Translations under genes and position numbers: made by a program | The notes under the pieces: model-generated | Told to the model about the DNA's origin: nothing | Seen by the model: the letters and a program-made list of their open reading frames with translations, nothing else | Databases searched by the model: none | Source: Membranipora membranacea | Taxonomy: Eukaryota; Bryozoa; Gymnolaemata; Cheilostomatida; Membraniporidae | Reading direction: 5' to 3' | DNA: 64,000 nt | NCBI GenBank assembly: GCA_914767715.1 | Contig: OU612067.1 | Span: forward strand, 27,440,162-27,504,161 | Part shown: positions 1 to 64,000 of the stretch, in pieces | Position numbering within the stretch: position 1 is the stretch's first letter | How the letters are laid out: each line of letters starts with the position of its first letter

Positions 1-223
1 TATACCAAGGAGTTAGTCTTTAACTCCTTGCATATACGTACATCAGAGGCGTATTGAGTACCCTCTTACACCCTAACAGTAGTGGGTTGGGCTGTCAATC
101 CCCCTAATGTCAGGGGGTTAAATTTCCAATCAATTTTCAATCAGAATGGACATTTTCACCTATTTTAAGCATCATTACTGCTAAAAATGTTGCTCAAATG
201 ATCTATTGAGTGAATAGGAGTAC

Positions 224-471
224 CTTAACAATGACGGAGACTGTAGATTTTCCAATACGGAAGTTGTATGATTCGGATTGCTGGGAATCTCCTGTAGCAA
301 GGTATCTGAGAGTGAGTGCCAGCTTCTCTTTTGTGCTGATTGGCACACGCCCACGGACTCTGATGCCAGATTCTCTCCCTTTAGGGTCCAGGCCCTCCTT
401 GACCAGAGAGTGCAGCTGATCAAATCTCTCTGGGCTCATCCTCAGGAATCTGAAATCGTTAAAAGCATTAT
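224..471 (-). CDS. HARBI1/ALP1-like (Harbinger) transposase exon, N-terminal part
   Basis: One minus-strand exon reads FRFLRMSPERFDQL and then LTLRYLATGDSQQSESYNF followed by RIGKSTVSVIV. This is the N-terminal helix-turn-helix region typical of Harbinger transposases and of the domesticated HARBI1/ALP1-like proteins. The exon ends in AAG followed by GTACTC, a usable splice donor at 223/222, and a possible acceptor AG lies at 473/472. The catalytic DDE part would lie beyond the left edge of the window, so activity cannot be judged. It has no internal stop. It could be an old transposon copy or a domesticated gene. Family assignment is firm; functional state is unknown. Confidence 0.8.
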
Positions 472-1120
472 CTCAATTCACATCACTAGGTATGCACAAT
501 AATTATTATAAATTTTTTTTCCGTCCAGGAGAGAAGATTATCAATATCGCACAAAACAAGATCAAATAGGGATAGATAAGGGGATCAGTAATTTCTAGAA
601 AGAATACTACATTAAACAGCAAACTTACCAGAGTAGTAATTAATTATTATGATAGAAAGCAAACTCAAACAGAAAACGAACATGTCTTTTTTAAAAACCA
701 TTTGCATGCATCATGAATCCACTCTTACACTTTATTTTACTCTCAACTGCAGCTAAAATGGAAAATAATCCACCGTTGCTGAAAGTTTTGTACAGGGTGA
801 TTATGATTGATGTGTGTAGTATCTAACTTACCTGAAAAATGATTCTCTGTCTGAATCTCTCAGAGTTTGCATAAGCTGATGGTAATGCCCATGCTTTCTT
901 CTTTCTTTGATGTGTGGCCTTACCCACCACCTTCTAGATTTCTTTGCAGCAACTGCTAGTTGCTGACATTGTCTTTCCCTTCTATCAGCACGCTATTTTA
1001 GTAAATATGTGATTACAATTCTCTTCAGCAAAATCCTCTTGTTCACAGCTGCCATTTTGTATTTCTAGTATGGCCGCTGATATAATTTCATTGGCCAGCT
1101 AAGAAATTTAGGTCAATGTT
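472..1120. other. No gene seen
   Basis: AT-rich non-coding sequence with stops in every frame. I see no convincing exon, RNA gene or repeat here. Confidence 0.5.
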
Positions 1121-1139
1121 TTGGTAATATCTTACACCT

Positions 1140-1330
1140 TCTTGTGCAATTGTGAACTATGGCTGCAACCTGATGCAATCGCTTCTGCAACCTGCCACAA
1201 CCTACTGCAACTCTACAATATTGCAGCGGTCTGCAATTGTGAACCATTGATTTTTAAAACCCTGCAACAACACTGCAACAACACCGCAACTCACTGCAAC
1301 CGTCTTACCACCAACTCTGCAATTGTAGAC
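1140..1330. repeat. CTGCAAC-rich degenerate short repeat
   Basis: The heptamer CTGCAAC and one-base variants recur many times over about 190 bp, interspersed with three copies of GCAATTGTGAAC-like sequence. It is neither a clean tandem array nor coding. It resembles the sub-terminal motif clusters found near the ends of some DNA transposons, but no terminal repeat was found. Confidence 0.55.
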
Positions 1331-1339
1331 CAGCCTTAA

Positions 1340-1963
1340 CAGTGAAGAGGGAAATTATGTACCACTAACTAGAAACACAGTTGACAGCGCATGTAACAGC
1401 ATAGGAGGGGCGATCGCAGCTCGCGGCATGGGCAAGATTTTAACATGTGTGCATGGTGGCTTTTCTTTAGAAGAAGGTAGTCTGTGCACTATATTTCCCC
1501 CTCCTGCACTATTACTACATATAGAGATGCCATTTTCAACTTTCGTGAAATTTCGTGCCCACGTTATTAGTGTCAAGGGCAAGAATGGCAAGTCATATAA
1601 ACTGAGTAAGACTCAGCATGAGCTAGTAAGTATAAGTGTTTAATTTTGTGAAGTTTGTATCTCATTTCAAAATTGTCCAACATTATATAAATTTTACCTG
1701 ATCTCTTTGCGTCTAATTGTGTAACTCTCTGTTTATATAACTCTTAATACTCAGTCACTTTTCTTATAGTACCTACATAGACCTATTTCTAAGCTTTTTT
1801 TGTTTTACCCGATATCTTCTCCTTATTACCATTTTCTTACGTTGGGATTGTTTACATTTTATTATCTTGTTTTGTCATGTTTCATTATTTGTAACTTTCA
1901 GTTTTGCATTACTCTTATTACTCATTCACTTTTCTCACTGTTAAACGTATCATATTTTTCTAG
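1340..1963. other. No gene seen; T-rich intron-like sequence
   Basis: Short open frames around 1428-1643 lack family features. The stretch 1650-1960 is pyrimidine-rich and ends in a good splice acceptor (TTTTTCTAG) at 1963, so it probably served as an intron before the exon that follows. Confidence 0.4.
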
Positions 1964-2268
1964 GTGACACCATGAAGGACCTGCTGACCACAACTCCCCG
2001 AGGCTAGGTAGCAAAATACAGAGAAACGCTGGTTGTGAAAGTACCGCCTGGAATAGTCTGTAATAAAGCCTACATCACCATGACTATACACAACGGCATG
2101 CATTATGTTGTGTATCCTTCTGGCCAGGTCTTCCCATTCAAGTGCCCGCTCCACATGTCGATGTCCCTTGTGAAGTCGGTATTCGTTCTCGATTCCAACT
2201 ATCAGACAGCCCGTCATGGGGTTATTTGGATATTTTTTGAAATATCTCTGAACACCAATGTTTGTTAA
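1964..2268 (+). pseudogene. Broken copy of a repeat-family exon (MKDLL module)
   Basis: After the acceptor at 1962-1963 the frame reads GDTMKDLLTTTPRG, then a TAG stop, then RETLVVKVPPGIVCNKAYIT and a conserved YYVVYPSGQVFPFKCPLHM-like block (here HYVVYPSG). A close relative at 47572-47930 has no stop. Both copies begin directly after a TTTCTAG acceptor, so this is a terminal exon of a multi-copy gene. I do not recognise the family. The duplicated, decayed state suggests a mobile-element gene. Confidence 0.65.
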
Positions 2269-2295
2269 GGCCAAAAAAGAGATAAGCACATATGT

Positions 2296-2720
2296 AACGG
2301 ACCATGATTCAGCTAGTGACAATTATTGCAATAATGATGAGCAAGGCTGTCTCTAATAATACTAGGGCTTCCCAACATAAACAATGTGGCCAACAGGCTG
2401 ATGTGATGTCCGAATCATCCTCTGAATAGTATTATCCAAACATTTTATACTTTGATCAAACCGTTTTATTGTTACTATTTGACAGCAATGTGGTATTTCA
2501 TCAGTCTATCCCTATTCAGAATAAGTGGGTATAGGCGCAACGGAACCCAGTTGTAATAAACAACTTCATGGTTATTCATCATGTTTTCACCTTCTAGATC
2601 AGCTTCAGAATAGAGGCAAGCAGCAACATTTCAGGCTGCTTTTCTTTCACATTTAATCTGAGACCCTCTACAAAGTACTATAAGTATAATATTTTTCTTG
2701 TAATAATTACATAACTATTC
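2296..2720 (+). repeat. Dispersed repeat, copy 1 of 2 (other copy 56029-56480)
   Basis: From GTAACGGACCATGATTCAGC through TTTTCTTGTAATAATTAC this stretch is nearly identical to 56029-56480 in the same orientation, with small indels. In the 56-kb copy part of it is an open frame (DHDSASDNYCNNDEQGC, then a hydrophobic run FYCYYLTAMWYFISLSLF). In this copy the frame is broken by short insertions and deletions. Here it follows the MKDLL-module exon directly; at 56 kb it does not. Confidence 0.8.
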
Positions 2721-3356
2721 AAGGATTAACTATCTAGAAGACACAATCTACATATTATAACAAATCCCGTAAAAGGCATAATAAGGTAACTAATTTTTCT
2801 ATTATAGTTTGCTGTTGTTTCCTTCCGATCCCATTTATTGATCAGGCGATTACCACAAATATGTAGCTGTTTTGATGTTTGCAGCTTACTACACCGCCAA
2901 CCACAACCAATGACAACACTCATTCCTGTTACAACCACTCATCTTCTGTATCACGTAGACCCGAGCGCACATTGACTATACCTCCCCATCTGGTACAGCC
3001 AACTGCCACTGAAGATGAATTTACGAGAGCCCTCGCAGAATCCACAGAACGTATCATCGCAGTGCTAACAGAATCCGAAATTACCAAGATCTGATTGTAG
3101 AGGAGCAAGCATATATTGCAGCTGCAGTAAAAGCTATCGAGGACGCTCACAAAAGAAGGGATTAACTCGCACACCTAGCAACTAGAAACATTCAATAACA
3201 CTCAGGCGGATTACATACCCTTATCTCTAGGCTCACATTATATATTAACACTTGAGCTCAGCATCATTATTACAAACAGTCGGAACTTAACTCCTCAAAG
3301 ACATTATGTAGCCAGTCGGCTTATTCCGTTCATTTTTTCGAACCTGCCATGTTCTA

Positions 3357-3791
3357 GGGGGGAAGTATGTCATAAACGCCTCCTTCTCTAGAACACTTTT
3401 CATATACAATCGTCATACACATCATTTAGTCACTATTATACATGTGTTACTGTTTTTATCGTGTAGTAATACTTTAAAGCCCTCCCACTTTTCATTATGT
3501 GGAGGGTTACTTCAGCGTCATGCGGATTTACGCCCATGTCCATTGGCTACTCGCTCTAATTTCTATGTGTTTTATATGTTATCAGCAAGGGCATAAAAGC
3601 CCGTGCACTGCACTTTTATGTCAGTTCAACACTCATACCTGAACTCAATACCACTCTCGCACTTTACCCTACAATTAATTCCTATGGTTTGAATCATCAC
3701 TACTGTACTGGTCATGATCATCTTGACCTAATGACAAGCTATGGTTGCCTTAGCTTGTAACAGCCACATCTGATAATATTAAGCCTCTGAC
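3357..3791 (+). mobile_element. Possible LTR (Gypsy-like 3' end or solo LTR)
   Basis: A polypurine tract (AGGGGGGAAG, about 3357-3366) is followed at once by TATGTCATAAACG, the usual arrangement of a polypurine tract beside a 3' LTR. About 230 bp further on lies GGCATAAAAGCCCGTG, a TATA-like core promoter. The stretch could end near TCTGACA at 3785-3791. Upstream (2880-3170) are remnants of reading frame such as LIVEEQAYIAAAVKAIEDA. No second LTR, primer-binding site or target duplication was found, so this is tentative. Confidence 0.35.
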
Positions 3792-3822
3792 ACAACCTCA
3801 GTTAGGTCTCAATGTCAGCTGG

Positions 3823-4500
3823 TTGATTATTTCTAGATTGCAGTCTCTGGACCAGATGAACATCCCTCTACATGCTACTGAACCGGAGTATTCTATGATT
3901 CTCCCAAACCCTAGTATTTACAGGGATGTCACAACTGAGTCACGGCTACCTGTTGTTACAGAAGATACAAACAAAGCCTACCTAGATACCAATGGGAAGA
4001 GATTCGAAGAGAAGTTCAAGCACTTGTACTATGAAAAGTAAGTATTCTTAATTTATTCATTGTCTGGCTGTGCCCATTCAGGAGTAGAAATGTCACTTAA
4101 TCTAGACAGCAAACTTGTTTCCTCCGTACCCTATGTTTACTTTTACCTTCTAGCTATTAGCCTAGCTAGCTTTTCTTACCCAATATGGTTCTTATATAGC
4201 TTTTTGTACTGTTTTAGGTTTATCAGATTTGTGAGAGTGGCAGAGAACGAAGAAGGTATGTACTTCTATGGTGTGGTTTGGGCCGAGATGAGGAAATCTG
4301 TTACGTATCGATGCGATATACTCATCAACAAACAGTCGACCATAGCAGAGGCACAGCGTGAATGTGGAGCAGGTCAGGGTCCCTCTGCACACTGTAAACA
4401 TGTGGCGAATGTACTCTACAGCCTATCTAGTATTCGGAGATCAGGGAGATACACTTCGAGCAAACATGTACCCAGGAAGGTGTTATATTGTGTGACATAA
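3823..4500 (+). CDS. SWIM zinc-finger protein, two exons (partial)
   Basis: Exon A (to 4037) reads MNIPLHATEPEYSMILPNPS and ends in KHLYYEK at a perfect donor (AAAA then GTAAGT). Exon B starts at 4218 after GTTTTAG and continues in phase 2 as FIRFVRVAENEEGMYFYGVV. It then carries a SWIM finger, ECGAGQGPSAHCKHVANVLY (C-x9-C-x-H pattern), in about residues 55-75 of this exon. SWIM fingers bind DNA or protein and are common in mobile-element-linked metazoan proteins, often ahead of a YqaJ-type nuclease; no nuclease is visible downstream. The frame closes at 4500, or may splice out at AGGAAG/GTGTTA just before. Upstream exons are not resolved. Confidence 0.65.
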
Positions 4501-6009
4501 CAACTGTCAAGCTGTCAACACTGCAGCAGCAGCAGTCTTTGTTTATATTTTATACTGCCTGTTAGAATCAGTCTTTGCTGGACCTTTGTATAGCTATCAA
4601 GCATACTTTATTACACGCAATAGAAATCTAGAATAATGTAACCTAAAACACAAACTCGTTACTTCTGTACCCCTAACACAGATAGGGGCACACATTATAA
4701 CAGTAGGCAACACTAAAGTTGGGTGGTCTGCACGATTGTTTTGCAAGTGCTATTAAGCTCTCACAATGTTGTCACATTAGGTATAATGCTGATTGCCATC
4801 AATATGTAATAAGCTGACACAAGGTTGTTATTATTATGCATTTAAAAGACAAGGCAAAACTATGTCTATGGGATTGAATGAAAATGGCTAGAAAAAGCCA
4901 AAAAAACCTGTGCTGGCTGTTGCAAGTTTTCTATGTCATAGCATCACCTGCTGTTTTTCATACCACTCCCAAAGAGAAGATCAGGTATGAATCTAGTTAT
5001 CTTGACAATAATTGAGGATGGATAGGCAAAACTGCAGGTGTTTATTGTGTGCAAAAATAGGGCTCAGCTGCCACATAAGTTGTCAGAAGTCCTTCAAGAA
5101 CTGCTTCATGGGCATTACCATAATACCACCTCAAACTTCGTTTTCGGTGGGATAATCCCAGTGAGTCATCTTGGCATTGGCTGTGGTTAACAATGTGGTT
5201 AGCTGACAAATCTACTCAAACAGTTCACTGGCTTGTATGTTCGGTGTCTCCTCTTTATTGTGTTTATTACTCACTATGGCAACCCTGATGTGATTACAAG
5301 TTTATGAAAATGTTCTTATTTATGACCCTGTGAACTCTTTCAGTTGTCCAATCATGATTAGCTCTTTGCTAAATATTTATGGTGTGTGTGAAGATTATGA
5401 CCCAAGACTGGCATGCCAGTCTATTCAATTTATGTGTCTTCGTAGCCTGAATGCCAAAACCTAATTTATTATTGTAGATTCGTCCGAGCCATTTATCAAC
5501 ACGTGTATGAGAGGAAGGTCGATAGATGACATCTATTTGATGAAACTGAAGGAGAAATGACAGCTGGTTGTAAAGATTGTTCTTGGTAAGTCTTTAACTA
5601 GTGATGTTTGACTCATTCATTGGCAAGACACTCATTTTTCAGTATTTATTATGTTACGTGTGCGTTCTGTCTAGTGTATTCTCACTACCACGTTATCATG
5701 TACATTACTTTTCAATAGTGGATTTATATTAAGTTGATGCACATCCACACACATAACAATATCACGTAAGTCATATCATTGATATGTAAATGTGCACAAA
5801 CCCTGAAGTCAGGAATATGTAATCTTTTAGATGGGGGCTGAAAACCCTAGAAGTGTTTGGGATATCGAGGCTAAATGACCTGTTTGGAGGCGTAGTGAAG
5901 TGCCATTTGCCTCACCAACAGCTAAAGGCAACAGTGAGTAGAACATGATGCTTGCTAATCTGATAACAATGCTGTTAATAGATAGAAATTAAATGTAAGC
6001 ACTGTCAGG
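4501..6009. other. No intact gene; short coding-like scraps
   Basis: Mostly non-coding. A short frame FVRAIYQHVYERKVDR at 5477-5530 and another near 5830-5935 look like decayed exons between splice-like signals, but neither can be assigned. Confidence 0.35.
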
Positions 6010-7271
6010 ATGTCATCTTCTCAGGAAACACATCACCAACAGTGCAAGAGGGCAGGTCCCGGGACATCAACAACAGATATGTCCTCGCTTGTAAGGCCAG
6101 TGGTATTAGCTACCTCATTCATGGGTAATCTTAATGTGCAATCACCGAACATCCACTCTGTGTTTGACGAAAAGTTGGCGAAGCTGTCAGGAGCTTGTGA
6201 GCAGACCCTGCGTGACCACGTTGCCACGGTCAGGGGTCTTGTGCGACGTAAATTTATAGAGGAAGGCCTGGTCCAAGCTAATGGTGCCGTTATAGACATA
6301 TGTTTCAGCTTCGACGTAACATGGCACAAGGGAGGACATACAAGTCACACATGAATTGGTGTGGCTATCGATATCCTATCAGGTTATGTTGTTGACTTTG
6401 AGGTCAACTCAAACTTTTGCCTCATTTGTGAGCGTGAGAAGAACTTGGAGGAAGATGGACCCTCAGCAGCCTCAAGCGCTTCATGACAAAGCACAAGGAA
6501 GTATGTACTATAAACCATAAAAGATTAAGTAACGCTATGGAGGTCGCTGCCGCTGTAAAGATTTGGGAAAGATCTAAAACTGGTCCCTTGAACTATGTGA
6601 TAATGCTATCAGATGAAGATAGCAAAGCCTATGCGTGATCGTCAGTATGAAGCCCTATGGTGAGAAGATGGTAAAGAAAGAATAATGCATAAATAACGTT
6701 GCGAAAAGGCTGGGGGCAGGACTGGATATTATGAAATAAAAGAGCCAGGGTTCAGGTGCACCATTAGATGGTAGAGGCATGCTGACAGCCACTATGATAA
6801 AGACATGGCAGACATACTATCAGAATACCATAAAGAACAATGCTGCTGACAACAAAGCGATGAAGCAATTGATCATGGCCACCCCCTGCCATTTGACCTC
6901 CAGTGACGACGACCCCGACCACAGGTTTTGTCCAGAGAACAGTTGGTGCTGGTTCAAAAACCCTGAACGAGCCAAAACCCATCCTGATCTCCCAAAGCAG
7001 ATGTTGGAGAAGCTCCTACCGGTCTAGGAGAGAATCTCTAATGATCAGCTGCTCGAGCGATGCTCTAGAGTTTCGACAGAAAATGGCGTCATCTGGCTTC
7101 ATTGTCCGAACAACGCAGTGGTTTGGTAAGGAATCAGTCAAGATGGCAGCTGTAATGGGAGTTATCACATTCAACAGTGGAGAAGCTCAACTGTACAAAA
7201 TTGCAGAGAAATTCGGACCGGCTGCGGGGGAAAAGACAGTGAAGCACGCCAAGTCAAAGGATGAGAAATGA
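6010..7271 (+). pseudogene. Mutator-like transposase relic (metazoan Mutator-like domain family)
   Basis: The first 114 codons are open and end with DICFSFDVTWHKGGHTSHT, matching the first catalytic block of the family (SFDGTWxKRGHTS-like). Past a stop come GVAIDILSGYVVDFEVNSNF with CLICEREKN, then in another frame MEVAAAVKIWERSK and VIMLSDEDSKAYA (second acidic block). Next come NTIKNNAADNKAMKQLIMAT and HRFCPENSWCWFKNPERAKT (cysteine/tryptophan block), then ISNDQLLERCSR. The tail VKMAAVMGVITFNSGEAQLY is again open. The order of blocks is that of a full-length transposase, but several stops and frame changes break it. A relic of a DDE-type DNA transposon; family confidence is high, activity is excluded. 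Confidence 0.8.
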
Positions 7272-8027
7272 GCGAAGAGAGAAGTAGTCGAGAGTAGTAA
7301 AAGAAAGAACAGGAAGCACCGCCAGACACAAAACAGACAGAGACAGATACAAAAAGAAGGTGTGACATATGCTGCTTGGAGGTGATTGTGGTGTAAGTAC
7401 AAAATAAGTGTAGCATTTTGGCCGCTGCTTGGGTATCCATCAAAATATCGAATAATCATCTCCCCTCAATTGACCATTATCATTTGTCATTTGGAGACCA
7501 AACAAAGCAGTGATACCCATCAGAAGAGGCTTGGGATGATAAAAAATGTATTATAAAGTTAAAAGGTATGATAAACAAAATATAAATGCGATGAGTAGCT
7601 ATGAAAAGTATCAAACATTGCTTCCTTATGCTGTGCTGCTTGCCGAAAATGGACTTCAATTTTTAACTAGATTTTTCTCAAAATCCATTTTTGCTTGATT
7701 TTAGGAGTTTGCAGAAGCTACTGAGGTGTGTGATTCAGTGTGAGGATGAAAAAATGACAGTTATCCAGATCAGAATTTGGTGCTCTCCACATAGAGTGAA
7801 ACAGAATTGATGAGAGACGCTTAGATTTGCCTTAATTTTTAGTTTTTCATTATGTATGCTGGGTCGTTTTTAGGTCCACGACATTTTGTGCAAATTTTTG
7901 TATATTGTTTTTTTTTCTGATCCACAGTTTGCATAAATGGTTCACTAGCCTTGATGAATTTGCTACGTAAGATTATTGATATCTCACTACAATGACCCTG
8001 ATATATCGTTTAATTTATTTCTTGCAG
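7272..8027. other. No gene seen
   Basis: Purine-rich to AT-rich sequence with poly-T runs. No exon or RNA gene is supported until the acceptor at 8026-8027. Confidence 0.45.
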
Positions 8028-9552
8028 ATTGTATTACATGGCTGGACATACCAAACCTGACACCTCATTTCCACTTGTGAAGGAGGAGAAGAGGGTAGCT
8101 CTACTGAATCATCGGATTGGTGTATGCGACTTATCTAATCATACATATTACACTAAGTGTCATCATCCTGCCAAAAAGGATGCGATGGATTCAGGTATGA
8201 ACGTCTGCCTCTAAGACAATCAGCTGAATAGTGTAACTGCTGTACCTTGTGTCAAGTTTTGACCTCTTGATAAATTGAGTGCAATGTTCATAGTCTGTTG
8301 ATATGACGGTTCAGTAGGTATTGTGTAGAAGTGAATGATGTGAATGAGTAAATTGCAGTGATGTAATAGAGAAGATGATAGTTGACAGAGAAGGTTCACA
8401 AACCATAGATTTCATTGTATGGATATTATCTTGTCGCATAACATGTTGGTTTACTTAAGAATGTCTGTCTCATTCATAGGGATGATCATACTATTTTACA
8501 GATAGCACAGCCTACCAGAAGGTAAAAACGCATAGCGATAGCCAAGATGTCTCTGTATGGCAAGACTAGCCGCATAGACTCATGGTATGGTCATGTACAG
8601 TCTCAATAATATTGTGTGATGTGTAGCCATCAAACTCATTTGGGTGGTATGGGCTAAGGTTGGAACCAACACTCAAACTTTCTTATATTGTAGCATTATT
8701 TTTGATTTAGACTGTTACTCTTGGCTATTTGCTATAATGAGAATTGTGACCGCCCTGTCCTCTTGGATGCGAAGGGACGTATAAGGATGGGAGTCGGGTA
8801 CAAGAAGTACCAGTCTGGAGCTGGCATGGGCAAGATGATCGGGCCTCCCCAAACCAAAGGTACAAATACATTTATATAAGATGTAAACAGGTAATTGGTC
8901 AGCACCTACATGCCATTACCTACCTACCACCTGTAGCTATATTGTATATAATAAAATAAATCTTAGGCTTTTACACGCTGTTTTTCCGACAAAGAATTCC
9001 TTGTCCGAATATCCAGGCTTGAAATGTTCATATTTCAATTATTTGACATGGTGTCTCCCTAGGGTTGTTTAGTCAATGCTTGAAATCAACCTCAATTTTT
9101 GACAGAGTATCTGAAGAGACTGATGCAATTAACCGATCAGGTTGCCAGGGGAGATGAGTAGATTCAGCTCCAAGATTCACAAGTAACACCTCCGACCATG
9201 ACATCGCAACTGGACAGGGGACCGGTGCAGGAGGTTAAGGATCCACACTCCAGTCGGTTTTCTATGGCTGCTGAGCCTTCCCTGCCTAAGCCCCTCAGAC
9301 CTGATACTTCTGGTACCACACCTGTCCTTTTTACCAGTCCCATCACCTCTCCATCTACTCGGCCAATTGATCCCCCTCTGCCATCAACTAGTGAAACACC
9401 ATCTGTCAGTTCACCCCTCTTTTTATGACCCACTCACTAATAGACCTGTGAACACCCAAAAGCAGCAATTGCCAGCTCTTGCTCGGTCTACGCCGTCAAC
9501 CAGTAACATTGAGGTTACATCAAAAAGACGTAAGCGAAAGCTTCAGAAATAG
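8028..9552 (+). pseudogene. 3' half of an unrecognised multi-exon gene, broken by a stop and a frameshift
   Basis: Exon 8028-8194 (acceptor CTTGCAG, donor GATTCAG/GTATGA) reads LYYMAGHTKPDTSFPLVKEE and IGVCDLSNHTYYTKCHHPAK. A short piece near 8512-8595 reads KMSLYGKTSRIDSWYGH. Exon 8711-8859 reads YNENCDRPVLLDAKGRIRMG then MIGPPQTK and splices in matching phase to 9106, giving EYLKRLMQLTDQVARGDE before an in-frame TAG. Beyond it a Pro/Ser/Thr-rich tail runs to about 9425, where a frame change leads to YDPLTNRPVN and the basic end SKRRKRKLQK. The C-terminal blocks look like those of a multi-copy metazoan family seen beside SWIM-finger proteins, so this may belong with the 3.8-4.5 kb exons, with the Mutator relic inserted between. 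That link is inference. Confidence 0.5.
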
Positions 9553-11132
9553 TTATATTAAATTCAAATCTAGACCTGTTACCTAGTACCTGTTGAGTTC
9601 TAGTTTGCTCCAGCTGCAATTCAGAACAGGGAGATATCCGGGAGGAACCATCTTTTACAAAGCAGAGCAGACACAAATGACTGGTGTACTTGTGGAAACT
9701 GTAGGCCAGCTGTGCATGCTGAATCATCCTTTGATGTAACATGCTGCCAGGAGAGTGAGACATCTAAGGCTATTTGTGGACAGAACAAACCCTTGGGAGA
9801 TGTCAAGGAGTATCAATGTATCAAATCATTGGACATCCTTCATTTTGCACTTTTGTCTGTTATGCAATGCACCTGGAGCAGCATATTGTACACCAGCTAT
9901 ACAAGATGGAGGATGTTGCTATGAGAGTCCTGGAAATAACAGGAATAGCAAGTTGAGCTATGTGACCTACAGATCATACACAGGATGGCTGCAATGATAT
10001 CTTGGCAGTAGACATCGCAGAGTTATCTCTGAGTGTGTGTAAAAAGAAATCCTTTCACCCTCATGGCGAAGAACTGAATGAAATATATTGTTGTCGCTCC
10101 TACTAGATTCGGTTAATCCTTTGGCTTCCTTCTTGACACGCCTTTTAGTGAAGCAATGATCGTTAAAAATGGTGGAAAGCCAAAAAAAACTGATTTGTCT
10201 CACCTAGGTTTAAACAGGGACTATGCTGATAAAGATACTCAGGCCATGGCCTACAGTTATGAAAAGAAAAGATAAGGTTGCTGGATGCGGACTGAAAGAA
10301 GGACGCCCTTACCAATAAAGAAGTGGTAAAGAGCTAATGCATTGATCAGTGAGTGGCCTTTGAAAAAAAAGTCCCCATGAAAACAAGAGTTGCCAAGTAT
10401 GTAAACTGTGAGTCAAAGCGGTTAACTCTTTTTTCTAATGCGATGACAATTCAAAGATTTGAGATACTCTAATATGCCAGACTGAAAAATTCATCTCAAA
10501 ACCGAATTACAAGCATGATGCTCTCTGTGATTGTCTTTCCTCTGCTCAATCTATCAGCAATCTGCATAGACCAACTGCACCTCAGACTTCAAAATCACAC
10601 CTCAAATTATCCAGAGATGCTAAAACTAAAAGATAAGGACAGAAAAAATTAAAAACTTGTGTCCTTTTCAAATAGTGAGGCCAGTCAGTCATCATCCAAA
10701 CTTATGGGATGAAATCACCCATGATACTAACACGGCAACTCTCCTGACGAGATATGGAGAAAAAAACAAGTGCAAAAAGGTGTTCTTAGGCGAAGCTGGG
10801 AATGACAGTAACAGGTCAAATCAGCTACACCAGCAAGACCACCCACTAAGTACCAAAAAAAGAGAGGCAAGATCTGAGAAAAGAAACATGACAAACTCGT
10901 CCACAAGAGGAAAATTCCAACCAGAAAATGATTCACCGAAAAAATACAGGCGCTTTTACATGAACCACCTGAGGTAGCTATTACAAAAAAAATATTCACA
11001 CTTCTTAACCGGCACTGTTCTGTCATTTTTCAAAAAGTTTTGTTCAACTGACCTGAGACGAAATAATCTTAACTTCCTAGCATTATATTATCAATCTTAT
11101 GTTGACTGATGATGTTATGAGAGACCACTTAC
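9553..11132. other. No gene; possible decayed coding sequence
   Basis: A 106-codon frame at 10657-10977 is lysine-rich and has no family features. Short in-frame stretches around 10450-10620 suggest a fully decayed element. No splice-consistent model could be built. Confidence 0.35.
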
Positions 11133-12164
11133 CTCACACACCCGTAGTAGATTGAAGCAGCCCAATACACTGTCTGTCTGTCTACATGCTATGGCTATAT
11201 CTAAAGCTGAAAAAGAAGGCAATTATCTTGGCAGTTTTTTATTCAGGATATGCTCAACAAACCACAGTTTATCAGATTCTAGTCACTTAAACGCTACCTA
11301 AAGACTAATGCATGGCACTCTTTCCACCATCAATGCCAAGTAGTAGTGCATGGGTATTTTTTACCATGCAAATCTGACATAGCTTCATCCTAAGTAACTG
11401 CCTGACTATAACATTCATTGGTCTTTGGGTAGTCTTTAAACCAATATAGCCAACAAAAAATACTAGAAATACTTATTGTTAACTCTGTCCAATCGTTTTA
11501 ATTGAAATCACTACCCTAAAATAATATCTGTAATTCAGTGATTTTTCTGGTAATTTAGCGTCTGAAAGTGCCAGCCAAACCCAACCGCTTAGATAATACA
11601 GTCCCAAGCTGGCATGTAAATGTTTGTGAGTGTGTGACAAACAAATACACATAAAAATGAATAACTATTACACTAACCTGTTCTCCCTTTTGGATCTGGT
11701 GTAGTTATATCGATACCATACTGGATAGGTCTGGCTATCACTGTATCTTTGCCTTCCTACAAAAAGATGAAACAATAAACACGGTGTTTAGGCCCAAAAA
11801 AGATATCCATCTAAGTTTTATATGTAACTGACATTAGAAATTTAAGTTTATGACCTGAAATTTTGGAGCTCTTCCAATATAATCAAACTGACACAATCAT
11901 GGGACAAGACTACAGCAATCACATTGCATATTGAGATTCCCAATACTATGATGCACACTAGTACGATTAGTGGCCGGGGCTTTCAAAGAACGCAATTTAG
12001 GCAAAAAGTAGAGAAATCACCTAAAAACATGTGTGAGCTGGTGCATAAAATAGTGGCGCTATTAGCCAAATATACATAAGAGGTAACACAACATATTGAA
12101 ATATTTAAGTGTGAAACAAACTTTCTGCCATTTGGGAGTCTGGGGCGTCAATCGAGCCAAGTAG

Positions 12165-12236
12165 TTGGTAGACTGCAGCGGAATTCAAATCCAAGACCCC
12201 CAACGCGGGCAGTCGCTCTACCAACTGAGCTACCTT
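12165..12236 (-). repeat. Degenerate tRNA-like sequence (SINE head or tRNA pseudogene)
   Basis: The minus strand contains GGTAGCTCAGTTGGTAGAGC, a textbook D-arm/box A, followed 30 bp on by GGATTTGAATTCC, a decayed box B/T-loop, and a closing CTACC that could pair with GGTAG. The anticodon arm and acceptor stem do not fold properly, so this is not a functional tRNA gene. It lies in intron 6 of the ankyrin gene. Confidence 0.6.
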
Positions 12237-13280
12237 TACTTCAATTTACAATGTGGCAGATTTAGAATTTTAGAATTTAGAAGTTTAGAATTTTCCATAG
12301 CTATTTCCCCTCCTTCTATTCATCTTACCCAAGTCTAGCTGAATCCAAAAAACTTGGATGTCCGAGAAGTTTTTGTCCTTATGAAAGATACTTTTTTCCT
12401 TGATACTCTATTACAGCAATTTACAGACTGGCGCATTGTCAAAACTAGCCACTAGGTGCTTGTCCAACTCATTTCTTGATGTAAACTGACAATTATGTTG
12501 CAGCTAAGCTATAGCTTTTACTCCCTCAATGGCCTACTGTAATTAAGGACCAATCCCTAATAGCAAAACATGCTCTAATGCCCCGAAAATTGACAATAGC
12601 CCATGCAATAATCCCTTAGGTTTGTAGCAATTTTGGGTAGCTTATCATAAGCTGTCACTAATAGCATCATGCCACAAAATTAATGTGTCCTTTGAGAATG
12701 TAAGGCCTGATGGATCTCCCTAAAAGTAAATAATATTCATGTCATCTATTATCTTTAGTTGGGAATTTCCAGTGAAAATAGTTTGCAAATCCCTCAGCGC
12801 TAACATGACATGTGATATATTATATAACTTCTTTTTGTATGTATTTACATCATGTAAGATTGGGCATATCTTACCTTGACAGTCAGATGTAGACATGTAA
12901 GGCCTCTATTATCAGTCTGTAGTAGGGTCTCTATGACTTCACCATTGAGATGGTCTATCACCCACACAAGAGAGGACACCATCCCAGCCTCACATACAAT
13001 GTGTAGACAACTCTGTCCCCGACTGTTAGTCTGTGTGATAGATCCACCGTGAGTCAGCAGTGTGTCAGCTATCTCTAAGTAACCTGTAAAAGCATTGATA
13101 GTATTAATCTCTGTGTAAGACTGATATCATAAGCTAACTTAAGTAAAGAGGGGCCTGAATTGTAAGCTGATTCCCCATTGGGCTATATCTAAGCTACACG
13201 AAAAATCATATACATACAAGGGTGCTATCTCATAAAGGCAAGAGATCTTATCTTTCAGGAAAGGAGTGCATGTATGTAGT

Positions 13281-14128
13281 TAGGGGTGGAACGACCTCTT
13301 GAGGTTGGAGTTGAATTTCGGATAATTGACCTCGGATCCAACCACAAACCGGATCAGATATGTGTTATGTCTGATCCGAGATGATACGTTTTTAATCAAC
13401 ACTTACATTACTTAGCATCATATTTCTCTCACTAAAACTGACAAGGAAGGAAGTATGATAGTCATTAATTTGTAGTTCAGATAAGATAATTGAGTTTGGC
13501 TAAAACCACTCAGTGGTGATCAGTAGGAATTCAATACCTATCTCATTTTCATAGCTATCTATCGTTGCTGATTAAGTTTGATGGATGTGTTTTTTTTTCT
13601 GCTGAAATTGATAGAAGCATCTTTACTCAGATCGTTGTGAATAAGTTTGTCCAATGATGTTCCTTGTAACAAAATGTCTGGTTTGTGATGGGCAAGGTTA
13701 TCTTCTTCTGCTTTTTCAAAGTAGGAGGACAATTCCTATCCTAATCACAACAGAGAGTTTGTGACATTGGAGCAGGAGGTTTGTTCAACATCAGGGTTTG
13801 AGTGATCCTGTCATGTTGAGTGGCTCTATGCACAGATGCTAGTAGTCAAGAGATCTTTGCACTCATTAAATGATCTTTTCAAATAATCTGCTTGTGTGAT
13901 CCTTGCGCTGTTTGAGTGATAAGTTGCTCCTTGTAAAGTATTATATCCAAGCAGATATATGGACATTTAAATTAGGGTAATGGTTCAGGGAAAGGATTGT
14001 ATGTTATGGTGGAAAATTTGTGACTGGTAAATTTGCGTCTTTACGCGTTATCCGGATCCGATCCGAGGTTGAATTTATGGACCGATCCGATATCCGAGGT
14101 TGCCTAACCCCGATCCGTTCCACCCCTA
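13281..14128. mobile_element. Non-autonomous hAT-type element in an ankyrin-gene intron
   Basis: The element begins TAGGGGTGGAACGA and ends with the inverted match ATCCGTTCCACCCCTA. It is flanked by a perfect 8-bp target duplication TATGTAGT (13273-13280 and 14129-14136). An 8-bp duplication and a YAGGGGTG-like end are hallmarks of the hAT superfamily. Sub-terminal GGATCMGA/GATCCGAG motifs are repeated near both ends. There is no transposase frame in its 848 bp. Confidence 0.85.
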
Positions 14129-14429
14129 TATGTAGTATGAATAGCTGTAAATGTTACAGAGGGGTACGAGTAACAGGATTGATGGACACTTGGGGCACAG
14201 GTCTGAGGGTTGCATCACATTTTACGAGTTTTAAGAATAGCCTTATTAGAAAGGACACGGACACTGCGCTTACTGATGCCTTTATCTTACCATTACGAAG
14301 AGCGTCCATCAACGGTGAGCTACCACAGCTGTCCTTACAGTTCACATCACAGGAGCATATATCACTAGTCAGCATGAGCTCAACAACTTGCATACAGCCA
14401 TTTATCGCTACAAGAGAGAAAAAGAGATC

Positions 14430-15700
14430 AAAAATGAATAATATAGTTTAAAGTATATAAAGTTAGTTGATACTGATATTCGTGATTGGTTCAATCAATG
14501 TTGCTGGCATAAAAACAATAGAAAATATCTCAAGCTGAACACGGACATGATACCACCGTCCATACGTCTCGACCATCGTATTAAGGAGAAATGTCAACGA
14601 ATGAACATAGAGCCCTCATGGTTCCAGACCACTTATAGTCGCCACCAAGCATCAGTTCTTATGGACACAGGGTAGTATAAAAGTATCCAAATAAATGATA
14701 CTCTCAATTAGGCCACTACAAATTAATACCTTGATCTAGATATCAAAACGAAGATTTTTAGGTGGAGGAAGGCGTTTTTTTATTATATATTTTAGCCCCA
14801 TAAAACAGCTGGAGTTAAAACATTTTTTTATTTTATCTGTACCGCAAACTCAAGTGGCGGAACATTCTTTTTTTATTTGATCTCCCTCTCTCCAACACAC
14901 ATGCACAAATCTTAAATGGTTTACCTTGCCACCTCATGAAGTGTTTGATAATGCAAGCCATCTGTGCACCAAGTCTACTATAAGGCATATATATATATAT
15001 GATCTTATACTGATGTAACCATGTGCTTTCACAATGTTTGTAGACAAATAAGAAGCCAATGACACAAGAGTAACTAGCCACACCTCCTACCCTAGCTGCA
15101 ACAATTTTTATCATTAGTAAAAGATAATAGGTTGCCTCACATTGGTCAAGCACACTACTAATCGGCCAATCAGAAATACTGAACTAAACTGAAACTACTA
15201 TTGCAACATCCGCGATGGAGAGAAATTTTAAATGTTCTGTTTTATTTTTTGTTCTCTTCATCCATATTGAGTGACCACTCACCATAGGTAATATAAATAT
15301 ATATCATGCATACCATGTGTATACATATAGGGAATTGACAGGCGTTTAGGGGTATATGTTTTATACTTTACTTGGTCAATCGACCAGGAGGTAAAATATT
15401 TTATTATTTTATGACTATTTCTTATTATTATTATAATGTTTTTATTGAGGTTTTCATATGCATAAGTATGTCATAAACAAAGGAAAATAACAACTTTTTG
15501 ACCTCATGAACAAAACAAAAAAGAAAGAAAAATATTTAGGCCTATAGATATGGACAGAAATAATAATCAGTTGGTTTAAAAATTGTTACAGTATGCTTGT
15601 GATTGATTGATATATATTATTACGCTTTACTAAATGAAATGAATTGGTTTAAAAATCTTGTTTTACCATATTTGGTCCTATATTTTGGTTTAATTATTCT
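14430..15700. other. Intron of the ankyrin gene, no further gene seen
   Basis: AT-rich sequence with a TA microsatellite near 14988-15000 and long poly-A/T runs. Nothing codes convincingly. Confidence 0.4.
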
Positions 15701-15716
15701 ACGTCCTGACCGCGTT

Positions 15717-15740
15717 ATTCTACGCCAACTGGCGTAGAAT
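15717..15740. repeat. Short palindrome with partial second copy
   Basis: ATTCTACGCCA and its complement flank a 2-bp centre (AC), and a half copy TTCTACGCCAACTGGCGT follows immediately. It could extrude as a small cruciform. It lies in an intron of the ankyrin gene. Confidence 0.6.
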
Positions 15741-16232
15741 TATTCTACGCCAACTGGCGTCTGGCGGTATTTTGATTTTATCAGGGCTCTGACAAGGTGG
15801 CGGGTGTTCATCTAGATCAAGGAATTAATTTTGAGTGGCCTAATGAGAAAAAGTCACATACCAGCAGTATGAAGAGGTGTTCGTCCATTTTTACTAACGT
15901 TGTTACAGCTTGTAGGGTCCTTCTGAAGCAAAAAGTTAACAATCTCTACACTTCCCTCTCTGTAAAATAAGACAAGTTGATGGCTAATGCTTAAGCAATA
16001 ACTTGGGTTATCAGTGGGAGAAGACATCATTGTTCTCTTCTCTTGAATATGTATATTGAAAACAAATACATCCAGTACACATGTATTCCAATTAGACGAC
16101 AAACAGCTCGGCTCTAAATACCTACCCAAGAGGGGTAAATATCAGCAGGAGTTTAGTTTTCGCTTGTTGAGGAGTTACCATATAGCTACCATATAAAATA
16201 TCTGGTACTTTATAATTTGGTGTATCATATGA

Positions 16233-16287
16233 GCGTTTGCTAGGCGTTTGGTAGGCGTTTGGTAGGTGTTTGCTAGACGCTTGCTAG
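16233..16287 (+). repeat. 11-bp minisatellite, five units
   Basis: Five consecutive 11-mers of the form GCGTTTGSTAG, with drift in the last two units. No coding frame is preserved through it. Confidence 0.8.
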
Positions 16288-17599
16288 GCATTTAGCTGTA
16301 TGACTGTTTGGTTTAGTACATCTGGTTTGGTAAAGCTGTTTAGCCCGATGACTAAGCATCATTTTATTTAGCTCAATATCATAACCTAGGGCCTAGGCTA
16401 TCAATTATGATTGTACTGTGAATAAAAGTTTCTTGTCAGGCTGAGAGTTTGTGGAGTGGAAAGACTCTTGTGCATGGGCTAGTGAAAAGGTTTTCCATTG
16501 TGTGTTATCTAGATATATTATTATGCTAGTGATTGATTAACCAAACACCACCACCTAATCTGAATAAACATTAACTTGCATTTTATTGACTGATGCTCAG
16601 AGACATACCTGGGCAGCGATGTGGAAGGCATTCCAGCCATCTTTGTTGACTCTGGTAAGAGAAGCACCATGCTCAACAAGCAGTTTAATAGGTTCCACTT
16701 CTGTCTAAGCACATGCTTTCATCAGTGGTGTCCTAAAACAGTGTCATTAGGGGACAACATTTAATTAAAGCAAGAGCTAACATCAATCAGCTGTTTTGTC
16801 ACACATTTCTCTTCCTCTACCTGGGCATCGCATGTCTTATTTTACTAATACGCTAGATTTCACAGCTGCCCAGCATCCGAATTGGTGATAGCCATATCCT
16901 TGATCTAATTCATCTGATGCTAAATTTTATTTTTTCGACTTTCAATCGCTGTCTCATTTGCCCTAACGTGTACTGACAGGGTATTTAAGTGGAGAAAAAA
17001 AAATTACTATTTGCTTAGATTTGTCAACAAGCCATAGGTATGTAATGTGATTACAAGAAAAAGATGATTTGATTACCAACCAGTCAGCCATCTTGAGAAA
17101 GTCAATTGAGGACCCCTTCTCAATCAGTATTCTCATCACATCCATGTACGAAGCTGATGCAGCTTCGTGTAGTGCAGTTTTCCCATCACTGTTAGTACTG
17201 TCAATACTTATATACTCAAGTAACAAGGCCGTCATCTCCGCTATGCCCATTCGGGCAGCAACATGCAAAGGGGTATCACCTACAATATGATAAGATTATT
17301 GAGGTCAATAGCTTATACCATGTATGAAACACAATAGGAGCTGTAATACCAGATACGCTTTCTTGAAGTTTAAATTTCAGCAGTCCATATATGGATCACA
17401 AGTAGTAACGACATGCTCTAATGGTCAGACGCTACAATATAGGCTACATTCTATTGGAATTACAGTTCAGCATGGCTCCATCAAACAACACTGTCAACCA
17501 AATGTAATGATTCGGAAATTGCAATTCCCATGACCTAGATTTGTTGTAAAGAGGAAAAAAATTATTTACAAGAATGCATGACAAGGTATTGACTACATT

Positions 17600-18240
17600 T
17601 TGACAACGCATTAAAGATTCATAGACAAGGAATGTGTCAGAGCATAATGGATACTGTATTTGGAATCTCCATGCTTCATTACATATACCCACCAATTTCT
17701 TATCACTCTGCTGCAATCCAAGGTTGAGAAATAGGCAACACTATCTGATGGTTGTATAAACAAAATATTAGGGGATATCCCCTAAGCTGTGACCTAGATA
17801 GAGGGAGTTCCCTACAGGTCACATGACACATTGCGTTGATAAGCGTTAAGTATTTTACTATTCTAGTATCTAATCAAGCTCTTGATCTAGACTTCTAACT
17901 TCTAAACCCTTATATGAGCTCATATAGAAGTATTTTTGGAGTGTCTCCAGCGAGCTATAAAAGCATCTGTTTCCAGAAATTACTATAATTAGCTCACATA
18001 ATGATCATCACACCAATGAACTAGTTCATTGATCATACATCATCATTGAAGTCTATAGACGTCATCAAATTTTCGGAGTTACCCCCACCTAACTCCAAAT
18101 TCTTTTTCCACACTACTTTGAATAACTTCTAGAATAAGATATTGATAGCCTTGTAAAATGGTAGGCAGATGTAATGGAGCATGGAGATTCCAAATCTGGC
18201 ATCCATTATGCCCTGAACACAGTCCTTGTCTATGAAACTT
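17600..18240. repeat. Inverted pair of a dispersed repeat flanking ankyrin intron 1
   Basis: About 90 bp at 17610-17700 on the plus strand (TTCATAGACAAGGAATGTG ... GGAATCTCCATGCTTCATT) matches 18165-18240 on the minus strand with scattered differences. Both copies lie in intron 1 of the ankyrin gene. No termini could be defined. Confidence 0.6.
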
Positions 18241-18420
18241 TAACCTTGTGAAGGGCTCATCAGCTGTCAAACTCGCCTCACCTTTTAACACAGATTCACG
18301 TGACTGACAGAGCGATGTGTCAGCTTTTATCAAGGATTCTACTAAATCCATGTTATCATCTTGAATAGCCTTGTGCAGCTTTGATATCAAAGCAGCGTAC
18401 ATTTTGTTCTTCTTAGGCAT

Positions 18421-20900
18421 GTCTTTGTTATAATTCCTGGCAAAAAGAAAGAAATATATAGAGAATTACAACAAAATTACTGTGAAGCTCACAGAGAAGA
18501 GAATCTAGCAGCATTTCGTTTACAAAGCATTGAGACATTATTGGCCCTACTCATCTGACACATCCAATAAATAGAAACACACAAAATAGTAACATTAATC
18601 TGTACCAAGGTGGTACACTGCTTTTAATTTTACACATGCCTAGGTTAATAAATCACAGTTGATGGCTTTCTATGGGCATCGATTGTCCAGGGCCCTTCTA
18701 CTAGAGAGTATCATGAACAGTTTGAGTTAAGACTCCTGCACTGCAATGATTGGTCATCAGACCAGCGCATTTCATGGTATACATAAATGACTCTATCACG
18801 CCAAGCTTCAAACGACTAACCATCCCTACTGAATTTCTAGCTGTATAAGGATAATAGGTAAACAGCATATTTGTATGACCTGTCACCTGTTATTATATAG
18901 TTTTAGTATTATACCCCTATTAGCGGTAATCACAATGGCACTAGTTTAAATTATCCCTAGCATCCGCTATGAATCCCCTCCAGAATACATTGATCAGACA
19001 AGTCAATTAAGTTCAATATTATTTCGTGAAGAGTCAAGTTACAAGTTGGTAATAATGACCTCGTAAGGATCCAATTCAGAAGAAGCAATGTCACTATACA
19101 TTTATCCACAGGAATAACAGATTTCCTAACTTACTTAGGAAAGCGGGAGTCCTATAGTGAGCATGTATATCATAAGATGCTATTATATTATATTAAATAT
19201 ATTTAATGTGGGACCAATGAACTACCTCTTCCTCAGGAATAACAACAGGACGATATTGACCAATCAGCAAACAGTATCGCTTGAGCTATGTCTGGGACAT
19301 TTGTGGAAATCAAAATGGCCGCCAAGTGATGAAATCAATATTACATCTATGAAATAAAATGTCTAATAAGCCCATATTCCTTATAAAAGAGTTCATGACT
19401 ATTAGTTGTATCTCAAGAAAACATCTTACCCTACCATTCTACAGCTGCATCACTTGCCCAATATACCTGATGGTAGTGTTATTGATTATTATGTGAACAT
19501 ATACACATTTCATTGGTGGGACAGAGGCCTACTGTAGATGGTGTAAGTCTTGCATCAATGACAGAAGGGCTGTGCTAGTGGGAGTAAGGGACAACGTAAC
19601 CAAGGAGTAACTTCTTGGCATAACATACCATACATACTATAGTATATCTAAATCTATTGTATCTGTATGTAGTAAGTATGTATCTATGTAATTTTTTATT
19701 CATCTTTGCAAGTACTCAATTGTGGTTATCCATATATATATTTTTCAGGTTTTGTTGCTGTCACTAAGCTAACTAGCCCAAAAGCAAGGAAGGGGCAACC
19801 CCTGTCACTCCTAGCTAGTACTAGTGGTCATTGCTTGCTAAATACTCTAACTCTTTGTTTTAACTCTCTGTCTTTAACTCCTTGCTATAAAAGTAAAAGT
19901 TGAGTATTTTGTCTTTACTTACTAGACTAATTAAATTACTCAAATTAGACAAACAAGACATGTCTGCAAAACCCAGCTGCCTTTACTTACAGTACTATAT
20001 TGACTCAAAATTCGTACCTTGTTAATACCCACCACCATTGGAAGAATGAGAGAGATGAAGAGCTGAATCCAAGGCCAGGGGATCACCACAGTTGCTAAAC
20101 TATATTTTTGATTTGTGATTTAGAAGAATGCCTTTTCTGAATTTCAATGCTTTTCTCTGGTGTAAATGGCCAAAGAAGACCCGCTACTATTATTAGTGCA
20201 GCTGAAATTTCGATTGGAGTTGTCCTTAGTTTGAGATTAGTGGGGCAACTCCACCTCTTTGTCTGGTACAAAATATCAGATGTAAATAGAAAACTATGCT
20301 GTCTTGGCAGGCTTGTCAATGTCAGAACAGGCTAATGAGAATCAGAATAATTCATATTTTTGTTTGTTATGATCTTAGTCTGTGCACTAGGCATCATAAT
20401 TGCGTCACAAGGTGGCTTATCATCATCAAAATACTGCCTCACCAACCCCTACCACCTTCACAACACACCTTTTAAGCATTCACCAATTTTTCGCCACCAG
20501 TGTGGAAGCTGCCATTTTTGTTATGTTATGTTGGGGATGAAGCAGAACTTTGCAAATGAAACAACATTTTTGGAAAATTATGTTTTTATCTTTTTTAAAT
20601 TCAAGCAATTTGTTGAGTTTTTGGATCATTTCCAAAAGTAAATATTTACTATTTATGTCCACACAAAAAAGTCAGGAAAGTTTGGGAAAAATATGAATTG
20701 CCCAAGTGAAAACCAGATTGTTCAGTTATATGTAACCAGGCTGACCCTTTTCCTTCAGATAATAATATTGTTTCAGCTATTTTAGCAGATTATATTTTGA
20801 TATGGATTAATAAAGCAAATAATACAATGTGCCATAAGGCCAGGTTTACAGTTATTTATGTGGTTGGTTATGATTTGGATTTATTATTTGAATGTTCAAC
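18421..20900. other. Upstream of the ankyrin gene: no gene supported
   Basis: Short open frames on both strands at 20095-20335 overlap each other, and I cannot assign either. The rest is AT-rich, non-coding sequence. A promoter for the ankyrin gene should lie just above 18420, but I see no clear TATA element. Confidence 0.35.
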
Positions 20901-20911
20901 ATCATGTTATA

Positions 20912-20917
20912 TTTATT
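20912..20917 (-). terminator. Possible polyadenylation signal of peptide gene A
   Basis: AATAAA on the minus strand, 116 bp beyond the stop codon. This is the nearest canonical signal; a weaker one may be used. Confidence 0.4.
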
Positions 20918-21032
20918 CAGGCAACTTGGTTGGTAAACCACTTTTTCAATTGACTACAGTAAAATAAAATTCAGAGTATTATATTATGTCGGTTTAAAAA
21001 CGAATTTTACTAAATTATGATAACTGGCTTCT

Positions 21033-21676
21033 CTATTTGAAATTGAATCGTACTCCGACACCTCCTAATCCTCGTCCATCGATACCGCCAGTCCTCTGGT
21101 ATCCTCCATACCAGTTCACTCCCCCTCCTCTCGATGTACCTCCGATTCCTACAGATCCCCCGTTCTGATGGGAAGCTCCGAGCCATGTGTTCCCTCCGAG
21201 TCTAGTACCGGCTGCTAAGTTACCGATGAAGGGGTTTGTACTCTGTGGTCTCCCTGCCCAGAGAGGGCCAAGGCTCAGCCTCCTACAATAAAAGTGCGAT
21301 GGATATCATCGGTTGAACAATTCTAAATAAGTTCAGCCAGTCAATGTCAAGTTTAAGTCAATTGTTGATGTTACAGGACTAAAACAAAGTCACAACATGA
21401 TCATCCGTCCATCCTCCATCTAAGATATGACTAGTTGAGACAATGTCACGAATGAAATCAAATTGAATATTTAAAACTATAACTCTTGTTTCCACATAAC
21501 CTTGTTTCCATACAACCTTGTTTCCATATAACCTTGTATAATTACGGCGGGGGATGGGATGGAACTCCTCCTGACGGTGAGAACTGACGCTTTACTCTGT
21601 GTAAGGTCGTACATTGTGCTGATTCTAGCACTAGGAAAACAAAGACAGCAATCAGCAAACTTCTTAGTATAATCAT
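21033..21676 (-). CDS. Secreted Gly-rich cationic peptide precursor A (attacin/diptericin-like design)
   Basis: Two exons. Exon 1 (21676-21546) starts MIILRSLLIAVFVFLVLESA, a classic signal peptide ending near AQC, then TTLHRVKR, a furin-type cleavage site. Exon 2 (21282-21033, acceptor ATTGTAG, phase 2) continues RLSLGPLWAGRPQSTNP, then the Gly-rich core RLGGNTWLGASHQNGG, GIGGTSRGGGVNWYGG, and ends GVGVRFNFK. The whole precursor is about 126 residues. After RVKR the mature peptide starts with Gln (a possible pyroglutamate), has a short Pro-rich segment, then alternating Gly/aromatic strand-like sequence. It has no Cys and only one acidic residue. Known insect attacins, gloverins and diptericins share this layout of signal, short basic-ended pro-segment, then P and G domains. 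Direct homology is not shown, so antimicrobial function is inference. A close paralogue with identical exon structure is at 27188-28006 on the other strand. Confidence 0.88.
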
Positions 21677-21784
21677 AATACCTGTCTCTATGTATTCGGG
21701 AGGAAAGGATGATATATCTATAACTGGTATGTTTTGTTCTGATCTCAGAACATCACCACTTTTCAGTATTCTGATGTTTAGTTT

Positions 21785-21816
21785 ATGTAGCTACATCTAT
21801 TTATACAAAAATTTAC
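21785..21816 (-). promoter_or_regulatory. Core promoter of peptide gene A
   Basis: Minus strand: AAATTTTTGTATAAATAGA then TGTAGCTAC. The TATA element TATAAATA is at 21805-21798, about 122 bp before the ATG. The same order of motifs (AATTTT, TATAAATA, TGTAGC) stands 125 bp before the ATG of gene B. An AP-1-like TGACTCA lies just upstream at 21827-21833. Confidence 0.7.
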
Positions 21817-22459
21817 AAGGAAAAGTGACTCACAGGGTAACAAGGAAACAACTCATTAAGAAAAAAACAACACTCATATCAACGTAGCTCAGCAACTACA
21901 AACAATGATTACATAATTTAAAACTTTCCCCTAACCTAGAAACCTTGGCTGGTTCATTAGGAAATGCATCCTGCATTCAAGGATGAGCCCCTCCCCATTC
22001 AAATCCATGCCGCAAAATTACCACAAATCACTCCAAAAACATTATAAGCTTCAATTGATTAGATAAGTACACCTCAAGGAAAGCTGTGCTAAATAAATTC
22101 ACTTGAATGTGTAGCAGGGTAATTAAGGCTTGACAGACACCCTGTAAGCAAAAAGCCTTGGAGGAGAAAAGACTTGGTCATTTCCAAACAGGTTTGATCG
22201 AGTGAAATAGAAATCGACCAAATTTCTTTAAATCAACTCAAAATTGAACTCGCAAAAAAATTCAGTCGTTCGAAAACGCTTATCAGTATCACTAGCTAAT
22301 ATTTACTACTCATAGGAAGTTTGCGCTCTTTTCTATTGCGATGATATCATAGTTTGATCCTAGAGAGTGCACACTTATCTATACCTGTCATTGGATGCGA
22401 TTATTACCACAATTCCTCTGTCTGCTAATAGTCCTGTGGCAGCCTACCAAAAATGTGGC

Positions 22460-23660
22460 TAGAAATGCAACTTCATTTACGAAATTGGATGGATAAATTC
22501 TAAGAGTGGATTCTAGGGAAGTGTTTTGAGGCGGTCGCAATGGTGATGATGTACCTTACACAATGTTGCACAATAGGCAGCAAATTGCCAAAAACGCTGC
22601 CGAAGATGGCCAAAATTGCTGTTTTTTGAGATTTCAAAGGTCTGTCCTGTGCTCACCTTATGAGTTGGGCTACTCAAACTCTGCATTCAGATTTATAGAT
22701 ACCTTGGTCAGTTTTTGGTATAATATCAGCATGATATCTCAAATATTGAGTGAATGACCACCTTATAAAACGTGATAAAGTGAAAAATGCTGCCTGCAAA
22801 AGGGAAAGTGATGATAAAATGATGATATGGTTTCAGAACGTCCAAAATCTGAAAGAGCATGCCATAATTAGTAGATCTACAAGTTTACATGGATCCGCTA
22901 TCCTATCATAAATAGCCGAGATGTGGCCAACAACAGTTGCAATAAATACCCCCTTATATCACCTGTATATAACTATCATTGAAACGACACTACTTTTTCT
23001 ATTTTGCAGACACCTCGAAAACTGACTTTGAATGTTTGGATTGATCTGATCTTATTATGGTGGTTTTGTATTGACTCCATCAATGACCAAAAAATTGGCA
23101 CCTTTCTGATGATACATGAAGGAGCTAACTTTTGCTTTACACGCTATATAACCTTATAAAGACGATTTTTATGATACTATAAAGGAAACCTAGAATACGC
23201 ACTATTTGCAAAACGACACACTCAGAGCATTAAAAACTGTTGTTATGCGATGGGAGGGTCAATACACAGTCACCATAAAAAAACCAGATCAATACTAACA
23301 TTTGAAGCCTGTTTTTTAGGCAGCAGCATAATTGAAAAGGTAGTTTCACTTTAATGATAGTTATACACAGGTGATAAAAGGGGTATTGCAACCGTCGTTG
23401 GCCGTATCTCAGCTTTTTATGATGGCAGACCCATATAAATTTGTAGATCCACTAATTATGACGTGCTCTTTCAGATTTTGGATGTCTTGAAACCATATCA
23501 TCATTTTTTGATCGCTTTCCTTTTTACCGGCAGCATTTTTGGCAATTAGCGGCCCATTGTGCAACCTAGGTACATTGTTACCATTGCGATCAGCGTGAAA
23601 AACTGCACCCGTAACAACTGACAAACTTTATCCATCCAAATGTGCAAATTGAAACTTACA
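22460..23660. mobile_element. Large imperfect inverted repeat (fold-back or TIR element)
   Basis: The left arm (about 22475-22990) and right arm (about 23345-23645) are inverted copies. GGATGGATAAA, GCAATGGT, TTTCAGAACGTCCAAAATCT and CACCTGTATATAACTATCAT on the left each have complements in order on the right. The left arm carries an extra insertion of about 190 bp. The loop of about 350 bp holds no gene. Exact ends and target duplication could not be set. Confidence 0.75.
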
Positions 23661-23890
23661 AGATAGGCAGGGGCTGCCACCGAACTATAAGAGCTTTTTT
23701 GTCTTTGTTGACCTTTAGAATACACATCACTCAGCTCACCACATCATGAGTGTCTTATAATGAAAGCTCTTTCAAACATTGCTCTGTTCTCTATCATTTC
23801 TCACCAATTTTTCTGCATCAAAATGAACTCATAACTGTGAAAAGTCATTAATGTAAAAAACCTATGTCTCTGCCCATCTAGACCTATCGT

Positions 23891-24334
23891 CAGGGGCGTA
23901 TATTCTAAAAATTTTCACTCACTGACTTTTTAGAGATGAGCATAATGATCGGGCGCAGCCCGATCCACACGCCGTAGGCGTGGCGGGGAGGGTGTGGGAG
24001 GGGCGCTTAAGCGCCCTCCCACCACGGAAATTTTTGCATATCGGTAGCAAAATAGTGCAAGCAGAGAGGTATTTCAATAGCTCACTGAGGTATTTCAATA
24101 GCTCACTGAGGTATTTCAATAGCTCACTGAGGTATTTCAATAGCTCACTGAGGTATTTCAATAGCTCACTGAGCTGTTGGGTACTTTCAGAAAACAACTC
24201 AATAGCAGTAGAAGATTACGGGAAAAACCCACAACAATCTGATATACAGTGATTATAAAGCAGACGCTCTACACACTGAGCTATTCAGTCACTCACGGAA
24301 TTCCGTGGGCCGTGACTGCTAATATACGCCACTG
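23891..24334. mobile_element. Composite non-autonomous hAT-type element with tRNA-like head, minisatellite and hairpins
   Basis: Terminal inverted repeats CAGGGGCGTATATT (left) and CAGTGGCGTATATT (right, reversed) are bounded by a perfect 8-bp target duplication CCTATCGT (23883-23890 and 24335-24342), diagnostic of hAT transposition. Inside, from left: three GC-rich hairpins (ATCGGGCGCAGCCCGAT; CACGCCGTAGGCGTG; a larger one centred on GGCGCTTAAGCGCC), five exact 21-bp repeats, then on the minus strand TAGCTCAGTGTGTAGAGC, a good tRNA box A, and finally CACGGAATTCCGTG. The element is far more GC-rich than its surroundings. No transposase is encoded. Confidence 0.88.
24066..24170 (+). repeat. 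21-bp tandem repeat, five exact copies
   Basis: The unit GAGGTATTTCAATAGCTCAC plus T is repeated five times without a mismatch. Because 21 is divisible by three, both strands show long repetitive open frames, but no gene context supports coding. It lies inside the hAT-type element. Confidence 0.95.
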
Positions 24335-24342
24335 CCTATCGT

Positions 24343-26015
24343 GTTAGCCATTCACACAGCCTGTCATGGTTTGTTAGTGTGTTTATATAGCTGAATTTGG
24401 TAAGTTTAAATTTTATAAACTGTTGCATTGCTTTGGCGGCAGGAATTATTAACAAACAGAGCCTAAAAGGGTCATTGTATTTGAGCATGCCATGCAATTT
24501 TTATTGGCTGTGGCTGCATTAGAAGAGGTCAGGCGACTACACATACAGCCATCAACAAATGTGCTGCGAAAATGTTTAACAGATCAGTGATATCATACCT
24601 CTCTGACGTCATGCAGTTCCTTATAACTTTCATTATCTAATCTGATTGCAACCTCCTAAATTCTGATTCACACCAGCCGATTATCTCTTATATGTGAAGC
24701 TTTCCTTCCCTTGTTTCACTCATGAGTTGGGAGATTGCCAAATTTCACCGGCAAGGTTTGGGATTAAATCAATGAAACTGACAGACCATTGTGTAAGAGT
24801 TGTTACACCTGGATCTGACAGGCTGGTTATATGATTCATCCCCACAGTTTCCTCCAAATAACAGATAAGTCTCAATTCTCAAGCATGTATTTCCCTGTTA
24901 ACCTTATCTTTCTACTTTAATCCAGCTGCTTTAATAGTCCTTATTTTCATTGTGTTGATTCAACAATGAAACTGATGGCCCTTTGTACCCTTGGAGAGAA
25001 AATATAATCTGTATAGCACTGTTTTTTTAAATCTCTGTTTCAGGAAAACTATCAAAAAAAGCCAGGTGGTTGGCCCTATGTTCTAAAATGAGATGGCCGT
25101 TGCTAATAGAGACGTCAGATCCCACTCATCAATTTTAAACATGTGGTTTAATAATAATGATAACCAGCATTCAGGCCCGTTCCCCCCATCCCTCCGAATA
25201 TTTCCCTAATTTTTGTTCTCAAATTGAAAACAAGTGTGTATATCTTGTTACACTGATCACTATGGTGTCATGTTTATCCTGAAACTGATGAATTTAATGA
25301 GAAATATTTGGTTTTAGCCATGTTTATTTTAATGCGATAGATTATTAAAACCTAGCATGTCGCCTTTACTGCCCAAGGATTTGGAATAAAAGAGACTAAA
25401 TTTTAAACCCTTTTCATCACAATGATCCTTTTTTATATGAGCTTATTTACAAATAGACTAAACTAACTATCAATTTTAACCAGTTACCCATTTTGAACCT
25501 GGTGGACAGGTGCTGCTATTCCTGTTGTAAGGCTGTTAACAAAAATAAGAAAATGGTTACCTGCTTTCACAGTTGGGAAGATTGGGACTTACCTACAACT
25601 AGCTTTTACCACAGCAATAGTCATTGCGATGAATGAATGTAAAGTAAGGTGTAAGAGGCAGGGGCGTAGGAAGTACCCCCAACCCCCAGACCTATCTGGG
25701 GTTAAATTTATAACCCAAGCCAAATCAAAATAGAATCATCATATTAAGATGCACTACCCATGGTTGGTCACATCACATGCTGTGCAGTACATGTCACTAC
25801 ACATTACTAACTGGTACTTGACTGCTTCGAGGGCACAGGCTTCCTGATCATACTGATTGTGGGTCTCTGTAAGGTTGGGAAGAAAAGGAGACATCTCTTA
25901 TTTTTTTCACAAAGTTGGAATTCAACCTCAGATCAGGGAGCTTATCCCAGATCTTTTCTAACCAGGATTTTTACTTGCCAACTCAAGATTCAAAGAATTT
26001 TTTTGCGCTTCGCTC
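24343..26015. other. Intergenic, nothing identified
   Basis: AT-rich sequence with no coding frame above background and no recognisable repeat boundary. Confidence 0.45.
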
Positions 26016-26019
26016 ATAA

Positions 26020-26290
26020 TAATATTAATAATAATGAGTTTATTTATATACCGCTTAATGTAACTCACAATGGGTACTTCTAAGCGGTTGTGCACTACAT
26101 CATTACCGCCCAGTCACTGGGTCCAAAAACTCCACAGCCAACCCTGGCTAATGGGGACCTGCATCGCATAAAGCGCTGATACCCATTGGAACACCCTACA
26201 AAACTCGGCTTCTCAGGTAACGCACGTGGCCATGCACGGGAATCGAACCCCACTTGGCTAACCTGATAACCTCTGGGGTTCAATAATAAA
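26020..26290 (-). mobile_element. tRNA-derived SINE
   Basis: On the minus strand a tRNA-like head contains GGGGTTCGATTCCCG, a canonical box B, preceded by CAGGTTAGCCAAGTGG as a weak box A region. A body of about 190 bp follows, then GCGGTATATAAATAAACTC and an ATT-rich tail (ATTATTATTAATATTATTA). This head-body-tail order is that of a Pol III-transcribed SINE. Its tail resembles that of the SINE at 58 kb. Confidence 0.7.
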
Positions 26291-27043
26291 CTCAAAATGC
26301 CCGGGTAAGAGTGTCGATGAGTCACGCCCATCCCAAACTTTAATTTATTGACAAGGAATCTGCTATAAATTTGAAAAAGAACCAGGTTCAAAACCTTCTG
26401 CATAATTGTGGTCCAGGACTACGGTAGATTTTTTTCTTTATTGTTCTATTTCTTGCCCATTTTTGCACAATCTAAATGAAATGAACAATGGAATAATTGT
26501 GATCATGCTGCAGGATTAACTTTGACCAATAGATTTTCTGTTTGGTAACTGAATTGAACGCTGATGGAACCATATCAAGCTTTGATGCCAATACCTTCAG
26601 TTACAATTAGGACATCCATTCAGATTAATAAAAATTCTAGACGTCAACTGCACTCCTTGGTACGATAGATAACACTTTGCCTCCAAATCAATCCGGTATA
26701 TGAGGGAAATATTGTTTCTCTTTCTATTATGGTATGATTTTATTTTTCTGTTGCCTGGATTGAATCTCATCTGGGTATGTGACAATAGAATGAATCAGCA
26801 ATCAAGCTGCAGGGATATCAGGATAATCCTCCAAGGCACTCAAGGTATTTCCTTGTCGGCCAGTTAAAGATTCATCAAATCTCAATAGTTTGGGGGATGC
26901 TTAATATTATGCAACGCATTGTTCAGTTACCGATTTGCATAATTCCATAGTTTTGAAATCATCATAGCGGTTGTATTTCTCCAAACAGACTGGCACTATG
27001 AGGAAAAGTAATCAATCATGTAACTTTTCAGGCTCCTTTTCCT

Positions 27044-27076
27044 CCTAATTTTGCATATAAATACCTGTAGCATCTT
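27044..27076 (+). promoter_or_regulatory. Core promoter of peptide gene B
   Basis: CCTAATTTTGCATATAAATA then CCTGTAGCATC. The TATA element TATAAATA is at 27056-27063, 125 bp before the ATG. It matches the promoter of gene A in motif order and spacing. Confidence 0.7.
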
Positions 27077-27187
27077 AATTTGTAGCCATCACAACTGAAG
27101 ATCCCTGAGATTAGAACACAACACAGAGGAGATTGATACACATGTAACTCATTCCCTACTGAGGACACACACACACAGACAGAAATC

Positions 27188-28006
27188 ATGATTATCCTGA
27201 GAAGTTTGTTTATTGCTGCCTTTGTTTTACTGGTGCTCCACTCAGCACAATGTGAGACCTTGCACAGGGTCAAGCGTCAGTTCTTGCCGACAGGAGTTCC
27301 ATCACCGCCTCCACCGTAAGTAACAAGGTTGTACTGACCTACCACCAAACACTCATAGTTTTTACACATTCAATTGAGCCTCAATCAAATCGAGTCAATG
27401 TTGATTTCACTAATTTCATATAGTCTTGCCTTCACAGTTTACGCACATTCAATTCTAAGTCATTGCAACTAGGATCTCTTTTTGTGAACTGCACATCTAT
27501 TAGTGATGGCAAAGTCTTGGTCCCGGTCTCGTGAGACTTGTCCCCTCAAACACTGTCTCCTCTCGTCGAGACTCTCTTGTTGGAGTGATTATTTCAGTTG
27601 ACAAGAGATTATATCTATAGATGCTTAAGTTGCAGCTATAGTTGATGAGTAAAAATGGTTTTGACCAGCTTGTGTAATTTGACGCGTTTCAGTAACTGCA
27701 CAAAATTGATAAGCCTTTGTGAATATTTTACCAATGCATTCAGTTTTATTTAATTACAGGAGGTTGAATCACGGTCCTCTCTGGGTAGGACAACCACCGA
27801 GTACAAACCCGGTTCTCGGAGGATTCGGGGCTGGAGCTAGGCTAGGAGGTAATACATGGATAGGAGCTTCACATCGTAACGGAGGGACTATCGGAGTGGG
27901 TGGTACCTCCAGAGGGGGAGGATTCAGCTGGTATGGTGGATTCTCTCCTAGAGGTGGAAGTGGTGGAGGCGGGTCTGCAGGAATAGGATTCAAAGCTAAA
28001 TTCTGA
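27188..28006 (+). CDS. Secreted Gly-rich cationic peptide precursor B (attacin/diptericin-like design)
   Basis: Exon 1 (27188-27315) encodes the signal peptide MIILRSLFIAAFVLLVLHSA followed by QCETLHRVKR. The donor is CCACC/GTAAGT in phase 2. Exon 2 (27760-28006, acceptor TAATTACAG) encodes RLNHGPLWVGQPPSTNP, the Gly core RLGGNTWIGASHRNGG, VGGTSRGGGFSWYGGF, and ends GSAGIGFKAKF. The precursor is about 125 residues. The mature part after RVKR is about 90, opens with Gln and a short run of prolines, has no Cys, and I count no Asp or Glu, so it is clearly basic. It is divergent to paralogue A, 5.5 kb away. The strongest conservation is in the signal, RVKR and GGNTW...GGTSRGGG...WYGG blocks. The split between pro-segment and G domain falls at the intron in both. 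A secreted defence peptide is the best inference; a structural Gly-rich peptide is the alternative. Confidence 0.88.
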
Positions 28007-28187
28007 TAAACATCTCGGCAAACATCATCCTAAAAATATCGGATAATCGCTTTAACATTCAGAGTAAACTCAGAATTTAACTTATATTCCTGTCAATAGA
28101 AGCGCTAGATACTGTTTTATGCACACACAAACTCATGTCTAAGATGTTATATGAAAACTTTTTTTAATAATCCTATTCTATATAATG

Positions 28188-28193
28188 AATAAA
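28188..28193 (+). terminator. Polyadenylation signal of peptide gene B
   Basis: AATAAA 182 bp after the stop codon, the first canonical signal downstream of the gene. Confidence 0.6.
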
Positions 28194-28199
28194 AATGAC

Positions 28200-30250
28200 T
28201 TCTTCAAGCCAAGTGTCTGATATTTTCGAGGGCTCATAGATGAATCACATAATATATATAGTTGACATAATATGTCATCAGAGCTCAGTTAATATGATTA
28301 ATCTCTCTTCATCTCAGCTCACAGTATAGACTGATGCACGGCTGCCCCGTACCTACTGACTCTGATTTTATGAACAACTCTGTTGAGTTGTGATGTAGTC
28401 ATGTGATCTGTCTTCGCAGCCAGATGTTCAGCTATAAACTTTCTTATTGCTAGAATGTGCATTCCGAGCTGTGTAGATCTTACAATGACATGGAAAAGTT
28501 TGATTTATTCAAAACTGTTTAGAAAAGGCACTGACGAGATAATGGTACATCACCAAAACCCCCTAGAACACATTATCATGCAGTTAACCTTATGATATAT
28601 AACAGTGAGTTGGGCAACATCTAAAGATATTTTCTTTTCCCAGTTGATTTTTGATCCCCGAGTCTACTAATAAAAAGAGGTTTATGATCATCATCTTAAG
28701 GTTCTGATCATGCAAATCACTTGAGAGTTATTTTCTCATGAACCAAGAGAGAACAACTCCATACCCATATCAGATCCTTTGGCCTTTCACCTTCACCAGT
28801 TTAGAACCTGCCGAATGATTGGTATATAATCATGATATGTAAGAGTATGACCAGAATATCAAAAGATCTGTGTTGAGACATTGTGATGCCAATTAACTCT
28901 ATAGATGTCAAATGAAATCCTCGCGCATTCAATAAGGATGTTTGATTCTGCGGATACAAACGTGGAGGCAATATACGTGGACGAGATAGTGGGGGACTCA
29001 AACTATACAAGAAAACCACAACCCAAACGCTTAGCTTCTAACAACTAAATAAATGCGGCTTTTACCAGTGCTAGCTGAACAGCCCATACAATCTACAATA
29101 ATTTCACAAGATAGTTATTGAGTTTTTTATCTGTTCTTTGTATGAATTGGCACTAGACAAAATGTCAGGAGTAAATTTTAGCTGTCGTAACTATCATAAC
29201 TATTTGTCATCATTGTTGGCTTCATCATTCTGAAGTTCACTCATTATATCTGAAAGGGGGGGGGGGGGCGCAGTATCAAAAACCCCAAACCATAAATTAT
29301 GATAAGTCGATGCTCAAAAGTGATAAAGCGGTCAGCCAGGGCGAATTTATAAAATAAAATCAATCACCATAAAACATTATTTACAACTGAAAATTCTATC
29401 TAATGATAGGTTGATAGTCATGCAGCATATACTAAAACCTAAAAGGTTAGTTTTATATCAAAATTCCCTACACCCTAAAATTTTAGATATAATTTAAATC
29501 ATTAATACTTATGGTGAAATTGGATGACAGGTAATTCTAAAATGAGTGACAGATGATTCTACATGCAGACAGGAAAACATTTACAACTCATGCTTGGCCA
29601 CATATAGATATACTTTATTGACTATAAAATGTTTTATCTCATCTTTTTTCAAAATGAGGTGAACCCTGTGTAGAATGGTGCCAAATCACTATCAGCTGAA
29701 ATGTTAATTTAATGCAAATAGCAAAAAATATAAGAATTCAAATGTTGATATAAGTTTGTTTTGCTGGTGGTAAAGAATGTTTTGAGATTTCACCTGCCAT
29801 GTCATTTAAATTGATTTGTCTGCAACAACAACAACAATTTACAAAAGCAAAAAATATATGACTTTAACTGTTTATACAAGTGCAATGTTCATGGCATCAA
29901 AAAATGTTTTAGGATGGTTCATGCCAAGATGTAGGAAGGACTTCTGCAAAGTTAGCAGCTTTAACCGTAAATTATTTGAAGGTTACTTTGAGAATATTTT
30001 ATGGCATGACAATGAGAGTGGCATGGGATGATATTAATGCAGTAGATTAAATTGCGGTCCGCCTCAACAATTATTTGATAAGTAAATCTGCCATTAAATT
30101 AACACAAGGTGTTCATCCTGACATAATCTCACGCGTAAACAACAGACTGTTATTGGCAATGCAAAAAACTTGAAATTAAGTCATCTTATACCAAATTTTG
30201 AGACTACCCAACTGACCTTAATAATTCGCGGTATATAAGCTTTTGCAAAA
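28200..30250. other. Intergenic; one Pro/Arg-rich minus-strand frame of doubtful status
   Basis: On the minus strand, 29009-28801 begins after a good pyrimidine tract and AG and reads LSPPLSRPRILPPRLYPQNQ before a hydrophobic end. No signal-peptide exon was found upstream, so I do not call a gene. A run of 12 G lies near 29257-29268. The rest is AT-rich. Confidence 0.3.
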
Positions 30251-30257
30251 TGAATAC

Positions 30258-30335
30258 GTGAATAGTGATTGTTTTCCAATTTTAGGTCTGCGTTTATAGA
30301 CGCAGACCTAAAATTGGAAAACAATCACTATTCAC
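30258..30335. repeat. 78-bp near-perfect palindrome just upstream of a start codon
   Basis: Each arm is about 36 bp (GTGAATAGTGATTGTTTTCC on the left; its complement closes the right arm), with one mismatched pair beside a 4-bp AT centre. The right arm ends 32 bp before the ATG of the six-cysteine gene, so it would sit in its promoter or 5' UTR. It can form a cruciform in DNA or a very stable hairpin in RNA. Confidence 0.95.
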
Positions 30336-30367
30336 CAGGCTAGTTTGTTGCTGATCTCTTTGAAATT

Positions 30368-32005
30368 ATGAATCAAGCGGTTTTGACATTTCCATGTAAG
30401 TAAACACGAAATACACCATCATATACTGCAGAAGACATATCTATAATTATTTATGTTTACCATTTAAGTTTGCACTGAAAAAGACTGAGGTAAATTAAAT
30501 TGAAATCCTTTTTATTATTGTTCTAAATTATAGATGGTTCGTACTTGAAAGCTCATACAATCAATTCAGAATGCTCTGCGCTTTTGACATGTGATAATAT
30601 TTTTACTTACTTACAGTACTAACCTCGTCAATAACTTTGAGCCAAGCTGATCAAACGGTTTGGGATTATTTCTCATTATTTGATTTCTCCTGGGATGCAA
30701 TGAGCATGTATTGGACGACAGAAGACTGGTTTGTTAGTTTTTTTCTCCAGTTATTCTTGAAATAGACATGGGCACTCACTTGATATCGGAATTAAATAGC
30801 TACTATAGTCCCAAAATCATATAAGGCTGAATAACATGTTTATGTGTAATACATTCAAAAATATTTTTCTGAAAGCGATCAAAGCTGTCCTAATAAATGA
30901 GTTTTCTCTCAAAGTTTCTGTTCTTGATTCCCAAGCGTGTAGCCACATCAGGAAATAGCTTCAGATGTTTATGTGTGTTTTTTTACACATGCATACTATC
31001 TTGTTGTTATAACACTTTAATTCTATTATGTCAACAGAATGGGCCATCAAACAGTGGATTGTCTCTATATCTCACCAAGGAGAGAATTCTACCTTCTTGT
31101 GACTCATTTCTAAACTCTCCTGTTAGAACGGTAAGATAATAATCATCTGTATCAATCATTCTGGATACAAGCGACACTGATGATTTGGTTTGGTATTTGG
31201 TATTTTATTTACAGGGTGGGAATTTGTTGGCTAACCAATTCAGTCCCCTAGCTGATTGCCTCAACTCCAGCAATTTTATGAAGAACAACCCTTACGAGAG
31301 AGACAATTTCACAGAGTTGCTGGGAAGGACAGCTTGTAGAATGAAAAACTTCGACAACTGTACAAGACAACCATCTAGAAGAGTTTTTTTCCCCAACCAC
31401 CTAGCAGCATGTAAGTTAAGTTCGGGCTTCATGCTTAGTTGAATATGTCTGAAATCCTTAGGGCAGTTAGGATAAACCTTTGTTTCTACAGTCAACTGAA
31501 TGAACACAAAATTGCAGAAATGATGCATCAGACTGTCATTGGCAATAAGCATATATTTTTTTATGTTTTAAAAAAAATTTGTTTGTTTTTATCATCGAAA
31601 TAATGTTCTCCCGAAAGTGCCATAACAACTAAAACAATCCAAAACAGACCGAGGTGAGGCGTTGATAGACAGCTCGGCTAGATCCACTGGAAACAATGAG
31701 AATGGCTATGTCTTAGACATGAAATATGTAAATGTGTGCTGTCTGAATGCCCTCTTGTTTGAAGATCTGATGAGTAGTGGAAATTTTTGAATTCATTTAA
31801 TTATAAAATAAATTTTAAAATCGAATTCGAAATAAATTTATTTCTTCACAAAAGGATGCAATCATGTCTCAAACTTCGATCGATTTTATCATGTTAATCC
31901 ATTTTTTGTTTTAATTTGACAGGCACTTCAATCAACACCATAAAGGCATTGGCAAAAACTCGAAATCTGATGGAATGCGTTTTAAACCGGAATGCAGCCA
32001 GATAA
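30368..32005 (+). CDS. Small secreted six-cysteine protein, five exons, family not recognised
   Basis: Exons: 30368-30395, 30617-30732, 31038-31130, 31215-31410, 31923-32005. Every junction is GT-AG (one donor is the weak GTTAGT), and all four phases (1, 0, 0, 1) agree. The product is about 171 residues. It opens MNQAVLTFPLLTSSITLSQA, a plausible but short signal peptide, then ADQTVWDYFSLFDFSW. Cysteines are in PSCDSF, LADCLNSS, RTACRMK, FDNCTRQ, LAACTSI and LMECVLN: six, enough for three disulphides. Candidate N-glycosylation sites are NSS, NFT and NCT. It ends NRNAAR and a TAA stop. The start is the first in-frame ATG after a TAG at 30341. I do not know this family. Its nearest neighbour is the Gly-rich peptide gene B 2.4 kb upstream in the same orientation. 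A role in secretion or immunity is inference from the signal peptide and neighbourhood only. Confidence 0.7.
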
Positions 32006-33417
32006 ATGATGTGACAATACAAAGACAGCGACAAACCGTAAGGGCAATCTGTGCTATGCAATGCTAGCCCAACTCTTAAGGCTTCTCAAGTTGGTCTAGG
32101 CGTATGAAGAAATTATTGATTCATAAAACATCATATCTAAAAAAGGCAGCAACAGCTTACTGAGGACACAGATGAAGTAACCAGGAACTTTGCTTTCTTC
32201 ATACCAAAAAAAAATGTTCAGGTCGGTATCGTTGTATTTCTCTTTCTGCTAGTACTTCAATGGGAATGCAAGAATTACTTTGTTCCTTGTTCACTTGCAT
32301 TAATACATGCGAAACTTATTCTTTTTAGTATTTTTAACTATTACCAAATACATCGCAATAAGAGAAAGATCTGCCAACAACACTCATGACACACTTTTTG
32401 ACATGTTATCAGAATAGTGATCAGCTATAATAATAACCTTCAACAACCTCACCGTTATATGATTAAGTCATGAGGAAACAGATCCTGTTATCATCAGGAA
32501 ACGAGGCAGTGCAATGCAAATAATAACTGATTATTTGTTATTTCTTGAGTCATCCATGCCTCATAAGTTGTTATTACCAAATGCCACATTTTTCTCCTAC
32601 CGAGAAAAATCTTGCAAAAATATATGTCAGAACCACAATTGTCAATAATCCAAAAATTTCATCGCCGGTTTATTTCTTTTGGCAATCGTTGTCATCCAAA
32701 TCGCTCTTTGTAAAGGCCTACCACAAATTTCTAAACAAACTAAAATAAAGAAATCCATACCGAGAGCAGAAAATCATGGTTATACGCAATCTTGTATTAT
32801 GATCGCTGCTAGTCATGTAATTTTATCATGACTTTGCCAAGGCTTCTAGCAGCTATTTAGGCCCGGGCCGATTTCAGTGCCCGTTCAACACATGTACTTT
32901 CTGATCAGTCACTGTGTCAAACCTTACAATAAATTTTTTTTCAGCAGAAAATATTTACAAGGTGGGTAATTCATTTTGTGAAGTAGGACATTAACACAAA
33001 CACCTTCCCCCACCCTGCACCCACATACATCATTTAAAAGAATGATCAAAATTTTTGTTCAATCAGTGAGCATTTATATTAAAATCAAAAGAAAAATCAC
33101 GAATAACTACAACTACCAGCTTGGAAACGGAGAACACAGATTTATATATTTCTACACATCACACAGGTGTATGCCTCAATTTGTTGATGCTGTCTGTGAT
33201 TTTTAGGGTTTTTATGTAGGTTATTTTTCCACATAATCCACACGATCACAGTACGTAGTGCAGATTGTTGGGCTAAAGTGTTCGTGGTCGCAGCTGTAGC
33301 TCTGGCTGTACTCTGTCAATTTGTTAGTACATACTTTCAGTGCTTGGATGGATTTATGGTGTATGTGCATTGCTGTCTGCACACTTGTCCATTGATCCCT
33401 GCGATTTTACTTTGCAG
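32006..33417. other. Intergenic, nothing identified
   Basis: AT-rich. An AATAAA near 32743 is the nearest plausible polyadenylation site for the six-cysteine gene. The frame near 33278-33496 lacks an ATG and is not called. Confidence 0.4.
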
Positions 33418-34190
33418 TGGCCGGTGCGAAGTTTTCACATGCGGAATCGTTGGAGTTGAGAGTCATAAATCTCAGGGAGGTCCTAAGTTCAATTAAACTC
33501 CCAGTTTCAGGTTTCAAAGACGATCTTATCGATGGCATCTTAGCTTATCAGAGCAGGATAAAAACCCAAGCTATATTACTAGACCTGGAAATTTCATAAA
33601 CTTGAATTATGGAAGCAGGAGTTGGACTTTTCTCCGTACAGGTCAAGTTAACCATGCTAGCTCCATCCTCAACTTGGCTGCAAATTCCAATGGTGTTTTA
33701 CTTACTAGAAATAATGATGAAGCACCTTAGCAAATTCCTCAGGATCCTAGGGCTAAAATCTCTCATAATGCATTTGAAATAATTCTTCAAGAGCTACCAA
33801 ATCAATCTGTACATGCTCAGGATCAACCGGACCCAGATTCTGTTAATTCACATGTGCAAAATTCAAAAACAGCAAATGCCATCTGCTATTTATGTAAACA
33901 GCAGCATCAGCTATCACAGGGCAACAGAGAGTATAGTCAGGCTTCATCTATTTTTGGGGCTAATGATAATAAATGCTTTTGACGATGCCCCATTCTAATC
34001 AGCCCATTCATGTACATGTTGGAGCTAATGAGGCACAAGCGTTCACAACCCAAATCCGATGATTTGGAATAGCTTGTTACAAAGCCTACCAAGCCAAAAC
34101 TGGTGACTCAGCTTGGTGCTTCGCAGCAGAACAATGAATGGTTATTACAGCTGCAAAAAAGTGATAGGTCTGGTACCAGTTAAGAGGGGA
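33418..34190 (+). pseudogene. SAP-domain protein fragment, decayed
   Basis: After the acceptor TTTGCAG at 33417 the frame reads GAKFSHAESLELRVINLREV and LSSIKLPVSGFKDDLIDGIL, a good match to the SAP helix-extended loop-helix DNA-binding motif (leucine-rich helix, PVSG turn, K-x-DLI). The frame stops at 33600. Beyond it coding-like sequence continues in another frame (NHASSILNLAANSNGVLLTR, FEIILQELPNQSVHAQD, CYLCKQQHQLSQGN) with at least one stop. SAP motifs often occur in mobile-element proteins of invertebrates, which fits the decay. The element family is not identified. Confidence 0.6.
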
Positions 34191-34309
34191 TTCGGTTACA
34201 GTCCATAATCATTTCTTGTCAAAAAATGTGAATGAAGCCAATTAAAAGTGTGATCATAATTTTTGGTCTTTTGTTTATTGCGGGAACATGATGATACTAT
34301 GCGAATAGA

Positions 34310-34850
34310 GAGTTGGGATGCTCAAGGTACCCCTGATAATAGATTATTCATTGTGGATCACTGTACGCCAAAGTAAGCACAAACTTTAACTAGAATGCCT
34401 TCAATGCTCAATCTTCAAAAGGCATTTCGGATAAAGTGCTTGGACTTGAACCGTAATGCTCTTTAAAATGATTGACTGTAATTAGAACTCACTGTTGTGC
34501 CGTCATAACAAATCTCAATTCAGAGGCGCCAAGGCTGTGACGATCGATTTATAACAAAGTCACCTGCCTAGCACCCCTGGGCAAAGATTCCGGGGATGGA
34601 AGAGAACACCCAACATTCTCATGTGTGTATTTCCGGTTCTATCAAGATTTGACGATTGCTAATTGATGGTTTTTTAGAGTTCTAGAATTTATTGCTCTAA
34701 AGGTTGGGCAAAACTGCCCCGACATTCTGTCATTTAAAAACATGACAAAATCTGCCGAAAAAAGGAAAATAAATAGGAAAAAAGAAAATACTTCTGCACG
34801 TCTGTGCGAAAAGAATCACAAAATCCCTGCAGAAAAAAAAGAAAAATAAG
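34310..34850 (+). repeat. Dispersed repeat copy (inverted relative at 51950-52340)
   Basis: Shared blocks in inverted order with the 52-kb region: GTGGATCACTGTACGCCAAAG, AATGCTCTTTAAA, ACAAATCTCAATTCAGAGGC, GGAAGAGAACACCCA, TTTATTGCTCTA and GGTTGGGCAAAACTGCC. The copies have drifted. No terminal repeats or coding frame define the family. Confidence 0.75.
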
Positions 34851-35022
34851 CAGCAACACAGCAGCACTTTCACATATGCTGTCCCCAGATCTCGGGCGAA
34901 CTTCATCTCATATCTTGGAAAAAGGCGACACCGCATCGCTACACTGCAACAAAACTGGAGTTTTAGTGGGGAGTGATTTACAGAAGCAAGAAGCCCCGGC
35001 TAATTCATCATCAGCTGGCTGG

Positions 35023-35077
35023 CTGAGGTGCGCCTGAGGTGCGCCTGAGGTGCGCCTGAGGTGCGACTGAGGTGCGC
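35023..35077 (+). repeat. 11-bp GC-rich minisatellite, five units
   Basis: CTGAGGTGCGC is repeated five times with one substitution (fourth unit ends GCGA). Confidence 0.95.
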
Positions 35078-35199
35078 CAGCAACCAAGGTACTGATGTCC
35101 CTGAAATACAGCTAAGCGTTGCTCCTGTTACAGAGCAACGGTACGAGGGAAGAACTATCTAGATAGATGAGCCGATTCAGGTACACCCTGAAAAATTCA

Positions 35200-36190
35200 C
35201 CTCAGCAGCTGTACTGGCCACCAACACACCGCCAGTAAACCTGCCGCAGGGGACCAAGGCAACCTTCACCCCTCTGCAACTCAACAGCCCCACCTACTTT
35301 CACAGCTCTGATGCAGTGCATGGATGAGATCCCTTTAAGGCTGTTAAACTTAAAACCACTAGTTGCTACCTGCTTCCAGTCTGAAAATTCTCTGAAGCTC
35401 AGCTCATCAATGATGTACTTGGCCCCAGATTTCTTTGCAGTCTGGAAGACCTGGACCAAGTCACCAGTCCTGGTTTGCCGACCTCTGCACCCTCCGACTT
35501 ACGCTAAATGGAGGCATGCACAGAGTCGACATCCATGTGACTGTGCCCAGTCTCAAAACACTTCAGTTCAGCTTCAGCAAGATGGACTAAAGCAGCCACA
35601 ACAGCTCTTTTTATTTTGACCGAGACAGCCATCACTGTAGAAAACTATGTGACGACTGTCTGAAAGATAGGTCGAGAAGAATTTTTTCAAGCAGGTAATA
35701 ATTTCGCTGCTACCTCTTCTGTCTTCGACCTGGCTCCAACACATGCAGTAGCCCTGCTGTGTGTTCTTAACAAAAAAAACAAAGATTGTACAGCATCATT
35801 CTATTTTAAAAAAAATTGCTTGCTTGACTTCAGCTTAGGGAATGGTAATATTTACTGGAGGTCAAAGCATACCACTGTCGTCTTTGAGTTATCCTCAACA
35901 TCCAGCTGCCTGCTGAGGTAAGCCTCGTCTCTCATCATGTGTTTCCCGTACCTCTCAGTTATTCTATACTAGGCTCCCTTTGGTTAATGTACGTCACACA
36001 TAAGTCACAGCTGGAAGAAACAATAACAAAATTCAGTTATCTGGAAGGAAAGTACCATGAACACATAGTCTTCAATTCGTTAACCAACACTAAACATGGA
36101 ATGCAAAATAATCACAGAGGGTTACTTAGCAATGGAGGATGTTCAACTTACTTATCGCTCTCTGGCTTGTGAGTACCTCGGTAAGTTGAA
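35200..36190 (-). pseudogene. DDE-type transposase relic (YSDxCxxQNK family)
   Basis: Reading the minus strand from 36190: MMRDEAYLSRQLDVEDN and KTTVVCFDLQ, then a stop and ILPFPKLKSSKQFF, RGSSEIITCLKKFF, VFYSDGCLGQNKK (an acidic catalytic-type block), then after a frame change LVHLAEAELKCFETGHSHMD with VDSVHAS, and finally KKSGAKYIIDELSFREFSDW. This order of blocks is that of a large metazoan transposase-like family, for which I know no settled name, and to which the relic at 54.9-55.9 kb also belongs. Several frameshifts and stops show it is dead. Confidence 0.75.
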
Positions 36191-36803
36191 ATGCGTGCCA
36201 CTGAAAGTATAAAACCAGGTGTGGACTCCGGTTTGGCTTCAGGCTCTATAGAAGTCCGCCAGGTGAACTCCAGCAGGAAGATATTGCCGTCTGCTGGAAG
36301 TGTGGCAGCAGTGGCTCCTCATCACCTGGCTCGCCTCTATAACGAATACTGTGTCAGTTAATTTGTTACTGGGAGTGCCCCTGTTCACTCTCTTCTCCCT
36401 CACTTTATTTACGCTTTTTCGTTTGCTATTTAGTCCCTGTTTGGATAAAAGAAAATTGAACTGAATTCAGTGATAGTGTACATGAACAGCATGAAGTCAA
36501 GAACCAATTACTGTTCTATCAAAAACTAAATGGCACATATCTCGGTTTGAATGTAGTTATTAAATTTCACTCACTGCAAGGGTGCCACACCACATCGCCG
36601 TGCACACACGCACATCCCGGCTGCCATCCATAGGAAGGTAGTATCTCGCACTCTTTGTCTGAGTGTGCCTCTGCTCTGCTCTGCTGGCACACCAGACCTC
36701 TTTCTTGATCTTCTAACTTTATCCTGAAATTGAAGTTGAAAGTAAAAGATGAAAGTTACAATCAGTACCTTGCTGGGCACGGTAAACACAATTTGTCATT
36801 TAA

Positions 36804-37383
36804 AGACTTACTTTGAGGCTGCTATTTTGCATCACATCTTATTCTCTATATTTAATTCTATTATGTGAGCGATTTCCAGTTGTAAAATTCAAATATTGAG
36901 GTAGTTATGGTCACTCAAACTTTCTAGGTGACGGCAGTCAATCGGCATTAATAATAAGCGGGCAATCCGTGGGATGTCACAACGCGTCATACTTATTGTG
37001 AGTATGTTCTACTAATTCACAGATATTATGATGATGATCTAATTCAGACCTGGATGGGACTCGATCCCAGGATTTTAAATCCAGCAGGCATCGCCACTAC
37101 CATCGCGCCACTAGGGCCAGCTGTGTGAGACTGTAGACAATATAGCTCAATGTTAGCGGCGTTGCCTATTTGGCCATGTGGACCATTGTTCCATTGTGAC
37201 CGTTGTGACATCCCACAAGGATTGCTCGCTGATTCCCAATGCCAATTGAAGGTGATCACCTTGAAAGTTTGAGAGACCATAACTTCCTCATTATTTGGAT
37301 TCTAAAGCTGGAAATCGCTCACATGATAGAATAAAATATGGATAATAAGATGCGATGAAAATTAGCAGCCTCAAAGTAAATCT
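36804..37383. mobile_element. Miniature TIR element with TTAA flanks and an internal tRNA-like segment
   Basis: Inverted arms of about 190 bp begin AGACTTACTTTGAGGCTGCT (left), and the right arm reads AGATTTACTTTGAGGCTGCT on the complement. Both ends abut TTAA (36800-36803, 37384-37387). Between the arms, the minus strand at about 37120-37045 has GGGATCGAGTCCC, a box B, and GGCGCGATGGTAGTGG as a weak box A. TTAA flanks fit piggyBac-type insertion, but the terminal bases are not the usual ones, so superfamily is open. Confidence 0.75.
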
Positions 37384-38164
37384 TTAAAAGGCAAAAGTCC
37401 AAAGCAAGCAATGCAGCACAGCATGAGAGCCAATCTAGATCAATAACAAGAACTTACCTCCTTGATGTGGCTGGCATACCATCAGTGTCTACAGCAAAAA
37501 TGTTTCACAGTTTTCAATAACAGTAAGCCATACTACAGCCTATTAGTGGAACCAGTGGTACTTTTGTAAGGGATAATGAAGTGGAGCTCTTAACTTATTT
37601 ATATTCTTTAATTCATCAATCAATCCTCCCAGCCGGCAAGGTTTAGCCAGCAACCTTCTGTAGAGGTTCCCAATGGGCAGCTTTATTGTTAGCCAATATC
37701 CTCTGACATCACCTGTCTTTGATAGGTATGCCAGAGGGAGCCAGATATCCCCATTTCCCAGCAACAGATATAATTGGTTGTAGATGCTTCTGCTTTTATA
37801 CTCTATTTTCTTGCCATTGGCGGTTGCAGAAATAACTTTTCTGGACTGACAACACATAGCCAACACTCAAATATTAATGTATTTACCATCTATTAGTATG
37901 GCTCCAGCATGAGAACAGTTTACTACCCATTGTTTTCGACAGGGCTCTCAACCACTCAGGTTTAGCCCGAGTTACTCAGATTTTTGGGTTCAACTCAGGC
38001 TACTCAGGGGATTTTAGAATGTAAGCTAAAAACTCAGATTTTGCTCGTTGGCAGAGATGAATAATATATAAACAATGCTAAATGTTGCCTTACAATAATT
38101 TATGCCATATATTAATGAATGATCCGGTATTAGATTCTAGTTGTGATAAGCTATGTAAATAATA

Positions 38165-41100
38165 GGCCAGAAGCAGCTATAGCATAAGTTGTTATGTCAC
38201 GGACAATATTTGATGGCAGGATATTGATCACGTTTTATACTGGTGTATGTTCTGTAAAATTTACAGGGTGTAACCAGTTGTAGTGGTCATATTTAGAAAT
38301 TAAAAAGTGTTTTGTTTTGGCATTATATGTGTGGGGAAATAACTCCTATTCTGTGTAGTCTAAGTAATCTAATCATCAGGGAATTCCAGGTTGAAATTGC
38401 ATTGTGGGATTTGTTGACATGGCAATTAATTCACGAAGTAAACTTGTAGAGAAGTCTGCTCGTATCAGACCTCAGTTATTTAAAGTCAAAAATGCTCAGT
38501 TGTAGTTATCTCCTCCTTACTTTTCCAAAAGCTATCTCCTTCCTACAGTTTTTAATTCAGAATAACCACATTTGGTCACCTGGTTCGTTAGTCAATCAGC
38601 TAACTATTCATTTATCTTTTTCTGCAATAAACTCCAAATCTGACAAAAAATCTCCAAGTTCGTGTTTTTCTGTTTGGGCAGAACTACATTTCGACATGGT
38701 AACTCACAGAGATCTGGTTTTTTTTGGAGCATCAGTTCATCACATTATCTAAATGAGCTTTTGAGGGCATGTTTGAAATATTTTTTTAACATATTTAAAA
38801 TTGCGATTTACTTTTTCATTACGGTGTTTATTTCATCCATCAGTGCAGTGGCAATGTTGCGCAAGGCAGTGCAAAGAGCCTTATATTTGTAGTTTCTATG
38901 CCATTGTGTACAGTTTCAAACAAATTCTAATTGCCTTTTATCAAAGGAGTGGAGCAATTTACAAATGACAATGGAGATGCTATACTGAACTTAAACAAAA
39001 GAATATTTCTGTTGGTTGATATAAGTTTTCAGTATAGATTATGGTGACCCATCAGTCACCCATCAAATTCTATCAAAATGACTATAGACCTCAAAATAAT
39101 TAATATTATTAATATTCCGAAACATGGTTTGGATTTGGCTTTTTCAGTGGATACTGTTCAATGATAGCATTTTCAAACTACACCCAAATGTTTGAGCTTA
39201 AATTTTACTCGAATGTCATCCCAATATTTTCATTATTGAAAAACACTGATGTAACTATGCTGGATGTGTATAGGATTATGATAACTGTGTGTCTGGAGGG
39301 CTCACCCTTAATAGCACACATGATATTCTATGTGAAATATTATGCTGCATTTTCAGTGAGCTGGTTTCTGTATGTTCGACCTTGGTGTATTTATCACCAT
39401 TAAGGAATTGCAGTCCTGAAATAACCATTGACAGCATTCATGTTAAGGTTGAATTTGTACATTTTTTTAAAAATCGTGCCCTGGGACTGCAACAAGTTAT
39501 AATGTTGTTACTTTTGAGGATTCGGTTAGCCAAACAGGTGGGCTGCCTCAATAAACAACAAATCTGAGATGGCCTCCAAACAAAATTGGAGGCAATTCTT
39601 CACGCAGTGCATTGAAACGATCCCAGTACAATTGAGACCTCTGCTGGATGAAGATATCAGTTAGAGCAATTACAGACATTGTTTTCTCAGAGTAAATTTC
39701 CTAATCCCTCAAGAAAATCTTATTTGTAAACAATCAGTGTATTGCAGTCTCTGTGTTTCATTACAGGAAAAGAATTTGTTACTGTTGTGCCTTGTTTATC
39801 TTTTCCAAAGGATTTAAAGGCGATGTAATTTTAGAATATCAAAACCTGAGGATTACCTTTGTGTCTCAAGACTTGTTGCTTCTTATGATATTTATGTATT
39901 ATAGCTTTATTACATCAGATTAAAATTGAAGGTTGAATTAAATCAGATGTCTTGTCGCAAGCAACATCCTGGAGCATAGGCGGCAAAATTTGTTGCCTTA
40001 GTGGCCAGGCCGCAATATCTGCGCCAGGTTGCTCTCTGTTTGCAGGCAGGTCGGAGCTCACCTGGGTTCCAACCAAAGCCTAGTGCTAGATAATTTGTAA
40101 TTCCTGCTCAGTCCAAATATATTTTCCAACCAGCATTCCAAGCCCGAAACCCCAGTTCTGATACAAAAAAATTTGCCCATATTGAGTGCCCCGTTTTTTA
40201 TACCAATTTTATTGCATCTAAAATATCATATCATATTATGTTGAATCAATAGGCTCTAGTGACTGGCTACTCATATATTTACATTTTTGCAATCGACCAT
40301 GACACCTTGTCGACATTCAATTATCCACACTCTCTTTACTCAACAAAAACATGGTCCATGCTTCTAAAAAGTTATACAAGGTTGCGATCACTTCACTTTT
40401 GGTTAGCCGGGTAAACCTTCTTCCGGAAGTTATTGCACAATCAAGTAGAGGGTGCCCTGGGAGTGGGACTGCATCTATACTGCAACAAGTTATATTGTTG
40501 TTACTTTTGAGGATTCGGCCGTTAACCAAACAGGTGGGCTGCCTCAATAAACAACAAATCTGAGATGGCCTCCAAACAAAATCTGAAGCAATTCTCCACG
40601 CGGTGCATTGAAACGATCCAAGCACAATTGAGACCTAAGCTGGATGAAGATATCAGTTAGAGCAATTACAGACATTGTTTTCTAATCCCTCAAGAAAATC
40701 TTATTTGTACTGCACTGCACTGCACTGGTCACGCGGCGTAACCAGTGGATCGGGAGCAACAGGCATGCAGGCAATTGGATCAAACTTGTTTTAGGTTACA
40801 CCCTTATTTCTTTATATTCAGCACGTTATTATACCCTTGAAACACCTTTTATTTAAACTCTTAATATTTCACCCATTAAAAGCAATTTTTAGAGGAAATG
40901 AGGATATGCTGCAGCGCTGCCGCTGACATGATCGCTACAACTGGGTACACCCCTAATATTGGATTCAGCACGTTGTTCCACCCTAGAAACACCTTTTATT
41001 GAATTCTTAACATTTCACTTATTATATGCAATTTTGAGAAATATTGCGGACATGCTGCCGCAACCCGCAAGACAGTATCATACTAACTTCATAAAGATCT

Positions 41101-41455
41101 GACATTATACTTATTGAAAATTTTTAATTTGTCCTGATCTAACACGAGCAGACTTCTGCAAGTTTACTTGGTAAATAAATTGGCAAGTCAACAAAATCCC
41201 CACAATGCAGTTTCAACCTGGAATTCCCTGAAGATTAGATTAGTAATATTACACAGAATAGGAGTTATGTCCCCACACATATAATGCAAAAACAAAACAC
41301 CTTTTAATTTCTAAATATGACCACTACAACTGGGTACACCCGGTGAATTTTACAGAAGAAACATCAATGAAGTATAATATGCGATCAGTTTCCTGCCATC
41401 AAAAATTGTCCGTGCCATTTTTTATAGAGCAGTTACGGCTAGGCTGCTTCTGGCC
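38165..41455. mobile_element. Element with long terminal inverted repeats, about 3.3 kb
   Basis: The left arm 38165-38475 and right arm 41130-41455 are inverted copies, starting GGCCAGAAGCAGC and preceded by TA at both ends. Shared blocks include GGAATTCC, CTCCTATTCTGTGTA, CTACAACTGG and the ACGGACAA motif. TA target sites fit mariner or a related group. No intact transposase frame lies inside; the interior holds two direct duplications listed separately. Confidence 0.65.
39481..40710 (+). repeat. Pair of direct repeats, about 1 kb apart
   Basis: 39481-39725 and 40482-40710 share CTGCAACAAGTTATA, TGTTGTTACTTTTGAGGATT, GGTGGGCTGCCTCAATAAAC and AGAAAATCTTATTTGTA with a few substitutions and short indels. 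A second, smaller direct pair (AACACCTTTTATT context) lies at about 40820 and 40990. Confidence 0.85.
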
Positions 41456-42412
41456 TATAATACTGCACTGCCTATACAAATAATGCCTCTCACTACACTC
41501 ACTGTAATAATACTCTCACTGCACTGCCTATTCAAGTCATTTCTAAATCAATGATCAAACAATGATCACAGAGATCCCAAGAGATTATTATGGCCAAATA
41601 GAAATTGGAATTTTAGACATGTTAAAAAATTCATTTTGCAGGTGAACCGGATAAATCCAGGCAATGATTTCATTAGCATCACATTACATCAATTATGCCT
41701 TTCTACCCTGGCACCTTTAAATCAATATTTTTACAAACATCATATTTAAACATCATGGGGATACTTTTTTTTCCTGTGGCGACGGCCTTGGTTAGTCCAT
41801 ATGAATTGGTTCATCTGGATCAAATCTAAAATTATCTTTGATTATATGTTTACAAGAAATGCTCTAGGTTTTTATTGATTTACATATATCACAAACATGA
41901 AATGTTGCGAGAAAAGGATGCATATACTTCGTCAATAAAGGAACTTGCTACTAGAGTATGGAACTTGCATTTGAGGGCATCGCTCTAGAAAATTGTTTAT
42001 GATGTGATCAAGGAGTTGTCTTTAACAATTAAATTAAAAAGTTTCCTTAGTAATTTCTTGTCTATGGTACATATACTCGTGTGCAAAACAGGCAGACAAT
42101 AAATACATCAAGTACATCAACTACACAACTTTTGAACATCATGAAAGCTAATGGCTTTGAACTTAGATGCAACATTTTTCAACAACATACATTCTTTGAC
42201 TTGCTTTGCCAGCTATTCTTTGCACATAATCTTCAAATCTCAGGTGTTTCACCCGACAATATTTTGGTGCCATATCAGATGTACCCTCAGCTGTTTATGC
42301 TCAGGGGGTTTTATACCTTTAAAATACCACTATGCGACATGCTAGTATTAAAACTCAGGTTTCGAATCCTCCCAGGTTGAGAGCCCTGCTTATCCAGGGA
42401 ATAGAAAAAATT

Positions 42413-42475
42413 GAAGTGGAGCTCAGCTCCACTTCAAGAAGGGTGTTTATAACCAAGTGGAGCTGAGCTCCACTT
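42413..42475. repeat. Two adjacent palindromes with complementary centres
   Basis: GAAGTGGAGCT C AGCTCCACTTC (42413-42435) is followed 19 bp later by AAGTGGAGCT G AGCTCCACTT (42455-42475). Each folds on itself, and since the single central bases are C and G the two can also pair with each other along their whole length. Confidence 0.9.
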
Positions 42476-42519
42476 ACTCACTGTACAAAAGTACCACTGA
42501 GTGGAACATACCAAGAATA

Positions 42520-42951
42520 TCAGTCAAGACGAAGGCCAACCAATAATGCATTACCAGAGAAGTCATCGGTGTATTCAGCTTGAAGAATGTCCTGGGCTGG
42601 ATCTAGAATCTCACTGACCAAGTCCCCTTCATCATCATCTGCCTCCTGTCTTACCTCTTCCAGGTTGAAGCCTGGATCAGCATCGCTGTCATCAGGCTGT
42701 CAGTCATCTGGGAACCAAATAATGAAGGACATGGACAAATTATAACAGCAAGTACCAGGTAGAATAAAAAATCCTGTTAAACGATGCAACAGAAATACGT
42801 TAATCAAGAGCTTACTTACTAGTACTTTGAATTTTTAAATGTTTTCGAGTGTCAATAATATTAATTTATTGTCATGATGACTTACCTACAACAGACTCTG
42901 AGGGCATCGGTTTCACTCTTTTTCGAAGGCTCTACATCAAATTCTGACAAC
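42520..42951 (-). CDS. Two possible 3' exons of an unrecognised acidic protein
   Basis: Exon 42951-42886 (acceptor GCTACAG, donor GTAAGT) reads LSEFDVEPSKKSETDALRVC. Exon 42696-42520 reads PDDSDADPGFNLEEVRQEAD, LVSEILDPAQDILQAEY and ends GLRLD with a TGA stop. Composition is clearly protein-like and acidic, but the phases of the two exons do not agree (2 versus 0), so one boundary is wrong or the gene is damaged. A further coding-like scrap, LAVRNMVKERHRSECHS, is at about 43090-43150. Family unknown. Confidence 0.4.
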
Positions 42952-43149
42952 CTGTAGCAAAAGAAGCAGGTATCAGATCACAGTAAAGATTGAGCATTTT
43001 TCAAGATTTGCTTGGCAACATCTTAAGTAATATATTGTATGGAGTATTGACAATGATGCAAATTTTTAAAGTCTAGGTGGCGTAACTAGGAAACAGATAT
43101 CGAATGACACTCACTGCGGTGTCTTTCCTTCACCATGTTACGCACCGCG

Positions 43150-45330
43150 AGCTTGTCAGTGGGCGTACTTGCTCTTTATGTTGTGGCTTCAGATTCTTGA
43201 GACTGGGTCTGCCTGCCCCAGGCTCCTGATGATGATGATATTGCTGCTAAAAGACAAACATTGAACATCATAACACCAGCAACTTTGAAGCTCAACGTGC
43301 ACTCATTTAAAGTGATTGTAAAGGAACAGGGTTCTTGGTATCATTTTTGAGCTTGAAATGAGATTAAGACAGCTATCACACATGCATTTGCATGAAAAAT
43401 AAGTCTTCAGGGTTACTTGGTCTTGTAGGTTTTGGGGTTATAAGTTAACACTATTGAGTTGCCTACTCATGCACAGCCCAACTTGTCCAGGCGATTTGTA
43501 ATGAGCCTATTATGGGGGAAATACAGTAATATTAGTGACTATTGTGGTCAGATAACAACTTTTGCAAATACATGACAAAGTCACTCACAAGTCGGTCGAT
43601 GACATTAAAGTTCAAATTTAATGAGTTGAGACCGCTAATCAAAACAACCTTCATTTCTGTTATGAGCCCATGTTGAAGAAGAGATTAGAAGAACCACTGC
43701 ACCAAAGATTATAAATACTGACTGTACATTACAATCAATGACTATGACCCATTCCCTGTCCACAGCTTTTCAAGCGAGTGATTTTCATTTCATACCGCTG
43801 CGCTTGTTTGCTCTGTTTAAATAAGATTACACTGGAGCAATGGATTCTTCCTGCTGACAAAGCCTTGCTTATTTCAGATTTACCTAAAAATGGTCCATAC
43901 AATGCTTTATGGTTATACTCACTCCATCAAGAGTTAACCAGGGGAAGGCAATTTTTAATTTTTTCATGATCTGTACTACTCACCCTTGTAACATTCATTA
44001 TTTGTCAATCTTGAATAATCTCGGCATTGAATAAGAGTGATAACAATGATTGATGGTAAAAATTAACTAAGCAATGCCAAGATTAAAATTATTTTCCTAT
44101 GTAGTTGAGAATTTCTGCATTTCTGAATATCTCCATTGTTGATTATAGTCCCAAAAAAAAGCTTGCAGGTAAAAAGTCAAATGAATTATTTTAGCAAATT
44201 GAGAGCAGCTAACTCCAAATTTATACAGCCTATTGTTTTTTATATGAGTTTGAAGCCACATGAAAAGTATATAAAAGTGGTTCAATAATGTGAGTGGCAC
44301 TTGGGTGAGTTGGGGGAGTCTATTTTACATACCCATGCAGAAAACTTCATTCAGTCAAATGAATTTAAGCTTTATATATACCACTTTCCCATCCCCATAT
44401 CAATCCTTGACCCAGTATAGTAACAAATCTTGCGATAATATCTAACACTAGCCCCCCAAATAAGATCCATACTGATGAAATAACTCAAAAACTCGACAGA
44501 TTAATTTCCTATGTGACTGATGTGTGCTTTGACATAGGTTCTCATATGGCATGCTGCACTCAGTCAGTAATATTGATAGTCTATGTTTAGATGTGCTGAG
44601 TATCTGTGATGCACAGATGGACAAGATCTTACGTAAAATAATATAGAAAGTTTCTCAAGGTATTCCACTGCTTACACGATAATCGATACTCCTCTCTTTA
44701 GGAGGCAGTCAAATTCATTTACATTTTTCATCACCCTGTAGTCCGAAATAACTAGATGACAATTTCATTTACTTCAATTCACTTTGTGACTTATAAATTC
44801 CAGTTTTTGATGTAAACAACAAAGTTTACCCGAGAAAATCTTTTGAGTCCAAACATCAGAATATTTTCAAAAATTGTTGTAAAGATTCTCAAAATTTTAA
44901 ATCACTCAGTATTATTCATCGCATGCTTTGGATTTTAACATCATCCTAATGCCTGAAATGTCGAGATTTAAAAACAAATTATTTTAGATTATTGTGCAAA
45001 TTAGAAAAACATTCAGTCTACATGTGTAAATTTTGTATCTTCCATTGAAATTCTATTGAAAGCCACTAATCATAAAGCATAACGGCTGAAGACAGAGTTT
45101 GATCGGAATGTCATATCTTAGTATTTATAATCTTCAATACAATCCATGTAGCCACAATCTCCTTTATTCATCAAATAAATATAAACAAAACCTTGAAATC
45201 ATTTAGCGATGTATTGATCTGCCTTTATATTGCCAATTTCTATCTGAACAGTAACCATGGTTAACAGAAAATGTTGTATCTGTCAAAGCACTGTGGGTTA
45301 TTTCAAGTGGCCGAAATCATACAGATTTAA
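43150..45330. other. No gene seen
   Basis: AT-rich sequence without supported exons or repeats. Confidence 0.4.
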
Positions 45331-45332
45331 AC

Positions 45333-45560
45333 TTAGTGGTGTGACCAATGAACTAAGTTCATTGGTGTGACTACCTCAGGGACATTTTCCCTATGATAAT
45401 CACATGGACTCGACGTCGATTTGCTACAATTGCCTCCTGAATGATATTCAATCTCACTCTCACTGAATCTGTTAATCTCCCTATAATTTTCACTCTCGCT
45501 GTCGGATGAGCTAGAGTTGTAATTTTTGCCGTGCTTGATTTCGATCGTTTGCTTTGCCAT
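45333..45560 (-). CDS. Short Ser/Glu-rich open frame, doubtful
   Basis: MAKQTIEIKHGKNYNSSSSD and SESENYREINRFSESEIEYH run for 75 codons to a stop. The serine-rich acidic start resembles N-terminal exons of transposon genes, but nothing downstream confirms it. A perfect palindrome, ACCAATGAACT A AGTTCATTGGT (45344-45366), overlaps its 3' end. Confidence 0.3.
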   Translation of the reverse strand: MAKQTIEIKHGKNYNSSSSDSESENYREINRFSESEIEYHSGGNCSKSTSSPCDYHRENVPEVVTPMNLVHWSHH

Positions 45561-45761
45561 TCAATTATGAAATTTTATACACTATCCCATTTTGCCAGCT
45601 AAGCCACATAACATGGGACAGATTAACTTTGCATTGTATTCACTCATTCATTCAATAGATAAATTCTGTGTGGTTTAATATTGTACGCAGGGAATATCAA
45701 AACCACTGTGTCATAACAAAAAGTCTTATTTACGAGATACTGTATATTCCCATTATAATCT

Positions 45762-45837
45762 AAGGTACTAAAAAGGTACTATTTTCTACAAGTGATCACA
45801 ACTCCAAAGGAGAAAAATAGTACCTTTTTAGTACCTT
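45762..45837. repeat. Miniature inverted repeat, 76 bp
   Basis: AAGGTACTAAAAAGGTACTA and its complement TAGTACCTTTTTAGTACCTT face each other across a 23-bp loop. This is probably a very short fold-back element. Confidence 0.85.
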
Positions 45838-46850
45838 CTCATCCCATAATTCTTAACTGGGCCACAGGCTGCTTTTGGACATAGGATAATGTTCTAAACT
45901 AGACTGAGAGCTCTAGAATGATACCAAAAACCTGTTTCCTTTACAAGCACTTTAACTCACAGATTTGCATTCAACAAAGTACTGAAGGAATCAACTTACT
46001 TTTTCTACGCCGTCTCAGCCCACAAGTGCACCTCTTTGCATACAAAAGCACCGCATTTCTATAGCGGTAATGTCAAAGACCGATCCGAATATCAACATAT
46101 CATATACTGTTGGAAAGCTGCCGAGCTACTGAAAATGAATACCTGAACAAAAACTTGATTCTATGACGTTGTGTCATTAAAGGGAGGAAATGAGGCAGAA
46201 AACGCTGTTTTTGTCAAAGCTGATGGAGGAGTCAAATTAATTGCAAGAAATTTCAAAACAGGTGGAATGTATACTTTTTACGTCACGCCATACAACGCAT
46301 ATTTTTTGGTGAAGCGGTGAAAATATGTGAAATTTCAATCATTAATTCAGAACAGATCATAGGCTCGGAACAAAATTAATTATGATTGTCCCATAGAGTA
46401 CACTTCAAATGTCATACATATTGACTTTCAACAAATTAGCTTGCATATTGCGAAAACAGTAGACTCTCGAATACAGCTAATATATTTTTTGCAACTTTTG
46501 CATAACATCAAATGTGCTGTCCAAATGACCATTATCGTGGCCAAATAAACAAAGATTAGCACACCGTGAATTAGTGCTGTCACGATATGATTCATATCGG
46601 CAATACCTAATCGATCACACCTCATAATCGCTGACTTAGCAAGGTGACAGCTAAAAGTCGATTGACCACGATTAATTCATATGGCATGGTTGCCCCGATT
46701 ACTAAGGTGTGTAGTGTAATAGTAGGATCATTGCCCATTTTGATGCGCCTGAATTATTATTAGCATCAGCACCAGAAGGAAACAAAATTTAAATACTTTA
46801 ACTCTACACCTTCAGCTGGTTAGATTACAAATATACATTAGTTTACCATC

Positions 46851-47187
46851 ATGCCATCTAGATCAGACATGAGTAATTTTTTTGAAAAATTGGAGAGAGT
46901 AAATGCAAAAACTGACATGGTGCAGTGCAGAATCTGCAAGCTTAAAAAGCCTCAAAAAGATGGCAACACAACTAACATGAGGGCCCACATGGCTAAATAT
47001 CACTCTAAAGAAAATGCACAGTATAAAATGTCATCAGCAAACAGTTACAGTGATGAGACATTAGATGATAGTGGTGGGGATGAGGATCAGGGGTCAAGGG
47101 GAGCAGGAAGCAGCAGCAAGTGCCAGGACAGGTGTTTGCCAGTCTACAATGTCCAAGTCATCCTATTTCAAACAGAGTCAGACCCAG
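46851..47187 (+). CDS. BED zinc-finger exon of a hAT transposase (ZBED-like)
   Basis: MPSRSDMSNFFEKLERVNAK is followed by MVQCRICKLKKPQKDGNTTN and MRAHMAKYH: C-x2-C, then the H-x4-H pattern typical of BED fingers, at about residues 24-51. A Ser/Asp-rich linker follows. The exon ends in phase 1 at GACCCAG/GTAAGT. BED fingers bind transposon ends or promoters. The catalytic core is not found nearby, but a matching C-terminal dimerisation segment occurs at 53.3 kb, so this may be the first exon of one interrupted copy. Confidence 0.8.
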
Positions 47188-47571
47188 GTAAGTCCGTACT
47201 GTATCCTTGCTTGCTATTATCATACTTGTGAATTATTGGTATGATATGATGATGATGTGTTTTACTGGTGAGAAGCGCAGTGATACTCTACTGCCAACTT
47301 CCCGATGCCAACTACGATGATCAGTAAATTTAATTGGTTTTAAACTTAATTTAAGCATAATATGTTGTCTGTCCTGTCAGCAGACAGATGTTTGTCTGCG
47401 CTTTACCACCAGAATTAAAGCCTTTCTTTTTGCGTGCTTTCTCATCTGTGGTGACCCGATGACTTGTGTATGAAACTGTGAATGTTGCTGGTTTAAATAA
47501 TATTGGCTTTCCTACCAATAGACAAAAATAATTCACCTGTCAGCATTAGTTTATGCCATATTCGTTTCTAG

Positions 47572-47930
47572 GAGACACCATGAAGGACCTGCTGGCCACA
47601 ACTCTGCGAGGCCAGGCAGCAAAGAAAAGAGAAACTCTGGTTTTGAAGGTACCACCCCGAACAGTGTGTAACAAGGCCTTCAACACCATGACGATACACA
47701 ATGGCAGCTATTATGTGGTATATCCTACTGGCCAGGTCTTTCCTTTCAAGTGCCCACTCCACATGTGGATGTTTTTGGTGAAATCTGTATTCGTGTTTGA
47801 CTCAAACTATGAGACAGCCCATCATGAGGCTATTGGGCTATTTTTTGAGATCCTTTCAAATATTCCCAAAAAGATGCTGACACCTGTGAAAGCACATAAA
47901 TTAAAGATGCTGAGAGACCGGGCAATATAA
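47572..47930 (+). CDS. Open copy of the repeat-family terminal exon (MKDLL module)
   Basis: After the acceptor CGTTTCTAG the frame reads GDTMKDLLATTLRGQAAKKR, VCNKAFNTMTIHNGSYYVVY, GQVFPFKCPLHMWMFLVKSV and SNIPKKMLTPVKAHKLKMLR, with a stop after RDRAI. It has no internal stop, unlike its relative at 1964-2268. It looks like the last exon of a longer gene. The partner exons are not identified. Function unknown. Confidence 0.6.
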
Positions 47931-48701
47931 GCTTGCATTGTATGTCTATTATTGCATTTTTTTAGTTCAGGTATCTGTTTTATATTATATTACTATCTTA
48001 TGCACAATTAACTGAACTTTTTTATCTCAAATTATAGTGAAACACTTTATACGTACTCATTAATGCATCTCGATGGAACCAGTGAGTTTTAATACTAAAT
48101 AAATACAAGCCAAACTGCCATCACAACTGAAGTATTTCTTTGAAAGTGCAGATTGAAATCCAATCACAACTACATCATTCCATAGAGAAATATCAAAATG
48201 AATCAGACTCTGATTGTATTATGAGTAGCAATTGAAGTGAGAAAAATTCAATCATTATAGATTCAGGCCGATTCAAAATTCAATCAGATAATCCTTGGTT
48301 GAAATTCAATCAGGCTTAACTCATTTATCAATCCTGTACAAAGTGGTGGGATAACACAAAAGCAATCATTCCCTGAGCATAATTCAATCAGTAATGAATC
48401 AGTTGTTAGTTATATGTATCTTATAAGTTCAATCTAAACTTAATCAAAATTTCACCCTATTTTTACGGTGTCATTATTGATTGAACTTCGATTCCCTTTT
48501 CAATCAATTTTTCTGTGTGTGTAGATGTTTCTGGCAGCATGGTGTGTTCACTTGATGACTAGATATCTGTTTGTTGCAAAAGTGGGGTCTTAGGGACAGG
48601 GAGCCTGACACCCATGTAGCCTTATTGCTCATTGCCTATTTTCACTTCGCCAGATTGTGTTGGGATATACGTGTATTATCATTCAAGGTCTTTTTTTTTA
48701 G

Positions 48702-49609
48702 GTCTCAAAGCATGATGAACATTATTCGGAACAGCAAATACACAGCGACATACGTCAGAAACTGTCTGATAAAAGGCATGACTGCAAGAAGAGCGGCAGC
48801 AGCAGCAGCACCACCAGCAGCACCACCAGCAGTGATACCAGTATTCTCGGAGAAAAACAGGTAGGAGGATTGGAAAGCATGTAACCAAAATAATCACTTC
48901 AAAATACTCAACTACTCAAGGCATGATCACCAATGTGTTTTTTCCACATTTCGTAACATTATGAAATACCTGCATGCATGCAAGCCTTTATCATATTCTT
49001 GCAGGGAATACTTCCCCCCAGTTATGAAGAAGACAACACATCCAGCTGTGGAATTTCGGGTGAAGAAGACAGTCGAGAAAGTAACACAGAGACGACCAAT
49101 GCCCCACCAACACCACCTGTCTCATCCCTGTCTCAACGACCTCTAAAAGCATCAAGCCCTGAAACTGCTACTTCCACAACCCCTACAGCTCAGACGAATG
49201 TTGTCTCTGGAGACTTGGTCAGTTATTAATCATATAATATATCTTAGCCCAAGTGTCATGTCTTTGTATTGCCCACACTATAAGTTGGCAAAGGAATCGG
49301 TGGGAAAAATTACTGTTATAATAAAAAAGAGTTTATATTTTGCTTAATTAATATAATACCTTATTCCACAGACTAAGAACTTTTACTGCCTTCAGACCTT
49401 CATTGACGACAAAAGGGCAGGACTTGAGAATATTTGGTTTTTCTTCTTTGTAGTATGCCCTGATGTATGACGTACACAAAAAACCTGGCCATCAGAGGCA
49501 GGAGGCCACCGTAAGGATCCTAAGGCCTCTGTTGAGCAACGATAAGCGTCGGCTTGCCAATCGGAAGTTCACAACTAAATGCAAAAAATATTTTGGTACT
49601 AAACCCTGA
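48702..49609 (+). CDS. Three intact 3' exons of an unrecognised gene
   Basis: Exons 48702-48860, 49005-49217 and 49454-49609 all join in phase 0 with GT-AG ends. They read VSKHDEHYSEQQIHSDIRQK with a Ser/Thr run (SGSSSSTTSSTTSSDTS), then GILPPSYEEDNTSSCGISGE with a Pro/Thr/Ser linker, then YALMYDVHKKPGHQRQEATV and a basic end NRKFTTKCKKYFGTKP before TGA. The 176 visible codons have no stop. A disordered acidic linker followed by a basic helical tail is a common nuclear-protein layout. Upstream exons were not found. It may be host or transposon. Confidence 0.6.
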
Positions 49610-49799
49610 GCGATAATCATAATCATCACCTCACAAATGCAATAGAAAAATAAGCCTGCATCAATCGAAAAAGTGTGTCCGATTGGTTAATACATGATAA
49701 TAGATGCGTGTGTGTTAAATATGATGTCTGCGTGCTGTGACAGCACCAGTGTCTATATATCATGGTTTGACATAAGCTGTGCTTGTGTTTTACCAACAG

Positions 49800-50232
49800 G
49801 ATACGAGGTCGAGATTGTCTTCAATCATCTGGCGGAGTATAGTGATGAAGATAATAAAGTAAGGGAGCTATGTAAAATCATATATGATATCCTTATAGCG
49901 TGACTTGAGACTAATTTATTGCTGAAGAAATACTTTGCATATAAACAGTGTGCTATTTTAATTTCATCTTATGGCAGGTTGGTGACAAGCTGACAGTTGG
50001 AAAGGAGGATATCGGCAGTGTGGAATCATTGATTACAAAAAACAGAATAAACAGTGACAGAACCATGCTGTCCACTAGGTGGGCGAGGTGCGGGAGAGAC
50101 TGCGGGAAGGAGTATGTAAATCTTGTAGCAGGAAAGCGCCTGGTAACTGAGAATACCATTCAAGTGCTATTCCCTGGCACCAGATACGCCCAGCATACCC
50201 CACTTGAATGTTTGAGATTTCATACCAAGTGA
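49800..50232 (+). CDS. Two further exons of an unrecognised frame
   Basis: Exon 49800-49859 (YEVEIVFNHLAEYSDEDNK, donor GTAAGG) joins in phase 0 to 49978-50232 (VGDKLTVGKEDIGSVESLIT, RTMLSTRWARCGRDCGKEYV), which ends in TGA. It begins in phase 1, so it does not continue from the terminal exon at 49609. Unknown family; low certainty. Confidence 0.4.
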
Positions 50233-50459
50233 CAAGTCTAAAATAAAAAATATCATGTTGTAAATCTTGGTCTAAGATCTCAATAATGTTCATAGAATTA
50301 GTTATCAGAAACCTTTTTTTGATGTTGTGATGATGTTGGTTTTGAATTACTTTGGCTTACTAACTTTGGCTTACAGTTGTAGTAGTGTCTACAGGACTTC
50401 ATTTATTTAATTTCATGACCATTGTATGGTTATTATAATACCAGTGTTTTTATGTTTGT

Positions 50460-51300
50460 TTATAGGGTTCAATCATATTAAATACGCTGATAACACCACC
50501 TTCTATACGTCAGTCACCAACTATAACAATACATCAGCAGTGTCACCAGCAGTCATATCCACTCAAAGATGGGCAGCAGATAATAGCATGCAGCTGAACC
50601 CAGAAAAGACCGAGGTGATGAACTCTAGTTTGAGCCATAAGCATCATTATAAACAAGATGTTGTGGTTGATGATTTATCTTTTTCTCCAAATTCATTCAC
50701 AAAATTTTTAGGGGTTTTTATTGATAATAAGTTGTCTTTTAACAAACATGTAGACTCTTTAGTATCAGCTTGTAGCTCAAGATTATTTTTAATGAGGAAA
50801 CTAAAGACAATTGGACTAAACAGTGATGGCTTAAAAGCTTTTTATTTGAGCAACATACACTCAAAGCTTAGCTATGCTGCTCCGGCCTGGTATTCCTTGC
50901 TAGGCGAACATAACCGCGACAGACTTGAGAAAATACAAAGAGCAGCTCTGAAGATAATTTTTCCAGATTTAGAATACGATCATAGCTTATCAGTCTTAGG
51001 CATCCCAAAACTCTGTGATTTTCTTTTTGATATCTCTTATTCACATTTTCTGCGTATAGTGAAGAATTCCAGAACATCCTCTCGAGCTATACAAATTTTT
51101 CGGCCAAAACTCTGCAGGACTGAAAGGCGAAGAAAAAGCTTTTTTAATTTTTTCATGACCTATCATGACAACGGTCTAGTATATAAATAATTTTTAGTGT
51201 GTTGTTTTTACTATGCCATACCATCGCTCGCATTCTGTACCATCTGTCATGATGATTGAATGAATACAAATCAAATAAAATCAAAATATTAGTAAAATAG
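50460..51300 (+). mobile_element. 5'-truncated non-LTR retroposon (CR1/L2-like), reverse transcriptase C-terminal part
   Basis: The frame starts within the catalytic palm, HIKYADNTTFYTSVTN: the YADD box has become YADN, which would abolish polymerisation. It continues with RWAADNSMQLNPEKTEVM, the FLGVFIDNKLSFNKHVDSL block and the thumb region SKLSYAAPAWYSLLGEHNRD with RLEKIQRAALKIIFP, ending GLVYK at 51190. The 3' end carries TGAATGAATACAAATC and AATAAAATCAAAA, a short repeated tail typical of CR1/L2-type elements. Loss of the 5' end is usual for such insertions. The open frame of over 240 codons suggests a fairly young copy. Confidence 0.85.
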
Positions 51301-51369
51301 AACAAATAAAGTGTTTCTGTTTCTTGAATCCGTATATTTATTAGGCAATCCTTTCTCATAAAAAACATA

Positions 51370-51950
51370 TACTACCCATGTTGTTATCTAATAGCACAAG
51401 ACTGCTCTTCTGTATTCTTGCCCTGCAAATAACTGTCATAGGATTAAATGGGAAAATTCTAGTTAATTTCACTTTCCTAGTCTCAAACCATAATAGGAAA
51501 CGATCACAGGATATCAATACAAATACTCCTACACTGTAATATATCATAGATATGCTTGCATTCGGAGTTGCATAATCTATGGTATAGGGATTTCCTGCAC
51601 AGGTAAATCCTGTATTGGAACTACATTGGGAAAACCATGAATTTTCTTACACAGGTTATGGTATATCCCTACATTGGAAACGACACAAAATTTTCCTACT
51701 TTGGATTTCAAAAATTCCTATCATAGAACAGCTCTGACATAGGAAATGCACGAAAATCCCTACCATTTCATTAACGAGAATTTATCACGGGAAATGATCA
51801 CAGGGATAAGGAAGGATATTTCCCTACTATGGTTATGGCCCTCTTTCCTGCATCGGAAAAACTCAATTTCCATATTAGAACATATCATAGGAAAGCAGTT
51901 TTTTCCTAATATTTTTCCAATGATTTCCCTACTACTGACATACGTAGTGA
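51370..51950. repeat. Degenerate repeated motif field (TTTCCTA/TAGGAAA)
   Basis: CCTACATTGGAAA, CCTATCATAGGAAA, CCTACTATGG and similar 12-16 bp half-palindromes recur many times over 580 bp on both strands. It borders the dispersed repeat at 51950-52340. It looks like sub-terminal repeats of a DNA transposon. Confidence 0.55.
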
Positions 51951-52340
51951 CGTGCAGAGATTTTTCCCTTTTTCCCATTATTTTCCTTTTTTTCGGCGGA
52001 GTTTGCAAAATTTTTACATGACTGAATGTCAGGCGGTTTTGCCCAACCTCTAGAGCAATAAATTGCAGAATGTGGGGTGTTCTCTTCCAACGCCGGAATT
52101 TTTCCCCAAGTATGCTAGACCAGTGCCTATGTTTATTTACAATCATCACGGCCTTTGGCGCCTCCGAATTGAGATTCGTTATGCCAGCACAACCATGAGT
52201 TTGAATTATGGTCGATCACTTTAAAGAGCATTTAACTGAAATGCCGTTTAAAGATTGCCCATTAAAAGGCAGTTCAGTTCGTGCTAACTTTGGCGTACAG
52301 TGATCCACATTGACAAATCTATTATCAATGCCGAATTGCC
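51950..52340 (-). repeat. Dispersed repeat copy (inverted relative at 34310-34850)
   Basis: The same blocks as at 34.3-34.85 kb occur in reverse order and orientation, including GGCGCCTCCGAATTGAGAT, TTTAAAGAGCAT and CTTTGGCGTACAGTGATCCA. Confidence 0.75.
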
Positions 52341-52659
52341 TCCTTAACTCTACGGTGATGCTCAGTAGTAATGGACTTTCTTATCATTACTGATGTATTT
52401 TCAAATTACTGTGCTACAGTCAAGTCACCACTACATATTTCAATATAATATATTTTACTTCCATCTATTTTTATTCAGTGCAATTACTATAATATGTTTA
52501 GTACTTTGTTGACATAAAAGAGTCTCCTTTGTATGTAATAGAAAAAAGAATTAACATATTATAGCGTCATATCTTGCTCAATACCAATAATTATTATCCA
52601 TATGAAGACCCTTTGTATGTTTTTCTTTTCTTTCCTTTTCAGTTCAGTTCATAGTCTCA

Positions 52660-53270
52660 CACCATTTTTAGACGGAAAAGCTGCTCATCCATGACTTCCA
52701 TTCGTCCATGGTCACACTGATAAGAACAATAATGGTTACATTTATACCTCAACAGCTTACCACTGGCTTAAACTTCGTATATCACGGCAGCTACCCGAAA
52801 ACGATCTCAGTCATGGAAATGGATGTCGCCAACTACTCATCTCACTAGAGTAAGTTTCTGATGTTTTGAGCGAGTTGCTCCCTTCATCAATTAAGGGAAT
52901 TAATCCATTATAGTAAAGTACCAAAATAAGTGATCAAAATCACACCGTTTTAAATCTAAAATTACGATGGTATGTCTCAATGTCACATAGGAGTTGCTCA
53001 TACTCATACCTGAATTTTTAGTGATAAACAAACATTCCCAGAGGCAAAGATGAAGTCCTCATTCCCATTAGCAGATCCGATTTTAAAACTGGTGCCGATC
53101 ATCAAGCCAACTAACAGGGCAAAGTTTACTTCTGCTGATATTCGCAGACCTGCCACTGCATTTGATTTAACGGAAAGGGGATCAAGGCTTCATAGAGTCA
53201 ATGATTATATTACTCTGCAGAAGATGCGTTTGCTGGTTCAGCAACTGAGGTGTGAGTCGTGAGGCTATGA
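52660..53270 (+). other. Coding-like scraps of unknown family
   Basis: A frame with one stop reads NNNGYIYTSTAYHWLKLRIS before a good donor near 52851. An open frame of 70 codons (53050-53262) reads FPLADPILKLVPIIKPTNRA and YITLQKMRLLVQQLR. Neither can be assigned. Confidence 0.35.
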
Positions 53271-53299
53271 AATCGTAGCCCAATCTCACTTGTCTGATG

Positions 53300-53606
53300 C
53301 ATGCTATTATGTCAATGCCTCACTCTAATGCAAGCAGTGAGAGAGTATTTAGTATGCTAAAAAAGATATACACCGACGCAATCCACTATCATATCACTTC
53401 TCTCTGTCAAACTCAACACATCAAACCTGCTGAAAAACACTACATTTAGTGATGATTTACTCACCCAGATTAAAAGATCAACAAACGTGCACAATATGTC
53501 CTATGTTACACAGAATCAGAATACATTAGAGGACAACAGTAATGAAGATAGTAGTTTTGCAGAAGACGAGGAGATGGAAGTCAGTGAGGCTGTTGACAAA
53601 TACTAA
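53300..53606 (+). pseudogene. hAT transposase C-terminal dimerisation segment, frameshifted
   Basis: MPHSNASSERVFSMLKKIYT is the hallmark of the hAT C-terminal dimerisation domain. About 25 bp later the frame shifts, and LLSVKLNTSNLLKN follows, again as in hAT proteins. It ends in an acidic tail, EDEEMEVSEAVDKY, and a TAA stop. The catalytic core is missing upstream. It may be the far end of the element whose BED exon lies at 46.9 kb. Confidence 0.8.
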
Positions 53607-54889
53607 TGTTTTATAGGAAAGAAGCAATCATATTTTTCCTATACTAAAATCTATGCAAGATTAACAGTTGTTTCATAATAAAACTACTCTAAACACCAAA
53701 CGATTTCTAAGCCTAATTGCTGTATGTAAGGTTGTTTTCAGTTGGATGTAACATACTCCAAGAAAGTTTTAAGAGTCATACAGGAAGCCCGTAATATAAC
53801 CGCACATTTGTGACAGTTGGTATCCTTAGAAGTATAGCATGTATAATGTCTGTTGTCTGCTGTAAAAAACTCCATGCTAGGTCATTTAGCAGGTGGTAAT
53901 GAGTTCCCATCCAATGGCTACTACAAAAAGTGTAGCTATGCAACAAAAACACACTGGCTAGACTCAGGTAAGATAACTTCTCATATTATTAGATCTTGAA
54001 CAAAAGCACAAGTTGTTTTTTTCTCACATGATTTCTGTTGATAAGAGGAGTGATGGTGGAATTTTGGAATCAAAAGAATACATTGATGGGGAATATATAT
54101 ATCTACTGTTGACTTGAATCTTATCACCTGTTCTGTCATTTGCTGCCAAACATCTCCCTTTTGTGTTCCAGGTTACTCACATGCAACATTGGCACAATGA
54201 ACTTGACCGGTCATGACAATGCTTGTTTAAACACGGGGAGGGGGAGCAAAGGCTGGGTTGTGAGTCTCAGTAGGCATATACCTTAGGGGGAGCTATATAC
54301 AAACGATAATACTATAGAAGGAATATTCAGAACTAGGAGGGATTTCGATTTGGGCGGCTAGAATCCAATTGAAATGGCAAGAGGAATCACCTTCATATTA
54401 TAATACAGCAGCTATAAACCATTTGATTTCCGTTGAGCAACTTTTTTTATGTTGTTATCTTTTGTTTCAGATTGATTTTGAGCTTGACTTACTACTTGGA
54501 GGACCAGGCGCTACCAACTCATATGAAGAACTTGAGGATAGGTTATCGGACCTGGCCAGTGGGACGTGACAGCGAAGAAAGGTATAATCATAATTCAAAA
54601 AGATACGTAATAAAATTATATGAAATTCAATGCTATCTCCTTCTTTTGGATAATTTTTTATAGCATAATACTATACTATCCTACAGTTTTGATACTTAGC
54701 TATAATATGAGTTCTTTCTTAAAAATCTGCTCATAAAACTTAGTGGTGTTACCCGTACCATGCCATCAGAAACTGGATGGAAGCAGACCTTGACGATATC
54801 ATGTTCACTGTTTATTGCAGAAGCTCATTTTCCCTACCAAGGAAATCAAGTACCGGAGCGGGTCCAGCCAGTTGTCCAATGAAGATTTA
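53607..54889. other. No intact gene; two exon-like scraps
   Basis: At 53880-53968 GNEFPSNGYYKKCSYATKTH runs to a good donor (CTCAG/GTAAGA). At 54471-54569 IDFELDLLLGGPGATNSYEE follows a good acceptor and ends in TGA. They could be two exons of one decayed gene; the family is unknown. Confidence 0.35.
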
Positions 54890-55897
54890 ACTGTGGGACC
54901 AAGTTTTCAGATGTTGAACGCGCAAAGATACTGACAGACTTCAACAACTTGCCAAACCATGATGCTCAAAACATTGCTCTGCGGGGGAGTGTGTCTGTGT
55001 TAATCCTCAAAGAGTATGAAGGAGACCTTGCCAGGAAGATGCTGCGGGGAGGAAAAGTGCTGTGACGATCGCCACACAGACAATCCCAGTTTGCAAGGCT
55101 GCGTTCTGTGGACTCTATGGTGTGAAATAGACAAGACTAAGAAAGAAGGTAGTCAACTTCTCTGTCAACATTGTTGATGGTCGGGGAGAACACGAAAACG
55201 ATCCACAACTAGATTAAGAAGTGAGGAGGAAAGTGCGTGAACATATCAATCAGTTCAAGCCAAGAGAGAGCCACTACAGCCAGTCAAAGAATGAAAGAAG
55301 ATGCTATTTAGATTCTGGTCTGACCGTAGCAGAAATGCACCGGATGGTTTATAGGAGAGAATCTGGCACATACCGGAGTTAAAGACTGGCTATACCGAGA
55401 CATTTTTAACTACAAGTTAAATCTGTAATTTGGATATCCACATAGCGATATATGTGATAAGTGTGAGAAACTAACAGCAGAAATAAAGGCAGCACAAGCT
55501 GGTGGTGATAACAACAAAGCACAGCATGCATGAGCAGAGCATGAGCTTCATGTTAGAAAGGCTGATGTCTTTAATGTGCAGATGAGGGAGGATGCAGAAG
55601 CTGCCAAAGAGGCTGGAAATGCTGATATTTTCTGCATGGAATTTGAAAAGAACTTGCCACTACCCTTAACTGGAATAGGCCAAGAGTATTACAAGCGTCA
55701 CCTGTGGCTGCATAATCTGTGCATCCATAGCATGGTCAGTGAGAAGGCACCATCAATGTACCTAGACGAGGAGCACTGTGCAGGAAAAGGACTGAATGAT
55801 GTTATAGTTTGCTTGGATCATTATATTAATCAGCTTCCAGACCACATCACCAAGATCACTATCTTTGCGGACTACTGTTTCTCACAAAGCAAAAACA
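54890..55897 (+). pseudogene. DDE-type transposase relic (YYKRxLW / QxKNR family)
   Basis: In order: CKAAFCGLYGVK, stop, RKKVVNFSVNIVDGRGEHEN, stop, VREHINQFKPRESHYSQSKN and CYLDSGLTVAEMHRMV, then in another frame FGYPHSDICDKCEKLTAEIK (a C-x2-C knuckle). After a further stop it is open from 55576: CMEFEKNLPLPLTGIGQEYY with KRHLWLHNLCIHS, MYLDEEHCAGKGLNDVIVCL and TIFADYCFSQSKNR, where it meets a donor (AACAG/GTAAGC). The block order matches the same large transposase-like family as at 35.2-36.2 kb. At least three stops make it non-functional. Confidence 0.75.
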
Positions 55898-56028
55898 GGT
55901 AAGCATGATCTATTCACACTAAAATCTGCGTGGTCACACTGATGTATCAAAAATAGAGTTTCGTAAAGACTGAAAAGATGAAGGACAAAGAGACGCTTCA
56001 TCGTTAGATGGCTTCAAGTTTTAGTAGT

Positions 56029-56480
56029 GTAACGGACCATGATTCAGCTAGTGACAATTATTGCAATAATGATGAGCAAGGCTGTCTCTATAATACTAGG
56101 GCTTCCCAACATAAACAATGTGGCCAGCAAGCTGATGTGATGTCCGAATCATCCTCTATGAATAGTATTAACCAAACATTTTATACTTTGATCAAACCGT
56201 TTTATTGTTACTATTTGACAGCAATGTGGTATTTCATCAGTCTATCCCTATTCAGAATAAGTGGGTATAGGCGCCACGGAACCCAGTTGTAAGAAACAAC
56301 TTCATGGTTATTCATCATGTTTTCACCTTCTAGATCAGCTTCAGAATAGAGCCCGACGAGGCAAGCAGCGACCTTTCAGGCTGCTTTTCTTTCACATTTT
56401 AATCTGAGACCCTCTACAAAGTACTATAAGTATAATATTTTCTTGTAATAATTACCTAACTATAGCGGGATTAACTATCT
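56029..56480 (+). repeat. Dispersed repeat, copy 2 of 2 (other copy 2296-2720)
   Basis: Near-identical to 2296-2720 in the same orientation. Here the first 260 bp form an open frame starting MASSFSSVTDHDSASDNYCN with a C-terminal hydrophobic segment. Flanking sequence differs between copies, so each is an independent insertion or a piece of a larger duplicated unit. Confidence 0.8.
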
Positions 56481-56783
56481 AAGCCCCCCCCCCTACTTAT
56501 AGTATAGATTATAGATGACCATTTCTTAGCTTATAGGCTTGTAGGCTTATAGATAGATGCAAGTAAAGATATAGATTTATAGATGTTATCAATGTAAAGA
56601 TATAGATTAATAGATTTATTAATGTATCTCTAAAGTGCTGTCAGTGCTGTGTGTCTCCTGTGCTCTCTTTGTGTGTGTATGGTCGTTGTGTAGCAAAGCA
56701 AACATTCAGATATGTTTACAATATAATGGGTTTTCCCCAGGTTTTTGGAATGTCAGTCTATTGATGAAATGAGTGGGCCAATA

Positions 56784-56932
56784 GGCAAATTCGCAACCTG
56801 TTCCACATTTTATTAAAATTGATTATCAATAATCAGTGTAAAATCCCATACGGAGTTGAGAGCTACTGCGAATTGGATTTTACACTGATTAATAATCAAT
56901 TTTATTACAGTGAAACAGGTCGCGAATTTGCC
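56784..56932. mobile_element. 149-bp MITE with TA flanks (mariner-like)
   Basis: Inverted repeats of about 60 bp start GGCAAATTCGCAACCTGTT and end AACAGGTCGCGAATTTGCC, each bordered by TA (56782-56783 and 56933-56934). The inner arms contain AAAATTGATTATCAATAATC and its complement. The TA duplication points to the Tc1/mariner group. Confidence 0.85.
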
Positions 56933-57403
56933 TAACGAGAGTGTGTATGAAGAGAAATCAGCCAATAGCTGGAATGATATACTTTGAGAATAAAAACAGC
57001 AAATCAGCAAAGGTTTTACAGATTGACAGTGCATGGTGGGATATATCCAGCAGTCTCACATGTTGCAGGATGGAGGTGATTATAAAAATATATTCCTCCC
57101 AAAAACATCTTATTTTCACCAAACTCAGCCTCATAGATAAATGTTTGCCCACCACCTTGTCTTGTTTAAAGGAAACTCTCGAAACAAAAAGAAACAGCCT
57201 CACTGGAAGCCTCAGTCTAGGCAAACTAGAGTCTGTGATAACTATTAGGGAGGTTAAAGCCAGGAAACCCTACACAATATGTGATGAGGAATAATATGAG
57301 ATAATGAGAACAAAGGCTCTCTCTGTCGCAGAAGGCGACTATGATATATGCTGTAAGTTGACCTAGGCAATGCGGATACGTTTTTCTTTGGTGAAAGTTT
57401 GCG

Positions 57404-57823
57404 ATGGTGGGCTTATCAATTACCATATCCTGGGAGAGGGCAGAAGAGATCATAAAAGGAAAAGTGGTTAAGAAGATGAAGAAAGTGGCGAAGTGCAAGA
57501 CTCGGGCAGATGTAATCAAATCACTAGTCACTAGAATGACAAACTTTCCTTTGCATATCCCAAATGCTGTAGCACAACCGGCTTCATACAAAAGGTGTAA
57601 GGAGAACCTCTCAGCAGATGAGGCTCTCTGCGTTATCGATTTTGCAGAGAACTATATTTGCAGACAATACTCAGAAGCCCAATCAGCGTACTATGCTCGA
57701 AATTCTGTTACCATACATCCTATGGTGATTGTGTTTAGTCCCTGTTCTGATGTGAAGAGAGATTCATTTGTGTGCATAACAGCGGATCTGAAACATAATG
57801 GATGCAGTCATCCAAACTACTGA
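57404..57823 (+). pseudogene. Fragment of a second transposase-like family (DFAENY block)
   Basis: The open frame contains KGKVVKKMKKVAKCKTRADV, then DEALCVIDFAENYICRQYSE and YARNSVTIHPMVIVFSPCSD. The DFAENY...Q...VTIHP succession is the first catalytic-type block of a multi-copy metazoan family that I recognise but cannot name. An open frame just upstream (56941-57294, EVKARKPYTICDEE at its end) may be its 5' part. No downstream catalytic blocks were found, so it is a fragment. Confidence 0.65.
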
Positions 57824-58054
57824 TTAGTGATGGTTTCAGCTGCCGCCATTTCAGACTCAAGTGAACGTATGACTGCCGTCAGAGAGCAGAATCCCCAACA
57901 GTGTAAGCCTGTACCAGGAGCATTCATTGTATTTTCCCCAATATGGATGCTAACGGCTTTGAGTATAAGCGGTTATCATGCTACTGCATCAATTCATGCT
58001 GGCACCCAGACGTCTGCACCACATTTAAATACACTGGTTAGTTTAATGCTTTGT

Positions 58055-58310
58055 AGGCAGGGTGGCATAGTGGTTATGATTCAAGCTTCTCAATCTGAGA
58101 TTTGCAGGTTCGAATTCCGGTCACTACCCATGCTGCTTAAGGAGGTGAGCTCTCCAGACAATAGCCTAGCTTGCCCACTCCTACCTTGTACAGGAGTGCG
58201 CTAAATAGATGTGATAATTCTTATTACTGTAAGCATATTCGTATTTGCCCCGAAAAAAGGGGCCTTGAATAGCAATAAAGTTCATATATTATTATTATCA
58301 TTATTACCAT
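58055..58310 (+). mobile_element. tRNA-derived SINE
   Basis: The head has a consensus box A (TGGCATAGTGGTTATGA) and a perfect box B (GGTTCGAATTCC) at the right spacing. A body of about 150 bp with an AGGTGAGCTCTCCAGACAA core follows, ending in AATAAAGTTCATATATTATT and an ATT-rich tail. The Pol III promoter looks intact. Confidence 0.85.
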
Positions 58311-59955
58311 GTTTCATCATTGCATCAGTTCAAGATTATGCACACTCAAAAATCATAACCTTGAACTAATCCTTTGAAAGTATCAAGTTAAACTTCCTCG
58401 CATTCAATCCAATTAAAATATTGTTTTGAGCCAATGCACATATTCTAATTGACCACATGACCAGAGCAACACTTGCATCTATTAGACATGAACTGAACAA
58501 AGTTTCAAAACTATTCTTTCCTGTAAAATTCTAATCAGGTTAATTTTGAAACCATGGTCAGATCAGGGGAGATCCTTCACAAGTTGAATGATAAACATTG
58601 TTGTTCTAGATATAATCAATAGAAGGTGTCAATTTACATCTAAATTTGAAACCATGGAGCGCTTAGTTCTAGACCACTATTGTAGTAAGTGATTACCTGC
58701 AAACAATTAATTCTATTCAAAGCAGGTATTATCATTTGGATGAATCCTCAGTAGTTTCACAACAATGCAATAAACGGTTCTATATTAAAACCAGTTACGA
58801 ATCCCACGGTGGATTCATTTCTAATCACTATAAGATTGATATTGAAGCATTATCAATTCAAAACCCTCCCAAACGTATAATGAGCTGAACATGCTCTCCT
58901 CCAAGAAAGAGCTGGTCTGCTAGTTGTGAACTAATGTATGATTACATAGAGTTTAGCCTTGGTATGAGAAAGCACTATTACGGCCTAGGGAGATGCACAG
59001 GGAGATTATAACATTATATTCTATCCTATATTCTTTATCCCTGAGTAACCCCTCCGTTGTTTCCATGTAGAACGTGATTTATCTTCACGTGTGGAATTTC
59101 CCACTGACTGACAAACATACAGGCACTGACCCTCCCAACCATGCAAACTTAATCATTGACCAGAATGAGTAATAGATTGGCTCAGTAGGCCTAAAGCTCA
59201 TACACAAGACAAATCTTAAAATTATAATCTGACTGATTCCATGTATAACAGCAATTATGCCACAACTAGATTCGTATCTGGAACGCCTGGTTATAACAAC
59301 AACTTTCATGCGAAGTTCTTTGTATCTGTTTCCTCACAGTTTTTTTTGGGAATAGTTTGATGAATACTTCCCTTGTCATGTTCACAATACATTGTCACAG
59401 TTATATGTAGAATTAGCCTATTTATTTTGGTACTTGATTTGAGATAATCTATATGAATATATATCCTATAGTTAAGGCAACAGTGCTGTGTGCTGAGACC
59501 CCCTACCATCACAGCCAATCGCTAGCAATTGCAATCAGATTTTAATTTATTATTTAGGAGTTGTCCTCCTTTTAGCATGCCGTATTGTCACAAAATATAT
59601 TTACTTACATAGCGTTTGAGTAGTGGTTGTTAAGACCCTAGCTGTGTGTGTGTGAAGTTTGCCATTCATAAAAATTCAAGACTTGACAGACCGTAAGGCA
59701 CGAGGTAAGTATACTGTAAATCCCTGGATAATTTTATTCAGTCTGAAGTTGTAATAGAAAAAATTAACTTGAGTGCATTCAGCTGCAAGTGAAATTACAA
59801 ATTTTATATAATAAAGAGTATATACAGCATGAATGGAGTACAGTCCAAATAAAAAGTTGTTACATGTTATAACTGGGATTGGAGCGGCACAATGTCATAA
59901 CCTCAAATCTGTATGACAAGACAGTGATAAAATTGGAAATCGCACCATCACACAA
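58311..59955. other. Intergenic, nothing identified
   Basis: AT-rich sequence; no supported exon, RNA gene or repeat. Confidence 0.45.
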
Positions 59956-62900
59956 CTAAATAAATACTCCTCGCTGTGAGATAACTTTACTGTTTTTATA
60001 GTAAAGAATGTCCATTGGTGCTTTGTTCCTAAGGGCACTTATCATAATATTACTTACATTATTCTGATTTGTGTCAGATATTAGATATGCCCTTATGTTG
60101 GGGTCATAGTCTACGCTGGCAGAATAGCACACTAGCATTGGGCCATTGAGTATCTTGTCAATGATCCATATTTCTGGCTGACCATCATCCAGCACAGATA
60201 AGCAGACTGCCATTCCAACATGGTAGCTACTCCCTTTATAATCCACTGATGTGACAACCCCTCCTTTATGATGATACGATGTTGGCGGAGTTACCAAATC
60301 AACCTGCTTGCTCCAGTGGTGGAATGAGTTGAGCTGGTATCTGGTGGCTACGGTCTTAGGTACATTGATGAAATTACCTGTGGATGGAGCAAAAAGCATC
60401 AGGAGTTAAACAATCTCTGTATAATATTAATGTTTGTTGTGAATGCTGAATGCGCTGATGTTGTGAGTATTGTTATAGAATTATTTAGTGTGAGGATGTA
60501 GCTGTTAGTGGGGGGTTGATTATAATTTTTTTCGTGTTTATGGTTAAATTCTGACTGATTAATATTTTATTAATTATCTATAGCATGCATATAATGATGT
60601 AAAATGATTGTTGGGTCAGAGGTAGTCCAAGCAGGTCCAAGTAGGTCCAAGTTTGGTCCATTTGCCGGTATTTGGAGTTGTTCCCCCTCCACTGGTCCCA
60701 TTGCTGCGACTAACCAATAGAAGAGGACCACCTGGTTTGTAGGCACACTGGATCAAACTGCTTCTAGGTCAGCGGTCAACAATTGTAAAACTGATTCATA
60801 TGATTTCTGCATACACGATCTAACACACAACAATAATATCGTAAGGTTTCTATTTTTCAAATTGGCAACATCATTTGATCATATTTGATAGCAGTACTCA
60901 TAACCAAAGACTCTCTTTACTCACATGATGATGATGCGACTAGTTTAGCCATCTTATGCTTGGCTTCAAATCTGATGCACCAATAATCACTTAGTGGGCC
61001 ATTACGTCGCACCGCCTGTCCATAATGGGTCATGAAATGATGCTTGGGCGTCAGTGTCTCTCCTGGGTATATCTGTAAATAAAAGGACAGCTGTGATGGC
61101 TAATAGGGTTAAGAATATATAAGCTCATGCCAAATAATCAGGTTTGATGACAACTGGGAACATTGTTTATTATAAGGATACAAGAGCTCATTTAGTACAT
61201 CAGTCCTAGATCAAGCATGCGTTTCCCGCCACCACAGGCTCACCAGTAGAAACGGGACAACTGGAATGCTGGCAAATTTACATAAATCCCTCAATGATAA
61301 AACTGATCAACGCACCGATAAAAAGTTCTCATGGTGAACCTGGACAAGCCATTCCAGTACATAGGTTGAAGATTCAGTTGTCACGGGACTGAATATATAT
61401 TCCACAATCTCTCTCAGTTGAAGGTACACTTCCCATTTCTCATCCCCCTTGCCTATCACACTCCCGATCATAAAAGGTAGCAACCTCAGCAAACACCACA
61501 TCTGAGATGATGTCTGTCTGACCTTGACTTCCCCACGCTCCAACAAAATAGCTGAAGGTTTGTTCTTCTTATCATGAAATCTACAAGAACACAAGTCAAT
61601 TCATTTATATACAAACTTAATTTTATATTCAAATTTCACTGATCATTTGGTTTATAAGAAGCTACGATATGATACAGCTACGACGGAGATGGGGGTCCGG
61701 CAATAATTTATTCGTGAACAGATCTGTACAATACAGCCCATAAGCAACTCTGTTTTTTGGACCATTGATTAATCATCTATCGTGTATCAACTACACTTTA
61801 ATTCTTATGTGGTTGGCAGCATATCAGCTGGAGGCAACAATTTTTGATTATATGGCGCTGACAAAAATAAGGTAGCTTTCCTAATATCACTCATTTGTCT
61901 CCGTCGCCTAAACCACATTGATCATAAATGGAGATTCATACCTATCAATTGATCATGTTATTGGGGTTTGAAAGCAAATGGCTTACCCGTAGTCATAAGA
62001 TTTGATGATACCGTTGAGTTCGTTAAGAGAAATGAGCTTGCTACTAATAACATGAGTTAGCAAGAGGGCAACTTCCTTCTTAGCGATGCCTTCGAATATG
62101 TCATGCATGAGATCAGGGCAGAATGACTCCACAGCATTGAAGTATTTCAGTTCATCGAAAACGCAGGGCCCCTTGACTCCATGTTCTGATGATCCTGAGG
62201 GATTGTTAACATCAGTTTGATGATCTTGAGTATTCCTGAGTAAAGACTTGTCCTCCCTTGTAGCATGCTTGGTCTCAGCCTGATGCATCTTGCAGAATCG
62301 ACAGAAGTGGTTGGCAGAAAAGCTACCCATGAAACCTTGACTTTCGTTTGCTGCTAAGTTATCTCCTGGTAAATGAACAATGGTACCATATATTTTCTCT
62401 GGCATTCCTGTTATAACAAGTCCATTTTCCAGTCTCTTCAGGTCTTTGATCAATGGCCGGAGAACTCTAGCATGCCCGAATTCTTTTACATCACTTGAAT
62501 GGGCTATTATAGCTAGGTGTATGGATGATAGACTGCTCCTGTTTGGACAGTTTAATATGGAGAAGTAGTACATGGTGAGCTTGTTGATGCCAGATTTACT
62601 TCCTAGAGGATTTCCAACCTCGATATCGTCATTGTATACTGCTATCTTGAGGGCACAGGGATGGTTTTGGAATAGCTCATTTGTCTGTATGAGAGTCGCC
62701 ACACCTGCTTCATGATCCCTGAATTAACAAAGTACGGTAAATTTAAGAACCCAAAATCAGATGTGATATCAACTGAAGGTAAATCTGACAAAATTTAAAG
62801 CAACCATTGGCTTAACCTGTTTTACGATGCACACAATTACACCTCGTTTGGCAAAGATGTTGGCGTTTCAGGATGGTAAGATATAGAATGTTAATGTTTA

Positions 62901-63254
62901 GCAAAACTCTTAATGAAAAGAGTATTTCTCAGCGTACTTCTGTTGTTTAATCAAAAATGTAAAAAGGTACAAGTTCTTACCGAGTTTGATTGGATACTAC
63001 AGCGTTCCTGAATTCAGGCTTTGAGTACAGCAGTTGAAGGGTTTCCGTCAGAGGCACGTACTGTATTGTTGAAGCAACTGTTTGGGTCCCTGATGACTGA
63101 GAGTCAATTCGCGATCCTACAGCAACTTCATGTGGTCCAACCATTCCCTGAGCTATTAGTGTTTTGATTCTATGGTATTCAGTCTTGTAGTTAACAAAAG
63201 GATCGCCAACAGAGACAAAGATGTTTCTCATTTTGACCGAGAGAGTGTCATCAG
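59956..63254 (-). CDS. Intact multi-exon gene of a widespread, probably transposase-derived family (partial at 5' end)
   Basis: Five minus-strand exons join with matching phases and GT-AG ends: 63254-62981, 62718-61987, 61580-61316, 61072-60925, 60377-59956. Together they give about 610 codons without a stop. Blocks in order: YVPLTETLQLLYSKPEFRN; ALKIAVYNDDIEVGNPLGSK with INKLTMYYFSILNCPNRSS (an acidic D-D-x-E motif in a strand context); IYGTIVHLPGDNLAANES; HFCRFCKMHQAETKH (zinc knuckle-like); FCPDLMHDIFEGIAKKEVAL; MWCLLRLLPFMIG; LTPKHHFMTHYGQAVRRNGP with RFEAKHKMAKL; and the end exon INVPKTVATRYQLNSFHHW. I recognise this order from large uncharacterised families in fish and cnidarians that resemble CACTA/Transposase_21-type proteins; this is from memory. 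The DDIEV, PGDNL and PDLMHD acidic blocks could form an RNase H-like site. It is either a recently active transposon gene or a host gene. The 5' end lies beyond the window or in the exon at 63.93-64.0 kb. Confidence 0.75.
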
Positions 63255-63925
63255 CTAGCAAGAAAAAATGGAAAAAGATAAAAATATAAATTAAGTAAGA
63301 ACAAAACAATGTCATGATCAACTGCATGCAGTTGGCTTATGAACACAAGGTACAGCCAATAATCCTGTCAGTGCTACTCCTGTCATTAGTAGTCATGTTG
63401 GGGCAAGAAAAACCTCAATCTGTGGAGCTTTTCAGTATTTTTATTTATTTGTCATGTTAATGAACGAAAACTCTATTTTGAATATGGTTATAAATTGAAA
63501 TTTACAACCACAATATGGTGTTACCGTTTTACTAGCCTAAATTAATCAAATACAAGCCTAATCTTATATTCACTATATTCTGATGCTTCGAATGAGTTGT
63601 CCGCTCACGAATCAAATGAAGAATGCTTACGATTTCTATTATGATAAAACTTAAAAAAAGAACTGCCGCCAGTCTTTTTCACTAACCATTCATCTACGCC
63701 ATCATATGCTACCAAAGCTAATCAACACGATTCCTGAATTTGAATGACGATGCTACCGGAAGTAAACCTAAATGCTGTTCCCATGTATAGATTAACCCTA
63801 AAATCGACATGGTCAATGTCACTTTCATTAAAACTGTTCCTAGAAGCAATTAAACTATGACAAAAACAATTCGGGGTCATCCACATTAGTTTTTAGCTTA
63901 GGAATGGATGAAATAGAGAATATTA

Positions 63926-64000
63926 ACCAGCCTTTCACTAGCTCCTCAGATCTTCGGCGAACATCCTCCAAAATGGTGTTCATCAGCTCCGAAGTTGCTT
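63926..64000 (-). CDS. Probable upstream exon of the 60-63 kb gene
   Basis: The frame running in from the right edge reads ATSELMNTILEDVRRRSEEL, an amphipathic segment like those ahead of the conserved part of this family. A donor is possible at GGCTG/GTTAAT or CTA/GTGAAA, but neither gives the phase exon 63254-62981 requires, so a small exon may be missing between them. Confidence 0.45.

What the first reader, a model, noticed from the sequence alone, without database searches (positions are those of the whole stretch)
21033..28006. Divergent pair of secreted Gly-rich, RVKR-processed cationic peptides
Both genes are complete (two exons, same phase-2 intron, signal peptide, TLHRVKR cleavage site, Pro segment, Gly/aromatic strand-like core, no Cys). 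They share the blocks PLWxGxPxSTNP, RLGGNTWxGASHxNGG and GGTSRGGG. The layout equals that of attacin/diptericin-type antimicrobial precursors, yet the surrounding genome does not look like an insect. This may be an undescribed family of innate defence peptides. Sequence layout is direct; antimicrobial role is inference.
Basis: partly seen in the sequence, partly recalled or inferred. Interest (0 to 1): 0.88.

Follow-up and report, generated by a model that had tools for sequence, protein, structure and literature searches.

The report
Paired orphan glycine-rich secreted peptides
Two sister genes in an unidentified genome, probably an animal's, encode small, positively charged, glycine-rich secreted peptides laid out like arthropod antibacterial peptides but not detectably related to those tested, so they may be an undescribed family of defence peptides, although no activity has been shown.

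Summary
Two complete, head-to-head, two-exon genes lie at 21033-21676 (-) and 27188-28006 (+). They encode 126- and 124-aa precursors: a signal-like N-terminus, an 8-aa propeptide ending in RVKR, then a Cys-free mature chain (96/94 aa, pI about 12, 27-30% Gly). They share 84 of 124 aligned residues, the same phase-2 intron and a matching TATA promoter; dS is 0.96 and dN/dS 0.23, so both are constrained. No Pfam family matches. A protein database that holds many insect proteins gave one hit, a fragment on an unnamed ENA contig. AlphaFold2, on two sequences only, gives the same five strands for both at low to moderate confidence. Layout and size match diptericin-type precursors, reported also from springtails, myriapods and chelicerates. 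Membership of the dipteran attacin profile is not supported; non-insect diptericins could not be tested. Best reading: an orphan, furin-processed, glycine-rich cationic peptide family, probably antimicrobial by analogy. There is no expression or activity evidence, and no NF-kB-type site in 1 kb upstream of either gene. The host was not identified.

The parts
21546..21676 (-). Gene A exon 1: signal-like N-terminus, propeptide TTLHRVKR, start of Pro-rich arm
   Evidence: ATG at 21676, GTAATT donor
21283..21545 (-). Gene A intron, phase 2, 263 nt
21033..21282 (-). Gene A exon 2: end of Pro-rich arm and Gly-rich core, with stop
21798..21805 (-). TATAAATA of gene A, starting 129 nt upstream of the ATG
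27056..27063 (+). TATAAATA of gene B, starting 132 nt upstream of the ATG
27188..27315 (+). Gene B exon 1: signal-like N-terminus, propeptide ETLHRVKR, start of Pro-rich arm
27316..27759 (+). Gene B intron, phase 2, 444 nt (GTAAGT..ACAG)
27760..28006 (+). Gene B exon 2: end of Pro-rich arm and Gly-rich core, with stop

Best explanation
A and B are paralogous genes for secreted host-defence (antimicrobial) peptides of an undescribed family. Proposed working: the signal peptide is removed; a furin-type convertase cuts after RVKR and frees a mature chain starting with Gln, which probably cyclises to pyroglutamate; the free chain has a short Pro-rich arm and a Gly-rich core of about five strands, with net charge near +7; it binds anionic bacterial surfaces, above all the Gram-negative outer membrane, and disturbs it, as reported for insect Gly-rich peptides such as attacin. 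Shown here: gene structure, cleavage motif, composition and charge, purifying selection after an old duplication, a shared TATA promoter, and no match to the known families that were tested. Predicted only: the beta meander. Inferred: secretion, processing, pyroglutamate, induction and antibacterial action.
For: Signal-like N-terminus, RVKR|Q, mature 96/94 aa, pI 11.9/12.0, charge about +6.9, Gly 27/30%, no Cys. omega 0.23, 0.13-0.34. Shared TATAAATA at -129 and -132, suited to sharply regulated genes (general knowledge). Same five strands predicted for both cores (best-model pLDDT 59.9 and 67.7). Strand alternation of hydrophobicity above shuffles on the Kyte-Doolittle scale (p 0.036 for A, 0.001 for B). 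Layout as in diptericin, with furin RVRR sites in the attacin family (PMC6857651, passages). Springtail diptericins have 108-125 aa, mature 89-102, 21-25% Gly and no Cys in the mature chain (PMC10051947, passages), close to the values here. Most insect Gly-rich AMPs act on Gram-negative bacteria (PMC4874388, passages).
Against: No expression, challenge or activity data. No kB-type site in 1 kb upstream of either gene by three patterns (0.05-0.25 expected per kb, so absence is weak evidence). Alternation is not significant on the Wimley-White octanol scale (p 0.38 for A, 0.09 for B), and the strands came from models of these same sequences. The models rest on two sequences, and the other four models of each run were less confident. 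Cationic Gly-rich secreted proteins can also be structural.
Confidence: 0.5

Rival explanations
1. They are secreted structural or matrix proteins (egg coat, cuticle, adhesive or shell matrix) whose Gly/aromatic strands assemble into sheets.
For: 27-30% Gly with Trp/Tyr/Phe; predicted antiparallel beta meander.
Against: Only 94-96 aa mature, no internal tandem repeat by eye, and no Pfam family hit. An RVKR propeptide and high charge are more usual in effectors (general knowledge). Conservation is residue by residue in unique blocks, not of composition alone.
Confidence: 0.18
2. They are very diverged true members of the attacin/diptericin superfamily, perhaps of the kind reported from non-insect arthropods.
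For: Same layout (RV[KR]R|Q, Pro arm, Gly domain), and size, Gly content and lack of Cys close to springtail diptericins; diptericins are also placed in Myriapoda and Chelicerata (PMC10051947, passages). By eye, a weak NP..A..RL pattern as in attacin. hhalign of the full-length pair profile against attacins printed E and P 0.004, over the RVKR/Pro region.
Against: Pairwise scores with one attacin and one diptericin were reached by 28-97% of shuffles, and several reversed sequences scored higher. hhalign probability 8.5% (full length) and 0.2% (core). An HMM from 19 dipteran attacins scores -1.8 and -0.8 bits, with 152 and 38 of 500 shuffles as good, whereas recalled diptericin scores 16.2 with 0 of 500. 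Best blastp of the 63 retrieved attacin-family proteins against A and B is E 0.019, uncorrected.
Confidence: 0.15
3. They are secreted signalling peptides, or toxin or mucus components, processed at RVKR.
For: A single furin-type site and a short propeptide also occur in such precursors (general knowledge).
Against: One 94-96 aa product, no dibasic pair in the mature chain, no Cys there, and no Gly-basic tail as an amidation signal; neuropeptides and most animal toxins differ in these respects (general knowledge).
Confidence: 0.1

Closest known systems
Diptericin / attacin superfamily of arthropods (PF03768, PF03769)
   Same: Secreted precursor, RVRR/RVKR-type site, Pro-rich segment with a Gly-rich domain, no Cys in the mature chain, similar size (83-residue mature Drosophila Dpt; 89-102 in springtails).
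   Different: No homology detectable by pairwise shuffles, profile-profile comparison or HMM against dipteran attacins; no Pfam match. Non-insect diptericins were not compared.
Gloverin, coleoptericin, hymenoptaecin (insect Gly-rich AMPs)
   Same: Gly-rich secreted antibacterial peptides (class per PMC4874388, passages; further detail recalled).
   Different: No Pfam family hit at E<=10; whether Pfam has a model for each of the three was not checked.
Crustacean Gly-rich AMPs (hyastatin, GRPSp, Spgly-AMP, type II crustins)
   Same: Gly-rich secreted antimicrobial peptides of non-insects (passages in PMC11767717 and PMC12466427).
   Different: Hyastatin, GRPSp and type II crustins carry Cys; the present mature chains have none. 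Their sequences were not compared.

Membership tests
Attacin/diptericin (PF03768, PF03769) | Match to Attacin_N or Attacin_C profile | tested here: not met
   Pfam: none at E<=10. HMM from 19 of 63 retrieved attacin proteins, all 19 dipteran: A -1.8, B -0.8 bits; positive control diptericin 16.2 bits. hhalign probability 8.5% (printed E 0.004) and 0.2%.
Attacin/diptericin (PF03768, PF03769) | Similarity to diptericins, non-insect ones included | tested here: inconclusive
   One recalled Drosophila diptericin only: 37-68% of shuffles score as high. Springtail, myriapod and chelicerate members (PMC10051947) were not fetched.
Attacin/diptericin (PF03768, PF03769) | Signal peptide, furin-type RxxR site, Pro-rich and Gly-rich segments | tested here: met
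   family layout from passages of PMC6857651. Signal peptide by eye; order of RxxR and Pro segment varies within the family.
Attacin/diptericin (PF03768, PF03769) | Fold of the family | not testable with these tools
   PMC10051947 (passage) states that no diptericin structure exists in the PDB; the models here are low to moderate confidence.
Gly-rich antimicrobial peptides as a functional class | Gly-rich, cationic, small secreted peptide | tested here: met
   Gly 27/30%, charge about +6.9, 94-96 aa mature; secretion inferred.
Gly-rich antimicrobial peptides as a functional class | Antibacterial activity | not testable with these tools
   No assay here; no published data found in the searches listed under Tried and rejected.
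Gly-rich antimicrobial peptides as a functional class | Immune-type promoter with kB sites (common in insect AMP genes, not strictly defining) | tested here: inconclusive
   0 kB-type sites in 1 kb upstream of either gene by three patterns, 0.05-0.25 expected; consensus scans are crude.
Known structural protein families (cuticle, shell, silk) | Match to a curated family | tested here: not met
   No Pfam family at E<=10; low-complexity families are poorly covered by profiles.

The most novel reading that the evidence does not exclude
Probability: 0.1. Interest if true: 0.75.

Novelty: new variant of a known kind. Interest (0 to 1): 0.46.

Why it matters
If antimicrobial, this would be a Gly-rich, Cys-free, furin-processed defence peptide family with no described relatives found here. 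It would either show that the diptericin layout arose more than once, or, if a deep alignment links it to non-insect diptericins, extend that family. The paralogue pair gives an internal control: the block-rich core is conserved, while the last 21 aligned residues keep only 7 identities.

Tried and rejected
Attacin homology suggested by eye was tested by pairwise shuffles, profile-profile comparison and an HMM with a positive control, and is not supported. Against this, hhalign printed E 0.004 for the full-length comparison, over 38 columns of the RVKR/Pro region at 8% identity. Local blastp of 64 fetched proteins (P0001 and the 63 attacin-family hits) against A and B: apart from P0001, the best line is E 0.019 (P0034 vs B), uncorrected.

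PDB sequence search with B: one hit at E 4.3. PHROGs: none at E<=0.1 for the B core or P0001. Prokaryote genome contigs and viral contigs: 32 and 11 pattern matches, none encoding a relative. Plasmids (A precursor) and E. coli genomes (gene A DNA): no match. Rfam at gathering thresholds and ARAGORN: nothing in the window.

Promoter motifs: ten patterns were scanned in 1 kb upstream of each gene. Some exceeded the window rate (ETS-type AGGAAR 6 and 3 against 1.67; one IRF-type site in each against 0.09; one AP-1 site in each; C/EBP-type 5 in A, 1 in B against 1.03); uncorrected for the number of patterns and not interpreted. STAT and NFAT patterns: none.

Literature searches: 0 papers; 15 of 89 listed; 15 of 1,064 listed; 0; 10 of 148 listed; 8 of 8; 3 of 3; four sequence blocks searched inside words, 0. 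No listed title or abstract start describes this family; most matching papers were not listed. Passages were seen of PMC4874388, PMC6857651, PMC11767717, PMC12466427, PMC10051947 and PMC7203481; the last mentions attacins only in passing.
Full report
What is there. The window is 38.3% G+C, with 2-kb stretches of 34-44%. Two genes lie head to head, 5.5 kb apart. Gene A on the minus strand has exon 1 at 21676-21546 and exon 2 at 21282-21033; gene B on the plus strand has exon 1 at 27188-27315 and exon 2 at 27760-28006. Both introns are GT-AG, phase 2, 263 and 444 nt. Both acceptors read AG-GAG, a tandem acceptor that could add or drop the Arg at the junction; for B the shorter product was translated and stays in frame. 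The precursors are 126 and 124 aa: a hydrophobic signal-like stretch ending near SAQC (by eye), an 8-residue propeptide [TE]TLHRVKR, then a mature chain beginning QF. The mature chains have 96 and 94 residues, pI 11.9 and 12.0, charge about +6.9, Gly 27 and 30%, no Cys and no dibasic pair.

Is it real? tblastn finds each gene from the other at E 1.3e-13 to 5.5e-18, and no third copy in the window. 84 of 124 aligned codons encode the same residue. NG86 gives dS 0.96, dN 0.22, omega 0.23, bootstrap range 0.13-0.34. Leader and mature part are constrained alike (0.22 each); the last 21 codons are the loosest (7 identical residues, omega 0.31 with dS 1.99). The 5' flanks align around CTTTTCCT..TATAAATA with score 38 against a best of 30 in 100 single-base shuffles; introns and 3' flanks do not exceed shuffles. 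TATAAA begins 129 and 132 nt before the ATG. Protein constraint with about one synonymous change per site is strong evidence for two working genes, although there is no transcript evidence.

What family? Pfam gives nothing at E<=10 for either precursor. The 5.8-billion-protein search gave nothing for B at E<=0.1 (118 candidates) and one hit for the A+B profile at E<=10 (1853 candidates): P0001, E 5.6e-14, a 144-aa frame on an unnamed 1474-nt ENA contig. 34 residues of P0001 match A at 88% and B at 65%; its remainder matches nothing credible in the window, so it looks like a fragment or altered copy from another sample. The same database returned 63 proteins for a recalled attacin, 53 of them with names, all Diptera. 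It therefore holds insect proteins; how well it covers other animals is not known, the search needs shared five-residue words, and small two-exon genes are often missed in annotation.

Attacin test. Local alignment scores of A and B with attacin-A and diptericin were reached by 28-97% of shuffles, and reversed sequences scored higher in three of four pairs. hhalign of the two-sequence profile against 19 dipteran attacins (19 of the 63 hits) gave probability 8.5% for the full length, with printed E 0.004 over the RVKR/Pro region, and 0.2% for the core. An HMM from the 19 scored A at -1.8 and B at -0.8 bits, matched or beaten by 152 and 38 of 500 shuffles; diptericin as positive control scored 16.2 bits with 0 of 500. 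PMC6857651 (passages) describes diptericin as a Pro-rich domain tailed by a Gly-rich attacin-family domain, with furin RVRR sites in relatives. PMC4874388 (passages) infers an attacin C-domain at the base of Neoptera and warns that Gly-rich AMP homology is often unconvincing by HMM. PMC10051947 (passages) reports diptericins from springtails, with 108-125 aa, mature 89-102, 21-25% Gly and no Cys in the mature chain, and trees with myriapod and chelicerate diptericins. These sizes are close to A and B, so descent from a non-insect diptericin remains open; those sequences could not be fetched here.

Function. The combination of likely secretion, RVKR followed by Gln, strong positive charge, Gly/aromatic strands, absence of Cys, and duplication under constraint is best explained by an antimicrobial effector acting on bacterial envelopes; I give this, as an undescribed family, 0.5. 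The missing kB sites count weakly against NF-kB induction. A structural role (0.18), diverged attacin/diptericin descent (0.15, also antimicrobial) and signalling, toxin or mucus roles (0.10) remain.

Host. An ankyrin-repeat gene at about 15.85-18.42 kb (-) carries blocks that I recall as typical of ANKRD16 (TALHEAA, TPLMKACA, KDGWNAFHIAA). Pfam and PDB searches confirm ankyrin repeats but not the orthology. Of the 57 open frames of 80 aa or more, 17 were scanned against Pfam as single frames: one hit to a reverse transcriptase and one to a BED finger, plus one sub-threshold DUF4951 match.

Noticed in passing
15854-18420 (-): Multi-exon ankyrin-repeat gene with blocks recalled as ANKRD16-like; the only clear conserved host gene seen near the pair.
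   Followed up: partly
22565-23565: Fold-back element between the two genes: three inverted repeats one inside the other (38-126 nt arms, 79-89% complementary), MITE-like.
   Followed up: no
24066-24173: Perfect 21-bp tandem repeat, 5.1 copies, beside a G+C-rich palindrome at 23992-24025.
   Followed up: no
30258-30335: 39-bp inverted repeat with no spacer, 97% complementary.
   Followed up: no
50426-51190 (+): Reverse transcriptase C-terminal fragment (RVT_1, E 0.00087, below the curated cut-off), non-LTR-like by eye.
   Followed up: partly
46851-47231 (+): BED zinc finger (PF02892, E 1.3e-5), probably of a transposon.
   Followed up: partly
6779-7027 (+): Weak DUF4951 match (E 0.0038, 17.8 bits, below the cut-off of 27.3).
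   Followed up: no
27758-27762 (+) and 21280-21284 (-): Both genes keep an AG-GAG tandem acceptor, which could give isoforms with or without one Arg.
   Followed up: partly
P0001 (ENA contig, 1474 nt): Fragment like part of gene A exon 2 within an otherwise unrelated frame; residues conserved in A and B are changed in it (STNP to STIP, RLGGN to RLGVN, SRGGG to SRGWE); possibly a pseudogene or sequencing/assembly artefact.
   Followed up: partly
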